Assembly (NCBI GenBank): GCA_022561385.1
Contig: JADFRG010000013.1
Span: 1 to 64,000, forward strand
Reading direction: 5' to 3'
Source of the DNA: Chloroflexota bacterium
GTDB taxonomy: Bacteria > Chloroflexota > Anaerolineae > Anaerolineales > E44-bin32
DNA: 64,000 bases
The translations under genes were made by a program, and so were the position numbers. Below the pieces are notes generated by a model. That model had not been told where the DNA came from and did not search any database. It worked only from the letters and a program-made list of their open reading frames with translations. This document shows positions 1 to 64,000 of the stretch, piece after piece (within the stretch, counting starts at the first letter, position 1; every line of letters begins with the position of its first letter).

Positions 1-214
1 TCGGCGCGTTCTCATTTGGCTTCGGGACCTGGGGTGCGATTGTGGCATTTGCCTACTTGGAGAAAGGAGATCGGACCGCCTGGCAGGTGATGTGGCCATG
101 CCGATCGTTCGGGGCATCGCGGCCGCGATCTTCTTCTTACGGAAAGCTGCAGGGTTCGGAGGATTCTACGTGGGTGCGGTATTGATCGCACTTGTCGGCC
201 AGGTCTGGTTGTAA
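1..214 (+). CDS. C-terminal fragment of a hydrophobic protein, possibly frameshifted
   Basis: The window opens inside a hydrophobic reading frame that cannot be followed as one ORF. Frame 3 (from base 3) gives a glycine-rich membrane-like stretch up to about base 95. Frame 2 then gives a second hydrophobic segment, from an ATG at 98 to the TAA at 212-214, ending in VGQVWL. The switch falls near base 95, so this is either a frameshifted membrane protein or two overlapping genes. The start lies outside the window. I do not recognise the family. Confidence 0.3.
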   Translation, partial: RRVLIWLRDLGCDCGICLLGERRSDRLAGDVAMPIVRGIAAAIFFLRKAAGFGGFYVGAVLIALVGQVWL

Positions 215-286
215 CCGCCGATATTCAGGCCAATTCCAATATGGCCGAATAGCACCAGTGTATGTTCGCTCACGCAGCACCACCCT

Positions 287-1516
287 TCAGCGGGATCCCT
301 GAAATCCACGAGTGGGGCGGATAATCTCCCAAATTACACGCGGCGAGAAGGCCAGCGCCGGGCTGGCATTACCGAAGCTGACACTAATCAGGGTCTCCAG
401 CGCGCCTTTATTGCCAAAATTGCGTCCATAAATGCGATTGAGCACCGGTCGGTTGAAATACAAGCGGCGGGCCCAGGTCATGAGCACAAACAGTTTGTGG
501 AAGCGCCCATTGACTCTGCGAACATACTTGCGAAGGGTTGCAGGGGTCCAGGATAAGCCGGATGACAAAACTTCACCGATAACTTCGGCCGCGATTTGGC
601 CCGATTCGAGCGCATAGTCAATTCCCTCTCCGGTGAGCGGGTTTACAAGCCCGATCGCCTCCCCGACGGCAACCACGCCTGGCCGGACCTTTGGCACGCG
701 GTGAAAGTCCACTCGCAGCGGATAACTGCGAATCGGACCGATCATGTCGGCTCCGGCCAGTATCTGCCGCAATCGCGGATGATTGGCCACTAACCGCTCG
801 AAGCCCACTCGCGGGGAGGGGTGCACCCGGCCCAAGTAACCCATGCCGACGTTGGCCGTCGTCGGCGAGGTGGGGAACATCCAACCATACCCGGGCAACG
901 ATATGTGGCCAAAGTAAAACTCGAGCTGCCGGTCGATATCGGCTACGTTCTCATAATAGGCTCGCGCGGCAACCATCAAACTCGGCCGCGCAGGCAGCAG
1001 ACCAACGGTTTGCATTAGCTTCATCGCCGCTCCGGTTGCAATCACCATCCCCCGGGCGCGCAGCTCCCGCACCCGGCCGGCGTGCCTGACCCGGAGATTC
1101 ACCGAGCCGTCGACCTCCTGCACGAAATCCACAACCGCACTTTGCCCCTGAAATTTAGCGCCGGCTTGAACAGCACGCTGTTGCATTGCAACGTCCAAGA
1201 TCAAGCGCGGCACCACGAGGCCATAGGCCGGCAGCCCCCGCGTGGTCGGGACGGAGGTTTCAACCTGGTTGCCATTTGGCGCAAAAAAGCGAAGCATCTC
1301 AGCTACCTGTGTAGTTGCCTTGAGGTCGTCAAGCAAACCCATCTGATCGAGGATATGGAGCGCGCGAGGGGTGAGACCGTCGCCGCAGGTTTTATCGCGC
1401 GGAAAGTCCGACTTGTCGACCAAGAGCACGTCAATGCCTTGTATCGCTAGAAAATATGCGGTCGCAGACCCGGCTGGCCCGGCGCCGACCACAATCACTT
1501 CATGTTGTTCGGTCAT
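287..1516 (-). CDS. Geranylgeranyl-reductase family FAD-dependent oxidoreductase
   Basis: A 409-aa flavoprotein. The N-terminal Rossmann motif GAGPAGSA (residues 11-18) binds the ADP part of FAD. The following DKSDFPRDKTCGDGLTPRA region is typical of the geranylgeranyl reductase/ChlP family, and a second FAD contact is visible as VGEAIGLVNPLTGEGI near residue 285. Family members reduce prenyl double bonds in geranylgeranyl chains of lipids, chlorophyll or menaquinone. Which substrate applies here cannot be read from sequence. The gene lies 340 bp from a squalene-synthase-like gene on the same strand, which fits an isoprenoid-lipid role. Length is normal for the family. Confidence 0.85.
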   Translation of the reverse strand: MTEQHEVIVVGAGPAGSATAYFLAIQGIDVLLVDKSDFPRDKTCGDGLTPRALHILDQMGLLDDLKATTQVAEMLRFFAPNGNQVETSVPTTRGLPAYGLVVPRLILDVAMQQRAVQAGAKFQGQSAVVDFVQEVDGSVNLRVRHAGRVRELRARGMVIATGAAMKLMQTVGLLPARPSLMVAARAYYENVADIDRQLEFYFGHISLPGYGWMFPTSPTTANVGMGYLGRVHPSPRVGFERLVANHPRLRQILAGADMIGPIRSYPLRVDFHRVPKVRPGVVAVGEAIGLVNPLTGEGIDYALESGQIAAEVIGEVLSSGLSWTPATLRKYVRRVNGRFHKLFVLMTWARRLYFNRPVLNRIYGRNFGNKGALETLISVSFGNASPALAFSPRVIWEIIRPTRGFQGSR

Positions 1517-1854
1517 AGGGGCCTACAAACTCTTGTCACGATGACGCTCACTCGTCTCAAACGATGCCGTGTGTTTGCGGCGATGGGTAGTGGCGAACCC
1601 AATAGTCCCCACCGCCTCTCGGTGGATGTCGATCTTTGTGGCTTAGAACCTACAAAGCTGGGACAATTTAGGCGGCGCGTATCGCCTTGAGCGGTATCCT
1701 TTGGGGCCAAATTGACCACGGCACAGCTATCCGATCGAATCTTCTCGGCCTCAGAAGGAGAAATCCTTGCCGATCAGCCACGTAGACTTCGCTTCGCTAC
1801 TTACTCGACGACTGGAGTTCGCACCTTGACGAATGTATGTCGAGCCGGTGAGCC
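1517..1854. other. Intergenic region, no gene seen
   Basis: About 340 bases between two minus-strand isoprenoid genes. Short open frames of 60-70 codons exist on both strands but have no ribosome-binding site, no family resemblance and biased composition. I see no convincing promoter or terminator. Confidence 0.5.
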
Positions 1855-2931
1855 TTACGCCGTCTCTGGGAGTGCGCCGAACTTCTCATGAATGACCCCC
1901 TTGGGAAGCGGCCTCGCAACCAGGTCAAATAACAGATTCAAGATTTTGTCGTGCCCTACCCAAAGATTGGTCAATAAAACGGTGGCCTTAACACTACGCC
2001 TTGAAATCTTGACTTCCTGGCCGCTGCTGAAATCGCGATGTGCATCAATCTTCCTCAGTGTGAGAACCGCCATACCTATAGTCCACAGGCAAAATTGGCG
2101 GATCCCTTTTTCATGTTTGGGGATCAAGAGCGTATAACGCAAGGCATTTCCCAGATGAGTCCTGGCTACCCCGATCAAATCGATCAAGCCCTCACTGAAA
2201 CCCTCGATTTTTTTTCCGGGAGCAAGTTCGCGCAGGTCCACGTTGTATCGGCGAAAGATATCGCGCGGCAGCCAGCATGCACCTCTCCGATGATCTTCCC
2301 AGATATCCTTGAGAATGTTGGTCATTTGAAGGCCCTGGCCGAATGAGAGCGCCAACTGCATAAGTATGGTCCGGTGCCTATTGATGTCCTCCGAGTAATC
2401 ACAGAACAATTCAGTCAGCATTTCGCCTACGACACCCGCCGCGTAGTAACAGTAACTGTCCATATCGGCTAAGTTTTCGAGCCCATTCAGGGTTTCAGCA
2501 TCCTGGTAACGGGCCATACCCTCCGCCATGATCTTTACGCAGCGTGACAAAGCAGCACGTTGTCTGGGGTTGAAACCATGCGCGATGCGGATCACAGTCG
2601 CCGTATTGGCCACTAAGTCGCGTTCCGCGTGCGAGGCCCCATTCCACAACCGCGAATGCAGTGACTCGGCGAATTTAGCGGCCGTTTCGCGGCCAGCAAC
2701 TACCGCCGTGAACTGCTCAGCAAATTCTCGCTTGTCGTCGGCGGCCAGTTCCTTATCGTCTTCGATGGTGTCGACAATGCGACACAGCAGATAGGCATTT
2801 CCGACGACATGCGATAAGGAGGTCGGCAACCGCGGAATGGTGAGTGCGAAGGTACGCGAAACGCCCTGTAGGATATGTTCCTGATAGGCTTGATCCGCCC
2901 GGTGAATTGTTTCGAGGGGTAGGGAGCTCAT
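1855..2931 (-). CDS. Squalene/phytoene synthase family protein, squalene-synthase-like
   Basis: A 358-aa head-to-head prenyl transferase. The first aspartate-rich motif is in the segment RIVDTIEDD (about residues 51-59). The second is in QMTNILKDIWED (about residues 202-213). The substrate-binding SRTFALTIPRLP segment is near residue 25. This arrangement, and a C-terminus with a hydrophobic helix, look closer to the one-enzyme squalene synthase (farnesyl diphosphate farnesyltransferase) than to the HpnC/HpnD pair. The expected reaction is condensation of two farnesyl diphosphates to squalene via presqualene diphosphate. Phytoene synthase remains possible, since the families share all motifs. 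Confidence 0.82.
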   Translation of the reverse strand: MSSLPLETIHRADQAYQEHILQGVSRTFALTIPRLPTSLSHVVGNAYLLCRIVDTIEDDKELAADDKREFAEQFTAVVAGRETAAKFAESLHSRLWNGASHAERDLVANTATVIRIAHGFNPRQRAALSRCVKIMAEGMARYQDAETLNGLENLADMDSYCYYAAGVVGEMLTELFCDYSEDINRHRTILMQLALSFGQGLQMTNILKDIWEDHRRGACWLPRDIFRRYNVDLRELAPGKKIEGFSEGLIDLIGVARTHLGNALRYTLLIPKHEKGIRQFCLWTIGMAVLTLRKIDAHRDFSSGQEVKISRRSVKATVLLTNLWVGHDKILNLLFDLVARPLPKGVIHEKFGALPETA

Positions 2932-3093
2932 GTTTGGCGTGATGTAATGTTACCAAGAACTAGACATAACAACGACGCATCTGACCTACTGTTCGTGGCG
3001 TGGGGAGCCTCGCTGGACGGTCTGCGCCCGGCGATACTAACAATGTTGGGCAGAGCCAGCGCCGGGAACAGGAGCCACAAAATCGCACCCAGG

Positions 3094-3166
3094 CGCCCCC
3101 GGAGAGACTCGAACTCCCAACCTACGCATTCGAAGTGCGGCGCTCTATCCGTTGAGCTACGGGGGC
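3094..3166 (-). tRNA. tRNA-Arg(TCG)
   Basis: The reverse complement folds as a complete 73-nt tRNA. The acceptor stem pairs GCCCCCG with CGGGGGC, the D-arm is followed by an anticodon loop CTTCGAA (anticodon TCG, reading CGA), and the T-arm carries GTTCGAGTC. The discriminator base is G. The 3' CCA is not encoded (CCT follows). The first anticodon-stem pair is a C-T mismatch, which is tolerable. Confidence 0.95.
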
Positions 3167-3174
3167 TCGGGGCG

Positions 3175-3180
3175 ATTATA
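3175..3180 (-). promoter_or_regulatory. -10 box of tRNA-Arg
   Basis: A perfect TATAAT on the minus strand ends 8 nt before the tRNA 5' end, so transcription would start 1-2 nt upstream of the mature tRNA. No good -35 hexamer is visible at 16-18 nt spacing. Confidence 0.6.
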
Positions 3181-3371
3181 CAATAGCGCTTGACGGCTCA
3201 CTTGCAGAGATCGATCACTTAGCTGCATCCATCCACCGCACCTAGATTCGAGTGGCGATCCCAAGGGGCTAGCCGCACTGTGGCCCACGCCCATGGACGT
3301 TGGCTCGTGGCCTTAGATTCAGACTGGATTATGGTAAGCTCCGCGGCCAGTACCACCCTGAAAGGAAGACA

Positions 3372-4349
3372 TTGACTACGGATACCAAAGTTTCTCTGCG
3401 CAGGTTAGGACAGACAAACATCCAGGTTACGCCAATCGGGCTGGGGGTGATGCAATTTGCTGGCGGCGGAAAAGGGATCATGGGCAGGATGTACCGCAAC
3501 CTCACAACGCAGGAGAAAAACGCAATTGTCGGAGCCGCGCTAGAGGGAGGGATCAACTGGTTTGATACGGCTGAAATGTACGGCTTTGGGCACTCAGAGC
3601 AGGGTCTATCCACGGCCCTAAAGGCCGCTCAGGTCGAGGACGATGAGGTTGTCGTTGCCACCAAATGGTTCCCGTTCCTTAGAACGGCGGGGAACCTTTC
3701 CAAGACCATCAACGATCGAATCCGCCATATGGATGGATATCCCATCGATCTCTATATGGTGCATCACCCATGGAGCTTCTCCTCTCCAGAAGCGGAGATG
3801 GAGGCGATGGCGGATTTGGTGGAGGCGGAACAGATTCGCTCTGTGGGAGTCAGCAACTTCAGCGCGGATCGCATGCGACGGGCTCACCGGGCACTTCAAA
3901 AGCGCGGCTTATCACTGGCCGCCAACCAGGTGCACTACAGCCTGATTCATCGCCGCATCGAGACGAATGGAATTCTGGAGACCGCCAAGGAATTGGGGAT
4001 CACAATCATCGCATACATGCCGCTGGGGTACGGGATGTTGACCGGAAAATATCACAAAAGCCCCGAATTGGTTCGTAAATCCAGTTTCTTTCGGAGGAAG
4101 ATGATCCGCCGGAATTTGGAGCGCAGCCGACCCGTGGTCAACGCATTGGAAGAGATCGCTTCCCGATACGGGGTCACGCCCGGCCAGGTGGCGCTCAACT
4201 GGCTCGTGAATTTTCATGGAGAATCAGTGGTTGCAATCCCGGGCGCCACCGAAGCGGAGCATGCCCGGCAGTCATCGGGTGCCTTGCATTTCACGTTGAC
4301 CGAGGAGGAGCGATCTGTGTTGGATGAGGTGACGCGAGAGTTCCGCTAG
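3372..4349 (+). CDS. Aldo/keto reductase
   Basis: An NADPH-dependent (beta/alpha)8 aldo/keto reductase of 325 aa. The start chosen is the TTG at 3372, preceded by AAAGGAAG. A longer in-frame version from 3300 would add 24 residues that do not resemble the family. Visible family features are LGVMQFAGG near the N-terminus, the catalytic DTAEMYG tyrosine motif, a catalytic lysine in VVATKWFPF, VHHPWSFSS, the SVGVSNFSADRM motif and a C-terminal VVAIPGATEAEHARQ cofactor segment. Substrate unknown. It stands alone between tRNA-Arg and a convergent response regulator. Confidence 0.88.
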   Translation: MTTDTKVSLRRLGQTNIQVTPIGLGVMQFAGGGKGIMGRMYRNLTTQEKNAIVGAALEGGINWFDTAEMYGFGHSEQGLSTALKAAQVEDDEVVVATKWFPFLRTAGNLSKTINDRIRHMDGYPIDLYMVHHPWSFSSPEAEMEAMADLVEAEQIRSVGVSNFSADRMRRAHRALQKRGLSLAANQVHYSLIHRRIETNGILETAKELGITIIAYMPLGYGMLTGKYHKSPELVRKSSFFRRKMIRRNLERSRPVVNALEEIASRYGVTPGQVALNWLVNFHGESVVAIPGATEAEHARQSSGALHFTLTEEERSVLDEVTREFR

Positions 4350-4695
4350 CGGATAACCAGGTGAAGACGGTCAGCAAGGGCGACCCACTGGGTGGCCCTT
4401 GAGATTCAGATTACCAGGGGCGATTGCTCAGGAAAGCCAGGGAATTTGTGGCGCACGCGATGATGCCCGTCAGCAGCTACCGTCGCGCCTTCGACGGCGA
4501 CTACTCTTACTCGATGGTCTTGCAGCTCCGTCAACTCGGAGGCCGATGCCCTGGGCATTCAACGTCTCCACAAAGGCGGCAGCATTATATGAGACGGAAG
4601 GGCTTGAGCAGCCCAGTAAATCTGTCCGTATAGATCCACGTGAGTGCGGGCGGCGGAGAACTGGATGCGCTCCCCTGAACCTAGGTCGTAATTCC
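4350..4695. other. Intergenic region with a weak hairpin
   Basis: About 345 bases between convergent genes. It begins with an inverted repeat at 4376-4400 (AAGGGCGACCC, 3-nt loop, GGGTGGCCCTT, one mismatch), which may end the aldo/keto reductase transcript but lacks a T-tract. The remainder holds no gene that I can support. Confidence 0.45.
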
Positions 4696-5067
4696 CTAGA
4701 CTGTCAGGGCTTGCTGCACCGCTTCGATGAGCTCTCCCTTTGAAACCGGCTTGAGAAGATACGTGTCCGCACCGGCCTCAAGGCCCTCGTGGACCTCATC
4801 AAGCTGCGATCGGGCCGAGACGATCACAATGGGGATACTTGCCAGATTGGGCTCGCCTCGCACGTACCTACAAAGCTCCAATCCGGAGGCCTCCGGCATC
4901 ATGATATCGACAAGCATCAAGTCGACCGGCTCTTCCTGGAGGGCGGTTTTCGCACTGCGCACGTCGTGCACAACCCTCACCCGATAACCTTCCATTTCAA
5001 GCATCATCCGGAAGAGTTCGGTCACACTGACCTCGTCGTCCACTACCAGAATTTTCTGCTGGGGCAT
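4696..5067 (-). CDS. Single-domain response regulator (CheY-like receiver)
   Basis: The 123 residues make one receiver domain and nothing else. The acidic pocket is D10/D11, the phospho-acceptor is D54 in LVDIMMP, the conserved Ser/Thr position is S84, and the conserved lysine is K106 in LLKPVS. With no output domain it must act by protein contact, as CheY or Spo0F do. No kinase is adjacent. The divergent gene starts 67 bp away, and a TATACT -10-like box at 5078-5083 lies just upstream of the start codon. Confidence 0.9.
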   Translation of the reverse strand: MPQQKILVVDDEVSVTELFRMMLEMEGYRVRVVHDVRSAKTALQEEPVDLMLVDIMMPEASGLELCRYVRGEPNLASIPIVIVSARSQLDEVHEGLEAGADTYLLKPVSKGELIEAVQQALTV

Positions 5068-5134
5068 ATTCTATTCAAGTATACGATGGCGCCCCAACTA
5101 ACGCACACGGGAGGCTCGTCGTTGGGTTAATATT

Positions 5135-5767
5135 GTGACTGTGGCCAACCTAATTACGATTATTCGATTTCCGCTGCTGCTTGGTTTCCTGCTGATGATT
5201 TATCTCGGGAATCCTGGCATACAGCTGGCGAGTGTGCCTTATCTGTTCTTAGCCCTTCTGCTCGACACATTGGACGGAGTCATTGCCAGGCGAACGGGGA
5301 CAACCTCCCTGATGGGCAGCGTGCTCGATATCGCAACCGACCGCACCTACGAGCTGGTGTTGTGGATAGTGCTGGCCGACCTGGGGACGATATCCGTCGC
5401 GGTTCCGCTGATTGTTATCGCCCGAACTACGCTTACCGACGCCATTCGGAGCATCGGCGTGAGGCAGGGCAAAGCTCCCTTTGAGCAGCAGGGATCCAGG
5501 CTGGGCCATTTCCTGGTCAGCTCGCCCTGGATGCGATCCGGATACAGCATCAGCAAGATCGTGGCTTTCTGTGGGCTCACTCTTGGCTTCGCCCTTTCGG
5601 GCTTTCCAGAGGCGAGCGATCTCCAAGCTGCTTCGGATCCGATCCTACGCGTTTCGGAGATCGTGGCCTGGGTGGCCGTGGGGTTCTCCCTCGTTCGAGG
5701 CACGCCCGTGATTCTCTCGGGTTACCGACGGGTGCGTGGATGGGAGGAAGCCGCAATGCCCCGATGA
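5135..5767 (+). CDS. CDP-alcohol phosphatidyltransferase (PgsA-like)
   Basis: A 210-aa integral membrane enzyme with several hydrophobic helices. The family signature D-x2-DG-x2-AR-x8-G-x3-D-x3-D is intact, running from DTLDGVIARR to GSVLDIATD. Such enzymes swap CMP of CDP-diacylglycerol for an alcohol headgroup, such as glycerol-3-phosphate or inositol-phosphate. The GTG start at 5135 is chosen because the signature lies at the usual distance from it. The stop overlaps the start of the acyltransferase gene (ATGA), so the two are probably translationally coupled. A PgsA/acyltransferase pair is known from actinobacterial phosphatidylinositol-mannoside loci; that function here is inference. Confidence 0.88.
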   Translation: MTVANLITIIRFPLLLGFLLMIYLGNPGIQLASVPYLFLALLLDTLDGVIARRTGTTSLMGSVLDIATDRTYELVLWIVLADLGTISVAVPLIVIARTTLTDAIRSIGVRQGKAPFEQQGSRLGHFLVSSPWMRSGYSISKIVAFCGLTLGFALSGFPEASDLQAASDPILRVSEIVAWVAVGFSLVRGTPVILSGYRRVRGWEEAAMPR

Positions 5768-6672
5768 GCCTGGTTTCAATCGCCAACACCCGCTGGGGAC
5801 CGAATGCCGCCAAGTGGCTGGTGCGAGTACTGCCCAGGCGGTTCATACTCTGGGTTGCGGATCGCATCGCGGGTCGAGTCGCGCGGCAGAAGGACACCGC
5901 TATGGTGGCCGCATTGCGGAGCAATCAGTCGGTCGTGCAGGGGCTTCCGGAGGACGACCCGAAGATTCTGGAGACCGTGGAGGCGATAATTCGCAACACG
6001 ATTCGCAGCTACGTCTCGCTCTTCGATGTCATGGATGGCGGGCATGAGGCTTTGGCTAAGATCGCGCATCCGGACAAAGGTTTGCTTGAAAAAATCGACG
6101 AAATCTTGGCGCAGGACAGGGGGATGCTGTACGTTGGAGCTCACACAGTCGGGTTGGACCACCTGCTGATCTACATGGGAGGGCTCGATTACCCAACTCA
6201 AGTGCTAGCGTATCCGGAGGTTTTGCCGAGTTACCAGGCTCAGAATGATCTTCGTCGCAGTTTCGGCATGAACCTGTCGCCCGTCAGCTATCGGTCGCTG
6301 CGCGAAGCGATTACCTACCTGAGAAATGGGGGGGTAGTCATCACCGCCGCCGATCGACCGGATGAATCGGGGGCTTTCCTGGAATTCTTCGGAAAGCGAG
6401 CCTGGCTGCCCGTGGGACACGCGCGACTGGCACTTAAGACCAACGCGCCAATCATGGTGGGGGTTACCTACATTACCGATGGCGGTCGCTACCGCGCGAA
6501 GACCTTGACCGTCATCGAACCGGAACAATTTGTAGGACACGCGGAGCCGGAAAAGGCGCTGGCCCAGGCGGTCATTCATGAGCTCGAAGGATTCATTCGG
6601 GATCATCCGTCCGAATGGTGGATGTTCCACCGTGTGTGGCCAGACGGCAACGATGAATTAGGCGAGCGGTAG
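5764..6672 (+). CDS. LpxL/HtrB-type lipid acyltransferase
   Basis: A 302-aa lysophospholipid acyltransferase-superfamily protein. The start at 5764 overlaps the PgsA stop by 4 nt. The expected catalytic HxxxxD motif is only approximated, by HTVGLDHLL near residue 125 (H-T-V-G-L-D). The C-terminal EWWMFHRVWP motif is characteristic of the LpxL/HtrB and PatA branch. It would transfer an acyl chain onto a lipid-linked sugar or polyol at the cytoplasmic membrane. No lipid A genes are in the window, so a PatA-like role on a phosphatidylinositol or glycolipid made with the upstream enzyme is more likely than lipid A acylation. Confidence 0.82.
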   Translation: MSLVSIANTRWGPNAAKWLVRVLPRRFILWVADRIAGRVARQKDTAMVAALRSNQSVVQGLPEDDPKILETVEAIIRNTIRSYVSLFDVMDGGHEALAKIAHPDKGLLEKIDEILAQDRGMLYVGAHTVGLDHLLIYMGGLDYPTQVLAYPEVLPSYQAQNDLRRSFGMNLSPVSYRSLREAITYLRNGGVVITAADRPDESGAFLEFFGKRAWLPVGHARLALKTNAPIMVGVTYITDGGRYRAKTLTVIEPEQFVGHAEPEKALAQAVIHELEGFIRDHPSEWWMFHRVWPDGNDELGER

Positions 6673-8706
<2,034 letters not shown>

Positions 8707-8742
8707 TCAGAAAGAGGCGTGGGGGATTCAATTTCAATTGGT

Positions 8743-10110
8743 TCATGAATCCGGCGAGCCCGCTTCCGAGCTGATTTTGGCCCGCATGGACAGCCGCAGC
8801 GCGTGTCGATGCAAGCGCCGCAGGCGATCCGCCCCGTCCTTGTCGTTAGACTGCTCCAGACGCTGGCTGGTCGTGAGGAGCGCCCCCAATAGCTGATCGT
8901 CAATTAGATCCAAGGAATCACCCAGGATGTTTTGAGCTTCTTGTTCGTCATCGGTCTCCAGCACTTGTTGGGCGAGCCGTAAATTTGGCGGCAGGCTGTC
9001 TATAATGGCCGCGTTTATCTTCAGCTCAATATCCTTAAGTTTTGACAGAAGCTGCTGGTCGTCGCTTTCTTCGGCCCCGCGGATGTTGGCTTGAAGAATT
9101 GCCAAGAATAAGTCGTCCACGGCGGGCATAGCCGCCGACAAGGCCTGGTCTAGATCCTCGGCCTGCGCCAGCGAAGCTATCAAGTTGGAGGCTTGCGCCA
9201 GCCGGGCCTCTTGAGCCTTATCTATCTCCTCCGTTTGCCCAAGCAAGTCTGCGCGGAGAGCTTCGAGGCGCTTCGAGTCATCACCTTCGGCCTTATCCAG
9301 GCGCTCCGTGAGTAATTGAAAAAACTGGTAGTCCAGACCCGGCCGCGACAGGCTCACGATGGCCCGCACGTGATTGTCGCTCTCCGCCTCAAGAATCAGG
9401 TCGAGAAGCTTTTCCCGAGTGAGGTCTTCTCCGGCCTCGCGAAGGCTGGCCGCGGCAGATCGGAGATCCGCCTCGCGGGCCGCCAGCCGCTTGCCATAGG
9501 CACTTAATTTCAGCGTAGCTTCAAGCATCTCAGTGGCGGCCGCGCGTGCCGAGTCATCACTCGTGGACTGCAGACTGAGCGCGGCAAGTTGAAAGAAGCC
9601 CTCTTCGAGTTCATCGTCGTGCTCAGCGACAAATCCCTCCAATGAGTCCTGCGGTGTTCCCAGCAGATCCTCGAACAGCCGAATCTTCGACCGCTGAGCG
9701 TCCAGCTCCTCCTTGGTGACGCCATCCTTCTCCAGAATGCGTTCTATCAAGCTCTGCAAAGTCAAAACTGCCTGGGGCTGGAGCAGGTATCCTTTCCTGC
9801 TCTCGGGGGGGAGTGCGTCAATCGCTTGATTGATAGATCGACCGATGATTTTTTCTTGCTCATTCTTCGGGATGCCGAGTTCCAGAGGTATGTAGGTCAG
9901 CAGCAGTTCCTTGCTGGGGTCGTGATAGATAAGCGGAGTTGCCAGCTGACCCTCATATTTGCACACGGGGCATCGAACGAAATTCAGGCTGCCGGAAAGC
10001 AAGCGTGACTTGGCGTTCGGGTCCTGCCCTACATCAACGAGTTGGTGAATATGGGCCTGGATGGGGGAACCGCAGTTCGGGCACTTAACAGCGGAGGCAG
10101 GAGTTACCAT
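8743..10110 (-). CDS. CpXC-domain protein
   Basis: A 455-aa protein. The N-terminal about 180 residues match the CpXC domain: paired zinc-ligand cysteines C10/C13 (CPNC) and C47/C50 (CPVC), followed by the LATPLIYHDPSKELLLTYIP strand region. Residues about 180-455 are long acidic alpha-helices with coiled-coil character and no recognised domain. The CpXC family is common in Chloroflexota and has no assigned function. It is 3 bp downstream of a histidine kinase gene on the same strand, so it is probably co-transcribed with it. Confidence 0.85.
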   Translation of the reverse strand: MVTPASAVKCPNCGSPIQAHIHQLVDVGQDPNAKSRLLSGSLNFVRCPVCKYEGQLATPLIYHDPSKELLLTYIPLELGIPKNEQEKIIGRSINQAIDALPPESRKGYLLQPQAVLTLQSLIERILEKDGVTKEELDAQRSKIRLFEDLLGTPQDSLEGFVAEHDDELEEGFFQLAALSLQSTSDDSARAAATEMLEATLKLSAYGKRLAAREADLRSAAASLREAGEDLTREKLLDLILEAESDNHVRAIVSLSRPGLDYQFFQLLTERLDKAEGDDSKRLEALRADLLGQTEEIDKAQEARLAQASNLIASLAQAEDLDQALSAAMPAVDDLFLAILQANIRGAEESDDQQLLSKLKDIELKINAAIIDSLPPNLRLAQQVLETDDEQEAQNILGDSLDLIDDQLLGALLTTSQRLEQSNDKDGADRLRRLHRHALRLSMRAKISSEAGSPDS

Positions 10111-10113
10111 AGC

Positions 10114-11670
10114 TTATCCCTCGCCTCCCGGCAGGGAGAAGCAGATCTGTGCTCCTTGATCGACCTTCTCATCGACCCAGATTCTCCCCCCGTGAGCTTC
10201 CACGATGGCCTTGGCTAGATACAAGCCGAGGCCCGCGCCCTGGGTGCTGCCGGCGATTTCCTCCGAACGATAGAAGCGATCAAAGATTCGGTGGCGATCC
10301 GCGGGCCGTATGCCCGGACCCTGGTCGCTCACACATATCACGACTTCATTCTGGGCCTGCCAGCCACGGATCAGGACCTGCCCGCCGTCCGCTGCGTATT
10401 TCACCGCGTTGGAGAGCAAATTTGTCAACACCTGGGTCATTCGTTCCTCGTCCGCGTAGACGAGAGGGAAATCAGCCGGCCGATCGACTGTAAACGTGTG
10501 CCGATCCGATTGTGTTTGAAAGCGCCGTGCCAGCTTCTCCGCGAGCTGCAGAAGGTCCACATCCGATGGGTTTAGTGAAAGCGCGCCTGCCTGCAGCCGC
10601 GAGGCATCCAGGAGATCGTCAATCAGGGCCGCAAGCCGATCGGCCTCATCTTCTATCACGGCCAGGCTGTCGCGCACGACCTCTGGATCCCAATCCGCGT
10701 CGTCCCTGCGCAGAGTCCCTACGTAACCCTTGATCAAGGCGACCGGTGTGCGCAGCTCATGGCTGATGACGGATATGAATATGCTTTTGAGCTCCTCGGC
10801 CTCTCGAAACCGGGTGATGTCGCGTACGTTCGCCACGATGCTTAACAGGCGCCCGTCGTCTGAAAAGGTCGGTGCGTAGGTAATTCCAACGCTGATATGG
10901 CTGCCGCTCGCGCGCAGGAGGTCTCCCTCCACATATAACTCGGCGCTTGCGGAAAGTGGCCAGCCCCCGGCGGCCGCTTCCTCCAGAGTAGGCCCCGATT
11001 CACGGCTTGACCATCGAATGATCTCAGAATGCTCCTGGCCGACGACGTCCGTTGCCGGGTATTCGGTGAGCTTCGAACAAGCCCGATTAAATCGAGTAAA
11101 CCGGTTGCTGGGGTCCAGAATGAAGATGCCATCGGCAGAAGATTCGACCACCCGGTCCAGATGACGGCTATGGTCCGCGACCTCCGAGTAAAGACGCGCG
11201 TTAGAGACGGCAATGGCGGCTTGAGCCGCGAAGGCTTGGAGCATATTGCGATCGTCGCGCGAGAACCGTCCCCGATAAGATCTGAATACGAAGATTACGC
11301 CCACCACCTCGTCGCGGGCGATCATTGGGAGCCCTACCCCGGTCAAAAGCCCCATGGAGGCGGAGTGGGTGATCCTTTGTAGCCGGCGGTTGACCTCGGG
11401 CAGCGCAATCCGAGCCGGATCGCCTTGATCGGGGATGTCCTCCAATAGCGGGTCCAGGAACTTCATGAACTCGTCATGGACGCCGTGTGTAGCGGCCACG
11501 CGCCAGCCGTCCGACTCGCGCAGGGCAATAAGACCGGCCGAGCTTGCCAACAGCTCGGCCGCGAGTTTTACGATTCGATCCAGGACCCGATCGAGATCCA
11601 GCTCTTCGGTAAGAGCGCGCGAGATCTCAAGTAGATAGTCCCGCTGGCGTACACGAAAATCTGGAAGCAT
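10114..11670 (-). CDS. GAF-PAS sensor histidine kinase
   Basis: A soluble sensor kinase of about 518 aa. Domains in order are GAF (about residues 20-165), PAS (about 175-290), HisKA with the phospho-acceptor His in SVISHELRTPVAL, and HATPase_c with N-box NLLSNAVKYA and G-boxes DQGPGIRP and GAGLGLYLAKAIVEAHGG. No membrane segment is visible, so it senses cytoplasmic signals. The ATG at 11670 overlaps the stop of the upstream aminotransferase (TGATG); a TTG one codon earlier is the alternative start. No response regulator is adjacent; the nearest is the CpXC protein downstream. Confidence 0.93.
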   Translation of the reverse strand: MLPDFRVRQRDYLLEISRALTEELDLDRVLDRIVKLAAELLASSAGLIALRESDGWRVAATHGVHDEFMKFLDPLLEDIPDQGDPARIALPEVNRRLQRITHSASMGLLTGVGLPMIARDEVVGVIFVFRSYRGRFSRDDRNMLQAFAAQAAIAVSNARLYSEVADHSRHLDRVVESSADGIFILDPSNRFTRFNRACSKLTEYPATDVVGQEHSEIIRWSSRESGPTLEEAAAGGWPLSASAELYVEGDLLRASGSHISVGITYAPTFSDDGRLLSIVANVRDITRFREAEELKSIFISVISHELRTPVALIKGYVGTLRRDDADWDPEVVRDSLAVIEDEADRLAALIDDLLDASRLQAGALSLNPSDVDLLQLAEKLARRFQTQSDRHTFTVDRPADFPLVYADEERMTQVLTNLLSNAVKYAADGGQVLIRGWQAQNEVVICVSDQGPGIRPADRHRIFDRFYRSEEIAGSTQGAGLGLYLAKAIVEAHGGRIWVDEKVDQGAQICFSLPGGEG

Positions 11671-12965
11671 CAAGTGGATACGGTCGAGATAGACTCCTCC
11701 ATGATCCTGAGTCCCTCGTCCAGCAGCCTTTCATCTATGCTCAAGGCGGGGGCCAGGCGAACGCTGCTCTCGCCGCAGCCGAGCAGCAGCAGTCCCCGCT
11801 CAAATGCCTCTTCGATCAGGTGTTCCCGCAGATCGTGCGCGGGTTGTTTCGCTCCATCCCCATCGACTAACTCCACGCCGATCATCAGGCCTTTGCCTCG
11901 AATCTCACCGATGGTCGCATGGCGGCCCTGAATTTCTTCGAGCGCATCCATGGCGTATTCCCCCATCCGCTTGGCATTATCCATAAACTCGCCCTCGACC
12001 AAATCGAGCGTCGCCAACGCGGCGCGACAGGCCAGCGGATTGCCGCCGTAGGTGTTGCTGTGCGCGCCTTCCGGCCAGTCCATAACCGAAGCGCGAGCTA
12101 GGATGCCTCCCATCGGTACGCCTGACGCAACCCCTTTGGCAAAACAGACGATGTCGGGTTCGACATCCCAGTGTTCGATCGCCCACCACTTTCCTGTGCG
12201 ACCAATACCCGACTGCACTTCGTCCACGATCAGCAGGATCCCATGCCGATCGCAGAGTTCGCGCAGAGCCGGGAAGAAGCCCGGAGGCGGAACGATATAC
12301 CCGCCCTCTCCTTGAATGGGCTCCACGAGGATCGCGGCGCAATCCCCAGGGGGCACAACGGTTTTAAAGATGTGGTCCTCAATATAGTTGACCACCGTCT
12401 CTCCGTAGTCGTCGCTGGTTGGCTGCAGCACCTGCCGGTAGGCGTTCGGATAAGGAACATGAGTGACACCTATGGAAGGCGCTCCAAAGCCGCTGCGCTG
12501 AATAGATTTGCTTGAGGTGAATGCCAGGGACCCCAGCGTGCGGCCATGAAATCCACCCTGGAAGCCGATAAAGAGCGGCCTCCCGCTGTGGTGAAGGGCT
12601 AATTTGATCCCGGCTTCAACCGCTTCCGTGCCTGAATTGCTAAGAAAAACCTTGGCCGGCTCAGAAAAGGGAGCGATTCCTGCTAACCGCTCGGAGATCT
12701 CCACCCAAACCGGGTGGTAATAGTCGGATGAAATATGAATAAAGCGCTCAGCTTGCTCGCAAATGGCGGCCACGACCTTGGGATGGGAATGTCCCGTGGT
12801 GCAGACTGCGATTCCGGCCGCAAAGTCGATGAACCGATTTCCATCGACGTCCCAAACTTCCGAGCCTGCACCGCGCTCCATGACGAAGGGGGCTGCTCGC
12901 GGATAGGAGGGGGAAACCACGGCCTGATCGCGCTTGAGGAGTGCATTACCTTTATCGAGTTTCAA
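11670..12965 (-). CDS. Class-III aminotransferase (GabT/ArgD-like)
   Basis: A 431-aa PLP enzyme of fold type I. The PLP-phosphate segment SNSGTEAVEAGIKLA, the VDEVQSGIGRTG motif carrying the PLP-nitrogen aspartate, and the Schiff-base lysine K277 in CFAKGVASGVP are all present. The family moves amino groups between omega-amines (4-aminobutyrate, acetylornithine, beta-alanine and others) and 2-oxo acids; the donor cannot be fixed from sequence. It leads an operon with the sensor kinase, to which it is coupled by a one-base overlap. Amino-acid nitrogen status as the kinase signal is speculation. Confidence 0.9.
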   Translation of the reverse strand: MKLDKGNALLKRDQAVVSPSYPRAAPFVMERGAGSEVWDVDGNRFIDFAAGIAVCTTGHSHPKVVAAICEQAERFIHISSDYYHPVWVEISERLAGIAPFSEPAKVFLSNSGTEAVEAGIKLALHHSGRPLFIGFQGGFHGRTLGSLAFTSSKSIQRSGFGAPSIGVTHVPYPNAYRQVLQPTSDDYGETVVNYIEDHIFKTVVPPGDCAAILVEPIQGEGGYIVPPPGFFPALRELCDRHGILLIVDEVQSGIGRTGKWWAIEHWDVEPDIVCFAKGVASGVPMGGILARASVMDWPEGAHSNTYGGNPLACRAALATLDLVEGEFMDNAKRMGEYAMDALEEIQGRHATIGEIRGKGLMIGVELVDGDGAKQPAHDLREHLIEEAFERGLLLLGCGESSVRLAPALSIDERLLDEGLRIMEESISTVST

Positions 12966-13024
12966 GTATTGGAACCTCCGAACGGGAAGGAGCGGCTCGG
13001 ACGAGAAAAGTGGCGAACCGGCGA

Positions 13025-13030
13025 ATTATA
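13025..13030 (-). promoter_or_regulatory. -10 box for aminotransferase/kinase operon
   Basis: Minus-strand TATAAT 60 bp upstream of the aminotransferase start. The -35 region is poor. It lies in the divergent spacer opposite the acyl-CoA ligase promoter. Confidence 0.5.
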
Positions 13031-13064
13031 TCATTCGGCCCTCTCGGGCAACTTTTCACAGATA

Positions 13065-13070
13065 TATAAT
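13065..13070 (+). promoter_or_regulatory. -10 box for acyl-CoA ligase gene
   Basis: TATAAT 37 bp upstream of the ATG at 13108. A purine-rich ribosome site (GAGGAAGG) precedes the start. No clear -35 is seen. Confidence 0.55.
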
Positions 13071-13107
13071 CATTGAGGGTCTCCGCGCAACGAGGAAGGA
13101 TTGAAAG

Positions 13108-14814
13108 ATGGACAAACGAGTTTGGCATCAACACTACGACGAAGGTGTGCCGAGCGAGATAAAAGTGCCCGAAATAAGGCTACACGACTTCCTGGAACAA
13201 TCTGCGCGGGATTTTCCGGACCGGCCCTGTACGATTTTTAAGGGAGCCGAGATCAGCTACCGAGAAATGAATGAGCTCACCGATCGATTGGCGGCCGGGT
13301 TGGTTGAACTCGGTGTGATGAAGGGCGATCGGGTCGCGATTTTTATGCCCAACTCGCCTCAGTTCGTCATCGCCTTCTACGGTATTTTGAAGGCCGGCGG
13401 CGTAGTGGTAGCTACCAATCCGCTGTACACACACCGCGAGATCAAGCACCAAATGAAGGATTCGGGTGCTCAAATCATGCTGGCGATGAGCAATTTCTAT
13501 AATACGGTCAAGGAAGTCCAGTCAGAAACCGATCTGAAACGATTGATAGTTACCAACATCAAGGAATACCTGCCGCCGCATCTGCGGGTGCTCTTCAGCC
13601 TGTTAAAAGAGCGCAGCGGCGGTCACCGTGTGACTCTTGCCGCCGGGGATGAGTGGCTCCAGGAGGTGCTCGACGCATACACTCGCGAAGATCGACCGCA
13701 GCTAGACATCGATCCGGATGACACTGCCTTGTTTCAATACACCGGCGGGACGACCGGTCTCTCAAAGGGGGCGGTCGGACTGCATCGAAATCTAGTGGCG
13801 AATACCCTTCAGGGCGCGGCCTGGCTTACCCCCGTGCAAGGCGCACCCGGTGAAGGCGTCACCCTCATGGCCATCCCAATGTTTCATGTGTACGGACTGA
13901 TCGTAGGAATGACGGTAGCCGTGCAAAGCGGCTCGGCGATGGTTATGATCCCGAATCCACGCGACTTGAAGGATGTGCTGACGAGCATCGACAAATACAA
14001 ACCGAACATCTATCCGGGTGTGCCGGCCATGTACAACGCCATCAACAACCACCCGGATGTGCTGGCCGGGAAGTACGACCTGAGCTCGATCAAGGCCTGC
14101 ATCTCCGGATCCGCACCGTTGTTGCGTGAGACGAAAATGAAATTCGAAGAGCTCACGGGCGGCAAGCTGGTCGAAGGTTTTGGCCTGACCGAATCTCTTG
14201 TCGCGACCCACTCCAACCCCATCATGGGCGAGAACCGCATCGGCTCAATCGGGCTGCCGTTCCCGAACGTAGACAGCCGGATCGTATCGTTGGACGACGA
14301 AGTCACCGTGCTTGAGCCGGATGAGGTCGGAGAATTGGTGATCCAGAGTCCCAGCATCATGAAGGGTTACCACGATATGCCCACTGAGACCGCCAATACG
14401 CTTCGGGATGGCTGGCTTTACACGGGCGACATCGCCTACATGGATGAAGATGGCTATTTTTATATCGTGGATCGCAAGAAGGAGATGATCAAGCCCAGCG
14501 GTTTCCAGGTATGGCCGCGAGAAGTGGAAGAGGTCATCGCCGAGAACCCGAAGGTGTTGGAGGTCGGCGTTGCCGGCGTCACAGACGATTACCGGGGCGA
14601 GACCGTGAAGGCCTGGGTGGTGCTCAAGCCGGGCGAGACCGCCACCGTCGACGAGCTTCGGGATTGGTGCCGGGATCGCCTGGCAGCTTTCAAGGTGCCC
14701 ACGCAGGTCGAGTTTCGAGAAGAGCTGCCGAAAACCACGGTTGGGAAGATCTTGCGGCGGGAGCTGGTTCGTCAGCACAAAGAACGGGTCGAGGCGGAAT
14801 CGGTCGCGGACTAG
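13108..14814 (+). CDS. fadD: Long-chain fatty acid-CoA ligase
   Basis: A 568-aa ANL-superfamily AMP-forming ligase. The phosphate-binding P-loop YTGGTTGLSKGAV is near residue 212, the acyl-pocket and linker motifs include GFGLTESLVATH, the hinge region carries WLYTGDIAYMDEDGYF and VDRKKEMIKPSGFQV, and the C-terminal catalytic lysine sits in TVGKILRRELV. It activates fatty acids to acyl-CoA via acyl-AMP, for beta-oxidation or lipid synthesis. It has its own promoter and stands as a single gene. Confidence 0.92.
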   Translation: MDKRVWHQHYDEGVPSEIKVPEIRLHDFLEQSARDFPDRPCTIFKGAEISYREMNELTDRLAAGLVELGVMKGDRVAIFMPNSPQFVIAFYGILKAGGVVVATNPLYTHREIKHQMKDSGAQIMLAMSNFYNTVKEVQSETDLKRLIVTNIKEYLPPHLRVLFSLLKERSGGHRVTLAAGDEWLQEVLDAYTREDRPQLDIDPDDTALFQYTGGTTGLSKGAVGLHRNLVANTLQGAAWLTPVQGAPGEGVTLMAIPMFHVYGLIVGMTVAVQSGSAMVMIPNPRDLKDVLTSIDKYKPNIYPGVPAMYNAINNHPDVLAGKYDLSSIKACISGSAPLLRETKMKFEELTGGKLVEGFGLTESLVATHSNPIMGENRIGSIGLPFPNVDSRIVSLDDEVTVLEPDEVGELVIQSPSIMKGYHDMPTETANTLRDGWLYTGDIAYMDEDGYFYIVDRKKEMIKPSGFQVWPREVEEVIAENPKVLEVGVAGVTDDYRGETVKAWVVLKPGETATVDELRDWCRDRLAAFKVPTQVEFREELPKTTVGKILRRELVRQHKERVEAESVAD

Positions 14815-15015
14815 TTCCGCGCGCGATTGATTGCGCATAGCCAAACGGCAACGGTGTTCTACGGGGTCGCGGCTGAATGGGCGACAGTTTCGAGGTCTGG
14901 GGACGAGTGCAACAGGCGGGTGCCGGGGGCGCTCCGCCATGACTGCGAAATTAAATGCCGAGCGCTCTTTCGACAGGCATCGCAGGGCACTCCCGCATCT
15001 GGAGGAAGGTAAAAG

Positions 15016-15044
15016 AAAAAGGCCCTGAGAAAAGGGCCTTTTTT
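15016..15044. terminator. Bidirectional rho-independent terminator
   Basis: AAAAAGGCCC, an 8-nt loop (TGAGAAAA), then GGGCCTTTTTT. The A-run and T-run make it function in both directions, so it can end the acyl-CoA ligase (+) and ftsH (-) transcripts. The 200 bases between the ligase stop and this hairpin contain no supportable gene. Confidence 0.88.
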
Positions 15045-15068
15045 GGATCGCTGCTGAGAGGAGATGGC

Positions 15069-16943
15069 TCAGTCGGCCGCGGCTCGGACCGGTACGGGTG
15101 TGCCGCCGTTTTTCGGCCCCACAGGCTCGTCAAAGAGTTCCTCGAACTGCGAGCGCTCCAGTGTCTCAACCTCGATTAGTGTCTCGGCTATGTTGTCCAA
15201 TTGGACGCGGTATTCCTTTAAGATATCCAGTGCCCGGTCGAACGCCTCTTCGACAAGCTCCTTGACTTCCAAATCGATCATCTGGGCGGTGCTCTCTGAA
15301 TAGTCGCGCTGCTCCCCGATCGAGCGCCCCAAGAATATCAACTCGTCGGTCTGCCCATAAACCATCGGGCCGAGCTTTTCGCTCATCCCGAGGCGAGTAA
15401 TCATATTGCGCGCAAGATCAGTCACCCGCTCCAGGTCATTGGATGCGCCGGAAGTGATGTCGTTGAAGACGAGCGTTTCGGCCGCCCGCCCGCCTAATAA
15501 CCCGGCCATATCGGCCTTGATCTTGTGGCGGGAAGTCAGGGTTCGATCCTCTTCAGGGAGCGCCATGGTGAAGCCCCCCATCATGCCGCGTGCGATGATA
15601 CTGACTTTGTGTATGGTGTCGGCCTCAGGGATCACGTGCATGACCACCGCGTGACCCGCCTCGTGAAAGGCGACGATCTTCTTCTCTTCTTCGCTGATGA
15701 TGCGGCTCCGGCGTTCGGGGCCCGCGATCACACGTTCGACCGACTCTTGAAATTCGTCGGGGCCGATGGAATTCTTGTTTCGGCGGGCAGCGAGTATGGC
15801 AGCCTCGTTGACCAGGTTTTCGATATCGGCGCCCACGAAACCGGGGGTGGCCTTGGCGATGGTCTTGAGGTCGACTTCCTCGTCTACCGGCATACCTTTA
15901 ATGTGCACTTTCAGGATTTGTTCCCGGCCGCGCATATCCGGCCCATCCAAAATCACGCGGCGATCGAAGCGGCCCGGTCGCAATAACGCCGGATCGAGAA
16001 TATCGGGCCGATTGGTTGCGGCTACAATGATCACGCTGGTGTCCGTGTCGAACCCGTCCATTTCAACCAGCATCTGGTTGAGAGTTTGCTCCCGTTCGTC
16101 GTGGCTGCCGCCCAGTCCGGCGCCGCGATGGCGGCCCACGGCATCGATTTCATCTATGAAAACAATGGACGGAGAATGCCGCTTGGCCTGATCGAACAAA
16201 TCCCGCACCCGGCTGGCACCCACGCCCACGAACATCTCTACGAACTCGGAGCCAGAGATCGAGAAAAATGGAACGCCGGCCTCTCCGGACACCGCCTTGG
16301 CCATGAGTGTTTTGCCGGTGCCGGGGGCCCCGATGAGCAGCACACCCCTGGGAATGCGTGCGCCAAGTTTGATAAATTTCTCCGGCTCTTCGAGAAACTC
16401 CACGATCTCCTGAAGCTCTGCTTTAGCCTCGTCGACCCCCGCTATATCATCAAAGGTCACCGTAGGCTGATCGCCGGTAAACATACGTGCGCGACTCTTC
16501 CCGAACGACAGGGCCTGATTGTTCGATCCCTGCGCCTGGCGCAGCATGAAGAAGATCAGGCCTACGACCAGCAACCCCGGCAATAGGTAAGTGACGAGGG
16601 TAATGATCTGGTTAAAATCGCTAGGCTGCTTGATTTCGAGCTTAATGCGATCCGAAGAAAGCATCTCCTGGGTCACGCCCAAGTCCAACAGCTGTTCGAC
16701 GGCGGTTTTTGTCGGTTCTTTGCGGGATATGGCGCGCGTCTCACCATCCGGAAAGATGATCGTGAGATCGTTTTCATCAACGATGATACGCGCGATCCGT
16801 CCGGAGTTGATCAGATCGGCAACTTCGTTGAAATCGAGGCGATCTGGCGGAGACTGACCGGCTCTGAACTGGACGACCAGTATAACGACGATCAGAAGCA
16901 AAATGACGAGAACAATCGAATTTCGCCCTCGTGGGGAATTCAC
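15069..16943 (-). CDS. ftsH: ATP-dependent zinc metalloprotease FtsH
   Basis: A 624-aa membrane AAA+ protease. N-terminal membrane segments at about residues 9-26 and 113-135 flank a short extracytoplasmic domain. The AAA domain has Walker A GAPGTGKT, Walker B VFIDEID and the second region of homology [17 protein letters not shown]. The metallopeptidase HEAGH motif is near residue 423. It degrades membrane and short-lived cytosolic proteins. The start is a GTG with a near-perfect AGGAGG ribosome site. The terminator at 15016-15044 follows it. Confidence 0.97.
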
Positions 16944-17005
16944 AATTACCTCCTAAACACGCTGACACTATGAACCCAGCGCTCCTTTGGGTCAGCGCAG
17001 AGCCG

Positions 17006-17011
17006 ATTATA
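17006..17011 (-). promoter_or_regulatory. -10 box for ftsH
   Basis: Minus-strand TATAAT 63 bp upstream of the ftsH start; no clear -35. Confidence 0.45.
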
Positions 17012-17056
17012 CCGTACCGAGTTCGCTGGGAATAGTAAGACGATCGTAAGAACTTG

Positions 17057-18058
17057 TTACCGTTGGTACAAAAGCCAAACCCATAACCACAGGGGCAAGA
17101 GACCGCCCACAGCCAGAAAAGCCAGCAAGCTCAGGCCGATCGCCCACCAGTCCACTTGATCTGGACGAAATCGATCTATCGCGCGAGTGGCGGCTTGTGA
17201 GACCTGAAATGTGAGAGGCTGCGAGGGTTGTCCTTCCGTAAATGTTGCGAGCACCTGCCCGAGCTGGTCCGCCGTTCGATAGCGGGCAGCCGGCTCCTTA
17301 GAAAGAACTTTGGCGAGGATCTGATCGAGCTCGGGAGGGATGGAGGGATCATAGGTGCTGGGAGGAACCACCGGTGCCAGCTGATGCAGCTCCGCCAACA
17401 TCTCAGGCTCTGTTGCCTCGAAGGGCAGCCGGCCGGTCAGCATTTCGTAAAGAATAACCCCAAGTGAATAAACGTCGCTGGCCGGTGAGGGGGCCGTGCC
17501 TGCCGCCTGCTCAGGCGAGAAATACTGCGGGCTTCCCCAAACGACTTCTAGCTGCTCATCCGGGTTGATAGTTGCCAGGGCACGCGAGATGCCGAAATCG
17601 GTAATTTTTATGCGCTCGGAATTCGAAATTAGTATGTTGTGCGGCTTCAAATCGCAGTGCACCAGGCCCGCCCGATGCGCATAACCAACGCCGTCGCAGA
17701 TTTGCAGCATCATTCGCACCGCTTCCGGGTGCGGCATGGGACTACGCCGTCGAATCAGGGTCTTTAAGTCCGTGCCTTCCACATATTCCATCACGATATA
17801 GACGTCCTGCGGGTCACGCCCGAAATCGTAGATCGTGACCAGGTTGGGGTGGACCAGATTGGCGGCCGCCCGGGCTTCCTGGAGGAAGCGGACTCGAAAC
17901 TCCGCGTCTTTGGCAAAATCGTGTCGCAATTGTTTTACCGCGACCTGACGTTGCAAATTGAGGTCCCGGGTAAGGTAGACAATCGCCATACCGCCGGCAC
18001 CGATTTGCTGTAAAACTTGATAACGACCGCCGATGAGTTGGCTCTCCATATCGGGCAA
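17057..18058 (-). CDS. Membrane-anchored Ser/Thr protein kinase
   Basis: A 333-aa Hanks-type kinase. The kinase domain covers about residues 13-275: glycine loop IGAGGMA, ATP lysine K42 in VAVKQL, catalytic loop HCDLKPHN (134-141), DFG motif and the SPEQ equivalent of APE. The usual HRD is HCD here, so it is a non-RD kinase that may not depend on activation-loop phosphorylation. One or two C-terminal hydrophobic helices (about 307-331) anchor it with almost no extracellular part. It is divergent from the lipid kinase gene, 69 bp away. Confidence 0.92.
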   Translation of the reverse strand: MPDMESQLIGGRYQVLQQIGAGGMAIVYLTRDLNLQRQVAVKQLRHDFAKDAEFRVRFLQEARAAANLVHPNLVTIYDFGRDPQDVYIVMEYVEGTDLKTLIRRRSPMPHPEAVRMMLQICDGVGYAHRAGLVHCDLKPHNILISNSERIKITDFGISRALATINPDEQLEVVWGSPQYFSPEQAAGTAPSPASDVYSLGVILYEMLTGRLPFEATEPEMLAELHQLAPVVPPSTYDPSIPPELDQILAKVLSKEPAARYRTADQLGQVLATFTEGQPSQPLTFQVSQAATRAIDRFRPDQVDWWAIGLSLLAFLAVGGLLPLWLWVWLLYQR

Positions 18059-18090
18059 ATTCTAAACCGACGGCCAAAAGGTGGCTAGGC

Positions 18091-18096
18091 TATAAT
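18091..18096 (+). promoter_or_regulatory. -10 box for lipid kinase operon
   Basis: TATAAT lies over the farthest upstream ATG (18095) of the lipid kinase frame. This makes that ATG unusable as a start on this transcript and supports the ATG at 18128. Confidence 0.6.
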
Positions 18097-18127
18097 GTGG
18101 CACTCTCGCAAGGTTCCCTCATTCGAT

Positions 18128-19051
18128 ATGCAATTGGCTTGGCTCATCTACAACCCGGCGGCAGGGCGGTTTCCGGCCGGATGGCTGCTCAGCCGGGCCG
18201 TAGGAGTGCTCGATAAGGCCGGCTGGACGGTCGAAGTTCGGGAAGCAAAACACGGCGGGCATCTGAGCGATTTGGCGCGGGAAGCGGTGGAGGCCGGCTG
18301 CCAGGCAGTTTTCGTCGCGGGCGGCGATGGATCGGTGGGGAGGGTGGCATCTGCGCTTTCCGGAACAGACGTCGCGCTGGGGGTGCTGCCGGCGGGAACG
18401 GCCAACGTGTGGGCGAAAGAAATTGGCATCGAACGGCTGGACTGGACCCACCTGTTCGCTCTGGAAAAGGCTGCCGATCGCCTGGCGCGTGGCGAAGTCC
18501 ATAAGGTCGACATGGGGAGAGCGAACGGCCAAGATTTCCTGCTGTGGGCAGGAGTAGGTCTGGATGCGGAGATCGTGAGTCGCATCGAACCCAGGCAGCG
18601 GTGGGAGAAGGTGTTTGGCGCGGTTCACTATGGCCTGCTCGCCCTGTGGGAAACGATCGGTTGGGAGGGGGTTGAGCTCAGGGTCGAGTCCGGTGACCAG
18701 GTATGGGAGGATCGTTACCTGGTTGCAATCGCGAGCAACATCCGCCATTACGCGGGCGGGTTAGTTGAACTCAGCCCCGATGCGAAATACGATGATGGTA
18801 AGCTCGATTTCTGGCTGATAGGCGGCAGTTCGCTGAAAGATGCCGTGACGCGCGTGGTCCAGGTACTGTTAGGAATGCATGTCGATGCACCCGATGTCGT
18901 TCACTTTCAGGCGGAGCAGGCCAGGTTTGTATCCGAAAAGGAAATCCACATGCACTTTGATGGCGAGCCGGAGGTGCTGAAGTCGCCCCTCGATTTTCAG
19001 ACCTTGCCGAGCGCTCTAAACGTGCTGATCCCCAAATCCGAGGCGGGTTGA
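18128..19051 (+). CDS. Diacylglycerol/lipid kinase (DagK_cat family)
   Basis: A 307-aa ATP-dependent lipid kinase similar to YegS/DgkB. The start at 18128 gives the family N-terminus MQLAWLIYNPAAG. The nucleotide-binding GGDGS motif (GGDGT in most members) is followed by LPAGTANVWAKEIGI, and the C-terminal beta domain includes LSPDAKYDDGKLDFW. It probably phosphorylates diacylglycerol or a related lipid at the inner membrane face. Its stop overlaps the TTG start of the next gene. Confidence 0.9.
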   Translation: MQLAWLIYNPAAGRFPAGWLLSRAVGVLDKAGWTVEVREAKHGGHLSDLAREAVEAGCQAVFVAGGDGSVGRVASALSGTDVALGVLPAGTANVWAKEIGIERLDWTHLFALEKAADRLARGEVHKVDMGRANGQDFLLWAGVGLDAEIVSRIEPRQRWEKVFGAVHYGLLALWETIGWEGVELRVESGDQVWEDRYLVAIASNIRHYAGGLVELSPDAKYDDGKLDFWLIGGSSLKDAVTRVVQVLLGMHVDAPDVVHFQAEQARFVSEKEIHMHFDGEPEVLKSPLDFQTLPSALNVLIPKSEAG

Positions 19052-19518
19052 GACGCGGCCTGCCCTGGATTATCGGAGGCACGGTTGTTGGCATGTTGCT
19101 GACGGTCGCGCTGCTCGCGCTCGCCCGCCGGCAGGGGGCCTCGCGCCCGGGAACATTATCCCCCGTGCTGACCGTTATTCCGCTGCCAACCGCGACCCCG
19201 CTGCTCATATCGACCCCAACCCAAGCCCCGCCGCCGACGCTTACTCCTACCCGGCCGCCGGATGCGCCGAAGCCGTTTTCCGCCGGTGATTTAGTAGAGG
19301 TCTTCGGTACACAAGGAGAAGGTCTAAGGATCCGGGAAAGTCCCAGCTTAGCGGCAGAGGTGCTCTTGCTGGGTTTGGAGAGCGAAGTATTTGAGGTGTT
19401 TGAGGGGCCGATCGAAGTCGACGGCTATGCTTGGTGGCGACTGGTGAATCCGTTCGATACAAGCAAGCAGGGCTGGGCCGCGGATCAGTTCCTGCGTCCT
19501 CTCGAGAATGCCCAGTGA
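19048..19518 (+). CDS. Membrane-anchored SH3-like domain protein
   Basis: A 156-aa protein. The TTG start overlaps the lipid kinase stop. An N-terminal membrane segment (about residues 7-25) is followed by a Pro/Thr-rich linker (about 40-75) and a bacterial SH3-like domain (about 80-152) with the LRIRESPSLAAEVL core and a WWRLVNP strand. Such domains usually bind peptidoglycan or mediate wall-associated contacts. Its last 19 codons lie in the first copy of a 60-bp direct repeat whose second copy supplies the start of the next gene. Confidence 0.82.
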   Translation: MRRGLPWIIGGTVVGMLLTVALLALARRQGASRPGTLSPVLTVIPLPTATPLLISTPTQAPPPTLTPTRPPDAPKPFSAGDLVEVFGTQGEGLRIRESPSLAAEVLLLGLESEVFEVFEGPIEVDGYAWWRLVNPFDTSKQGWAADQFLRPLENAQ

Positions 19519-19605
19519 CTGTCCGAACCGAGGCTGATTTCCGCCCAAGCAAGCAGGGCTGGGCCGCGGATCAATTCCTGCGTCCTCTCGAGAATGCCCA
19601 ATGAC
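19460..19605 (+). repeat. 60-bp direct repeat, period 86 bp
   Basis: Copies at 19460-19519 and 19546-19605 differ at two bases and are separated by 26 bp of unrelated sequence. The first copy ends the SH3-like gene (CAGTGA, stop TGA). In the second the same place reads CAATGA, whose ATG starts the DUF971 gene. The likely ancestral junction was a stop/start overlap that a recent duplication split. Confidence 0.92.
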
Positions 19606-19942
19606 GGTGCGGCCGAAGAAGGTATCCGCCTCCCGCTCGCGGAGGCTGCTGCTGATCGACTGGGAGGACGGCCACCACAGCGAGTATCCGCTGGCCGGAT
19701 TGCGGGCGGCGTGCCCCTGTGCGGAGTGTCGAGGCGGGCACGAGGGAATGGGAAAGGCCGGAAGTCCGGACATGCTTGAAATCCCGCTCGCTCCTGCCGC
19801 CAAGGCGGAACTGGAGAACATGGAGGGCGTTGGAAATTACGCGCTTCAGCTAGTATGGAAAGATGGGCACACCACCGGAATCTACACCTGGGAATATCTT
19901 CGGGGGTTGTGCCCTTGCGGAGAGGACCATCAAGCCACGTAA
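19601..19942 (+). CDS. DUF971 (GBBH-like N-terminal domain) protein
   Basis: A 113-aa protein with the two DUF971 hallmarks: a first half with DWEDGHHSEYPL and CPCAEC, and a second with GNYALQLVWKDGHTTGIYTW followed by LCPCGE. The cysteines suggest metal or Fe-S binding. The domain occurs alone and fused to Mrp/HCF101-type Fe-S carriers, but its own function is not settled. The ATG at 19601 is the last part of the repeat copy described separately. The gene ends exactly where the convergent PhoB-type regulator ends, with no spacer. Confidence 0.88.
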   Translation: MTVRPKKVSASRSRRLLLIDWEDGHHSEYPLAGLRAACPCAECRGGHEGMGKAGSPDMLEIPLAPAAKAELENMEGVGNYALQLVWKDGHTTGIYTWEYLRGLCPCGEDHQAT

Positions 19943-20677
19943 CTAGCTGCCTTCGGCTTCCCGTTTTTGCTCGCGCTTGTAGTCAACGAAACGATATCCG
20001 ACCCCCCGCTCTGTAAGTATGTACTTGGGATCCGATGGATCCGCCTCCAATTTCTGCCTCAGGTAATTGACGTACAGCCGCAAGTAATGTGTTTCATCGC
20101 GGTACTCATAACCCCAGACCTTGGCCAAGAGCTGATCGTGAGGCACCACCCAACCGGCGTTTTGGACCAGGTGATAGAGCAGCTTGAACTCCGTCGGACG
20201 CAACTTTACGAGCTCGCCTTCGACGTAGATCTCGCGCCGGTCAAAGTCCAACATCAGCCGATCGTCGACCTCGATCGGTTCTCGCACGGGCGGACTTGGA
20301 GTTTCGGTGCGGCGAATCACGGCCCTTACGCGGCTGACCATTTCCCTTGGGCTGAAGGGTTTTGTGATGTAGTCGTCCGCTCCGAGCTCCAGGCCGCGAA
20401 TTCGATCGTCCTCCTCACCCTTTGCGGTAAGCATGATCACAGGTACGGTCGATATTTCGCGAATCAACTGCAGGCTATCGAAGCCGTCCATATCCGGCAT
20501 CATCACATCCAGCAGGATGAGATCGGGCAGCCGGTCCCGCAGCGCCTCGAGAGCCTCCGGTCCGGAGGTGGCCTCAACCACTTCATATCCATCGTGTTCC
20601 AGGTTGAGACGGATGAAATGAATCATCCGCGGCTCGTCGTCGACAACGAGCACGCGACGAGATCGGGAATCGTCCAC
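19943..20677 (-). CDS. OmpR/PhoB-family response regulator
   Basis: A 244-aa regulator. The receiver domain (about residues 8-120) has D13/D14, phospho-acceptor D57 in LILLDVMMP, the conserved lysine in DDYITKPFS, and a winged-helix DNA-binding domain (about 135-235) with [17 protein letters not shown] and [14 protein letters not shown]. The TERGVGYRF motif ends the effector domain. No partner histidine kinase is beside it; it closes the six-gene kinase/phosphatase/FHA run and could be a target of that system. Confidence 0.93.
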
Positions 20678-20678
20678 G

Positions 20679-20921
20679 TTACTCTCTGACGAACCCTATC
20701 AGTTCTTCTTCTTCGGCGGTAGGGACGATCTCCAGAAAAGTAACCCGGTGCATGGGCCATAAGACGGAAACGACGTTACCGTCTATGTAGGAGAGATCCT
20801 TTCCATCTCTTCTTCGAGGATTATTAACCGTGATCGTAGTATCGCCGGGGGCGGGAATCTCGTCGATTTCTCCCAATACGGGGTCCTCGCCGGAAAGATG
20901 AAGCAGGATGGTGGTTGGCAT
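20679..20921 (-). CDS. Small acidic protein of unknown function
   Basis: An 80-aa protein, acidic, with alternating beta-strand-like segments and no cysteines, signal or membrane segment. It begins [20 protein letters not shown] and contains [18 protein letters not shown]. It sits one base from the response regulator and 8 bp from the FHA gene, in the same direction. Tight packing and even codon use argue that it is real. I do not recognise a family. A role as a cytosolic adaptor in the kinase/FHA pathway is only suggested by position. Confidence 0.65.
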
Positions 20922-20929
20922 AAATTGTC

Positions 20930-21439
20930 CTATCTACCGCGGATCCTAGAAACGACCTGTAGCTGCATGCGCCCGAGCTGAACGATGTCTTTATTGTGAA
21001 GCTCGTGGGGAGATTGCGGCTCGATTCGCTTTCCGTTGATGAGCGTTCCATTTACCGAATCAAGGTCGACAACATGTACCCCTGACTTGTCCATCCGGAT
21101 CTCGGCGTGCAACCGCGAGATACCTTGATCCTTAGCACCGTAGATGTCGAGATCCACATCCGGCACGATAGCCTGACTACCCGCCGATCGGCCAAGGGTG
21201 TAGTTGTCTCGCCCAGCCAATGAAACCATATCGCCAGTCTTCATCACCCGCAAGCCAAAAATCGCGCCTGCGGCCAGGCCGGGGCCTGGCGCGGGCCCCT
21301 CGCTCGTATCGGGGCTGTCAAATTCAACAAAGTCCCCTCCGGAGCCGATGGGCGCCGTGTGCACCAGCCGCGTGCCACACTCGCTGCAATACAGGGTGCC
21401 GACAAATTCGGAGTGTTTGCAGGAAGGGCATTCGATCAC
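20930..21439 (-). CDS. Zinc-ribbon FHA-domain protein
   Basis: A 169-aa protein. The N-terminal zinc ribbon has two cysteine pairs (CPSC, CSEC) in the first 25 residues. An acidic, proline-rich linker leads to an FHA domain (about residues 75-165) with all phosphothreonine-binding landmarks: LGR, SRLH, and SVNGTLING. It should bind phospho-Thr peptides made by the kinase encoded upstream. Its start overlaps the stop of the J/VWA gene by 4 nt. Confidence 0.93.
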   Translation of the reverse strand: MIECPSCKHSEFVGTLYCSECGTRLVHTAPIGSGGDFVEFDSPDTSEGPAPGPGLAAGAIFGLRVMKTGDMVSLAGRDNYTLGRSAGSQAIVPDVDLDIYGAKDQGISRLHAEIRMDKSGVHVVDLDSVNGTLINGKRIEPQSPHELHNKDIVQLGRMQLQVVSRIRGR

Positions 21440-22920
21440 TGTTGGCCCTCCCCCGTTCGAGCGGGGATCATTAAAGCACGGGTTCCATACTTAAGCACCT
21501 TCTCGCCTTCGCTAGAAATCCGGCGTGAATGCGCCAATCGGTCGGCTTCACTCAAGGCCGACTTCGCCAGCTCGCGCTCGCCGTTGGCCAACAGCTGCGT
21601 GGCCAGGTTTTCCAAGCGTCGTGCGGCCTGAGCGGATTGCCCCAGTTCGGCCTCATGACGAGCCTTCTCTTGCATCCGGTAAAGGGATATTTGGCTCAGG
21701 GCGGCAGTGATCTCCTCCGAGGGAGGGTCGGTATCGGGCACGTCCGACACCGGGATTCGGACCTCGAGCGGGAGTGCTACGCTCTCGTCCGCATTCCCGA
21801 GTATATCTCCATCGATGCTAAAGTGAGCTAACGTGAGCTCAGATATCTGGCCGATGGGATGAATCACCATTTCGAGCAGCACACGTATAACGCCGTCCCG
21901 CGGCAGATTTCCCAGGTTCATGGGCAAGCTATCGCCGGTCGGCATGGGTTCTGGCAGCAGGCGAAAGGTCGAGCGCAGGTCGACCTGCTGAGCCACCGAG
22001 CCCTCTAGCCGGAGGCGGCTGGCCACAGTGCGGCCTAGTTTCTCAAATATATCCTCCATCACCTGCAAGACGGTCTCGGGGGTATCGAGGAAGGAGACGC
22101 CACCACCGGTTCTGCTGGCCAAATCGTCCAGCAGGCGATCGCTCCAGTCGCTCCCTATGCCCACACCGTGGATAATGATTCCCTGATCGGCGGCAGCATC
22201 GGCCATTTGTATACATTCATTTTCGTCCCCGTAGGTCCGGCCATCGGTCAGAAGAATGAGGTGATTGATGCCCTTCCGTGAGAAGTTTCGATGGATTTCA
22301 CCGAGCCCCATGCGCAACCCTTGTGCGATCTCTGTGCCGCCTCCGGCCTGCAACAGGCTCAACCGCGCGCGCGCCACCGCAAGGTCTCGGGCTTGATCGG
22401 GCGAGACGATCAGTTCGGCGCGATCGCTGAAGGCTATGATCGAAGTTGAATCGCTCTCAGTCAGCTTGCTCATGATCTTGAGGGTGGCGGTGCGAAGATG
22501 ATCCAGCCGCTGGCCGCGCATCGATGTGGATCGGTCGATGACAATAGCCAGATTGATAGGAGGCCGTATTTCTGGGAGATCCTGGCTCGGTTCGATATCG
22601 ATCATGAGGTAGTGGACCTGCGGTTCATCGAGCTGTAGAAGTTTCGCGCGGCTCTGGATCACTTTGGCCTTAAAACTGGCCTTGGCGATCATTACCGTCT
22701 CAATTTCTATAAGCTCCTGATCATAGATTTCCCGCTGATCGGCGTCGCTCAGCAGCTCGTAGGCGCGGTTGATCTGTAGGAAAAGTTCTGTAGCTTGAGG
22801 ACCTTCGTTTTGGTCCGGATGTAACCTGAGGGCGGCTTCACGATAGGCACGGCGAATGTCCTCCGCAGAGGCATCGCGCGGCACGCCAAGGATGGCGTAG
22901 TAGTCAAGTTTTCCGGTCAA
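21436..22920 (-). CDS. J-domain/von Willebrand A fusion protein
   Basis: A 494-aa protein joining two modules. Residues about 5-68 form a DnaJ J-domain with intact HPD (34-36), the loop that stimulates DnaK ATPase. Residues about 115-300 form a vWA domain with a complete MIDAS signature: DRSTS (129-133), a threonine in the SDSTS region, and TDG in LILLTDGRTYGDE. Residues 300-494 are a beta-rich segment and then helical repeats. It lacks a DnaJ zinc finger and client domain, so Hsp70 would be recruited to a vWA-bound partner. It is flanked by FHA and PP2C genes. Confidence 0.9.
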   Translation of the reverse strand: MTGKLDYYAILGVPRDASAEDIRRAYREAALRLHPDQNEGPQATELFLQINRAYELLSDADQREIYDQELIEIETVMIAKASFKAKVIQSRAKLLQLDEPQVHYLMIDIEPSQDLPEIRPPINLAIVIDRSTSMRGQRLDHLRTATLKIMSKLTESDSTSIIAFSDRAELIVSPDQARDLAVARARLSLLQAGGGTEIAQGLRMGLGEIHRNFSRKGINHLILLTDGRTYGDENECIQMADAAADQGIIIHGVGIGSDWSDRLLDDLASRTGGGVSFLDTPETVLQVMEDIFEKLGRTVASRLRLEGSVAQQVDLRSTFRLLPEPMPTGDSLPMNLGNLPRDGVIRVLLEMVIHPIGQISELTLAHFSIDGDILGNADESVALPLEVRIPVSDVPDTDPPSEEITAALSQISLYRMQEKARHEAELGQSAQAARRLENLATQLLANGERELAKSALSEADRLAHSRRISSEGEKVLKYGTRALMIPARTGEGQQ

Positions 22921-22932
22921 TGGAATTTACCC

Positions 22933-23820
22933 TTACGTTGGCGGGAAGTAGACGAGGACCGCAGTGATGTTGTCCGGTCCCCCGGCGGCATTTGCCGCCC
23001 GAATAAGTTCATCACATGCCGCTTGGGGATGGTCTGCCCCCCATGCGATTCGTTCGATCTCCTTGTCAGGAACGACCCCCCAAAGGCCATCCGAGCATAT
23101 CAGCAGGAAGCCATTTTTCGGAACGGGGAAGGTCTCCACGTCGACTTCGAGATTCGCCCCTTGCCCGACAGCTTTATAGAGCACATTTCGCTGCGGATGA
23201 ACCGCGGCCTCGGCTTCCGTTAGCTGACCTAATTCGACCAGCCGATTGACCAATGAGTGATCCCTGGTGACCACCTTCGTTTCGTGTTGCGTAAGGACAT
23301 ACGCGCGACTGTCGCCCACGTGACCGATTGTCATTTGGTTTCCAAGAACCAATACCACGGTGAGGGTGGTGCCGCCGCCCGGTACCTTGCTGACAACCGA
23401 CTTATTTGCGTCCTGGAGCGCCCTGCGTACCAGGTCTTGCACCGGAAGGCTATCCGCGGAACCGTTCAGATCAAATAACTGCAGCAGCGGATCGGCCGAT
23501 AGCCGATGGGCAACGGAACGAACGGAGAGCGCACTGGCCACTTCGCCTGACCGATGGCCTCCCATGCCGTCCGCTACGACAAATAGGCCAAAATTGGGCA
23601 CCGAATTTTCCCCGGATGAACTACCAAGCAATGAAAATAGCGCGTCTTCGTTGTGCGCACGCTCCACACCGGTCGACTGCGAGGTGCCGACCAGGGTGTG
23701 ATTGCTCAGTGCCGCCCAGTCAATGGTCTTGGGATCAAGCGGGGCGGTTTCGATGCCGTTCGGATCCGATTGCTCAAGATCTGTGGGGGCTTTGCCGAAT
23801 AAGCGTTGCAAGAAAGTCAT
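22933..23820 (-). CDS. PP2C-family Ser/Thr phosphatase
   Basis: A 295-aa metal-dependent phosphatase. Motifs in order are the EDA segment (RAHNEDALFS), DGMGGHRSGEVAS, GHVGDSRAYVL, SDGLWGVV and GGPDNITAVLV, which supply the aspartates for two metal ions. It has a 45-residue N-terminal extension before the catalytic domain and no membrane segment. It should reverse phosphorylation by the kinase encoded 25 bp upstream. Confidence 0.95.
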   Translation of the reverse strand: MTFLQRLFGKAPTDLEQSDPNGIETAPLDPKTIDWAALSNHTLVGTSQSTGVERAHNEDALFSLLGSSSGENSVPNFGLFVVADGMGGHRSGEVASALSVRSVAHRLSADPLLQLFDLNGSADSLPVQDLVRRALQDANKSVVSKVPGGGTTLTVVLVLGNQMTIGHVGDSRAYVLTQHETKVVTRDHSLVNRLVELGQLTEAEAAVHPQRNVLYKAVGQGANLEVDVETFPVPKNGFLLICSDGLWGVVPDKEIERIAWGADHPQAACDELIRAANAAGGPDNITAVLVYFPPT

Positions 23821-23845
23821 GAAATTCTGTGCAGCAATCCCCTGC

Positions 23846-25732
23846 CTAAGTCAGGAGAGCGTAGACGCGGTGGTCATTGGAGCCGAAGTAGATCCGATTA
23901 TCGCTCACCGTCGGCGTACCGGTTAGGGGGCCGCCGGTTTGAAATTGCCATCTCTTGCGCCCGGAACGCATGTCCAGGCAGTACATAGATCCGTCCACCG
24001 AGCCGCAGAAGAGCGAGTCTTCAAAAATGGTCGGCGAGCCAGTCACCTGGTGCTCGGTCTGGAAGTGCCAGATCTCGCGACCGCCCTTCGAGTCGATGGC
24101 GTATATCCGCCCATCGGCGCATCCGGTGTAGATGCGACCCTCTGAGAATACCGGGGAAGATATGGTGGGACGACCCATTCGAAACTTCCAAATTTGCCAG
24201 CCGGCTTCCGCTTCCAAGGCGTAAAGCGACCAGTCCATGCTGCCGAAATAGAGCATACCTTCGATTAGGATCGGCGTGGAAGTGATGCCGCGTCTCGCCT
24301 TTCCGAAACGCCATTTCAATTCGCCCCGAAAGTCGTAGCAGTAAAAGTCGCTGCTCTCGCAGCCGAAATACACTCGATCGTCGACAATCAAGGGAGTTGA
24401 GCGAATGGGCCCCGCCACTTCTTGCTTCCAGGCCGCGGAGCCATTAAACATGTTGACGACGTGGAGCCGAGCATCGTCGGCGCCAACAAAGATGTGGCCC
24501 TCCGACACCACGGGTGAGGAACGTATCGGGCCACCCGCATAGTAGGTCCACGCCAGGGTGCCTTTGTCTGCCGAGAGAGCGTACATACGGGCGTCCTCCG
24601 AGGCTACAAAGACCAGCTCACCGTCCGAAGCCGGTGTACTCGCTATCCCACCTTCGGTGGCGAATTTCCAGATGAAATCTCCCGTTTTTGCATCCAGCGC
24701 ATAGATATTATTGTCGTAGCACCCAACGTAAACCACGCCATCCACCACGAGCGGCGAGCCCCGCACCTCGTCCTCACACTCAAAGGACCAGACTTCCTGA
24801 ATCTCGTTCCGCGGCTGACCGGCGGATGCAGCTGTTCGAGGCGAGACCAGGATCCCGGTCTCCTGGGCCAGCGCCATCAACGAGGTTCGCATGGCCTCCG
24901 CGGTGGGGAACCGGTCCGCAGGATCGTAGGATAACGCGGCGTTGATGGTTGCTTCCAGTTCCGGGGAGACGTTCTCGTTGATATCCCGGATCGGCCGTTC
25001 GGAGAACGAAAAGGGCGGCTCAGCGCGCGGATCGCGGCGGGTCAGCAAATGGTGGAGTGTGGCACCCAGTGCATACATGTCGCCGGGGGGAGAAGCCTCG
25101 CCTCGGTACTGCTCGGGCGGGGCGTACCCGTCCGTACCGATCATGGTGCCCTTCTGCCCGGGTTGAAAAATCCGCGCGATTCCGAAATCGATCAACCGAA
25201 TGCTGTCGTAACCATCCACCATGATGTTGGAGGGTTTTACATCGCGGAAGATCACAGGCTGCGGTTTGTGGTGGTGTAGGTAGTCCAGCACGTCACACAG
25301 CTCAATAGCCCACTTCACAACCTGGTCTTCGGGCAGGAAGTCATCCGACTCTTGAAGCACCGCCTCCAGGTCCTTACCGTCGATGAATTCCATAACCAGA
25401 TACGAGCTGCTCTCATGTGTGAAGTAGTCGTAGATTCTAGGAATAGCGGGATGCGAAAGCGTGGCCAGCAGATCGGCTTCTCGTTCGAAATTTCGGATAA
25501 TCATCTCATGCATGGAGGGATCGGTGGCCATATTGATCATCTCTTTGACGGCCACGGTTTTTGTGACGTTGGGGAAGTGCAAATCTCGTGCCCGATACAC
25601 GGAGCTCATCCCCCCCGCGCCATGTAATGCAAGCACGAGGTACCGATCCTGTAAGGTAACCCCGGGCTCTAATTGGCCGAGTTGGGAGGTCTCAGTGGTG
25701 ATGTCACCGAGCGCTTTTGTAATCCTCTTCAT
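23846..25732 (-). CDS. Ser/Thr protein kinase with PQQ-type beta-propeller
   Basis: A 628-aa protein. The kinase domain (about 30-295) has a glycine loop GAGGMSSVY, ATP lysine K63, catalytic loop FRDVKPSN (162-169, Phe in place of the usual His), DFG in LIDFGIAR and APPEQ. Residues about 320-628 are seven or more PQQ-like beta-propeller blades, each with a GxVYVG or YxLD pattern, alternating strands ending in tryptophan. No membrane segment separates the two, so the propeller is predicted to be cytoplasmic, probably a sensor or docking platform. It leads the signalling operon. Confidence 0.94.
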   Translation of the reverse strand: MKRITKALGDITTETSQLGQLEPGVTLQDRYLVLALHGAGGMSSVYRARDLHFPNVTKTVAVKEMINMATDPSMHEMIIRNFEREADLLATLSHPAIPRIYDYFTHESSSYLVMEFIDGKDLEAVLQESDDFLPEDQVVKWAIELCDVLDYLHHHKPQPVIFRDVKPSNIMVDGYDSIRLIDFGIARIFQPGQKGTMIGTDGYAPPEQYRGEASPPGDMYALGATLHHLLTRRDPRAEPPFSFSERPIRDINENVSPELEATINAALSYDPADRFPTAEAMRTSLMALAQETGILVSPRTAASAGQPRNEIQEVWSFECEDEVRGSPLVVDGVVYVGCYDNNIYALDAKTGDFIWKFATEGGIASTPASDGELVFVASEDARMYALSADKGTLAWTYYAGGPIRSSPVVSEGHIFVGADDARLHVVNMFNGSAAWKQEVAGPIRSTPLIVDDRVYFGCESSDFYCYDFRGELKWRFGKARRGITSTPILIEGMLYFGSMDWSLYALEAEAGWQIWKFRMGRPTISSPVFSEGRIYTGCADGRIYAIDSKGGREIWHFQTEHQVTGSPTIFEDSLFCGSVDGSMYCLDMRSGRKRWQFQTGGPLTGTPTVSDNRIYFGSNDHRVYALLT

Positions 25733-25777
25733 ATGAAGAAGGCCCCTCTATAGAGCAGAAAAGAGCAATTCCGCGAG

Positions 25778-25783
25778 ATTATA
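25778..25783 (-). promoter_or_regulatory. -10 box for kinase/phosphatase/FHA operon
   Basis: Minus-strand TATAAT with a TTGCGC hexamer 16 nt upstream, 45 bp before the kinase start. Confidence 0.55.
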
Positions 25784-25846
25784 GCATGCTCACTTTTCGG
25801 CGCAATGAAACCGTGTTGCTACTGGATTCTTAGGGCTAAAAGGAGT

Positions 25847-26845
25847 TCAGGACTGCCGGACGAGCAGGCGATCTGCCAGTGACCGAAGCGCGGCAGCGGC
25901 TGATTCGGCGGGATTTGCGCTGGCCAGGCTCTTAAACGCCAGCCTGGTTTGCTCCGCAGCCGCTGCGTGGGCGGCGTCTTGCGCACCCAACCGATCCAGC
26001 GCAGACATGATTTCTTCGCGGCCGGCCTGTGGATCGCGCCACAGGCGGCTAAAATCCGGAGATATCTCAAGCGCGTATAAGGGCGGGTAGGATGGTTTCC
26101 GGGCCTCCACATCTGCGCCAACCGGCTTGCCCATGCTGCCTTCGCTGCCCCAGGTGCCCAGGACATCGTCCAGCATCTGGAAGGCCAGGCCTAGATGATG
26201 CCCGAAGGTCTGATAGGCTGAAATCGCGCGGTCGGAGGCCCCCGCGCAAACCGCCCCAACCGCGGAGCTCGCCCCAATGAGCGAGGCGGTTTTATTTCGG
26301 ATCATTTCCAAATATCGCTCAAGAACTCTTGGTTGCTCGACATCGAAGCTCAGATCTAGATATTGGCCCTTCATGAGATCCAGACAGGTCTCGTCCAACA
26401 TATGTTGAACTCGGAGGACTATCGAGGCGTCGTGGCCGAGCTCAAGCAGGCGGTAGCTAGAAAGTCGGGCCAGCGCGAACAAGGCGTCGCCCGCGTTAAC
26501 CGCCTGGGGCAACCCCCAGAGTTTCCAAAGCGTGGGCCGGTGGCGTCGCAGGTCGCTGCCATCTTCAATGTCGTCATGAATCAGGGAAAAATTATGTATT
26601 AATTCGACGCTGGTCGCGGCGGGAAGGGCCCGCCGCCAGTCTCCTCCCGCGGCCGCGCTGGATAACAAACACAGCAAAGGTCGCACTCCTTTGCCGGGTC
26701 CCCCATCTTCGTCCCAGCCAAAGTGATGGGCCGCCATCTCATAAAGCTCTGCGGAGGGTCCCTGGCGCAAAGATTCTGAGAACAGCCGCAGATCGGCGTT
26801 GGCAGCCTCAAGGATCTGGGAAGTGAGGGGAGAATCTTTGCTCAC
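25847..26845 (-). CDS. Polyprenyl diphosphate synthase (IdsA-like)
   Basis: A 332-aa trans-prenyl synthase from the GTG at 26845, 10 nt after the isomerase stop; earlier in-frame starts lie inside the isomerase gene and are unlikely. The first aspartate-rich motif is DDIED in LIHDDIEDGS. The second is DDVLG in QMLDDVLGTWG, where the final Asp is Gly, a form seen in actinobacterial-type synthases. It condenses IPP onto allylic diphosphates to give C15-C25 chains. Pairing with the IPP isomerase makes a short isoprenoid operon. Confidence 0.9.
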   Translation of the reverse strand: MSKDSPLTSQILEAANADLRLFSESLRQGPSAELYEMAAHHFGWDEDGGPGKGVRPLLCLLSSAAAGGDWRRALPAATSVELIHNFSLIHDDIEDGSDLRRHRPTLWKLWGLPQAVNAGDALFALARLSSYRLLELGHDASIVLRVQHMLDETCLDLMKGQYLDLSFDVEQPRVLERYLEMIRNKTASLIGASSAVGAVCAGASDRAISAYQTFGHHLGLAFQMLDDVLGTWGSEGSMGKPVGADVEARKPSYPPLYALEISPDFSRLWRDPQAGREEIMSALDRLGAQDAAHAAAAEQTRLAFKSLASANPAESAAAALRSLADRLLVRQS

Positions 26846-26855
26846 CGATTCGTGC

Positions 26856-27881
26856 TTACGCTTGTGGCAACAACTTGGCCGACCGCAGACTGTCGAGATC
26901 GCGCGATCCGGTGGCAAACATACACACGCGCAGCTCCCGCAGCGTATCCTCGACGAGCTCGCTCACGTGATCTGTCGACTCAGCTGCCGCGCGGAGAAAG
27001 GGGCCCGCCATACCTCCCAGCCGTGCTCCCAGGGCGATCGACTTCGCAAGGTCTATTCCAGTACGCAGCCCGCCGGAGGCGATTATGGGGACCTCCGGGA
27101 GCGCGGCGTGAACTTCTCGCACGGCTTCCGCGGTCGGAATTCCCCAATCGACGAAGCGCGAAGCGAGCTCCGCCTGCCTTTGCTCCGCAGCACGGTGCAT
27201 TTCAACCTGAGACCATGAGGTGCCACCGGCGCCCGCTATGTCGATAACCGCCACACCCGCCTCTACGAGCCGGGTGGCAACCGAGGCCGAGATTCCCCAT
27301 CCAACTTCCTTGGCAATCACCGGGACCGTGACGGAGGCCACCAGATCTTCAATTTTGGCCAACAAGCCGCCGAAATTCGTATCCCCTTCCATCTGTACGG
27401 CCTCCTGCAATGGGTTGAGATGCAGAACCAATGCGTCGGCTTCGATCATATCAATCGCGCGTTGTGCCTCATCCGCGCCATAACCGTAGTTGAGCTGCAC
27501 CGCACCCAGATTGGCGAACAACAAAACGTCGGGCGCCAGTCCGCGTACGTTAAAAGTGCCCGCCAGCGCGGCATCTTCAATCGCCACGCGCTGAGAACCC
27601 AGGCCCATCGCAATGCCCGCATTCTGAGCAGCGACCGCCAGATTGCGGTTAATTTCGCCCGCCTGCGGTGTTCCGCCGGTCATGGAGGAGATGAGAAGAG
27701 GGGCCGCCAATCTTCTGCCCAGCAGTTCCTGCGAAAGATCAATCTCATCTAAGTCTAGTTCGGGGAGCGCGTTGTGTTCGAATCGCAGACTCTGGAAGCC
27801 TGAGATCAAGCCGGAGTTGACGTCCTGCTCCAGATTGACCCGGATATGGTCTGCCTTACGTTCCGCCGTAACTTTGCTCAT
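26856..27881 (-). CDS. fni: Type 2 isopentenyl-diphosphate isomerase
   Basis: A 341-aa FMN- and NADPH-dependent enzyme interconverting IPP and DMAPP. Family landmarks are RKADHIRV at the N-terminus, [58 protein letters not shown] and [10 protein letters not shown], which contact FMN and substrate. It heads the operon with the prenyl synthase and has its own good promoter upstream. Confidence 0.96.
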
Positions 27882-27902
27882 ATGGGAGTGTTGAATGGGA
27901 GG

Positions 27903-27931
27903 ATAATATCAGCGTGCATAATCTGCAACAA
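27903..27931 (-). promoter_or_regulatory. Promoter for fni
   Basis: Minus-strand TTGTTG (27926-27931), 17-nt spacer, TATTAT (27903-27908), 21 bp before the start codon. One of the few promoters here with a recognisable -35. Confidence 0.6.
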
Positions 27932-27976
27932 AAGCGGGCCATTCAATTACAATAGCTGGCGCAAAGGAGGGACCAC

Positions 27977-28219
27977 ATGGCCGATACGGATACCTTTAGT
28001 GATATCAAGACCATCATCGTAGACCTCTTGGGATCCGAAGAGGACAAGATCGCGCTCGAGGCGAGATTCCGAGAGGACCTTGAGGCGGATTCGCTCGATC
28101 TGGTTGAGCTTATTATGGCCTTTGAAGAGAAATTCGGAGGAGAAATCTCCGACGAGGACGCGCAGAAAATTACGACCGTTGGGGAGGCCGTAAAATACAT
28201 AGACTCGAATATGCGCTAA
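27977..28219 (+). CDS. acpP: Acyl carrier protein
   Basis: An 80-aa ACP. The phosphopantetheine attachment serine is S39 in [12 protein letters not shown]. It is acidic throughout, as ACPs are. AGGAGG precedes the ATG at good spacing. A single gene between divergent fni and a terminator, away from the plsX-fabF operon at 46 kb. Confidence 0.96.
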
Positions 28220-28243
28220 CCTGACTCAAGCACAAGCAGGCAG

Positions 28244-28276
28244 CTGGCCGACAGATCGTCGGCCAGTTTGATTCTT
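28244..28276 (+). terminator. Rho-independent terminator of acpP
   Basis: Nine-base perfect stem CTGGCCGAC/GTCGGCCAG with a 5-nt loop, followed by TTTGATTCTT. Confidence 0.8.
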
Positions 28277-28328
28277 CAGAACACCACTTCCCGGCGGGCG
28301 AACCCTGCGTTTTGGCGAACAAAGGAAT

Positions 28329-29492
28329 TTAGGATCGAGCGGGCTTCTTCTTGACCGGAGCGGATTGTTTGAGCACGCGCTGCAGCCGGCGCTGCTCCTT
28401 GCCCTGGGCCTTAAAGAAATCATCCATAAACTCCGACCGGCGCAGACGGATCGCAATCGAGGCGACCGCGCGAATATCCTTGGTGGCGGCTACCGTCCGA
28501 CCGTCCGCGGCGGCGCGTGCCCGCGCGGCTTCGAACAATGTGATCTCCGCCCGCAGGGACTCGATTCCCATCTCATTGATCAGGTCCAGTCCGTACCGCT
28601 CAGCAGCCTTGGTAATGCGTAACTTGGTCACCGCCTCGCGCGCGGATTGAAGTTCCTCCCGAACCCGGGCCGTCGCCTCCGCGTAATCACGCACGACCTG
28701 ACGCGGATTGGCGCGGTAGGCGATGGTTCGACGGTAGGCCTCCAGGCGCTGCTGCTTTCCTTTCAGTCCGCTTACCAACACCCGCAATCCAAAACGATCC
28801 AGGATCTGGGGCCGCAGTCGCCCTTCTTCCGGATTCATGGATCCGATTAATACGAATCGTGATCGATAAGTAGCAGCCAGCGTACCGCGCCGGATAGTGT
28901 AGGCCCCTTGCGCAGCCGCATCCAAGATGGCATCCACGATCTGGTCATCCAGCATGTTCACTTCATCGATATAGAGTAGGTTTCGGTCTGCACGAGCCAG
29001 AATGCCTCGATTGAGTCGGTGCCGATGGTGTGCTCCGCTTCGAGAGTTGAGGCCACCGATCACGTCCTCCAATCGCGAATTAAGCGGTAACTCGATGAGT
29101 TGAACTGGGTCCCGGTAGACCAGGCTCTCGCCCTCGCCATACTTGCGGGCGCAATCCGGACAGACTTCGTCAATGCCTCCAGTTTCGATGTCCTCCGGCA
29201 GACAGCCATAGGTGCACAAGCTGCGATCCACATCCGGCAGTAGGTCAATCAAACTTCGAACGGCCGTGGATTTGCCGGTCCCTCGGTTTCCAATCAACAG
29301 CACCCCGTCGACATTGGGATTGATCAAACTCAGCAGCAGAGCTAGCTTCATTTCCGATTGCCCGACGAGCGCCAGGAATGGGAACGGCAGCCCTTCGGAA
29401 AGTCCCAGGTCTTGAGTTAGCGGCGCCTCAAGAAAACGTTGAGCGCCGGCCGCGGCCAGCAGCTCGGTGATGGTCCTCGCCTGCGGGGTCAC
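28329..29492 (-). CDS. ChlI/BchI-like AAA+ ATPase
   Basis: A 387-aa MoxR/ChlI-clade AAA+ protein. Walker A is GNRGTGKS (about 72-79), Walker B LLYIDEVNML, sensor-1 LIGSMNPEEG and an arginine-finger region LDRFGLRV. It has the magnesium-chelatase I-subunit cysteine insert with C...C and CPDC. The C-terminus ends in a basic tail. In photosynthetic species ChlI drives Mg insertion with ChlD and ChlH, neither of which is in the window. Here it ends an operon with a thioesterase (4-nt overlap), so a non-chelatase role is possible. Confidence 0.85.
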   Translation of the reverse strand: MTPQARTITELLAAAGAQRFLEAPLTQDLGLSEGLPFPFLALVGQSEMKLALLLSLINPNVDGVLLIGNRGTGKSTAVRSLIDLLPDVDRSLCTYGCLPEDIETGGIDEVCPDCARKYGEGESLVYRDPVQLIELPLNSRLEDVIGGLNSRSGAHHRHRLNRGILARADRNLLYIDEVNMLDDQIVDAILDAAAQGAYTIRRGTLAATYRSRFVLIGSMNPEEGRLRPQILDRFGLRVLVSGLKGKQQRLEAYRRTIAYRANPRQVVRDYAEATARVREELQSAREAVTKLRITKAAERYGLDLINEMGIESLRAEITLFEAARARAAADGRTVAATKDIRAVASIAIRLRRSEFMDDFFKAQGKEQRRLQRVLKQSAPVKKKPARS

Positions 29493-29980
29493 TGCGAAGT
29501 CTCCTCTGCTTCGGCGCGCACGCGCGCTAAACGCTCGGCCTGCCGCTTTTCGCCGCGGGCCATGCGCCGTCGTTCGATTTCTGTCTCGGCCATCAAACGC
29601 GGCACGCGAGTAGGTTTGCCGGAGGAGTCGAGGGCCACATATACGACGTATGCAGTGTTGGTATGGGTCTGCTCGCCTGACAGCGGATCTTCGGCGATGA
29701 CACGCACCCGCGTTTCGATTGAGGAGTCGCCCACGAAGGTAACCTCGGATTCGAGCGTAACCAGATCGCCAATGCGAATAGGAGAATGAAAGCTCATCTG
29801 ATCAATGGCAACGGTAACGACCTGAGTTTGAGCGTGGCGAACGGCGGATAGACCGCCGGCCTCGTCTACCAGCTTCATGATCCAGCCGCCGTGGACGGAT
29901 CCCATCAGATTCGCATATTGAGGCTGCATCAGTTGAGACAACGAAATCCGCGAAGCGGAGACTGGTTTTGATTCCTTCAA
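29489..29980 (-). CDS. Acyl-CoA thioesterase (hotdog fold)
   Basis: A 163-aa single hotdog-domain protein similar to YciA/BACH. Family signatures are YANLMGSVHGGWIMKLVDEAGG (the central hotdog helix with the catalytic aspartate), VVTVAIDQMSFHSPI and DSSGKPTRVPRL near the C-terminus. The last 20 residues are a charged helix rich in Arg and Glu. It hydrolyses acyl-CoA to free acid and CoA. It overlaps both neighbours by 4 nt and is certainly co-translated with them. Confidence 0.9.
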   Translation of the reverse strand: MKESKPVSASRISLSQLMQPQYANLMGSVHGGWIMKLVDEAGGLSAVRHAQTQVVTVAIDQMSFHSPIRIGDLVTLESEVTFVGDSSIETRVRVIAEDPLSGEQTHTNTAYVVYVALDSSGKPTRVPRLMAETEIERRRMARGEKRQAERLARVRAEAEETSQ

Positions 29981-30357
29981 TCCATGTCTTCCTTGTGTTC
30001 GCCATGATCTAACGTGGTCAGGTACACATGATCATCATCGAAAACGTCTATGACCTCAAAAGGCAGCTCGGCCATCATAGGCGGTAGTGGAACGGTGGCC
30101 GGGGGACGGATCCTCTCGGGTGTTGCGGGCGGGTTGCGCCTGGCGAGCATCCCTTCCTGTATCCTGCGTTTCAATATTCGGGGCTCATCCGTCATCCAGC
30201 CCACGTGATATCCATGCACGTCGTACACGTCTTTCCTTGGGGTAACCCAGCCTATCCATTCTCCGACCGTGCTGTAGATGTATGGATAAACCATCATGGC
30301 CACCCAATCGCCAGGAGTGTTGTAGATCGGTATGGGTCTATAGATAGATGCGTGCAT
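29977..30357 (-). CDS. Small protein, possible 4-fold beta-flower domain
   Basis: A 126-aa protein with repeated short strands of the pattern V-Y-D-V-H-G-Y-H-V-G-W (residues about 44-54) and an earlier Y-S-T-V-G-E-W-I-G-W-V, followed by a proline-rich stretch and an acidic C-terminus. The doubled G-x-x-x-G-W strand motif recalls the small 4-fold beta-flower proteins, which have no assigned function. I am unsure of this match. It overlaps the thioesterase by 4 nt and has its own -10 box. Confidence 0.6.
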   Translation of the reverse strand: MHASIYRPIPIYNTPGDWVAMMVYPYIYSTVGEWIGWVTPRKDVYDVHGYHVGWMTDEPRILKRRIQEGMLARRNPPATPERIRPPATVPLPPMMAELPFEVIDVFDDDHVYLTTLDHGEHKEDMD

Positions 30358-30373
30358 CGGATTCGACGTTTCG

Positions 30374-30379
30374 ATTATA
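30374..30379 (-). promoter_or_regulatory. -10 box before the small-protein/thioesterase/ChlI-like unit
   Basis: Minus-strand TATAAT between the GtrA stop and the start at 30357; no -35 seen. Confidence 0.45.
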
Positions 30380-30405
30380 CAGGCGGGATCGGTGACCGGG
30401 CGCGA

Positions 30406-30870
30406 TCAGGACTTTTGGACGTCCGAATAAGTCCACAGCCGATTGACACTAAAATTCCAGAAGAGTACGACGATGACGGCTACGACCAGAGCCAGGTTTT
30501 GACCGATGAGCGTCGCCTGAGTGGGGCCGATTTTATTGGAGCCCAGCGTCTCGCTGAGTGTGATCATGACGGGTTGTAAGAGCACGAACACTACGGTGCG
30601 GATCGATAGTCCGACGACGCTCACCAGGAGGAACTGGGACGCCTGCCGGCCGACCGGTTTGCTGCGGGAATCAGGATAAGTCCAGTATCGATGCCATACG
30701 AAATTACTGATCAGGGCCGCTGAAAAGGATATCGCCTGTGCCGCGGTGGGCGGCATGCCGAACGCGGCCCGCAGCAGATTGAATGTTCCAAAGTCAACCA
30801 CCGCCCCAATCGTGCCGACAACCGAAAACTTGGAGAAGCGGGCAATTTCTCTTAGAACCTCGGGCTTCAG
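30406..30870 (-). CDS. GtrA-family membrane protein
   Basis: GtrA-like, four predicted membrane helices, 154 aa if started at the CTG (30870-30868). That CTG lies just past GGAGG and overlaps the upstream stop; the added segment [18 protein letters not shown] is the family's conserved first helix. Starting at the GTG at 30801 would remove that helix. The signature [11 protein letters not shown] is followed by a second [13 protein letters not shown] near the C-terminus. GtrA proteins are thought to move lipid-linked sugars across the membrane, which fits the UDP-sugar enzyme upstream. Confidence 0.8.
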
Positions 30871-31817
30871 AGGCGCCTCCGGAAGTCTTCCATCGTTTGG
30901 CGGAGGCCATCCTCAAGCGCGATCCGAGGTTCCCAATCCAGCAACTCCTTGGCGCGCGTTATATCCGGCCTGCGCTGCTGAGGGTCGGTCCGATCTCGCC
31001 GATCGGCCAAATACTCAATTCCGGATCCGCTCTCTGTTAGGCGCAGCAGGAGATTCGCCAGCTCCTCGATCGACATCTCAACCGGGTTGCCAATATTAAT
31101 GGGTTCGTGGAAATCCGTTTCCATGAGGCGAAGCAACCCGTCGAGCAAATCGTCGATATAACAGAAGCTGCGTGTTTGCTGGCCATCGCCGTAAATCGTC
31201 AGAGGCTCGCCCTGGATCGCCTGGCGAATGAAGTTCGGTACGACCCGGCCGTCGTCCAATCGCATGCGGGGCCCGTAGGTATTGAATATCCTCACGATGC
31301 GGGTGTCCATCGAGTGGTAGTGGTGGTAAGCCATGGTAATGGCCTCGGCAAAACGCTTCGCTTCATCGTACATCGATCGCGGCCCGATCGGATCCACGTG
31401 TCCCCAGTAGTCCTCGCGCTGCGGATGCTGCTCGGGATCTCCATAAACTTCGGAGGTGGAGGCCAATAGAAAAATTGCCTGATTGGCCCGCGCCAGCCCC
31501 AGCGCGTTGTGTGTGCCGAGTGCGCCTGCTTTCAAGGTCTGGATGGGCAGCTGGGGATATCCGTAGGGGGAGGAGGGGTTTGGGCTGGCGGGAGAAGCGA
31601 GGTGCCAGATCACATCCACTTTTCCAGAGACAAAAATGAAATCGGATACATCGTGCCGGATGTAGTGAAACCGATCATGGCCGGCAAGATGCGCGAGGTT
31701 CTGAGCGTCTCCGGTAATCAGGTTGTCAATTGCGACAACCTCGTGATCCGCTTCGATCAGCCGATCGCACAGATGCGATCCGATAAATCCGGCCCCACCG
31801 GTTACGACGACACGCAT
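30867..31817 (-). CDS. UDP-glucuronate decarboxylase-like SDR enzyme
   Basis: A 316-aa extended short-chain dehydrogenase. NAD-binding motif [10 protein letters not shown] near residue 7, catalytic Ser/Thr in [11 protein letters not shown], and catalytic YxxxK in RSMYDEAKR. The segments [18 protein letters not shown] and [15 protein letters not shown] are typical of UDP-xylose synthase (UXS), which converts UDP-glucuronate to UDP-xylose. Other UDP-sugar epimerases share the fold. It is followed by GtrA with an overlapping start. Confidence 0.88.
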
Positions 31818-31842
31818 GGTGCACCTTCCTGGAGGGTAGGCT

Positions 31843-33456
31843 TCACGGCTTCCAATCCAACGCGATTGTCAGGCCATCTCCAGTCAACTGCTGACCCGTA
31901 CCACTGGCGACGTCCACTATCCAAACATCGCCACGATAGATAATCGCAAGGCGGCCGCCACCCGGCGACCAGGTGGGAGGCGAGAGTTCATTCTGGGCGA
32001 TGCCAGGCTCACCGGCTTTCGGGAATAGAGCACGCAGGTTGCTTCCATCCCGATCCATCACCGTGAGCCGATAGCTGCTTGCTTCGCTCTGAAGCGGAGA
32101 GAGGGCCTGAAGGAATGCCACCTGCGAGGCGATCTCACCCGAAGCGACAAGTTTGGCCGGGGAAGAGGAAGGATAGGCGAACATGCCGGTTTCAGTCACC
32201 AGTGGGAGCGGGGATTCGCCGGGACCGGGAATCGCCACCAAATTAAAGGCCGGCGAGGCCGCCGCATCTTCGATTCCCAGCGGGGGCGCGTGGTCGACCA
32301 CGTAGAGGGTACGGCTGTTGGGCCCCCAGGCGACTCCGGGAACCCAGGCCCAATCGCTGCCGGTGAGCAATGGAACGATTTCATGCAGCGGCTCGAAGAA
32401 CGGGTCTCGCGAATCGATAAGGCCCACACTATCCGCGCGCGCATATCCGATATGTACACCGTCGGGTGCCCATGCAAACGACGTGCCCCACCAGCCGTAC
32501 TGCCCTCCAGCATTGGGCGGCAGCAGCTCTCGTTCTCGAAGCACGCGCCCGGCAGAACTGAGATTGACCAGGATTAAATCGTTGTTGGCCTGCCAGCCGG
32601 GGGCCGACGGGCGGGGCTCGGCGCTCGAATAGGCCAGCACGGGCGAGTCAGAGTTGGGGGCCCAGTCTGCGAAATGCACGATATTCCGGACCTCGAGATC
32701 TACCGGCCTGGCCTGCTCGTTATCTACATCCACTACCCAGAGCGAATTAAAATCGTCACCTTCCTCATCCAAACTGCGTGTGTAGAGCAGCCACTTGCTG
32801 TCGGGCGACAGTCGAAAGACCTGCCCGTCCAGATCGCCGGACACGACGACCGGACGTCGATTGGCGGAATTGCCCTCAATGACCCAGGCATTGCCTCCCG
32901 AGAGGTAAGCAAGCGTGCCCTGGATACCCAGCGGCGTATGGGCCGCTTGAGCGCCGATCATGAGAATCTCGGGCAGCGGCTCGATCACCACGGTACGTTT
33001 GACCGGCTTACGGGACACCTCGTCGCCCTCTTCATCCACAATACGGAAGGTAATTTCCTCCAGGCCGTTGGATCCGGCTTGAAGCAATCGAGTTTGACCC
33101 TCAGGCAACCCTTCATTTCGGATGGTTTGGCGGGAGAAGGGGAGCACCCGCTCCTCAATTTCGAAACGTTCTACGCGTCGGGTGATCTCAATCTCCGTGC
33201 CGTCGGTAACCACCGTGTAGCCAGGTGGGTCGACCCGGTCGAGTTCACCGAGCGAGATGCCGCCTTGATCTAACGCAAATTGAACCGTGGAGCCGGCAGG
33301 GACGGATACCTCGATAGCATCGCCGTCGACTGTGAGGCCCACATCGATCGTAGCGGCCGTTGCTTGTGGACCGACGCAGGCGGCCAGGGCAAGGGTCGCA
33401 AGAGCGACTATCGGAAAACCGATCATCCTCAAGGTGGGTACGGCCATCGTCGTCAA
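31843..33456 (-). CDS. Lipoprotein with DUF348/G5 domains and TolB-like propeller
   Basis: A 537-aa secreted protein. The signal peptide ends in the lipobox LAAC (C27). Residues about 38-92 resemble the ubiquitin-like DUF348 repeat, and about 93-165 a G5 domain ([17 protein letters not shown] and [12 protein letters not shown]). From about 175 to the end are WD/TolB-like beta-propeller repeats with motifs such as [23 protein letters not shown] and [13 protein letters not shown]5 domains are linked to wall glycan binding. Function unknown; likely an envelope sensor or scaffold. Confidence 0.85.
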
Positions 33457-33492
33457 ATAGCGGTTGAAATTGCGCGTGGGTATAATGGCGCG

Positions 33493-34062
33493 CTACCTCG
33501 GGCTGCCGATGATCGCCACCTGGCCTTCGGTTACAACAAGCGAGGTGATCCGAATCCCGGTGGCCATGGAGCCCAGTGTGCCAGTAAAGGCCTCGGTAAG
33601 CAACTCGGACAGGACCAGAGTGAGGGCCTCCGGTGCGGGGACCGGCCCGAACTTAGCCGTCGTAATTTTGAACTCGATTTCGCCACTGGAACCAACTATC
33701 GGTTGAACACTCAACAAAGCGCCGGCTTCGAAGACCCCCGCGCTGGCGGTTCCATAGATCCTAATCTCTCCTTCGCGCAAGAAGACCTGTGGGCGTCGCA
33801 GAATAGGCTCCTCATCTCTTCCGAACCGCTCTAACAGGAAGGACGTCAGTTGCTGCTCAGTGATTACCAACCTCACCTCGCCGGTCTCCAGAGACAAGGC
33901 GGACTCCCAATTGCTCGTCAATTGCTCGGCGCCGTGTTCGGAGGCCACAATCGACTCCGCCGGCGGCTCGGGTCCTCCGACGTTAATTTGGCAGGCCATG
34001 CCAGCCACAACGAGCGAGACGGTTAGAAATGAGGTTCTTAAGCTTAATTTAGATGGATTCAT
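33493..34062 (-). CDS. Putative lipoprotein, possibly LmeA/DUF2993-like
   Basis: A 189-aa secreted protein from the ATG at 34062; a longer frame to 34149 would read into scpB. The signal peptide ends AGMAC (C24), an imperfect lipobox. The mature part, about 140 residues of alternating beta strands, includes VRLVITEQQLTSFLLERF and VQPIVGSSGEIEFKITTAKFG. This pattern recalls LmeA/DUF2993 phospholipid-binding proteins, but the match is weak. It precedes the G5/propeller lipoprotein on the same strand and overlaps divergent scpB by 10 nt. Confidence 0.7.
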   Translation of the reverse strand: MNPSKLSLRTSFLTVSLVVAGMACQINVGGPEPPAESIVASEHGAEQLTSNWESALSLETGEVRLVITEQQLTSFLLERFGRDEEPILRRPQVFLREGEIRIYGTASAGVFEAGALLSVQPIVGSSGEIEFKITTAKFGPVPAPEALTLVLSELLTEAFTGTLGSMATGIRITSLVVTEGQVAIIGSPR

Positions 34063-34871
34063 CTGGAGAAATGGCCCGGGATTATAGCACGCACCGCAGT
34101 CTTGAAGTAAAGCTGGAAGCGCTGTTATTTGCATCGCCGGGACCGGCAACGGTGGACCAGCTTGCCGTGGCGCTGGAAGTCCGCCCCGCGCAGGTCAAGG
34201 TCGCCCTAACTGACCTGGAAGCTCATTACGCAGAGCGGGGTTTGCGCATCCAATATCACAAGGGCGGGGCGCAGATGACCAGTGCCCCGGAGTACGCGCC
34301 CGAAATTGAAAGGCTGCTAAAACTCGACAGCCAGGCCCATCTCAGCCGAGCGGCCCTGGAGGTGCTGGCCATCATCACCTACAAACAGCCCATCACCCGG
34401 CCGGATCTGGACTCCATCCGAGGAGTCAACTCCGACTCATCGTTAAGGACACTTTTGCGACATGGCCTCATCGAAGAAATCGGGCGCACGAGTGGGCCGG
34501 GCCGTCCCATTCTCTACGGGACGAGCGGTGAATTTTTACAACACTTTGGTTTGAGCTCACTTGAAGAGTTGCCTAGGATCGAGGCTTCCGATTCGACGGT
34601 GCAAACCGCGGCGCCCGAATCCCGATCTAGCATTTCGGGCGGGTCTACCGTTTCGAAGGAAGAGGCTGGAAATACGGAGGAGAACGACAATACCGCGGAC
34701 GGGTCTGAGGATCTGGATGAGACCGGAAAATTGGACGAGTCCGTCATCGCCGACGGGTCCGGCGATACGACGGACGAGGCTGGCGATACGGACGGTACCG
34801 GCAAAACGGACGAGTCGGGAAAGGTGAACGAGCCGGTGGATCCCGACCCGCAGGTATCCCATGGATCCTGA
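34053..34871 (+). CDS. scpB: Chromosome segregation protein ScpB with long acidic tail
   Basis: A 272-aa protein. Residues about 17-180 form the tandem winged-helix ScpB core (KLEALLFASPGPATVDQLA, EVLAIITYKQPITRPDLDSIRGV, RPILYGTSGEFLQHFGL). ScpB pairs with ScpA as the kleisin-side regulator of the SMC condensin; scpA is not in the window. The remaining about 90 residues are low-complexity, rich in D/E/G/T/S, with DGSG/DETGK-type repeats, not part of the usual protein. The ATG at 34053 overlaps the divergent lipoprotein gene; an in-frame ATG at 34071 is an alternative. Confidence 0.92.
   Translation: MDSSGEMARDYSTHRSLEVKLEALLFASPGPATVDQLAVALEVRPAQVKVALTDLEAHYAERGLRIQYHKGGAQMTSAPEYAPEIERLLKLDSQAHLSRAALEVLAIITYKQPITRPDLDSIRGVNSDSSLRTLLRHGLIEEIGRTSGPGRPILYGTSGEFLQHFGLSSLEELPRIEASDSTVQTAAPESRSSISGGSTVSKEEAGNTEENDNTADGSEDLDETGKLDESVIADGSGDTTDEAGDTDGTGKTDESGKVNEPVDPDPQVSHGS
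34081..34086 (-). promoter_or_regulatory. -10 box for the minus-strand lipoprotein operon
   Basis: Minus-strand TATAAT 18 bp before the lipoprotein start, inside the first codons of divergent scpB. Confidence 0.45.
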
Positions 34872-35598
34872 GGCGCCCAAACTCCAGAAGGCGATGGCTC
34901 AAGCAGGGTACGGATCTCGTCGCGCGTGTGAACGCATGATTCGGGAAGGCAGGGTAACGGTCAACGGCGAACGCGCCAGATTGGGCATGCGCGCCAATCC
35001 TTCATCGGACAAGATCGTGGTCGATGGCGATCCTATGCGCGAGCCCGAACCGCTCATTTATGTGCTGCTTCATAAGCCGGCCGGGGTACTCTCGTCCCTC
35101 ACGTCGCAGGGTGGCTGGCCGACGGTGATCGACCTCGTGGAGCTGGATGCGCGGGTCTATCCCGTGGGTAGATTAGATTTGGAAAGCGAGGGGCTTATTT
35201 TGCTGACGAACGATGGTGAGTTGGCGCACGCGCTTACCCATCCCTCGTACGCCCATGAGAAGGAATATCGAGTGCTCCTGGATAAGATCCCCAACGAGGA
35301 TCAGTTGCAATCGTGGCGGGATGGTGTCACGATTGCGGACCTCGGCCAGACGTTGCCTGCGGTGGTATGGCTCGAGGATCCGTCTGAGCCATGGGTGCAT
35401 GTGATCCTTCGACAGGGAATGAAACGCCAAATACGTGAAACGGCGCACACGCTTGGACTGAGCGTCAAGCGGCTCATCCGCATTCGTATGGCCGATCTAA
35501 AGCTGGGCGATTTGGAGCCGGGGGCATGGCGCCAATTGTCGAATCTGGAATCTGAGAGCCTACGGCTGGCGGTAAGAGAGCCGGCCGAGGTGAGGTAG
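34861..35598 (+). CDS. rluB: RsuA/RluB-family pseudouridine synthase
   Basis: A 245-aa rRNA modification enzyme. An N-terminal S4 RNA-binding domain (about 9-60: GYGSRRACERMIREGRVTVNG) is followed by the catalytic domain with the active-site aspartate in VGRLDLESEGLILLTNDG. The QGMKRQIRE motif near residue 185 is typical of the RsuA/RluB/E/F group. It overlaps scpB by 11 nt, and scpB-rluB is a conserved gene order in many phyla. The precise rRNA site is inferred from that context, not read from sequence. Confidence 0.92.
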   Translation: MDPEAPKLQKAMAQAGYGSRRACERMIREGRVTVNGERARLGMRANPSSDKIVVDGDPMREPEPLIYVLLHKPAGVLSSLTSQGGWPTVIDLVELDARVYPVGRLDLESEGLILLTNDGELAHALTHPSYAHEKEYRVLLDKIPNEDQLQSWRDGVTIADLGQTLPAVVWLEDPSEPWVHVILRQGMKRQIRETAHTLGLSVKRLIRIRMADLKLGDLEPGAWRQLSNLESESLRLAVREPAEVR

Positions 35599-35602
35599 AA
35601 AT

Positions 35603-38600
35603 ATGGACCCATCCCTATCAATAGGCGGACGCCCCGGCAATTGGCTAGAACGCCTCTTGTCAATCCGAGTCGCCGTGAACGTCGAAACGCTGGTCTTCGC
35701 AGGCATTCTGGTAGCGGCCGTGCTCACCCGTTTCTACAGTCTCGAGACACGCGTGATGAGCCACGACGAAAGTTTGCATACTTTCTATTCCTTTGAGCTT
35801 GCGGAGGGCCGCGGCTACAAGCATACGCCGCTGATGCACGGCCCACTGCAATTCCACCTGGTAGCGCTCTCTTATTTCCTTTTCGGAGATTCGGATGCAT
35901 CGGCTCGCATCCCGGCCGCGCTGGCCGGCGTGGCTGCGATCGGCCTGGTCTGGGTGTTCCGCCGGTGGTTGGGAAAAATCGGCGTTATCGTGACCGCGGC
36001 GCTTATGCTGATCTCACCCTTCATGCTTTTTTACAGTCGTTACGTGCGCAACGATGCCTACGTAGTGCTCCTGGGTCTCCTGATGTTTTGGGCCGTATTC
36101 CGGTACTTCGAGACGCGAGAGAACCGCTGGTTGTATCTCCTGTCCGTCGCGATGGCATTGCACTTTGCCACGAAGGAGACCTCCTTCCTTTATGCCGCCC
36201 AAATGTTGGTCTTTCTGGCAGGATTATTCGCCTGGCGGTTGTACGACGAGCGATGGCGCAGCGAGGGACTGCGCAGGTTGTTCTTGGCCGGCGTGCCTGT
36301 GGCGCTTCTAGGTACCGGATTTGCATTGGTTACCTATTTCCAGGATAGAAGCGTGGCAGAAGCAGGCGTGGGTCAGCCGCTGGATCCCGGAGCAGAGCTT
36401 CTGCCCGGTATCGGCCTTTCTCCAATAATTGCGGCGGGTGCCCTGCTGGCAATCGTCGGCGGGATCATGATCGCGGTGGCCGTGATCCGTGAGTACGGCC
36501 GACGTCTGAGAACCGACTTCCCCGCGTTGGATCTACTGGTTATCACCGGTACGCTGACACTGCCCCTGCTATCAGCCATCCCTGCGGATTTCCTGGGGTG
36601 GGACCCGCTTGCCTACCAGGACCCAGCCTCGTTCTGGCCGACGTTGGGTGTGCTCCTGGTTCTTTTTGCAACCAGCCTGGCCATTGGATTCGCGTGGGAC
36701 ATTCGCCGCTGGCTCCCGCTTGCAGGCGCATTCTTTCTCCCGGTATTCCTCTTCTATACGACGCTCTTCACCAACCCCGATGGCCTCGCCACCGGTCTGG
36801 TCGGATCGCTAGGCTACTGGCTCGTGCAGCAAGGAGTCGAACGCGGCAGTCAGCCATCCTACTACTACGCCTTGATTCAGCTGCCGTTCTACGAATTCTT
36901 GCCGGTGATTGGTGGTTTGATGGCCCTGGCCTTCGGTGTGCGGTCCATCCGAGGTCCGCGCAAACGCGACCTAAGTTCGGAGGATCCGGAACAGGCATCC
37001 AGAAAGTTTCCGGTCATCCCTTTTTTTGGCTTCTGGGCCATTACTTCGTTCCTCGTATATTCTTTCGCGGGAGAACGTATGCCCTGGCTCACCGTACACA
37101 TCACCCTGCCATTGATTTTTCTCGGCGGTTGGGCGATCGGCCGATTCCTTGAATCGGTCAATTGGTCCCGGATGCGAAATGGAAAAGGTTGGCTCCTGGC
37201 GGCGCTGACCCTGGTCTTGATCGTCTCGGCCGCGCGCGCGCTGGGATACTTGTTGGGCGCAGAGGCACCCTTCCAGGGCAGCACGCTCGACGAGCTCAGG
37301 CTGACCAACGGTTTCCTTGCCGCGGCTGGAATTGCGATAGGGGTGGGGGTCGCGATCGTGTACCTGCGGCGCAACTGGCGGCTGGTAAATGTGCGTCAGA
37401 TGGCGGGGGTCATAACACTCATGATTTTGGGGCTTCTGACCTTGCGGACCGGATTGCGGGCTTCGTTTATCAACTTCAATAACGCGACCGAGTTTCTGGT
37501 TTACGCACACTCCGCGTCCGGGGTCAAGAACGTGATGGACCAGATTGAGGACCTGTCACGGCGCACGACGGACGGCCTGTCGATCAAGGTGGCCTTTGAC
37601 GACGACGTCTCCTGGCCGATCAATTGGTATCTGCGCAATTACGATCAGGCATTATTCTATGGGCCCTCCCCAAGTCGAGATCTCCTGAACTACCCGGTTG
37701 TGATCGCGGGGGACAATAATTGGGCTAAAGTCGATCCGCTTATGGAAGACCGCTACTTCAGCTTCGAATACATAAGAATGTGGTGGCCCATGCAGGATTA
37801 CTTCAATCTGACTCCGCAGAAATTGGGGGATGCCCTGACTTCGCCGGAAATGCGTGGGGCGCTGTGGGATATTTGGCTGAATCGCGATTACGAGGCTTAC
37901 GGGAAGGTCACCGGCGGGGACTATTCGTTGGAAAATTGGAGCCCTTCGGACCGGATGCGGTTGTACATTCGAAAGGACATAAGCTCCCTGATCTGGGACT
38001 ACGGCGTGACTCCCGCGCAGCTGGTAGCGGAGCCTTACGTCGATCCGTACCTCGATCGAATCATCACGTTACCCGCCGGCGTGCAGATCGGGGGTCCCGG
38101 ACTCGCACCAGGACAACTTTCGGGGCCGCGTGGAATTGCGATCGCACCCAACGGGGAGATCTACGTGGCGGATGCCATGAATCACCGCGTGCAGCGTTTC
38201 AGCGCGGAGGGATTGGTGCTGGGTGAATGGGGGAGCTTCGCCGCCGCACCGGAGGGCGGGGTCGCGCCGACCGGAACGTTTAATGAGCCCTGGGACGTCG
38301 CAGTGGGCCCTGATGGAACGGTTTATGTTGCGGATACATGGAACCATCGAATCCAGCGATTCACGGCGGAAGGCGAATTGCTGAGCAGTTTCGGCTCGTT
38401 CGGACAAACTGGCGAACCCACCGCATTCTGGGGGCCGCGCGCCATCGCCGTAGATGCTGCCGGCCGGCTATTTGTGGCCGATACGGGAAATAAGCGAGTA
38501 GTGATCTTCGACGCGGATGGCAACCCGCTCGGCGAGTTTGGTGGGTTCGGTTTGGAGCTGGGTGGGCTGGATGAGCCGGTCGGCCTCGATCTTGATGCAG

Positions 38601-38965
38601 AGGGCCGCGTCTATGTGGCGGATACCTGGAATCAGCGGATTCAGATATTTGAGGAACTTGATGAAGGAAATTTTGTGGCGGTAGACGAATGGCCTGTAGA
38701 CGGCTGGCTCGGCCAATCTCTGGAGAACAAACCGTATTTGGCGGTCGGCGGGAATGGAGACGTCTGCGTTTCTGATCCTGAGGGGTACCGTATTTTATGT
38801 TTCGATGATGAAGGGGAATTTCGAATAGGATGGGGTAGCTTCGGCGGCGGAGACGCCCAGTTTGGTTTGCCTATGGGACTTGCGTTTGCAGATTCCGGTA
38901 CGCTCTGGGTGACAGATGGGGCCAACGACCGTGTCATGCGATTTGAATTGCCTGGTGAAGAATGA
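35603..38965 (+). CDS. Agl23/TIGR03663-type membrane protein fused to NHL propeller
   Basis: A 1120-aa protein. Residues about 1-640 are a polytopic membrane domain related to ArnT/PMT-type glycosyltransferases (GT-C), with the acidic loop motif [17 protein letters not shown] and [11 protein letters not shown] of TIGR03663. This is followed by about 200 residues with no membrane segments, then six NHL-type blades (about 840-1117), each of the form P-x-G-(I/V/L)-A-(I/V) ... (V/Y)-V-(A/T)-D ... N-x-R-(I/V)-Q-x-F. NHL domains mediate protein or RNA/glycan contacts; here the propeller should face outward. It is coupled to sucC by a 4-nt overlap. Confidence 0.87.
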
Positions 38966-40107
38966 AACTTCACGAGTATCAATCCAAGCAACTCTTCGCT
39001 GAACACGGGGTGCCCATTCCTCGAGGCGAGGTAGCCGAGACTCCCGCACAGGTCCGCGCGATCGCGGAACAACTCGGAGGGTCGGTTGCGGTCAAGTCGC
39101 AGGTGCTCGTGGGGGGACGTGGAAAGGCGGGCGGTATTCGGCTGGCAAAGTCCCCCGAGGAAGCGGAGCAGCTCGCGGCCGCCATCCTTGAACTGGAAAT
39201 TAATGGGCTGCCGGTTCGAAAGGTCCTGGTTGATGAGGCGTCGGAAATTGTCACCGAGATTTATCTGGGAGTTACCAACGATCGCACACAGGGCACCCCG
39301 GTGATCATCGCCTCTGCAGAGGGCGGCATCGAAATTGAGGAAGTGGCTCGAGATCACCCTGAAAAAATCGTCCGGGCGTGGGTCGATCCGCTCATCGGGC
39401 TCAGAGACTACCAGGCTCGGAATCTAGCGGCCGCCATGGAGCTGCCGCGACAGCACTGGGGAGAATTTTCTCGGATGGCGCGCGGCCTATTTGATACATA
39501 CTGGAGTTTGGACGCGACTCTGGCCGAGATCAATCCATTGGTCATCACCCGGGAGGAGAAGCTGCTGGCTCTTGACGGCAAAATAGTGCTCGACGACAAC
39601 GCTCTGTATCGTCACCCTGAGTTGGAGGAACTGCGCGACCTCGATGAGGAAGCGCCCTCCGAGCGCGAAGCTCGCGGGCACGGGCTCAGCTACGTAAAAC
39701 TTGACGGAAACATCGGCTGCCTGGTAAACGGAGCCGGACTGGCAATGGCCACCATGGACGTGATCAAGGGATTGGGAGGTGAGCCGGCCAATTTTCTGGA
39801 CATCGGGGGAGGGGCGGACGCCGAAAAAGTTGCGGCCGCGATTCAAATCATTCTGTCCGATCCAGACGTTCACGCGATGATGTTCAACATCTTCGGAGGT
39901 ATTACTCGCTGCGACGAGGTGGCCCGAGGAATTCTAATGGCGCTGGAAGAGGTCTCGCGGGAGGTGTATTTGGTCACGCGTCTGGTAGGGACCAACGAAG
40001 AGTTAGGACGCCGAATCCTGGCAGAGGCGAAAATGGATACGGCCTCGTCCCTGGTCGAGGCGGCGGAGATGGTTATTGCCGCTTCCAAGGTCTCGGTAAG
40101 CGAATGA
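38962..40107 (+). CDS. sucC: Succinyl-CoA synthetase beta subunit
   Basis: A 381-aa protein with the ATP-grasp domain ([21 protein letters not shown] start, [21 protein letters not shown]) and the C-terminal CoA-ligase part with [13 protein letters not shown] and [18 protein letters not shown]. It supplies the nucleotide-binding half of the TCA enzyme that converts succinyl-CoA to succinate with ATP or GTP formation. It overlaps sucD by 4 nt. Confidence 0.96.
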
Positions 40108-40967
40108 GCATCCTCATCGACAAGCAGACTCGAGTGCTCGTGCAAGGTATCACGGGACGGGAAGGCCTATTCCACGCATCGCAAATGATGGATTACGGGA
40201 CCCAGGTGGTGGCTGGCGTGACGCCCGGGAAGGGCGGAGATTGGGTGCTGGAGGGCAAAATTCCAGTATTTGACACGGTGGAACGAGCCCTGGCCGCCAC
40301 CGGCGCCAACTGCAGCGTGCTCTTCGTTCCGGCACGGTTCGTTATGGACGCCATGTTTGAAGCGGCAGACGCTGGCGTGCCGCTCGTGATTTGCATCACG
40401 GAAGGGGTACCGATACAGGACATGATGAAGGTGCGCCGCTACCTGGATCAGGAGGGGGTGCGGCTCGTGGGACCCAATTGTCCGGGCTTGCTGACGCCGG
40501 GAGAAAGCAAAGTGGGAATTATCCCGGGTCACATCACGGATCCTGGCTCCATCGGAGTAGTTTCTCGTTCGGGTACCCTGACCTATGAAGTCTTGTATGC
40601 GTTGCAGCTGCGCGGCCTGGGGGTTTCGACCTGTGTGGGCATCGGGGGCGACCCGATCAACGGGACCGGCTTCACGGATGTGCTCCAGATGTTTGAAGAT
40701 GATCCCCACACCGAGGCAGTTGTGATGATTGGAGAGATCGGCGGATCGGAAGAAGAACGCGCGGCGGAGTTCATCTCGTCCAGTATGACAAAGCCGGTCG
40801 TGGGATTTATCGCGGGCCGATCCGCTCCACCTGGCAAGAGAATGGGCCACGCGGGCGCCATTATCGAGGCTGGATCCGGGATGGCGGCGGACAAGATTGC
40901 CGCGCTCCAAAGCGCGGGAGTCCGAGTGGCAGAACATCCGGAAGCCATTCCCGCGTTGTTAAGCTGA
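40104..40967 (+). CDS. sucD: Succinyl-CoA synthetase alpha subunit
   Basis: A 287-aa partner of SucC. CoA-binding Rossmann domain at the N-terminus ([25 protein letters not shown]-like segment [11 protein letters not shown]). The transiently phosphorylated active-site histidine lies in [15 protein letters not shown] near residue 247. [14 protein letters not shown] and [15 protein letters not shown] are conserved landmarks. The pair completes the TCA step. Confidence 0.97.
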
Positions 40968-40968
40968 C

Positions 40969-41529
40969 ATGCCCCTGCGCGTCATCGCAGGCAGCTCCAA
41001 GGGCCGGCGCCTGCGGATGGTGCCGGGCGACCTGGCCCGACCGATACGCGATCAAGTCAAAGAGGCGCTCTTCAACATCCTGGGGGCGGCAGTGGCCGAT
41101 TGCGATTTCCTGGATCTTTTCTCCGGAACGGGAAGTGTAGGAATCGAAGCGCTGAGCCGCGGCGCCGCGCAGTCGACCTTCGTCGAGAAACATCCAATCG
41201 CGCTGAAAGTGATAGGCGAAAATCTTGAGCTCACCGGACTCACGAATCGAGCTCAAGTCGTTCAGGCAGATGTTTTCGAGTGGATCAATCGGAAGCCGGG
41301 AAGTTCGCACGACTTCGTATATGTGGCGCCCCCACAATATTCCAAGTTGTGGAGCAGGGCCGTACACCGGCTGGATCAAAACACTCAGCGATTGAACCTG
41401 GATGCCTGGGTCATCGCGCAGATCAATCCGGAGGAATATCGGTCGCTAGAGCTTGAGACGCTGGTCGAATTCGACCGTCGGACCTACGGCAGAACTCAGC
41501 TTGTTTTTTACGAACGGCCCGGAGAGTAA
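40969..41529 (+). CDS. RsmD-like 16S rRNA methyltransferase, altered catalytic motif
   Basis: A 186-aa Rossmann methyltransferase. N-terminal [12 protein letters not shown] and [15 protein letters not shown] are characteristic of RsmD, and the SAM motif is [18 protein letters not shown]. RsmD enzymes use a (D/N)PPY tetrad for the target base; here the matching place reads A120-P-P-Q-Y124, so the acidic residue is missing and Gln is inserted. Either the family branch tolerates this or the protein has diverged. It starts 1 bp after sucD. Confidence 0.85.
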
Positions 41530-41593
41530 TAACTTGCGTGCAGTCAAAGGGAACGCCTGAAGATTATTGGTGGGTCAGAGGCGGTAAATCCCG

Positions 41594-41630
41594 ACCGGAC
41601 CCGATTCAACGAGGGACCGGTTTTTGTTTT
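41594..41630 (+). terminator. Rho-independent terminator
   Basis: ACCGGACCC/GGGACCGGT stem with one internal mismatch, 10-nt loop, then TTTTTGTTTT. Ends the scpB-to-rsmD plus-strand run. Confidence 0.8.
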
Positions 41631-41635
41631 CTGGA

Positions 41636-42526
41636 TCAACCATCCACCGTCCGAACGCCGAAGATGCGGTCACCTCCCAGTGATTCGCGGATTAGAGTGT
41701 AGAAAGCAAAAAGCTCGAGTGCGAACGGAGGAAAGCCGAGCAAACCCAGCACCGGCATTTGCCCGAAGGCCAACCCGAAGGGACGCAGCTCTTGCGGGAT
41801 CAGGTACACCCAAAACGCTCCGCCTGCGGCCACCGCCTGCTGATTCCAGGTTTCCCAAACGAATCCAGAAATGAGCCCACCGAGCAGCAGAGCCCATAAC
41901 TTTCCGCGCGCTCCCAGGCGCCATTGCTGGCGCAAGGAGGGCAGACCCAGCCTCCCATTTAGCGGGTCAAGCAGCAAGAAGAATCCGACCCACACCGGGG
42001 CGAAGAGGTACGCGGCGGTCTGAGTAGGCACGGCTAACGGGATGGTGACCATGACGATGCCCGCCAACACCCAGGCCCAGCCAGGGCCGGTGGGCGACAT
42101 CGATCGCGGCTCGTTTCCTGGCGTTCGGATTCGGTCCATCAACGCTTGCACCAGATCCACGATCTCGAACACCCCGGGCATAATGGTGGCGAAGGACCAA
42201 AAGTAGCCGAAGTCGCGCACCAGGCTGATCTCCGGCATACCTTCGTAGCGCCAGTTTCTTAAGTGCAGGTTGTAAGCTTCGAAGAGCAGCCAGACCGCGA
42301 CCGAGGCCAGGACCACGAGTGGGAATTCGCGGCGCCGCGACGTCAACCAGGATCGGCCCCGCAGCCGGTACACGATCCCGTCCACAAAAAGGATCAGGCC
42401 AGTCCACATCACAGGCGTTAGCCAGGTCGCGATCAAAGAGCTGCCGGAAGCTAAGAGTGCCTGACCCCCCAGGATGATGGCCAGGCCGATCCACGTGTGG
42501 GCGGGTATGCGTCGGGTCCCTATCAT
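41636..42526 (-). CDS. Polytopic membrane protein of unknown function
   Basis: A 296-aa protein with about eight hydrophobic helices (for example residues 10-32, 38-55, 68-85, 108-130, 150-168, 172-190, 212-232, 265-285). It is rich in Trp and Pro, with conserved-looking EAYNLHLRNWRYEG and WETWNQQAVAAGGAFWVY loops. I do not recognise a family. It overlaps the Nudix hydrolase gene by 4 nt and must be co-expressed with it. Confidence 0.8.
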   Translation of the reverse strand: MIGTRRIPAHTWIGLAIILGGQALLASGSSLIATWLTPVMWTGLILFVDGIVYRLRGRSWLTSRRREFPLVVLASVAVWLLFEAYNLHLRNWRYEGMPEISLVRDFGYFWSFATIMPGVFEIVDLVQALMDRIRTPGNEPRSMSPTGPGWAWVLAGIVMVTIPLAVPTQTAAYLFAPVWVGFFLLLDPLNGRLGLPSLRQQWRLGARGKLWALLLGGLISGFVWETWNQQAVAAGGAFWVYLIPQELRPFGLAFGQMPVLGLLGFPPFALELFAFYTLIRESLGGDRIFGVRTVDG

Positions 42527-43026
42527 TCGGTCAGTGTAATCTGCAGCTTGCCGTCGTTGTCATAAGAATACGCCGCAAAGAATATCCCTTTTTCCGATCG
42601 TGCCTTGAGGGCCTGGGGGATCAGAAAGCCCAGGTCTTCGACTAAATCATGATCCGACAGCTGGTCGACCGGCAGCCAGGCCGGAACGCCTTCGGATCCG
42701 GACAACAGGCGCTCGTCACCGCTCGCCTCACCAACAAAAATGAAGAGCCCGATCCCGAGGGCGCCTCCCGTATCGATATTCACCACGCCGCACAGCCTCT
42801 GGTCGGTCTCCCATCCGGTCTCTTCCAGGACCTCTCTTCGGGCGGCCGACATCGGCTCCTCGCCGATCTCCACGTGGCCTCCAATCCCATTGTAGCGGCC
42901 CGACCAGCCCTCGCGGTCTGAAGCCAGTTTGATAAGCAAGATCTCGTTCTGGCGAAGCAGGAATGAAAGAGTCCGAGGAATAACCGCGTAGCGATCGGAA
43001 TCGAGGCGTTGACCATCCAGTGACAT
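42523..43026 (-). CDS. Nudix hydrolase
   Basis: A 167-aa protein from the ATG at 43026; the 17 residues upstream would span the -10 box. The Nudix box GHVEIGEEPMSAARREVLEE-TGW matches GX5EX7REUXEEXGU exactly, so metal-dependent cleavage of a nucleoside diphosphate linked to X is expected. Substrate not determinable. The gene overlaps the membrane protein by 4 nt. Confidence 0.9.
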   Translation of the reverse strand: MSLDGQRLDSDRYAVIPRTLSFLLRQNEILLIKLASDREGWSGRYNGIGGHVEIGEEPMSAARREVLEETGWETDQRLCGVVNIDTGGALGIGLFIFVGEASGDERLLSGSEGVPAWLPVDQLSDHDLVEDLGFLIPQALKARSEKGIFFAAYSYDNDGKLQITLTE

Positions 43027-43033
43027 GGCGGCG

Positions 43034-43039
43034 ATTATA
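43034..43039 (-). promoter_or_regulatory. -10 box for the Nudix/membrane operon
   Basis: Minus-strand TATAAT 8 bp before the ATG at 43026, which implies a very short leader. It is half of a divergent promoter pair with 43080-43085. Confidence 0.5.
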
Positions 43040-43079
43040 CTCTTGGCGTTTGAGTCCCGAAGAGAGTTATTGCGCAAGA

Positions 43080-43085
43080 TATAAT
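43080..43085 (+). promoter_or_regulatory. -10 box for the helical protein/SPFH operon
   Basis: TATAAT 30 bp before the ATG at 43116, itself preceded by GAGGAG. Confidence 0.55.
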
Positions 43086-43115
43086 CGAATCAAACCCGCC
43101 CTTGAGGAGATCGGG

Positions 43116-43643
43116 ATGACGGACCCCATGGATAAAGTCACCGAAGGTAAAGACCTGCTGGGCAAAGTACAGAATTTTGTGTCGGGCTTCGTCGGCTACT
43201 ACGATCGCGAGCGACGCCGGGATGCAGATAAGCTGCTGCGCGATACGGTTGCCGATCGGTATGAAGAGCATTGGGACCGGGTGTCCGCAATTCAAGCCCG
43301 GATGATCGGAGCCAAGATGCTCGAGTTCGTGGACGACGTAGAAGTGGCCGCCATCAAGCTCCGGACCTTTGTAGATCGTGTCCGAGGCGCGCCGCGCGGA
43401 TATGCGGGTTTTTTCGACGCGGTACGCATCAACCAGGATGAGCTGGAGAGCCTTTATCAATATGATCTAGGATTGCTCGACTTTTCGGACCAGGTGGCGG
43501 AGGCGGTCGACGGGTTGGAGGCCGCGATAACCGACCCTGATAACATGCCAGCCGCCATCAAGAATCTAGTGGACGTTGCGGACCAGGCATCCAGGGCGTA
43601 TGATCGCCGGTCGGAAGCGATTCTAAACGAACAGGAGAGCTGA
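43116..43643 (+). CDS. Helical protein of unknown function, partner of SPFH protein
   Basis: A 175-aa protein from the ATG at 43116, which has a good ribosome site; the frame is open upstream to 43020 but crosses the promoter. It is nearly all alpha-helix, acidic, with coiled-coil-like heptads (YYDRERRRDADKLLRD, DFSDQVAEAVDGLEAAI) and no membrane segment or cysteine. No family recognised. It is one base from the SPFH gene, so the two products probably work together. Confidence 0.75.
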   Translation: MTDPMDKVTEGKDLLGKVQNFVSGFVGYYDRERRRDADKLLRDTVADRYEEHWDRVSAIQARMIGAKMLEFVDDVEVAAIKLRTFVDRVRGAPRGYAGFFDAVRINQDELESLYQYDLGLLDFSDQVAEAVDGLEAAITDPDNMPAAIKNLVDVADQASRAYDRRSEAILNEQES

Positions 43644-43644
43644 C

Positions 43645-44682
43645 ATGGCCAGGATATTTGACATCGTTGAGTACCCCAATGAGATGCAAAACGAGTTCGT
43701 GCGTCGCATCCCGGAGGTCGGCTCGGGCGATTTCAGGATCGGCAGTCAGCTGATCGTTCGGGAGGCGCAGAGCGCAGTCTTTTTCCGTGATGGCAAGGCA
43801 TTGGACACTTTCGGCCCCGGCCGCCACACACTCACGACCGCCAACATCCCGCTCGTGGTGGATGTAATCGGCAAGGCATTTGGGGGTGAAACGCCCTTCA
43901 AGGCGGAGGTGTACTTCATTTCAATGCGCGAATTTGCCAACCAGAAGTGGGGAACGCCTCAGCCTATATTGGTGCGCAATCCTGGGATGGGCCTGGGGCT
44001 CGCACTCCTTCAGAGTTTCGGTACCTACGGAGTACAAGTTGCAGATGCTCAACAATTTGTGACCCAGCTTGTGGGCGCGCAGGGAGCCTACGGCATGCGG
44101 GACATCCAGGATCGGTTGCGGGCGATCCTGCTATCCAGCCTTCAAGATCTCTTGGGCGAGACGACCGAGGCCAGCAACGTTCCAGAGCTGATCGGATTAA
44201 TTGAAGAAATCGGCGCGGGGGTGCGCGCCAAATGCCAGGATGATTTCCGAGCGCTGGGTCTCACCTTGAAGGCGTTTTACATCGAGAGTTTGAAACCGTC
44301 TGACAAGTCGGCCGAGGAACTGAGAGATATGGGGATGCTGGACATCCAGACCTACACTCAGCTTCAAGCGGCAGACGCGATGCGCGACGCGGCCCAAAAT
44401 CCGTCCGGCGGCGCCGGGCTTACGGCCGGAATTGGCGCTGGAATGGGGATTGGCAGCGCGATCAGCGAGGCCGTCCGGGAAGGCTCTAAGGGCACCCGCG
44501 GTGGAGTGGCGGCTTCAGCTGCCGTACCCGATGTGATGACGCCCTCCGAGGCGGCACAATATCTCAAAGTTTCGGAAGAGGACGTGATCTCGGCCATCGA
44601 TGCAGGGGATATCAAGGCCAAAAAAATTGGAAAGGCCGTCCGCATAAGCCGTACAGCGCTTGACGAATTCCTAAACAGCTGA
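43645..44682 (+). CDS. SPFH-domain protein with C-terminal excisionase-type HTH
   Basis: A 345-aa protein. Residues about 20-225 resemble the YdjI-type SPFH/band-7 (virion-core-like) family: IVREAQSAVFFRDGKALDTFGPGRHTL, EVYFISMREFANQKWGTP and LLGETTEASNVPELIGLIEEIGAGV. A glycine-rich linker (about 248-275) leads to residues 297-345, which match the helix-turn-helix domain of the excisionase family (MTPSEAAQYLKVSEEDVISAIDAG then KAKKIGKAVRISRTALDEFL). No membrane segment is visible. Related SPFH proteins often end in zinc ribbons; a DNA-binding end is unusual. Confidence 0.87.
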   Translation: MARIFDIVEYPNEMQNEFVRRIPEVGSGDFRIGSQLIVREAQSAVFFRDGKALDTFGPGRHTLTTANIPLVVDVIGKAFGGETPFKAEVYFISMREFANQKWGTPQPILVRNPGMGLGLALLQSFGTYGVQVADAQQFVTQLVGAQGAYGMRDIQDRLRAILLSSLQDLLGETTEASNVPELIGLIEEIGAGVRAKCQDDFRALGLTLKAFYIESLKPSDKSAEELRDMGMLDIQTYTQLQAADAMRDAAQNPSGGAGLTAGIGAGMGIGSAISEAVREGSKGTRGGVAASAAVPDVMTPSEAAQYLKVSEEDVISAIDAGDIKAKKIGKAVRISRTALDEFLNS

Positions 44683-44703
44683 CATTTGAACGTGAAGGGA
44701 ATA

Positions 44704-44740
44704 CGAGGCTCCGCATTTCAGGGGGCCTCGTTTCTGTATA
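44704..44740 (+). terminator. Rho-independent terminator
   Basis: CGAGGC/GCCTCG stem with a 15-nt interior and TTTCTGTATAT tail, 22 bp after the SPFH stop. Confidence 0.65.
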
Positions 44741-44800
44741 TACAAGGCTCACAGTGCCACCAAAACGCGCATAGCCATACAGGAACACTAACGCCACGAA

Positions 44801-44901
44801 GTCGAAGCCGTAGTCTGAGACGTGAGGGGTACAGGGAGCGTAGGTCGAAGCTTGAGTCTGAGATGTGGGGCGAATAGGGGGCGTCAGGCGAAGCCGTGGT
44901 C
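44801..44901. repeat. 43-bp imperfect tandem repeat at a gene 3' end
   Basis: Copies at 44801-44843 and 44844-44886 share blocks such as GTCGAAGC and GAGTCTGAGA or TAGTCTGAGA. A third partial copy (44887-44901, GGCGAAGCCGTGGTC) is the coding end of the minus-strand NERD-like gene. The array looks like slippage from the last codons of that gene into the spacer. Confidence 0.6.
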
Positions 44902-45555
44902 TTCGGCCAACAGTGCGATCTGCTTTTGGGACAGCGTCTCGGCTTTGGGGAGCCGACGAATGGAAGATTTCAGCTTCTTGAGATGGGAAGCGATGGCCGG
45001 CGCCTGGTGGACATTCATCTCGGCATTGGAGTGCATAAATACAAACATGGGACGCACAGAAAAGGTGAGATCGAGACGTGAATTGGCCCGATCCACCTCC
45101 GCGTCAGCCTCCCGCTCAATGCCACGGATGGATCGGGTACCGGCGCGGCGAATCAGGGAGCCTCTGCTGGTGGTCCTCGTCCAGTTGCCATTGTTGTATT
45201 CAATCTTGCCGGCTTCGCCGCGAGGAATGAGGGCAAATACTCCGCCAGGACAAATCAAGAGGTGTCTGGCGCCCAGCGAATAATGGAAAATGGCGAAGCG
45301 TTGGTCGAGGCCCTTTAGCGCGCCGTCCAGGAGTTCATCGATTCGCGGTCGGCGATCCCAGCGATTTCGCATCGGTTGACCGATCTGGGAGGTCAGGATA
45401 CCGACCAGGAACAAGCCGAGGACCGGACGGGTGTCGTTGGGGTTTTGGAACGAGATCACCAATCCCAGGCCCATGCTGGCCAGCCCGCCGAAAGAAAGAA
45501 TGCGCGCGATGCGAGCATTCCGCTTGACTTTCGCTGAATCGATGTACTGCCGCAT
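44884..45555 (-). CDS. Membrane protein with possible NERD-like domain
   Basis: A 223-aa protein from the ATG at 45555, which overlaps the fabF stop by one base (TGATG); a longer frame lies inside fabF. Two hydrophobic segments (about 19-36 and 44-60) are followed by a domain with the strand pattern HYSLGARHLLICPGGVFALIPRG, which recalls the NERD (nuclease-related) core, though the usual catalytic Asp/Glu are not clear. The C-terminal 60 residues are basic and helical. Function unknown. Confidence 0.65.
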   Translation of the reverse strand: MRQYIDSAKVKRNARIARILSFGGLASMGLGLVISFQNPNDTRPVLGLFLVGILTSQIGQPMRNRWDRRPRIDELLDGALKGLDQRFAIFHYSLGARHLLICPGGVFALIPRGEAGKIEYNNGNWTRTTSRGSLIRRAGTRSIRGIEREADAEVDRANSRLDLTFSVRPMFVFMHSNAEMNVHQAPAIASHLKKLKSSIRRLPKAETLSQKQIALLAEDHGFA

Positions 45556-46814
45556 CAGACTTTTCGCAAGACCAGGCAGGCGTTTTGCCCGCCCAGTCCG
45601 AAGGAGTTGGAAAGGACGACCTTCACATCGGCCTCTCGGGCCCCTTGCGACACATAGTCCAGATCGCAATCCGGATCGGGAGACTCCATATTGATGGTGG
45701 GGTGGATCACGCCACGCTCGATCGTAAGCGCCGAAACGACCGCTTCTATTGCCCCCGAGGCTCCCATCGGATGGCCGATCATGGACTTGGTCGAAGAGAT
45801 TGGAATTTGGTAGGCCCTTTCGTCGAATAACAATTTGATTGCCAGGGTTTCGACCGCGTCGTTTGCCACCGTGGAGGTTCCATGTGCATTGATGTAGTCG
45901 ACCTCGTCGGTCGAAACTTCAGCATCTTCAAGCGCCCAACGCATCGTGCGGAGCGCACCGGCACCGGAAGGGTCGGGCGCGGCCATATGAAACGCATCGC
46001 TCGAGCTGGCGTGGCCCGCGACCTCAGCATAGATATGCGCGCCCCGCTCCCTAGCGCCTTCCAGGCTTTCAATCACGAGCCCGGCCGCGCCCTCGGAGAA
46101 CACAAATCCTTCACGATCGATGTTGAAGGGCCGCGAAGCCCGTTCGGGATCATCGTTATAGTGGGTTGGCAAGGCGCGCATGGCTGCAAATCCCGCCAGG
46201 GTAAAGTCCTGGATCAAAGCCTCGGTGCCCGCCGCCAGAACAACGTCCGCACGGCCGGTGCGGATCATTTCCGCCGCTTCACCCACGGACTGGGTACCCG
46301 TTGCACAGGCCGTAACCACACTCATGCTAGGGCCATGCGCCCCATAACGGTTGGCGACATGAAAGGCGGACATGTTTGGTATCGCAGCTGGAATCGTAAA
46401 GGGATTGACTTTGGCAACAAGGCCGTGTATCTGGTAGGCCCGATCGGCTTCAATCGCCCGATCCAACCCTCCGATACCCGTGCCAACGCTCACCCCGACG
46501 CGCTCAGGTTCCGCCAGGGGCTCTTCGAGCCCCGCGTCCGCCACCGCCATTTGGACCGCGGCCACCGCGATCTGCGAGGAGCGAGCCATCCGCCGCGCTT
46601 TCTTGGCCGGGATGTGATCGGTGGCCTCGAAGTCAGGAATTTCGCCCGCGATCCGACAGGGTAAGTTGCTGGCATCGAATTGTTGGATCTTGCGGATGCC
46701 GGAGCGGCCTGCGAGCAAAGCCTGCCAGAACGATTCAAGATTTGAGCCGAGCGGAGTTATCACTCCGACGCCGGTAATCACCGCGCGTCGGAGGCCGTTA
46801 CTCCTGTGATTCAA
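45555..46814 (-). CDS. fabF: 3-oxoacyl-ACP synthase II
   Basis: A 419-aa condensing enzyme. The active-site cysteine is C170 in VVTACATGTQS; the two catalytic histidines are in INAHGTST and SMIGHPMGASG. The GFVFSEGAAGLVIES and SNSFGLGGQNA motifs close the thiolase fold. It elongates acyl-ACP with malonyl-ACP, using the ACP encoded at 27.9 kb. Overlaps plsX by 4 nt. Confidence 0.96.
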   Translation of the reverse strand: MNHRSNGLRRAVITGVGVITPLGSNLESFWQALLAGRSGIRKIQQFDASNLPCRIAGEIPDFEATDHIPAKKARRMARSSQIAVAAVQMAVADAGLEEPLAEPERVGVSVGTGIGGLDRAIEADRAYQIHGLVAKVNPFTIPAAIPNMSAFHVANRYGAHGPSMSVVTACATGTQSVGEAAEMIRTGRADVVLAAGTEALIQDFTLAGFAAMRALPTHYNDDPERASRPFNIDREGFVFSEGAAGLVIESLEGARERGAHIYAEVAGHASSSDAFHMAAPDPSGAGALRTMRWALEDAEVSTDEVDYINAHGTSTVANDAVETLAIKLLFDERAYQIPISSTKSMIGHPMGASGAIEAVVSALTIERGVIHPTINMESPDPDCDLDYVSQGAREADVKVVLSNSFGLGGQNACLVLRKV

Positions 46815-47803
46815 TGATCCGACCCCTCCAGTGATTCTTTGATGCCCTGACGAAGGGCCTGCATCAGGCCGCGCGATACTGCCTTCCGCGCCGCACTCAG
46901 GGCACTCATCACCGCGCGCGCGTTTGAACGGCCGTGGCCGATAAATACCAATCCGTCCACCCCTAGCAGCGGGACGGCACCATACTCGGAGGGGTCCAGG
47001 AGCTTGCTGACCGTTCTGAAGGCCGGCCGCGCCAGGTAACCTCCCGCGGCGGTAACAGGAGAGGCCTTGATCTCATTGCGGATCATATCGATTAATAATG
47101 CTGCCACCGCTTCGCTGGTTTTGAGAAATATGTTTCCGCTGAACCCATCCGTAACAACCACGTCCGCCTCACCATTGTAAAGCTCTCGAGGTTCCACATT
47201 TCCGATGTAGTTTAGCTTCGATGCCCGCAACAATTTCTCGGCCGCTTCAACTAATTTGTTTCCTTTGCCCTGTTCCTCTCCGGTAGAGAGCAACGCCACG
47301 CGCGGGTCCTTACGCTCCAGGAAGATCTCGGCGTAAATGGAACCCATGATGCCGAACTGCAGCAGGTACTCCGGGCGGCAATCGGCATTGGCTCCAATGT
47401 CGATCACCACCGCGGAGCCGTCCCGAACCGGAAAGACGGGGCTTAAAGCGGGCCGCTTGACACCCTTGATGCGGCCCAACTGAAAAAGTGCGGTGGCCAT
47501 GGCGCCGCCGGTATTGCCCATCGTGACAAAGGCGTCTGCCTCACCGTGCTTGAGCAGGCGCATACCCTTAGCCATCGAGCTGTTGGGCTTCTTTTTCGCG
47601 GCAACGGCCGGCTTTTCGTACATCCCCAGAATTTCGGGCGCGTCCACAATATCCACCTGGGCCGGATCCACCCTCGATCCAAGGAGCTCCGCGGGTCCGG
47701 TGAGAGTGAGACGCTCTCCCCAAAGTTGATAGGCCTCGACCGCGGCCTCCAGTTCAGCTTCCGGGTGGTGGTCGCTGCCCATAGCATCCAGCACGATTCG
47801 CAT
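46811..47803 (-). CDS. plsX: Phosphate acyltransferase PlsX
   Basis: A 330-aa enzyme producing acyl-phosphate from acyl-ACP for phospholipid synthesis. Family landmarks are IVLDAMGSDHHPE at the N-terminus, SMAKGMRLLKHGEADAFVTMGNTGGAMA, IDIGANADCRPEYL and VVTDGFSGNIFLKTSE. It leads the plsX-fabF operon, a frequent lipid-gene order. Confidence 0.96.
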   Translation of the reverse strand: MRIVLDAMGSDHHPEAELEAAVEAYQLWGERLTLTGPAELLGSRVDPAQVDIVDAPEILGMYEKPAVAAKKKPNSSMAKGMRLLKHGEADAFVTMGNTGGAMATALFQLGRIKGVKRPALSPVFPVRDGSAVVIDIGANADCRPEYLLQFGIMGSIYAEIFLERKDPRVALLSTGEEQGKGNKLVEAAEKLLRASKLNYIGNVEPRELYNGEADVVVTDGFSGNIFLKTSEAVAALLIDMIRNEIKASPVTAAGGYLARPAFRTVSKLLDPSEYGAVPLLGVDGLVFIGHGRSNARAVMSALSAARKAVSRGLMQALRQGIKESLEGSDH

Positions 47804-47889
47804 GGCTAAGACCCGGGAACGGCTCGCTCAGATAGGGCTCTGGTGGTTTCTTGGGAACTGTAGATCACGCCTTGGACGATAAGGTCCGC

Positions 47890-47895
47890 TATAAT
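47890..47895 (+). promoter_or_regulatory. -10 box upstream of tRNA-Leu
   Basis: TATAAT 85 bp before the tRNA 5' end; a weak TTGGAC lies 12 nt upstream, too close for a standard spacer. Confidence 0.4.
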
Positions 47896-47980
47896 ACCGC
47901 GAATCGTCCCCACCCCGACCGGCGAGCGAGCTCCGCGCGCACTTACGCGGTCGCTTTCACAAGATCGGGCGCGGGAGCGG

Positions 47981-48065
47981 GCGCTGGTGCTGGAATTGGT
48001 AGACAGGCATGGTTGAGGGCCATGTGCCGCGAGGCGTGTGGGTTCAACTCCCACCCAGCGCACCA
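47981..48065 (+). tRNA. tRNA-Leu(GAG)
   Basis: An 85-nt class-II tRNA with GCGCTGG/CCAGCGC acceptor stem, anticodon stem CATGG/CCATG around loop TTGAGGG (anticodon GAG, reading CTC/CTT), a long variable arm (about TGCCGCGAGGCGT) as expected for leucine, T-loop GTTCAACTC, discriminator A and an encoded CCA (48063-48065). Confidence 0.96.
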
Positions 48066-48069
48066 CAGA

Positions 48070-48104
48070 GGAGATTGCCCACCAGGCAGTCTCCTTTTAT
48101 TTTT
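48070..48104 (+). terminator. Terminator of tRNA-Leu
   Basis: Ten-base stem GGAGATTGCC/GGCAGTCTCC with one G-T pair and 5-nt loop, then TTTTATTTTT. Confidence 0.88.
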
Positions 48105-48107
48105 GTG

Positions 48108-48824
48108 TCAATCTTCGCAGGTTTCGACGGGATTGTCGGGGGCCCAAACAAGTATGGATCCGGGCTCAAGCGGCAGCAGCCGCAAATAAGTAGTCAACAA
48201 GTCCTGGGGCGGAACGGAGCTATACGCATGGGCCGGTATCAGCTCCAGGAGCCGATTCAGATTCACATTGGCCGCGTTGAAGGCCGCTTTGCTCCCTAAA
48301 GCGATGAGGAACTGCTCCTGTGTGGTCAGGGAGCTTCGTGGATTGCCGTACAACGCCTGCAGCACCGCCGTAACTTGATTGCCCTGCAGTTGCGCTCCGT
48401 TGAGCTCCAAGCCCTCAAGTTCATCGATCAGCGTTGAAAAAGCGGTTTCGTCCGCGATGACAAACGGCATCTCCTCAAACGCGGCGAGGAACTCGGGAGC
48501 GAGGCCGGCGGATCGATCCCAGGAGAATAATTCCGAAAGCGTAGCGGGTTGATTTCCACAGACCAGGCTGTCAACAGATTGCCCGAGCAGGATGACATCG
48601 CGGTTTGCAGGGCTGTAGGTCGCTTGCCACACGGCGACCAGGCTCGGGCTGGAGGCCGAAAGATCGTCTACCCCGATAATCAGCACCGATTCGCTGATTT
48701 CCACCTCGAGCGCGCCGATCGGTTCCGGCGTCTGATCCCCGCCGAGCAAGACCGTCAAAAGCCCTGCTGCGAAGAAGGCTGCGATAATAAGTACGACCAC
48801 CACGGGCCGACGTTGGCTGGACAT
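48108..48824 (-). CDS. Membrane-anchored protein with weak LCP resemblance
   Basis: A 238-aa protein. One N-terminal membrane segment (about residues 9-28) followed by an extracellular domain that opens ESVLIIGVDDLSASSPSLVAVWQATYSP and continues VILLGQSVDSLVC. This order recalls the first strands of LytR-CpsA-Psr wall-glycan ligases (ILLLGVD ... R-x-D-x-I), but the key arginine and aspartate positions are not preserved, so enzymatic activity is doubtful. Its stop is 4 bp past the tRNA-Leu terminator. It ends the ftsZ-side gene run. Confidence 0.6.
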   Translation of the reverse strand: MSSQRRPVVVVLIIAAFFAAGLLTVLLGGDQTPEPIGALEVEISESVLIIGVDDLSASSPSLVAVWQATYSPANRDVILLGQSVDSLVCGNQPATLSELFSWDRSAGLAPEFLAAFEEMPFVIADETAFSTLIDELEGLELNGAQLQGNQVTAVLQALYGNPRSSLTTQEQFLIALGSKAAFNAANVNLNRLLELIPAHAYSSVPPQDLLTTYLRLLPLEPGSILVWAPDNPVETCED

Positions 48825-48913
48825 AGAGTTTAGGAGCAGGATCTAGAACGCAAGAGCGCCCGGATTGTACTCCGGGCGCGCGGGCACAGCAATTGAGCGT
48901 ATGATCGTTCGCC

Positions 48914-49108
48914 TTAGCTCACGATGGCGTGTCCGATGACCACTCCAATAAAGTAAGCCACAAAACCGCTTACGATCACCGGCGCATAGGCCTTTCCGCG
49001 GACGATCCACTCGCGGTGTGTTAAAGCCCACTCTGCCACAAGAACGGTCGTCCTCAGGGCCAATAAGTTGACAAGAATAATGGGTCGATATCGAATTTGA
49101 TTCATCAT
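48914..49108 (-). CDS. Small membrane protein
   Basis: A 64-aa protein starting 1 nt after the stop of the 74-aa gene. Its N-terminal part (about 9-27) and C-terminal part (about 40-62, PVIVSGFVAYFIGVVIGHAIVS) are hydrophobic, with HREWIVRGK between them, so two membrane helices with a short basic loop are likely. No family recognised. Tight spacing in the ftsZ operon supports it. Confidence 0.55.
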   Translation of the reverse strand: MMNQIRYRPIILVNLLALRTTVLVAEWALTHREWIVRGKAYAPVIVSGFVAYFIGVVIGHAIVS

Positions 49109-49109
49109 T

Positions 49110-49334
49110 TCACCTCGAGGTGCTCATGCGTATGACATCACCTTCAGCGTTGGCGACCACCCGTACGATTCTCTTCATGGTTTTTCCCTCCGGCAATTTC
49201 GCGGCGCCTTTGAAGATTATTTGATAACGTTCGCTGCCACCTTTTTCCGCCTTGACCGCGGGCCGCACCCCATCCAATTCAGGAAACTGGCGTACCACAG
49301 CCCGTGTGACCTTCTCCACCGCTTCCTTCTTCAC
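49110..49334 (-). CDS. Small basic protein of unknown function downstream of ftsZ
   Basis: A 74-aa basic protein that overlaps the ftsZ stop by 4 nt. It has a helix (EAVEKVTRAVVRQFPELDG) then three strands (RYQIIFKGAA, KRIVRVVANAEG, VIRMSTSR), a compact alpha-beta layout. No family recognised. Position argues for a function with FtsZ or in the envelope. Confidence 0.68.
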   Translation of the reverse strand: MKKEAVEKVTRAVVRQFPELDGVRPAVKAEKGGSERYQIIFKGAAKLPEGKTMKRIVRVVANAEGDVIRMSTSR

Positions 49335-50473
49335 GTTCGAGCTGCCTGCTCGCTCGGGAGGCTGGGGGAGCTCCTCCGACGCAGGAACGCGGGCACATCC
49401 AGGTCATCCATGTCGAATCTCAGTGAGGGGGCAGCGGTGGGTTTTTCCAATTTCACTTCCTGCACCGGCTGGCCGCCAACCCCGGTCACGATCAATATCA
49501 CCTGCACCCGACCGCGCATGGCCGGCTCAGTGGTTACACCCATAATAACTTCCGCATCTGGCGGCATGTTACCGCGCAGTGCCTCCACTGCACTCCCGAC
49601 CTCGACGAGGCTCAGATCTTCACCGCCGGTGAAATGTACCAGCGCGCCCGATGCCTGACCCAGGCTGTCAATTTCCAGCAGTGGGTGATGGAGTGCCTGC
49701 CGGACCGCGATCTCCGCTTTGTCGGCGCCTTCCCCAATTCCGATCGCCATTAGGGCCCCGCCGCCCTTGCGCATGATCGCGCGCACATGCGCAAAATCGA
49801 CGTTGATCAGCCCCGGCTTGTTGACCATTTCGACGATACCTTGTATGCCCTGGCGTAATACATCGTCGGCGAATCGAAAAGCTATTTCGAGGCTGGCCTC
49901 TCGGGGAACCACCTGTAGGAGGCGGTCGTTAGGGACGGTGATCAAGGTATGTGTATGCGGTTGTAACCGCCGGACCCCTTCGGTGGCATTCTTGGCCCGT
50001 TTGCTCATTTCAAATGAGAAGGGCATGGTCACCGTGGCAATTACTAATGCGCCTGTTTCGCGCGCGATTGCCGCCGCGATCGGCGAAGCCCCGGTGCCGG
50101 TCCCACCGCCCATGCCGGCCGCCAGGAAAATCATATCCGCGCCTGAGAGTGCTTCGGCCAGCTCGCGACTGCTTTCGATTGCGGCCGCAGCACCTACCTT
50201 TGGATCGCCTCCCGCTCCCAGGCCGCGCGTCACGCCGGGCCCTAGTTGGATCCGGGTGGGGGCCAGGCTCGACTCGAGCGCCTGATGGTCTGTATTGGCG
50301 GCAATAAACTCTGCCCCGATCAATCCCAGTTCGACCATCCGATTGACGGCGTTTGACCCTCCACCGCCAAGCCCAAGCACTTTGATGCGCGCCTCACCGA
50401 ATTCCTTTATGGCCGATTCCACCGCGCCTTCGGCTTGGGGCCCGCTCTGAAAAATATCTACATGTCCTGTCAT
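49331..50473 (-). CDS. ftsZ: Cell division protein FtsZ
   Basis: A 380-aa tubulin homologue. GTP-binding loops VLGLGGGGSNAVNRM and the tubulin signature GGGTGTG are intact; the synergy loop reads NKPGLINVDFAHV and supplies the catalytic acidic residue on the next subunit. The C-terminal tail keeps a DVPAFLRRR peptide, which normally binds FtsA/ZipA/SepF. No ftsA or other division gene is adjacent. Instead it is coupled by 4-nt overlaps to a TIM-barrel-like protein before it and a small protein after it. Confidence 0.96.
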   Translation of the reverse strand: MTGHVDIFQSGPQAEGAVESAIKEFGEARIKVLGLGGGGSNAVNRMVELGLIGAEFIAANTDHQALESSLAPTRIQLGPGVTRGLGAGGDPKVGAAAAIESSRELAEALSGADMIFLAAGMGGGTGTGASPIAAAIARETGALVIATVTMPFSFEMSKRAKNATEGVRRLQPHTHTLITVPNDRLLQVVPREASLEIAFRFADDVLRQGIQGIVEMVNKPGLINVDFAHVRAIMRKGGGALMAIGIGEGADKAEIAVRQALHHPLLEIDSLGQASGALVHFTGGEDLSLVEVGSAVEALRGNMPPDAEVIMGVTTEPAMRGRVQVILIVTGVGGQPVQEVKLEKPTAAPSLRFDMDDLDVPAFLRRRSSPSLPSEQAART

Positions 50474-51705
50474 TTTCCGTCCCTGTAAGTTGCTTTCCAG
50501 GCCGCCGCAATAATCTGCCCGGGGCCCTTCACTCGGGTGACATCACAGCCGGCCTCCAAGAGTCGCCGCTCGACCGAAGGAGGAATTGCGGCTTCGTCGC
50601 CCAGGATGGTCACTCGGTCGGCCTGCAGCGCCTCTTTGGTTGAGAATCCGATCACGCCATCCTTAATCAGCGTTTTGACCGTTGCCCATGTGTCCTCCGA
50701 CACCGGCCCGTCGGGAAGCAGCACGAAGTGGTCCAGAGCCTTGCCGGTCGATCTTGAGCCGGACAACCCACCCGCATCAAGGAGGCGTTTAGCCGACCCA
50801 ACGATGGGTCTGGGCTCGGAGGGGGAGGCAAACCACGCGGACTCGAAATCCGGACTGCCCGGGCTCGCGGACAACAGGTAGAAATTAAAACCCAGCACCG
50901 ATTGGGGAAGCTGCCCGGACTGCACCGCGCGCAAGATGCTTGCGATTTCGCCATTTCCGTCTTCCACGGTGCTGGGCGGCCCCCCCGCCACGACGATCAT
51001 GGGCAATGTTTTGCCCATCACCGCCTCGGTGGTAGCCGCATACCAGTCAAAGGTGCGAAAGCCGATCTGGTCCTGGGAACCATCGGGGGTGTTGTAGGGC
51101 CGGCTGGATGCCCATTCTTCCGGCCCGCCATAGCCCCATTCGAGTGGCTTGCCAAAGGTGCGGGCGAAGATGGCTAAATGCAGGTCGTCAAGCAGGCTCC
51201 GGTGGCCGCGACGAAGCATGGACTTCAGTGCAGTCTCCAGAAATGCGGTGTCCCAATAGTCGCCCCCCGGCTCGAGTGGGGGAAATACCGGGTGCATTCC
51301 AGTGGCGCGTTGGAGCTGTAATATGGGGAGCATCCGGTCGACAAATCGCTCCACCAGCCCCGGACGCGCCCATTCGTCTGACGGCCACATGGACCGCAGA
51401 TTCGGACGATCGAATACGACGACCTCGCGCACACCCCACTCCCCATAATTGGCGAGCGCGGGCGAGATCTGGTCGGAGGCTACCTCGTCCACTCGTCCCT
51501 TGATCCATACCACCGGCCGAATTCCAGCTTCAATCAACCCTCTTAGGAACGGCTGCGGGATCAGGCGGTTTGGCGTGGCGTGAAGCACCAGCCAATTGGC
51601 CGACAAACGCAAAAGCGTCGGGAGCCACTCTTCCAGGTCTTTCTCCGTATAGTGGCTATCGTCGGGAAAATAGTGAAAGCCGAGGCGAGAAATGGGTGCG
51701 CTCAT
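50470..51705 (-). CDS. TIM-barrel-like protein, glycosidase-like, unknown function
   Basis: A 411-aa cytosolic protein (no signal seen). Alternating beta/alpha segments start with LGFHYFPDDSHYTEKDLEEW and LSANWLVLHATPNRLIPQPFLRGL, a pattern typical of (beta/alpha)8 glycoside-hydrolase-like barrels; further strands are RPVVWIKGRVDE, REVVVFDRPN, PMIVVAGGPPS and VLGFNFYLLSA. No clear catalytic Glu pair. It shares a 4-nt overlap with ftsZ. It lies just downstream of a sigma-54-like promoter. A predicted enzyme in the ftsZ unit is odd, and I cannot assign a substrate. Confidence 0.7.
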   Translation of the reverse strand: MSAPISRLGFHYFPDDSHYTEKDLEEWLPTLLRLSANWLVLHATPNRLIPQPFLRGLIEAGIRPVVWIKGRVDEVASDQISPALANYGEWGVREVVVFDRPNLRSMWPSDEWARPGLVERFVDRMLPILQLQRATGMHPVFPPLEPGGDYWDTAFLETALKSMLRRGHRSLLDDLHLAIFARTFGKPLEWGYGGPEEWASSRPYNTPDGSQDQIGFRTFDWYAATTEAVMGKTLPMIVVAGGPPSTVEDGNGEIASILRAVQSGQLPQSVLGFNFYLLSASPGSPDFESAWFASPSEPRPIVGSAKRLLDAGGLSGSRSTGKALDHFVLLPDGPVSEDTWATVKTLIKDGVIGFSTKEALQADRVTILGDEAAIPPSVERRLLEAGCDVTRVKGPGQIIAAAWKATYRDGK

Positions 51706-51719
51706 AGTGCCCTTATCCG

Positions 51720-51736
51720 TGCAAGGTTCGTGCCGC
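51720..51736 (-). promoter_or_regulatory. Putative sigma-54 promoter for TIM-barrel/ftsZ unit
   Basis: Minus strand reads CGGCACG-AACC-TTGCA, matching the consensus TGGCACG-N4-TTGCA except the first base; GG and GC are 10 nt apart as required. It lies in the 36-bp gap after the protease gene. The start predicted from it is about 51710, leaving only a few bases of leader before the ATG at 51705, which is a caveat. Confidence 0.6.
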
Positions 51737-51741
51737 GCTTG

Positions 51742-54276
51742 TTATCTGGAGACGGCCAGTTTGATCACCTTGCCCGAGGGGTCAAGGGTCATCCTGGCGA
51801 AGTGAGGATGCAGTATCGATCCCTCGCTCACGTGTTTCGAGAGGGTCACGACCAGGGCTTCATTTTCGCCGGCGGTTTTCATTCCTATCTGCTGACTCGG
51901 GCAGCAGTGGTCCTCGCTATCGCACCCATGATGTTGGTTGTGTAGGCTGCAGTCCGCGTCCGTCATGGTGGGCAGATATTGAGCGACGATGGACTGCACC
52001 CGATCGCTGATCGAAGAGTAGGCATCATCCGTCAGCAGGTCTGGCCCTCCAAGTGCGCATGCGGTTTTGATCGTGGCCGGCCGCTTGGAACTGCGAGTCA
52101 CTGCCTTGCTGCCCATCGGTCGACCGGTCAAGCGCGAGGTGAGAAGCGGATCGCCGTACAGCACAAACGAGATCAGCGTTTTCTGGTCTTCGCCATCCAA
52201 ATATCCCTGACGCTCAAACATTTCCGTTGCGAGCTTAAACTTGGCCAGCCGCAGCGCTTCACCTACGGGAACCGCCGTCCGCAGCTCCTCCCAGAATAAG
52301 CGGCCCAACAGATCCGCGGCAATCAGGGGAGGAGTCACCGAGCCGTATGAGATCATTGTTGATCCGATCACGGCCTGGCTTCCGCTCGACAGAAACTTCA
52401 GGCTCAGGGCGGTCTCCTCCGTTTTGCCAATCACGTGCGCTCCGTAACAAGCCTCGGTGAACACGATCCTCGGAGCCCGCCCGCTGTTGACTACATCTTT
52501 CGGTCGAAGCGCTATCGGAAACTCCACCGAATCCGAAGGATCCCTCAGCGGATCTCGCTGCCCGTACCATTCAGGAGTGTCCTGCAAACCGTGCAGGTTG
52601 AAATACGAAAGCCGGCTGGGACGACTCGCCACCGACGGCATGTTGTCGGCCGCACTGGGCGGGGAGGTGATCAAGGAGCGCGGGGCACCGATGGCTCCAA
52701 ATACCGACAAGGAAGCCTTGCGCCAGATGCTGGCGGTGTATCCGATCGCCTTGGGCTGCGGACGGAAGAGTCGTACGAATCGATCTCCGGCCCAGATCCT
52801 GAAACGCCTGGGGCCGGATCTTGACCGCCGCTGCTCACGGTGGGCAGCGGTGGCATTGCTCAGCAGCTTGACCAGAAGATCGGTATCGGAGTCAATGGGC
52901 AACCGGCCGACCGGCCATTGGGGGGCGAAGTAATTCTCATCGGTCGCGGCGTAAGGATTGTCCGAGGGCACCGAATCATCGTCGTCGTCGGTTGGATTGG
53001 GCAGCAGATGGAAGGGGACGATGTTGTGGCCCCCGACGATCAGAAGCGCTCCGATCATCTCACCCCGTTCAGCCAGCGCCTGGTCAAGATCCGCCAGACG
53101 TAACTTGATTTGCCAGGCATTTCCTGGATCGCAGGGCATTAGGCCGAAGGGTTGCAGGGAGCGCGGGTCGTCCATATAGATGCGATAGGCTCCCCATCCG
53201 TTCTTGCGCCGCACGACCTCAACCAGATTCATGATGGCTTCGTTCACGCGTTTGAACCCGGAGGGTCCAATTTGCTGCACGAGTCGGGTGTGGCTGCTCA
53301 GCACGATGTAAACCGGTAGCCGGGCCTCCTGATCTTCCGATGGACGGCGGACATTGAGGCGCTGCGCCAATCGATCAAACTCATTACGCACCGAAAGCAG
53401 CGCTTCATCGGGATCGGAATGTTCGTCGGAACGCGGCCCCTGGAAGGCCTCCCCTGGTTCCGGATCCGGCATTGGAGAAGGGTCTGACGGCGGAGACTTC
53501 GCGGACGCTCCCATCACCGCCAGAACATCCTCCGGCACAGGCCGGCTGATCCGCGCCTGCATGTGAACGGGCCAGAGCGCTCGATATGCGTGATCGAGAC
53601 CCAGCACGGTCTCGGTGATGACACCCAGGGGGTCAGCCGCCGCGACCTGGTGCATTCGCTCAACGCCTGCCGCCGGCCGATCAGAGTCGAGTTGAGCTTC
53701 GGCAAGTACCAGTTTGAACGCAACACAGTGCGGCCAGCGATCGTGGCCCGCCTCCGCCAGGCGGACGGCTTCTTGCGTCGCGCCGGTTGCAAGGCTGGCT
53801 CTAACGGCAACTAGAGCAGGCAGCGCAAAGCTGGGATCCGCCGCCAGAGCCTCATTGGATGCGCGCAATGCCTCCGCTGGATCATTGGCCTCTAATGCCC
53901 GATACGCCCTGGCCAGAGCCACCGCCCAGGAGGGAGAGCTGGAGGCGTTGGGCTGTTCGCCGGCGAGAGCCTTGGCGCAGGCCATGTAAACCGGTATCCG
54001 CAGACTGTCACCAGTTTGTTTATAGGCCTCAGCCAGCATCTCGTAGGCAGGTCGACTTTCTGGGTCGACTTCTATTAATAGTGACAACCGGTCGATAGCC
54101 GAACTCGCCGCTCCTGATTTGAGCTCGACCGTAGCCAGCTGGAGCGCAACCTCCGTATCACCCGGCCACGTAGCCAGCCACTCGATGGCCAGGTTGCGAG
54201 CGTAATCGAGCCGACCCGCAACTTGCGCCGCATGAAGCGTGCTCACGACGGTCTCACGGTCCATTGTTTTAGCCAT
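51742..54276 (-). CDS. TPR protein with C25/caspase-like protease domain
   Basis: An 844-aa cytoplasmic protein. Residues 1-230 are TPR-like helical pairs; about 240-320 is a Pro/Asp/Ser-rich linker. From about 320 to 715 is a caspase-fold region related to peptidase C25 (gingipain)/CHAT: SDNPYAATDENYFA ... WPVGRLP (438-460), LLIVGGHN strand, the catalytic-type histidine H562 in FNLHGLQD, cysteine C610 in FTEACYGAHV, and the LYGDPLL motif (706-712). The C-terminal 70 residues contain a Cys/His cluster (C776, H779, H782, H783, C785, H790, C791, C792). It overlaps the 1654-aa TPR gene by 8 nt. Protease activity is inferred from the dyad. Confidence 0.87.
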   Translation of the reverse strand: MAKTMDRETVVSTLHAAQVAGRLDYARNLAIEWLATWPGDTEVALQLATVELKSGAASSAIDRLSLLIEVDPESRPAYEMLAEAYKQTGDSLRIPVYMACAKALAGEQPNASSSPSWAVALARAYRALEANDPAEALRASNEALAADPSFALPALVAVRASLATGATQEAVRLAEAGHDRWPHCVAFKLVLAEAQLDSDRPAAGVERMHQVAAADPLGVITETVLGLDHAYRALWPVHMQARISRPVPEDVLAVMGASAKSPPSDPSPMPDPEPGEAFQGPRSDEHSDPDEALLSVRNEFDRLAQRLNVRRPSEDQEARLPVYIVLSSHTRLVQQIGPSGFKRVNEAIMNLVEVVRRKNGWGAYRIYMDDPRSLQPFGLMPCDPGNAWQIKLRLADLDQALAERGEMIGALLIVGGHNIVPFHLLPNPTDDDDDSVPSDNPYAATDENYFAPQWPVGRLPIDSDTDLLVKLLSNATAAHREQRRSRSGPRRFRIWAGDRFVRLFRPQPKAIGYTASIWRKASLSVFGAIGAPRSLITSPPSAADNMPSVASRPSRLSYFNLHGLQDTPEWYGQRDPLRDPSDSVEFPIALRPKDVVNSGRAPRIVFTEACYGAHVIGKTEETALSLKFLSSGSQAVIGSTMISYGSVTPPLIAADLLGRLFWEELRTAVPVGEALRLAKFKLATEMFERQGYLDGEDQKTLISFVLYGDPLLTSRLTGRPMGSKAVTRSSKRPATIKTACALGGPDLLTDDAYSSISDRVQSIVAQYLPTMTDADCSLHNQHHGCDSEDHCCPSQQIGMKTAGENEALVVTLSKHVSEGSILHPHFARMTLDPSGKVIKLAVSR

Positions 54277-57200
54277 GTACCAACTCCAGTGCGCGAACGG
54301 CCGCCAACTGGTGCATCACGTTTTGGTCGGCCGGCGCAAGTTCAGCGGCGCGTTTGAGCATCTCACCCGCTTTACGATAAGCCTTGAGCGACCGCAGCAG
54401 CAGGCCGGCTCGGTAGTGGGCCTGCAGGTTATCCGGTTCAATCTCCAGGGCCTTGTCGTAGGAATCCAGCGCGCGCGAGTAATCCCGTCGATCTTCGTAA
54501 ACCATCCCGGCCTCTACCGGAACCCGCGGATCATTTGGATCCGCGCCTTCGGCCTGCCTCAGTTCTTCGATCGCCCGGTCGAGATTGCCGGACATGCGCG
54601 AGATCCGGCCCAGGCCCAGGCGATACTCTGGATTGGCGGGTGAAATGCGAATAGCCTCGCTCATAGCCTTGTCGGCACCGCTCAGGTCGGATCCGGCCTC
54701 CAGGGTCTCGGCCAGCTCATACCAGAGCCGATGATCATCGGGGGCCGAATTCAGCACCTCTTGCATCGCCTGTGCCGCCAGCGCGTGTTTGCCCCACCGA
54801 ACGAGCGCCTTGCTCTCAGCACGGCGCACATGGCTCGGATCTGCTCCCGCCTCTCGAGCTTCTTTGAAGGCGGACATCGCGGCCCGATAATCTCCGGATG
54901 CGGCGCGAACATGACCCACTCCGAGCAACACCCGGGCATCATCAGGAGCCTGCTGGATAGCCGCCTCTAATCTTTCATTGGCCTGCTGTTTGTCACCCCG
55001 CGCGATCGAGGCCTTGGCCGATCCGACCAGGCTATCTATATCCGCGGGTTGGAGAGTGATGGCACGTTCAAACCAGGCGGAGGCCTGCTCCGATGCTCCA
55101 AGCTGCAGAGCGACCTGGCCGGCCTCGCGGTAGGGGGCCGCCGAATCCGATCCGTAGGCTAATGCCGCGGTGTAACCTTCCAGGGCCTGATTGAGATGAC
55201 CCATTGCGGCGTACGCGCCGGCTACCGAAAGCAGGTATTCCGGATTCTCCGGGCTGCTGGCGACCGCACCCTGGTAGTGAGCGAGGGCCGAATCGCCGTC
55301 TCCGATTTCCAGGAAGGCGGTGGCTAACTTATGCTGCCATCGGTGCTGATCCGGGGCTTCAACAACCGCGGTCCCGATGTGTGTTGCGGCCCGCTCCAGG
55401 CTGCCGGATCTCCAATAGGATTTACCTAACAGGTAATTGGAGACCGGGCTGGAGGAGCTCCCCGACCGGTATGCAGCGCGGGCCTCTACTTCGCGGCCGC
55501 TCGCTTCGTGGATCATTCCCTCCAGAATGGAGCCCCACTCGGGATCAGACCGGACGAGCCTGACCTGATCTAGCGCCTCCTTGGCCGACGGTAGTTGATC
55601 CGCCATGAGATAGGAAATTGTGACCGCCTCTCCAATCCAGCCCATAGGATCCAGGTCAATGAATTCACTCAGTGCCGAAGGAGCCTCCGCCGCTCGCAAC
55701 CAGGCTGCAAGGGATGGAGCGGCAAGATCGCGCTTCTGGAGATCCTCCAGAGCGTTCTGCGCAAGCCTGGTCAGGTCATCTTCCCGAAGCGGAGACACGG
55801 CATCCGAAAGACCGTACAGCCAGAGCGTGTCCCGTATGCGCAAGTAGATGCGCACCTGCTCTTGGGCTGCGGAGGGATCTGTACCCCAACTGTTCAGGAC
55901 CACCATCGCCTCCGAAATGTTTAGCAGACCCATTTCCGCCCTCGCCAGCCAAACAGCATCGTGCGCCGACTCGACCGGCGCCGTCCGCGCCTGCTCCAGG
56001 TATTCCAGCGCACGGCTCCGGTCCGGCGCGGAGACAACGAGCATCGCGAACGTTCGAGTCGTCCCGTAGCCGTGCTCAATGGCTTCGGAGAGAGATGTCA
56101 CGGCCAGCTCTCGCTTGTCTAATAACAGGTACGCCTCTCCCATAGCCGCCTGGGCGCGTCCGCTGTCTGACAGCGCGGGGTCCAGCTTGCTGAGCAGAGC
56201 CAGGGCGTAGCGCGGGTCGCCTGCGCTCAGGGCCGCCTCTGCGGCTTCGTAGGCCAGGGAGCCGTCGTTCGGGGCGGACTTGACCGCCGCGGCATAGGCA
56301 AGAAGCCCCCGCCGGACCTGCCCGCGATCGAGATGGGCTACGGCTAAATCACGCCGAAGCGAGGTGTTGCCTGGCTCTAAGGCCACGGCCCGCTCGAGCA
56401 ATCCCACCGACTGGTCGCCATATCCCAACCTTCGGGCGCATTCCGCATAACGTCTGAGAGGTTCGGATTCGTTCGGCGCAAGTGCAGCACTGGCCTGCCA
56501 GGTGTCGTAAGCGCCCTGCCAATCGTTCGCAGATTCCTGAATCCCGGCCAGAACGCCGAGCAGCTCGGGATCGTCTGGACGAACGCGCGCGGCGGCCTTC
56601 ATCACCGTAAGGGCGGTTCGAACACTGCCGGTCTTATTCAGGAAATCCGCCGCCTCCTGCAATATCCTGGGATCACGTCGGCCGCGCCACACGGCTTCCG
56701 CAACAGATCTGCGGACGACGCGTAGGTCCTTCGCACCGGAAGCCAACCTGGCCAGTGTGAGCCAGCCCTGGGCCGCCTTTGGATCCAGAGAACTTAACCT
56801 TTCGATTGCTTTCACCGCACCACGAAAATCTCCGGCATTGGCCAGCGAGTCGCCAAGTGCGTGCCAGCCCCGCGTCTCTTTGGGATCGAGCTCAACCGCC
56901 TGCTCGGCCACCTCCAGCGCCTTGTCCGGAAGATTGGCGGACAGATATACGTCGGACATGGCCGCCAGGATCTTGGCCGATCTTGGAAATCGCTCCTGCG
57001 CCTGCTCGAGACCGGCAAGCGCCCTCGAGATCTGATCCAGTGCTAACGCAGCTCGAGCCGATCCAAGGATCGCCTGCTCGCGCAGTTCATAATCATCTGA
57101 GTTCTGCACCCGATCGTAGCGGGCGAGCGCCTCCTCGTAACGCGCCTCAGCTTCGAAAGCGCGGCCGAACCAATAGTCGAGCGACGGATCCGCCCATCCT

Positions 57201-59233
57201 CCGGCCTCCGCGGCCTCAAGATATTGAAGTGCGGAAATCATCCCCAGTCTCTTGCTGCCTGCCTTGACGGATATGCGCGCAGAGTGGAAATAGGCCTCGG
57301 CGGGTGCGGAGGAAGGTAGCGGCCGAAGGATCTGGACCGCTTGTGTCATCGCTCCTTGTCGCTCGTAGGTCTTTGCCAGCGCAAGCGCTACTTGCCAGCT
57401 CAGGGGTTGTCGCAACGCCGCCTTGCGCAAGATATCCAGTGCCTGATCGACGTGTCCGAGCTCGCTCAGCAAATTCGCGTACTCCAGGCCGGGGTCGGCG
57501 TACTTACCATCTAGCTCCCAGGCGATGGCGGCCACCTCTAACGCTTCGCTGGTTTTCCCCCGTGACCGCAGGAATCTGGCCAGCGAGAGGTGCCCCGAGG
57601 GATCCTTCGGATTGGCCTGCACCGCTTCGGTCAACGTGTCGTATGCCTCGGATGGCTCTCCACTCGCCAACTGGGCTGAAGCGAGCGCGTGGTAGGCCTG
57701 GAGCTCGCTGGGCGACTTCCGTATCGCTTCTCGATATTTTGCGATGGCCCCTTTGCGGTCGCTGCCAGAATCAAGCAGCATGCCTTCCAGGACTGACCTG
57801 CGCGGGCTGCTGTGTGATGTCTCATCCAGCGCGGTTCCGGCAATCTCGAAGTCTTCCGCCGCAATGGCATATTCGGCAAGATCCATGGCGTCCACCGCGG
57901 GTACCTGACGCCAGTGTTTGAGTGCCTGGGCATGATTTCCCATACGTTGTTGAATCTCGGCCTGGAGCTTGTGGGACTTCTCGGACTGGGGGCCGAGCGC
58001 CAGAGCGATCGCGGCATGTTCATTCGCCGCATCGGCATCGCCGGCCTCAAGCAGCGCTCTTGCCAGGCTCAAGTGTGCCTCTATGCTGGATGGATGATGA
58101 GTGACACGCGCCTGTACCGCCTCAACGACGGCAGACCACTCGTCAGTTACCGCAAGCCCATCGGCGAGCAACGCGAACCATTCCTCGTCCAGAGACTCAT
58201 CGATAGAGGCCAAAGCACGGATCAGCAGAGCTCGAGAATCATGGGTCTGGGATTGAGACAGGCCACTTGCAATCTGTTCTTCAACCGACGGGTCGGCAGC
58301 GGAAACAAGGGATAGGGCTTCCCCGGGTTGGTCCAGACTCAGCAAACTCAAGGCCGTCCGTGCCCGTCGGGCCGGCGTCGGAAGGATATCCAGGGCCTTG
58401 CGGTTCGCCTCCAGCTCAGTGACATGATCTCCGGATGCCCGGGCCTGATCTGCCGTGAAATCTGCCACCTGGGCCGCGGTCTCCGAGGCAGTCTTCCAGG
58501 CCTTTCGAAGCGAGTTACTCGCCTTCCTGTGCTCGCCATTTAATTGACGCGTTACGGCCTCGATAAGCAGGTGCGAAAGTTGGTCCGCGCCTCCGTTGGC
58601 GGAGGCAGGTAGCGAGCGAGCTAACCTTGATTCGCCACCGCGGGTGATCTGCTGCAGCATATGCACCGTCGAGCCGTTCGCATTGCGAGTAAGGTAGGCC
58701 GCGGCTTCGCTGGGAGGAAAATTGGAAAGGGCGATCTGGATCGCGAGTTGAGAAAGATCGCGATCAAACAGACGACCCATAAAGTTTTCCGGTTCCGAGA
58801 GATTGAGCCAGGCGATGGCAATGGGGGAATGCCAGATGGAGAGAGATTCCGCCACACGGTCGAGCAGACGCTCGGGGTCTTCATCGTAACGGCGCGTAAA
58901 TTCAAGACCCAGAAGCGCGGCATCGAAGAGATCGCGCTGGACCACTACTCCCACCGAGGCTTCTTCCCATACCTGACGTGCCCGGTCGGCATGAGCCTCA
59001 GCCAGCCCCGGATTCACTGCCGAATGGAGACTGCCGCCCAGTGCCAGAGAGGCCAGGTGTGAAGGTGTCAGACTTGCGGGTGGAACCGCTGTAACGACCT
59101 CATCCAGGAAAGCGGGGTTGTGCAGCGCGGCCCAGGCCTCCGGAACCCGGAGGACTCGGTCGAGAACAGCCGCCAGCGGGTCCTGATCCAGCCGCGTAAG
59201 CAGCGCGGTCAGGACTTCTTGGTCCGTGTGCAT
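54269..59233 (-). CDS. Giant tetratricopeptide-repeat protein (1654 aa)
   Basis: Almost entirely tandem TPR units of about 34 residues, with the W-L-G-Y-x-A-Y-x-P pattern repeated from about residue 260 to the end, such as PKDPSGHLSLARFLRSRGKT and PDNLQAHYRAGLLLRSLKAY. The first 260 residues are helical and less regular. No signal peptide, membrane segment or enzymatic motif is visible. Such long superhelices act as scaffolds. Its stop overlaps the start of the TPR/protease gene, so the two are translationally coupled, and it follows the 109-aa membrane protein by 12 bp. Confidence 0.92.
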   Translation of the reverse strand: MHTDQEVLTALLTRLDQDPLAAVLDRVLRVPEAWAALHNPAFLDEVVTAVPPASLTPSHLASLALGGSLHSAVNPGLAEAHADRARQVWEEASVGVVVQRDLFDAALLGLEFTRRYDEDPERLLDRVAESLSIWHSPIAIAWLNLSEPENFMGRLFDRDLSQLAIQIALSNFPPSEAAAYLTRNANGSTVHMLQQITRGGESRLARSLPASANGGADQLSHLLIEAVTRQLNGEHRKASNSLRKAWKTASETAAQVADFTADQARASGDHVTELEANRKALDILPTPARRARTALSLLSLDQPGEALSLVSAADPSVEEQIASGLSQSQTHDSRALLIRALASIDESLDEEWFALLADGLAVTDEWSAVVEAVQARVTHHPSSIEAHLSLARALLEAGDADAANEHAAIALALGPQSEKSHKLQAEIQQRMGNHAQALKHWRQVPAVDAMDLAEYAIAAEDFEIAGTALDETSHSSPRRSVLEGMLLDSGSDRKGAIAKYREAIRKSPSELQAYHALASAQLASGEPSEAYDTLTEAVQANPKDPSGHLSLARFLRSRGKTSEALEVAAIAWELDGKYADPGLEYANLLSELGHVDQALDILRKAALRQPLSWQVALALAKTYERQGAMTQAVQILRPLPSSAPAEAYFHSARISVKAGSKRLGMISALQYLEAAEAGGWADPSLDYWFGRAFEAEARYEEALARYDRVQNSDDYELREQAILGSARAALALDQISRALAGLEQAQERFPRSAKILAAMSDVYLSANLPDKALEVAEQAVELDPKETRGWHALGDSLANAGDFRGAVKAIERLSSLDPKAAQGWLTLARLASGAKDLRVVRRSVAEAVWRGRRDPRILQEAADFLNKTGSVRTALTVMKAAARVRPDDPELLGVLAGIQESANDWQGAYDTWQASAALAPNESEPLRRYAECARRLGYGDQSVGLLERAVALEPGNTSLRRDLAVAHLDRGQVRRGLLAYAAAVKSAPNDGSLAYEAAEAALSAGDPRYALALLSKLDPALSDSGRAQAAMGEAYLLLDKRELAVTSLSEAIEHGYGTTRTFAMLVVSAPDRSRALEYLEQARTAPVESAHDAVWLARAEMGLLNISEAMVVLNSWGTDPSAAQEQVRIYLRIRDTLWLYGLSDAVSPLREDDLTRLAQNALEDLQKRDLAAPSLAAWLRAAEAPSALSEFIDLDPMGWIGEAVTISYLMADQLPSAKEALDQVRLVRSDPEWGSILEGMIHEASGREVEARAAYRSGSSSSPVSNYLLGKSYWRSGSLERAATHIGTAVVEAPDQHRWQHKLATAFLEIGDGDSALAHYQGAVASSPENPEYLLSVAGAYAAMGHLNQALEGYTAALAYGSDSAAPYREAGQVALQLGASEQASAWFERAITLQPADIDSLVGSAKASIARGDKQQANERLEAAIQQAPDDARVLLGVGHVRAASGDYRAAMSAFKEAREAGADPSHVRRAESKALVRWGKHALAAQAMQEVLNSAPDDHRLWYELAETLEAGSDLSGADKAMSEAIRISPANPEYRLGLGRISRMSGNLDRAIEELRQAEGADPNDPRVPVEAGMVYEDRRDYSRALDSYDKALEIEPDNLQAHYRAGLLLRSLKAYRKAGEMLKRAAELAPADQNVMHQLAAVRALELVHG

Positions 59234-59245
59234 GGGGGCCGCGGC

Positions 59246-59575
59246 CTAGAGAACTTGGATCTGTTCGACGACCCAGTAGGAGGCTGCGATCATTCCAATG
59301 CCCACCAGGATCAGAAACAATCCCGCCCCACTGGCGGTTTTCACCAGCGAGTTCAGCGCGCCGACCAGCTCCGAAGCGCTGTTGACCAGGCCGGTGATCT
59401 CATCTGCCATCCCTTTGCGTCCCAGGCGGGCCGATTGGGTGGCCAGGGCTCGAATTTCCTTGGAATAGCCTCGACTCACCAACACCAATATCCCGAGCAC
59501 CACACACATGCAGCCCAGAATAAATGCCGTTGCGCCGATGACCATTTGCATATCAATTATGGATAAGGGGATCAT
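59246..59575 (-). CDS. Small membrane protein of the sigma-54 operon
   Basis: A 109-aa protein with two membrane helices (about residues 8-33 and 84-104) and a 50-residue basic/amphipathic middle region (YSKEIRALATQSARLGRKG and VNSASELVGALNSLVK). No family recognised. A GGAGG ribosome site lies 5 nt before the ATG, and a consensus sigma-54 promoter is 36 bp upstream. As first gene of the unit it may tether the TPR scaffold and protease to the membrane. Confidence 0.78.
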   Translation of the reverse strand: MIPLSIIDMQMVIGATAFILGCMCVVLGILVLVSRGYSKEIRALATQSARLGRKGMADEITGLVNSASELVGALNSLVKTASGAGLFLILVGIGMIAASYWVVEQIQVL

Positions 59576-59610
59576 GTCTGCCTCCAGTAATGGGATCTGA
59601 AGGCATCAGG

Positions 59611-59627
59611 TGCAATGATCGTGCCAA
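59611..59627 (-). promoter_or_regulatory. Sigma-54 (-24/-12) promoter, consensus match
   Basis: Minus strand TTGGCACGATCATTGCA matches YTGGCACGRNNNTTGCW at every defined position. The start of transcription would fall near 59600, about 25 nt before the ATG at 59575, with GGAGG in the leader. It is encoded about 3 kb from rpoN and 80 bp from the sigma-54 activator gene. Confidence 0.87.
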
Positions 59628-59685
59628 GCCCGATCATCGTGCCGTGCTCGATCATCATGCCATGCAGGATCATCGTGCGATGCAC
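59614..59685. repeat. 18-bp tandem repeat overlapping the sigma-54 promoter
   Basis: Four 18-bp units at 59614-59631, 59632-59649, 59650-59667 and 59668-59685 share GATCATCGTGCC-like cores. On the minus strand each carries a GGCACGATGATC-like version of the -24 element; only the last unit (the one nearest the gene) also has a -12 element. Possible enhancer, decoy or promoter-evolution array. Confidence 0.8.
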
Positions 59686-59706
59686 GGTGTCCGGCCGGCC
59701 TCTAAA

Positions 59707-60885
59707 CTAAGATGAAATTAGGGACTGAAATTCAGGGGAGAGGTGGCCGAGGTCGATTTCTTCATCATCACAAAACAACATGGCGCGCTCAATGACGTGG
59801 CGCAGCTCTCGCATGTTGCCGGGCCAGTCATGAGCTTTCAGAGCTTCGATGGCTCGCGGCGTGATGTCGGTCACCGGATTACCGGTCCGCAGGCTCTCCT
59901 GGCGGATAAAGGATCCGACCAGAGCGGGAACGTCCGCCATACGCTCGCGCAAGGGCGGGAGGTGGAGATCGACAACTTTCAACCGGTAATAAAGATCCTC
60001 CCGAAAGCTGCCGTCTTTCATCATGGCTAGAAGGTCCCGGTTAGAGGCCGCAATGATCTGAACGTCGACGATGATCTCGTGTATCCCTCCAACCCGCCGG
60101 AATTTCCGTTCATCCAGCACCCGCAACAACTTGGCCTGCATATCGGTCTTGGTGGAGGATATTTCGTCCAGGAACAGGATCCCGCCGTCGGCGACCTCCA
60201 TCAGACCGGGTTTGCGCTTCGTGGCACCGGTGAAGGCGCCCGCCTCATGCCCAAAGAGCTCAGATTCGATCATTGTGTCCGGGAGCGCGGCGCAGTTGAT
60301 GGGCACAAAGGGTTTATCCGCACGCGGCCCGGCCATGCGGATCACATTGGCGATAATCTCTTTGCCGGTCCCGGTCTCACCAGTAATGAGCACCGAAACT
60401 GAGGCGGCGGCGGCGCGCTCGGCCTCGTCGGCGATGCGGGCCATCTCGGGCGTGTCTCCCACGATCCACTCATATTGGTCCTGGGAGGATTTTCTCAACA
60501 GCGCCAGTTCACGTCGTAATGAGACGACTTCGCTCGCGCGCTCGACCGCGCTGATTAACCGTTCCAAATCCAAGGGCTTTTGGAGGAAGTCCTGGGCTCC
60601 CTGCTTCATGGCCTCCACCGCGATGTCGACCTCTCCGAATGCCGTAATGAGAATCACGGGGGGACTGGGGTTCTCTCGCTCGATCTGCTCCAGCAGGGAT
60701 AGTCCCGATCCATCCGGCAGCACCACGTCCAAAAGGACGATATCCGCCGCGCCGGTCTTGATCGCCTGCCGCGCGGCGGCCAAATCTCCGGCCTCGATCG
60801 CCTCGTAGCCGGCGTCGCTTAACGCGCCGTGCACAAAGCTTCGGGCTGTTTCTTCGTCGTCAACGATGAGAACAGTTGAGCTCAT
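59707..60885 (-). CDS. NtrC-like sigma-54 activator lacking the DNA-binding domain
   Basis: A 392-aa enhancer-binding protein. The receiver domain (about 4-115) has D9/D10 and phospho-acceptor D53 in LLDVVLP. The AAA+ domain (about 140-375) has Walker A GETGTGKE, the sigma-54 contact motif GAFTGA, Walker B ILFLDEIS and REDLYYRL. The protein stops at LGHLSPEFQSLISS, just after the AAA+ domain, so the Fis-type HTH found in nearly all relatives is absent. Examples without an HTH are known (FlgR of Helicobacter, CtcC of Chlamydia) and act from solution. It overlaps the kinase gene by 4 nt. Confidence 0.94.
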   Translation of the reverse strand: MSSTVLIVDDEETARSFVHGALSDAGYEAIEAGDLAAARQAIKTGAADIVLLDVVLPDGSGLSLLEQIERENPSPPVILITAFGEVDIAVEAMKQGAQDFLQKPLDLERLISAVERASEVVSLRRELALLRKSSQDQYEWIVGDTPEMARIADEAERAAAASVSVLITGETGTGKEIIANVIRMAGPRADKPFVPINCAALPDTMIESELFGHEAGAFTGATKRKPGLMEVADGGILFLDEISSTKTDMQAKLLRVLDERKFRRVGGIHEIIVDVQIIAASNRDLLAMMKDGSFREDLYYRLKVVDLHLPPLRERMADVPALVGSFIRQESLRTGNPVTDITPRAIEALKAHDWPGNMRELRHVIERAMLFCDDEEIDLGHLSPEFQSLISS

Positions 60886-62816
60886 TTGGATTTAGCGATC
60901 GGAAGCTCGAGGGTGAAAACCGTTCCCGCATCCTGAAAGCTCTCCACCCGGATATTCCCCTTGTGCGCGTTCAAAATGCGCCGGCTGATTGCCAGGCCAA
61001 GTCCGGTTCCGGACTTCTTCGTGGAGAAAAACGGATCGAACACCCGATCGATCAGGTCCTGTTGGATGCCCGGCCCGGTATCTGCGAATTTGAGCTCCAC
61101 GCCTTCAGGTCCGTTAGGAGAGATGTTCACCGACAGAGTGCCTCCCTCCGGCATCGCCTGGATGGCGTTGGTCAAGAGATTGATGATGACCTGCTCCAGG
61201 GTCCGCTCGTCGGCGAGGACAGGCGGCAGCTGGGGCGAATAGTTTTTATGGGTTCGGACCTTGGCTTGCCTGAAACGCGGCTCCCAGCGCGTAAGGATGC
61301 GATCCAGGAACCTGGCGAGATCCAATGGCACAAATTTTAATTCGAGCGGGCGCGCGAAGAAGAGAACGTCTTCCATCAGCTGATCCAGGCGGCCGCATTC
61401 GCTGCGAACTTTCTCTATCGATTGATATTGGGGATGGTCCTTCCCCAACCGCGAAGCCACAAGCTGAAGCCCGGTGCTGATATTGTTGATGGGATTGCGC
61501 ACTTCGTGGGCAAAAATTGCGGCCACTTCTCCCAGCAGGGCGCGTTGAGCCAGCGTCTCAGTCTGGTCCTCGATGGCCTTCTGCTCCGATTGGTCGCTGA
61601 GCACGAGCACGACGCGTGTCGGCGCGGGATCCTCCTGGGGGACTGCCCTCATATTCACGGGGAAAGGTGTGCCATCACGCCGATGAAGCGTCATGTGAGC
61701 TCGATCTGCCTGGCGCTGGTGGCCTAACACGTCCAACAGCGTGGTCATGAGGTCCGAAGGGCCTACCAAAACATCTTGAATTTCCATGCCGATCAGCTGG
61801 TCGTCCGGGTAACCCAACATCAACGAGGCGGCCTGATTGGCCCGCAGAACCCGCAGCTTCGAGTCCAAAGTTAAGACGGCGTCATTTACGGCCTGGAAGT
61901 GGAGCTCCTGTTCCTTCTTGGTACGATCCAGGGATTCGTCCAACTGGGTCACAACCTCACGCTGCATATTCATCAAGATGCGGGCATGACATAAATTGGC
62001 CAGTATCTCCATAATGCCGATGGCATCCGATGGAACGTCCTGCAGCTCTCGCCATCCGACGACAAGTAGCCCCACCCAGGCGCTCTCGGTCCCTAGCGGA
62101 GAAGTGCGCAGCGCCTTTAGCCCGAGCGAGCGGGCCGCCCGCTGGAGCGGATGATCCGGCCGGGTGCCGATGGCCCACTGACTTGGCCGATCCAGAGGGT
62201 CGAGGTCGGTGGAGGGCAGGGAGTCGGGAAAACCATCCGGCAGGTGACCCTCCAGCTCGTATTCCGGGCCGGCCGCCGATACGCGGTAGACGCCGACCGC
62301 GGCTGCCGAGAGCAGTTCGCCTGAAAATCGGATGATATCGGAGAGCGCAGTGGGTGTAGATTCGAGCAGTAGCTCCGAAATCTTGATCAGCGTAGCCAGC
62401 TGCTCTTTTTCGGAGAGCGATCGCTGCTCGTCGCGTAAGCGGTCGGAGGTCGCCGTGACCAGCAGCAAGACTGCCTGAGTAGGGCTGCCCACCGGGTAGG
62501 CCCGAATATCCACTAACAGCTGCTCGCCGTCCCGGGTGACGGCCGGTACGGCCTCGATGTTGCCCTCGGTCGAAGCTTTTGCGCGAGCCAACGCCACCAC
62601 ACCTTCGTCGCCATAAAAGAAGTCGGGCGGCGAAATGGCTTCGAGTTCGTTGCGCGTAAAACCGCTCAGGAGCAGGAAGGAGTGGTTAGCGGCAAGAATG
62701 GTCCGTGCTTCACTGTCGATAACCAGGACCGCCTCACTGAGCGAATCAGCGAGTGCGGCAAATAGTTCTCTATGGGGTTGAGGTCTCAGCAGTCTGGTAA
62801 GTGGGTTCGTTGGCAA
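60882..62816 (-). CDS. NtrB-like PAS/GAF histidine kinase
   Basis: A 644-aa soluble kinase. PAS (about 20-125), a GAF-like segment (about 145-290), PAS (about 305-410), HisKA with the phospho-acceptor in AIFAHEVRNPINNIS and HATPase_c with NLLTNAIQAMPEGG, DTGPGIQ and GTGLGLAISRRIL. The HisKA/HATPase pair is of the NtrB type that partners NtrC regulators. Start is a TTG at 62816 with a GGAAAGG site, 12 nt after rpoN. The gene overlap with the activator makes them a cognate pair. Confidence 0.94.
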   Translation of the reverse strand: MPTNPLTRLLRPQPHRELFAALADSLSEAVLVIDSEARTILAANHSFLLLSGFTRNELEAISPPDFFYGDEGVVALARAKASTEGNIEAVPAVTRDGEQLLVDIRAYPVGSPTQAVLLLVTATSDRLRDEQRSLSEKEQLATLIKISELLLESTPTALSDIIRFSGELLSAAAVGVYRVSAAGPEYELEGHLPDGFPDSLPSTDLDPLDRPSQWAIGTRPDHPLQRAARSLGLKALRTSPLGTESAWVGLLVVGWRELQDVPSDAIGIMEILANLCHARILMNMQREVVTQLDESLDRTKKEQELHFQAVNDAVLTLDSKLRVLRANQAASLMLGYPDDQLIGMEIQDVLVGPSDLMTTLLDVLGHQRQADRAHMTLHRRDGTPFPVNMRAVPQEDPAPTRVVLVLSDQSEQKAIEDQTETLAQRALLGEVAAIFAHEVRNPINNISTGLQLVASRLGKDHPQYQSIEKVRSECGRLDQLMEDVLFFARPLELKFVPLDLARFLDRILTRWEPRFRQAKVRTHKNYSPQLPPVLADERTLEQVIINLLTNAIQAMPEGGTLSVNISPNGPEGVELKFADTGPGIQQDLIDRVFDPFFSTKKSGTGLGLAISRRILNAHKGNIRVESFQDAGTVFTLELPIAKSK

Positions 62817-62828
62817 GCGTTACCTTTC

Positions 62829-64000
62829 CTAGGCTGGGGCCGCCTGCGCTTTTCGCAGCCGGGCGGGGAGGATTCCCTCGATCGTCCGATACTTCGCCAC
62901 CGTTCGTCGCGCGATCTTGACCCCCTGTCGGCGAAGGGCGGCCGCGATTTGGTCATCCGTCAGCGGTTTCATCTCGGATTTCACAATTTCCTTAATTCGA
63001 TCTCGAACCGAAAGGCTCCGATCGAAGAACTTCGCCAGCGGGATAATCCGGCCATCCGGCAGGGCCATTCCCTTATTGGATACTGCGCGCGAGACGGTGG
63101 ACTCATGCACCCCGAGCCGATCGGCTAATTTGGCACGCGTCATGGGTCGCAGGTGCCGGTCTCCATTCAGGATGAAATCGCGTTGCGTCTGCACCAAGTC
63201 CTTCATCAGCCTGCGCATAGTATTGTTGCGCTGTTGTAAACATTTGACAAATAGGGCCGCGCGCTCCAAATGCTTCTTCCACTCTTCAGAATGGTTTTCG
63301 TCGGCCTGGGCGAGTGCGCTGCGGAAATGGGGGTTGACCCGGAGCCAGCCCGGCATGGAGGAAAATATCTCGACCACGAGCGGACCTTCCGATCGCCGCG
63401 TGATCTGGATATCCGGGGTGTGGTAGACGTTGGGATCCGCGCTAGCGGGTGTACGTCCGGATCCCCAGAATGAGCGGGCGGGGTAGGGATTCAGCTTTTC
63501 TTGAATAAAGGTCGCCGCCGTTCGAACCTTAGCCACAGCCACGTCGAGATCGTTTGCGATGTTATCGAATTCGCGTCGCGCGAGTCGTTCAAATTCCGAT
63601 TGCAGAATCTGGCGTGAGAGGATCACCTTCGGATCATCCGCGCGGAGAAGATCCAGCTGCACCAGCAGGGCCGCGCGCGGTCCAGAAGTGCCCAACCCGG
63701 CAGGGTCAACGTGCGCAATCATATCGACGACACCTTTGACGCGCTCGAGCGAAACCCGGAGTTCGCGTGCCACGAGTGCCGGCGCGTCGGGCAAGAATCC
63801 GTCGTCGTCGAGACTGGACAATATATAAGCGGCGATCGGCCGGTCTTCCACGTCCAACTCGGCCGCCAGCTGCTCGAGCACATAAACCGCAAGGTTCTCG
63901 GGCGCGGCCGGCTCAAGATCCTCCTTCTCGTCTTCATAACGAGGGGTTCCGCCTCCGTCTCGGGGAGAGATGAAAACTACCGAATCCTCGTTGGCCTGCG
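62829..64000 (-). CDS. rpoN: RNA polymerase sigma-54 factor, truncated by window edge
   Basis: The frame remains open through base 64000, so the N-terminus is outside. The visible part has the core-binding domain with DRPIAAYILSSLDDDGFLPD, the winged-helix/HTH region KLADRLGVHESTVSRAVSNKGM, and the RpoN box ARRTVAKYR that contacts the -24 element. It directs RNA polymerase to -24/-12 promoters and needs an AAA+ activator. Upstream of the usual GTG-like M at 63881 the frame reads an acidic N-terminal linker, as expected. First gene of the sigma-54 cluster. Confidence 0.94.
   Translation of the reverse strand, partial: QANEDSVVFISPRDGGGTPRYEDEKEDLEPAAPENLAVYVLEQLAAELDVEDRPIAAYILSSLDDDGFLPDAPALVARELRVSLERVKGVVDMIAHVDPAGLGTSGPRAALLVQLDLLRADDPKVILSRQILQSEFERLARREFDNIANDLDVAVAKVRTAATFIQEKLNPYPARSFWGSGRTPASADPNVYHTPDIQITRRSEGPLVVEIFSSMPGWLRVNPHFRSALAQADENHSEEWKKHLERAALFVKCLQQRNNTMRRLMKDLVQTQRDFILNGDRHLRPMTRAKLADRLGVHESTVSRAVSNKGMALPDGRIIPLAKFFDRSLSVRDRIKEIVKSEMKPLTDDQIAAALRRQGVKIARRTVAKYRTIEGILPARLRKAQAAPA

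Follow-up and report, generated by a model that had tools for sequence, protein, structure and literature searches.

Conserved sigma-54-type sites suggest that sigma-54 switches on cell-division genes in Anaerolineales

Does a sigma-54 promoter precede an ftsZ gene in the Anaerolineales, and would it place cell division under a factor that is usually seen as serving nitrogen, motility or envelope functions and is absolutely dependent on an ATP-driven activator? The question arises from a short intergenic stretch in the window, the 64,000 nucleotides analyzed here, which belong to contig C15 of a 2.9-Mb genome (G000) whose close relatives are Anaerolineales/Anaerolineae MAGs of the Chloroflexota. 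An earlier note had placed a sigma-54-like promoter at 51720-51736, ahead of a TIM-barrel gene and ftsZ. The sequence is present, but that span overshoots by one base; the site covers 51735..51720 (Table 1). It occupies a gap of 36 nt between the TAA stop codon of the C25/TPR gene at 51742 and the ATG of the TIM gene at 51705. GG at -24, GC at -12 and the fixed spacing of sigma-54 promoters are all found, with one mismatch (T to C) relative to TGGCACG-N4-TTGCW. The 4-nt overlap between TIM and ftsZ was also described correctly: ATGA serves as stop codon of the former and start codon of the latter.

Table 1. Genes and sigma-54-type sites of the locus and of the dcw cluster (window coordinates unless a contig or locus is named)
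Feature	Position	Strand	Remarks
ftsZ2, divergent FtsZ paralog	49331..50473	minus	T7-loop NVDFAH
TIM-barrel protein, 411 aa	50470..51705	minus	glycoside-hydrolase-like fold predicted by AlphaFold2/Foldseek
Candidate sigma-54-type -24/-12 promoter of TIM/ftsZ2 unit	51735..51720	minus	CGGCACGAACCTTGCA; predicted start ~51709
TPR + Peptidase_C25 protein	51742..54276	minus	
TPR protein, 1654 aa	54269..59233	minus	
p109, small conserved protein	59246..59575	minus	two hydrophobic stretches
Perfect sigma-54-type putative promoter	59611..59626	minus	TGGCACGATCATTGCA; ahead of p109-TPR-C25
NtrC-type response regulator	59707..60885	minus	receiver + AAA+ (GAFTGA), no DNA-binding domain
PAS histidine kinase (HK)	60882..62816	minus	
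rpoN (sigma-54)	62829..64000	minus	5' end outside window, ~C15:64214-64229
Site upstream of rpoN	C15:64251-64266		
Sigma-54-type site between rsmH and ftsL-ftsI	L194:2622-2637 = G000:C11:5121-5136		

A lone match of this kind in the window is weak evidence, because consensus matches with at most one mismatch show no excess over the control: the whole genome holds 28, and a reversed-pattern control 31. A narrower lineage pattern, YGGCAYNNNNYTTGCA, gave 6 matches in the 2.9-Mb genome and none in the reversed control, versus ~3.5 expected genome-wide under a first-order Markov model; within the 36-nt C25-TIM gap alone, ~1e-5 matches are expected. Several matches were set aside. Those at window positions 25578 and 32473 lie inside ORFs, a perfect site at C11:14204 lies inside murG and was taken as chance, and the TGGCAT[CT][GA]A[CG]CTTGCA matches seen in many genomes were read from their letters as a coding stretch of the Gly-Ile-(Asp/Asn)-Leu-Ala type.

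Conservation gave a much clearer picture. We called a site wherever the score exceeded 12.5 bits with a matrix that is our own version of the published sigma-54 consensus and was not fitted. Among Anaerolineae relatives, 78 of 87 distinct 150-nt regions upstream of the TIM gene carry the site, compared with 0/87 for the reversed matrix. The same holds for the upstream regions of rpoN (27/27) and of p109, the first gene of the p109-TPR-C25 unit (16/21), while non-target upstreams were nearly devoid of it (ntrC, 1/26; HK, 0/17; C25, 0/23; plsX, 0/11; fabF, 0/8). The reversed matrix found nothing in the TIM, rpoN and p109 upstreams together (0/135); rows inside one family are kin, so that all these counts are not independent. 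Spacing is fixed: GGCAY-N5-TTGCW occurs in 120 of 136 upstreams, and any other spacer (0 to 12) in no more than three. At TIM sites the flanks hold ~0 bits of information and most columns of the -24/-12 blocks 1-2 bits, the latter being partly inflated because the sites were picked by score. Likewise, across 61 genomes TGGCAYNNNNCTTGCA occurs several times per genome, whereas its reversed control yields few matches. Although one-mismatch matches are not enriched across the genome, as a chance resemblance to the consensus would have it, conservation among relatives rules chance out for the window site, and we regard that explanation as extremely improbable.

The gene behind the site encodes a protein that belongs to no family in Pfam or NCBIfam and lacks a convincing relative by sequence among PDB entries. 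Its AlphaFold2 model (pLDDT 89) was matched by Foldseek best to PslG (2.2e-07) and also to GH26/GH128 hydrolases, with modest TM values of at most 0.49 by query; a role in envelope sugars would be a guess from this model. The C25-TIM pair also occurs in other Chloroflexota lineages (G063, G122, G146 and G177; L285-L288). On these stretches no ftsZ2 match was found nearby and no strong sigma-54 site before TIM. Hence TIM alone does not imply sigma-54 control, and the pair appears, from these gene arrangements, to be older than the link to ftsZ2.

The ftsZ gene of the window is a member of its family, with Tubulin/FtsZ GTPase and FtsZ_C domains, a GGGTGTG loop and a TIGR00065 score of 375.7 bits (cut-off 295.2). 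We rejected the assumption that it is the only ftsZ of the genome, since a canonical gene exists elsewhere. Indeed, most sampled genomes have two FtsZ genes; FtsZ_C scores are ~1e-34 for the canonical copy and ~1e-24 for the TIM-adjacent one, and a tree of 63 sequences, some on long branches, separates canonical FtsZ from FtsZ2 at 100/100 support. The catalytic NxDxxD T7 loop typical of GTP-hydrolyzing FtsZ is absent from the window protein. The loop's second acidic residue is Asp in 31/31 canonical sequences; of 78 FtsZ2 proteins, 68 have His at this position, 6 have Asn and 4 have Asp, and the window protein has His. We take this position to be D212 of E. coli FtsZ, whose replacement should impair GTP hydrolysis. 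A segment of the window protein, DLDVPAFLRRR, resembles the tail of canonical FtsZ, and its retention suggests that a membrane anchor may be common to both FtsZs. By sequence family the window protein is thus an FtsZ, yet a non-canonical paralog.

rpoN, the HK and the activator gene adjoin TIM-ftsZ2 in many families, as a common neighborhood with two gene orders, which bears out the earlier proposal that TIM/ftsZ is tied to the same module. The activator has a sigma-54 interaction AAA+ domain (PF00158, E 4.2e-66) with the GAFTGA motif. No HTH match was found in it, no C-terminal Fis-type DNA-binding domain is present, and the protein stops just past the AAA+ lid in 26/26 homologs. A strong PF00158 activator is usually present once per genome. 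Chlamydia trachomatis CtcC, also of the NtrC type, likewise combines a receiver with an AAA+ domain and lacks a DNA-binding domain (PMC7482065). By its domain content, the window activator is predicted to work like CtcC and, strictly, lies outside the enhancer-binding members of the NtrC family. Ahead of the perfect p109 site, a 20-nt unit containing GGCACGATGATC is repeated imperfectly about four times (window positions 59605-59690); the regions upstream of p109 in the sister species and three other relatives showed no such repeats.

Absence of the sigma factor goes with absence of its putative targets, with the reservation that MAGs may be incomplete. rpoN was undetectable in four members of the order (G030, G036, G043 and G049), where the TIM gene is absent too; three of them have canonical FtsZ only, while neither copy was found in G043. 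Likewise, 11 near-complete genomes of family f11 in the phylum sample showed no credible RpoN and no TIM.

The canonical dcw cluster has a conserved site of its own, between rsmH and ftsL-ftsI. We confirmed the ftsI transpeptidase by Pfam in the genome of the window and assigned ftsL from position and size only; where both are on one contig, ~16 kb separate the rsmH-ftsL junction from the canonical ftsZ downstream. Of 52 genomes in which rpoN was detected, 49 carry the site at this junction, versus 0/4 without rpoN (L219 and L283, which are one genome, were counted once), a difference with Fisher p ~1e-4 when kinship is ignored. One further genome, G055, has the site with rpoN not found and is counted beside the 49/52. 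The three rpoN-bearing genomes that lack the site (G027, G041 and G054) all belong to family f2, which still has the site ahead of TIM; in G029, TIM and FtsZ2 are absent although rpoN and the ftsL site are present. The links between rpoN, sites and genes are therefore not absolute. The earlier note held that division, if the promoter were real, would be partly under sigma-54 control: the conserved sites do argue for a promoter at ftsZ, but that ftsZ is the second, divergent paralog. With a site in the dcw cluster, the link to division is wider than the note proposed.

The regulon was sampled by pattern searches only, and these turned up other conserved sites. Two related genomes have one ahead of a gene for an M23 peptidase (L204:2764-2779 and L205:2902-2917, minus strand); in four genomes (L206-L209), another separates a MutL/GlmL-like ATPase gene from a gene for a ~360-aa RnfC-barrel-like protein. 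The genome of the window and its sister G001 also have sites before a receiver-only regulator and before a PD40-repeat protein.

What is the conserved motif? Since RpoN binding here is predicted from sequence alone, it could be the binding site of another regulator that merely resembles a -24/-12 element. We consider this very unlikely: two blocks with an exact spacer fit a sigma-54 element, the motif stands before rpoN in every upstream scored, and it is missing at rsmH-ftsL from all four rpoN-less members of the order. A different doubt concerns the window's genus, where the promoter might be a relic and TIM-ftsZ2 might be transcribed only via read-through from the p109 promoter. The C25-TIM gap is short enough that read-through from the upstream C25 gene may occur, and the predicted leader measures only ~4 nt in G000 and G001, versus ~20 nt in most family members, so the earlier caveat about a leader of a few bases was justified. 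With a start at ~51709, the AAGGG at 51714-51710 falls outside the predicted TIM transcript; the sister has no Shine-Dalgarno ahead of TIM, and in both genomes TIM translation would have to be near-leaderless. However, the G000 site (CGGCACGAACCTTGCA) and the G001 site (CGGCACGATCCTTGCA) are at equal distance from the ATG though the intervening bases differ, which suggests selection on promoter and spacing; a relic is thus unlikely. The predicted sigma-54 promoter ahead of TIM/ftsZ is strongly supported by conservation throughout the order, by the exact spacer and by joint loss with rpoN. We conclude that the window site is very probably a working promoter of TIM-ftsZ2, one of several driven by a small dedicated circuit.

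In this circuit, the PAS histidine kinase would phosphorylate the NtrC-type AAA+ activator, which has no DNA-binding domain and would therefore reach any closed complex of sigma-54 directly from solution. Such an activator cannot use enhancers to tell promoters apart, and every sigma-54 promoter would thus switch at the same time: those of rpoN, p109-TPR-C25, TIM-ftsZ2 and ftsL-ftsI, with the dcw genes behind the last. The site at rpoN itself would add positive feedback. FtsZ2 would enter the Z ring via its conserved C-terminal peptide, with GTP hydrolysis probably weakened. The distribution of sites suggests that sigma-54 switches on cell-division genes in Anaerolineales. Whether it is the division sigma factor of the order, with one kinase/activator pair lacking enhancer specificity that gates the dcw cluster, a hydrolysis-altered FtsZ2 and rpoN as a positively fed-back switch, we can say only tentatively, and would put the chances just short of even. 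The promoter may also be real but accessory, serving septum or envelope modification by TIM and FtsZ2, while housekeeping promoters drive division with a small boost from the rsmH-ftsL site. A canonical ftsZ elsewhere in the genome, rpoN-less members that keep rsmH-ftsL without the site and are presumably viable, and family f2, with rpoN and no ftsL site, all fit such a role, which we judge a real possibility, if somewhat below an even chance. Against it, an ftsL site retained in nearly all rpoN-bearing genomes and across many families would be unlikely for a negligible promoter.

The closest parallel to the proposed circuit is CtcB-CtcC of Chlamydia, where an activator without a DNA-binding domain also serves a single sigma-54. 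The targets differ. In Chlamydia they are, by the title of PMC7482065, membrane reorganization and type III effectors when cells convert to the infectious form; here they are division genes plus rpoN. Sigma-54 has been tied to envelope and peptidoglycan genes and was noted in some Chloroflexi (Francke et al., 2011, PMC3162934); in that study the division category (COG D) showed no over-representation and ftsZ goes unmentioned, whereas division genes are central here. By its title, a study of Caulobacter found the factor to be required for cells to divide normally (Brun and Shapiro, 1992), and rpoN has been reported as essential in Geobacter and Myxococcus, the former case being ascribed to metabolism (cited in PMC2725144). 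Unlike here, the accessible texts on these three describe no sigma-54 promoter ahead of ftsL or ftsZ. A second FtsZ beside the canonical one recalls archaeal FtsZ1/FtsZ2, which, with CetZ, are among the known FtsZ duplications (PMC9871819). The accessible part of that review mentions no Chloroflexota FtsZ paralog, and neither the Asp-to-His change in the T7 loop nor the sigma-54 linkage found here is among its duplications. Within the open-access literature (subscription papers and preprints being outside its scope), we found no report of sigma-54 control of division in Anaerolineae and, in the accessible texts, none of sigma-54 promoters on ftsZ.

If the circuit operates as proposed, core division genes, together with a second FtsZ, would be under a signal-gated, low-leak switch in a group of abundant, little-studied bacteria. 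rpoN would then be expected to be hard to delete, and depletion of RpoN to change septation.

Follow-up and report, generated by a model that had tools for sequence, protein, structure and literature searches.

A conserved Chloroflexota operon encoding a predicted TPR-C25 caspase-like protease, with putative sigma54 control and a possible link to a second FtsZ

Gene content of the locus

We analysed a stretch of 64,000 nucleotides (the window) from a Chloroflexota MAG, the nearest named relatives of which are labelled Chloroflexi/Anaerolineales. The minus strand of the window carries a gene for a predicted cysteine protease within the gene order rpoN - PAS histidine kinase - NtrC-type activator - g109 - giant TPR - protease - g411 - FtsZ2 - (g238) - plsX - fabF. 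The features referred to below are as follows.

Contig 64251-64266: sigma54 site of rpoN itself, perfect, just ahead of rpoN
62829..64000, minus strand: rpoN (sigma54), continuing past the window to contig position 64229
60882..62816, minus strand: PAS histidine kinase, no TM helix
59707..60885, minus strand: NtrC-type sigma54 activator consisting of receiver, AAA+ and lid, without HTH (group 5 bEBP layout)
59611..59626, minus strand: sigma54 -24/-12 promoter TGGCACGATCATTGCA, perfect, 35 nt ahead of the g109 start codon
59246..59575, minus strand: g109, small membrane protein with two hydrophobic helices (~15-33 and ~85-103)
54269..59233, minus strand: giant TPR protein of 1654 aa, the gene overlapping the protease gene by 8 bp
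51742..54276, minus strand: predicted TPR-C25 caspase-like cysteine protease, 844 aa, ATG start
51720..51735, minus strand: second sigma54 promoter CGGCACGAACCTTGCA, one mismatch to the consensus, just ahead of g411
50470..51705, minus strand: g411, unknown family, no TM or signal
49331..50473, minus strand: FtsZ2, a second FtsZ in a clade apart from the dcw-type FtsZ1

The protease gene is the third of an operon g109 - giant TPR - protease - g411 - FtsZ2, and stop codons run throughout the plus strand at 51742-54276. This gene order is retained throughout the order to which the host belongs, and its most constant core, g109 - giant TPR - protease, was also found in other classes of the phylum. 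Judged by this synteny, the protease, the giant TPR protein and g109 are shown to form one conserved, predicted operon. Phylum-wide, g109 precedes the giant TPR gene and has an invariant T-x2-G patch in its second helix. The neighbouring g411, which matched no Pfam or NCBIfam family, adjoins the protease phylum-wide, and its C-terminus bears a weak likeness to S-layer cell-wall-binding modules (E 0.02); a PDB search likewise yielded no firm match for g411. At four loci (L040, L051, L053 and L054), 0.8 to 2.5 kb of extra genes lie between the protease and g411-FtsZ2.

The predicted protease and its relatives

The protease consists of a TPR part (residues ~7-250), a C25 domain (~316-716) with H562 and C610, a Cys/His tail (776-792) and a conserved C-terminus (~806-844). 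The original prediction had put a TPR part ahead of the protease domain, in agreement with a TPR_19 match at residues 20-82 that lies above the Pfam cut-off. It had also assigned the protein to a peptidase-C25/CHAT fold, and here only the first half stood: Peptidase_C25 (PF01364) matched residues 604-712 with 41.0 bits against a gathering cut-off of 23, and was matched by 29 of 38 relatives (E<=0.1), whereas CHAT was unmatched by Pfam in the window protein and gave weak matches in 10 of 38 relatives. H562 (YFNLHGL) and C610 (TEACYGA) were located where they had been predicted, and so were the motifs SDNPYA...ENYF...VGRLP (438-460) and LYGDP (706-710). The protein was further expected to lack a secretion signal, and we found no N-terminal hydrophobic segment, the TPR helices starting from residue ~7. 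There is no clear TM helix, and the single borderline hydrophobic stretch is a buried strand near residue 407.

Of the 61 genomes from the order, 55 encode relatives of the protease, with roughly one copy each. H562 and C610 had been proposed as the catalytic dyad, which is now likely given that neither varies among the 49 members of the order that were aligned. Conserved blocks in these members are YFNLHG, EACYG, PSDNPYA..DENYF..W.VGR.P and LDGEDQKT..SF.LYGDPL. When other orders and classes are included, the catalytic His is retained in 70 and the Cys in 68 of 72 relatives. A full-length profile searched against the PDB was swamped by TPR proteins, and the search was rerun with the protease domain alone (38 sequences). 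This returned only two chains at E <10, both of gingipain R; the matches are weak (E 0.07 and 0.085), yet colinear through the VGR motif. AlphaFold built a TPR array from residues 1-230 (pLDDT mostly 70-89), and gave the catalytic region a pLDDT <30 in two runs covering three sequences only (the window protein and two relatives). With these models, the catalytic region of which has pLDDT <30, Foldseek found nothing at E<=0.001. Taken together, domain matches and residue conservation uphold the earlier interpretation of an intracellular C25 protein with a TPR N-terminus and an H562/C610 dyad, in all but its CHAT component, and we classify it as a predicted cysteine protease of the cytoplasm that belongs to the C25/caspase clan (clan CD).

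In a lineage of another class, the catalytic Cys is replaced in four genomes (L087, L089, L090 and L093), and the His is lost as well in L093. These proteins are presumably natural pseudoproteases. Since all four genomes still keep the protease gene and g411, a non-proteolytic role probably exists in places. No relative of the protease was detected in the viral contigs scanned, and the plasmid matches were only to distant Rhizobium-type C25 proteins that covered ~25-32% of the query.

The Cys/His tail

The original prediction drew attention to four Cys and four His within 17 positions, and residues 776-792 do read CSLHNQHHGCDSEDHCC. These eight Cys/His residues compare with a maximum of three per 17-aa segment in each of ten other proteins of the cluster. 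Among relatives, the 45 aa that follow YLPG(M) contain on average 1.98 Cys, against 0.37 expected (n=50). At least two Cys are present in the tail of 32 of the 50, typically in the pattern H-x2-C-x4-H-x-C-P, while 15 of the 50 have none, and more distant members of the protease family carry different Cys clusters in the same place. The tail is a recurrent feature rather than a strictly conserved one, and cannot be indispensable for the fold, because 15 of 50 relatives carry no Cys there. A metal site in the tail of many lineages is plausible from these patterns. The original suggestion was metal-controlled folding or redox sensing; on the same patterns, an obligate role of either kind is not plausible.

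Sigma54 promoters and a putative regulon

The genome encodes one sigma54 and one strong match to Sigma54_activat, which is the activator of this locus; the two others score low (34.4 and 27.5 bits) and come from frames of 827-828 aa. In the activator, which is 392 residues long, the last Pfam domain is the AAA lid, ending at residue 387, and no DNA-binding domain is present. Such HTH-less proteins of receiver plus AAA+ constitute group 5 of the bEBPs, and FlgR and CtcC have this layout (PMC7175178).

Three perfect TGGCAC-N5-TTGCA sites occur in the 2.9-Mb assembly, and two of them are at the locus, ahead of g109 and rpoN. As ~1.4 such sites are expected by chance under uniform base use, it is their placement that carries evidence. 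We scanned other genomes of the order for NGGCAY-N5-TTGCW within -200 to +30 of gene starts, with dinucleotide shuffles as the control. A site was present at g109 in 22/33 cases, at g411 in 14/22 and at rpoN in 3/3, compared with ~0 in the shuffles. Control genes carried few or none (activator 0/17, kinase 0/7, plsX 0/8, FtsZ 1/20), and the protease gene itself was preceded by a site in 5/38. The position of the g411 site is conserved in relatives, and where the g411-FtsZ2 pair is located elsewhere in the genome it retains its own site (L117, L119, L120, L121 and L122). At the level of predicted promoters, these data show that the operon and the g411-FtsZ2 pair each stand under a sigma54 promoter in the order, and a dedicated sigma54 regulon is well supported as a prediction.

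The g109 promoter forms the final unit of a degenerate tandem array (18-bp unit, 3.8 copies; window 59618-59686), as if it derived from, or were preceded by, repeated -24-like elements. The third perfect site in the assembly (L123:3654-3669) lies directly ahead of a gene for a 624-aa beta-propeller (PD40) protein (L123:1774-3648, minus strand) with an N-terminal hydrophobic segment, and this protein is a possible further member of the regulon.

A second FtsZ without the second T7-loop aspartate

Two FtsZ proteins are encoded in the host genome, and the FtsZ2 clade is supported at 99/93. FtsZ2 scored 375.7 bits against the TIGR00065 equivalog (cut-off 295.2) and its GTP-binding signature GGGTGTG is intact. 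The second of the two catalytic Asp residues in the T7 loop, equivalent to D212, is replaced by His (NVDFAHV). Within the order this residue is lost in 25 of 26 FtsZ2 proteins and retained in 20 of 20 FtsZ1 proteins; outside the order it is gone from four of seven FtsZ2 proteins. FtsZ2 also keeps a C-terminal anchor peptide, DLDVPAFLRRR, the C-terminal peptide being the part of FtsZ that binds its membrane anchors. In E. coli, the FtsZ D212A variant has 7% of its GTPase left (PMC8142252), and polymers of FtsZ D212N have been described as stable (PMC12754632). From the loss of the D212 equivalent, FtsZ2 is probably GTPase-crippled, with slow hydrolysis. FtsZ2 proteins of three members of the class outside the order (L098, L101 and L103) have the T7-loop Asp (NVDFADV, NLDFADV), so its loss would either postdate the origin of the paralogue or have recurred.

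Within the class, rpoN was found in 22/22 protease-bearing and 0/15 protease-lacking members, and two FtsZ copies in 21/22 and 1/15, respectively, counts that are not independent, as eight of the fifteen negatives belong to one family (f11). For rpoN there is one apparent exception, G029, in which rpoN-HK-RR-g109 are present and the contig ends inside the giant TPR gene. The sole protease-lacking genome with two FtsZ copies is G092, and its second copy groups with FtsZ1.

NACHT-bearing partners outside the order

A NACHT domain was found at the N-terminus of 10 of the 12 giant TPR partners outside the order. Within the order, none of 33 giant TPR proteins has a Walker A motif, and the window protein has no NACHT domain. 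Because the partners outside the order mostly bear NACHT, the ancestral unit was probably a NACHT-TPR platform together with a TPR-caspase-like protease. By its domain composition this ancestral system looks NLR-like, and its NTPase appears to have been lost in the order of the window. Four members of the phylum outside the class (G220, G351, G336 and G368) have the protease and one FtsZ, and two of the four are without rpoN. On these grounds, FtsZ2 and sigma54 would be add-ons and the role of the protease would be older, FtsZ2 having apparently joined the module within the class.

Discussion

We propose that the locus encodes a protease/scaffold module that is switched on by sigma54, anchored at the membrane and coupled to an FtsZ that stabilises the ring, with conditional arrest or remodelling of division as its output; we give this reading a probability of roughly 0.45. 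An intracellular signal would lead to phosphorylation of the activator, and transcription by sigma54 would then make the module. The activator may need no DNA site of its own, because sigma54 promoters are so few in this genome. The small protein g109 would tether the giant TPR scaffold to the membrane, and the scaffold, by contacts between TPRs, would hold the protease and license it; the Cys/His tail may serve as a metal latch. FtsZ2 would enter FtsZ1 filaments and slow their turnover, and division would be arrested or remodelled until the protease or growth reverses the arrest. As the effector, the protease would remove a protein of division or of the envelope, for which FtsZ2 itself, g109 and g411 are candidates. 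We infer the division output of the module, and FtsZ2 could be co-regulated with the protease without acting in the same process. A more specific version posits a bacterial differentiation switch not described before, in which one sigma54, one kinase and one HTH-less activator work only to deploy a caspase-like protease on an NLR-derived giant TPR scaffold, along with an FtsZ of crippled GTPase by which the Z-ring is frozen or remodelled. We consider this version doubtful. If true, machinery of the cell-death type would have been recruited for the control of cell division.

Two alternatives deserve weight. The NACHT ancestry speaks for an NLR-like role in defence or cell suicide, in which a NACHT-TPR protein senses an invader and activates the protease, the cell is damaged, possibly via g109 as a membrane effector, and the order has a derived version of the system. 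The occurrence of NACHT-TPR partners beside a caspase-like protease outside the order fits this idea, and in Chloroflexi, among other bacteria, surveys have reported that NACHT and caspase homologues occur together (PMC3501461). However, defence genes are patchy, whereas this module is near-universal in the order, at about one syntenic copy per genome, is linked with sigma54, a two-component system and FtsZ2, and has lost NACHT in the order of the window. PADLOC-DB gave no match to the protease, g109, g411 or FtsZ2, and only marginal repeat-type matches to the giant TPR protein. The virus and plasmid searches, with no viral-contig match and distant, partial C25 matches on plasmids, also argue against it. 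A defence role is less likely than the module proposed above, in view of the vertical presence across the order, the predicted sigma54 control and the PADLOC-DB result for those four proteins; we regard it as unlikely.

We would place at a similar, low level a regulon for maintenance of the envelope, in which sigma54 governs functions of the cell surface, the protease acts on proteins of the envelope or of division while cells grow normally, processing them, and FtsZ2 serves as a stabilising second subunit of the Z-ring, as in chloroplasts. Sigma54 has been proposed to control the bacterial exterior (PMC3162934), the C-terminus of g411 weakly resembles cell-wall-binding modules, and the protein behind the third perfect sigma54 site is a beta-propeller with an N-terminal hydrophobic segment. 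On the other hand, neither g411 nor the protease carries an export signal, and one whole family of the order lives without the module. It is also conceivable, and very improbable, that the protease domain serves the giant TPR protein chiefly as a structural partner and that catalysis is dispensable: the gene and g411 are kept in the four genomes that have lost the catalytic Cys, one of which has lost the His too, but 68 of 72 relatives overall retain the Cys and 70 the His, and none of the 49 aligned sequences from the order lacks either. A gingipain-like protease secreted for nutrition can be practically dismissed, for C25 membership and gingipain R as the only PDB match are set against the lack of a signal peptide, a TPR part at the extreme N-terminus and the sigma54/FtsZ2 regulon. 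A CRISPR/Craspase context was rejected, as positions 41000-64000 contain no direct-repeat family and the conserved neighbours are not cas genes.

The module differs from each of the systems that it resembles in part. With Peptidase C25 proteins (gingipains, PorU) the protease shares the Pfam match, the SDxxY...VGRxP and LYGDP motifs and a dyad of His-Gly and Cys; unlike them it is predicted to be intracellular, has a TPR N-terminus and no secretion parts, and its structural match is weak (E 0.07). Craspase, in which Csx29 (TPR-CHAT) acts with Cas7-11, likewise has TPRs followed by a caspase-like cysteine protease and a large partner protein, but the window protease belongs to C25 and not CHAT, its partner is a TPR protein and not a crRNA effector, and no cas genes or CRISPR-type repeats adjoin it. 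Bacterial systems of NACHT/STAND proteins and caspase-like proteases resemble the NACHT-TPR and protease pairs found outside the order, whereas here the NTPase appears lost and the module is vertical, order-wide, sigma54-controlled and FtsZ2-linked.

In our view, the features of the protease are of less interest than its regulon, the second FtsZ and the partners with NACHT in other lineages. In the open-access literature that we searched, we found no description of such a system in Chloroflexi. If our reading is true, an intracellular C25 protease, a sigma54 system of few promoters and a natural FtsZ paralogue without the Asp are joined in a combination that we did not find described, and the module points to an undescribed conditional programme altering cell division in a large group of Chloroflexota. 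The distribution suggests a route by which a NACHT-protease pair may have become part of a cell-cycle programme.

In its regulation, the locus is similar to the circuits of FlgR in Helicobacter and CtcC in Chlamydia, which also have a receiver plus AAA+ activator without a DNA-binding domain and few target promoters. In contrast to these circuits, rpoN, the kinase and the activator are clustered here with the target operon, and the targets are a caspase-like protease with its TPR scaffold and an FtsZ paralogue. The two FtsZ proteins recall the FtsZ1/FtsZ2 pair of chloroplasts, with unlike dynamics that for the window FtsZ2 are predicted from sequence, and FtsZ2 lacks the same T7-loop Asp as the GTPase-deficient D212 mutants of E. 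coli FtsZ. Unlike either, it is a natural bacterial paralogue without the Asp that is putatively controlled by sigma54.
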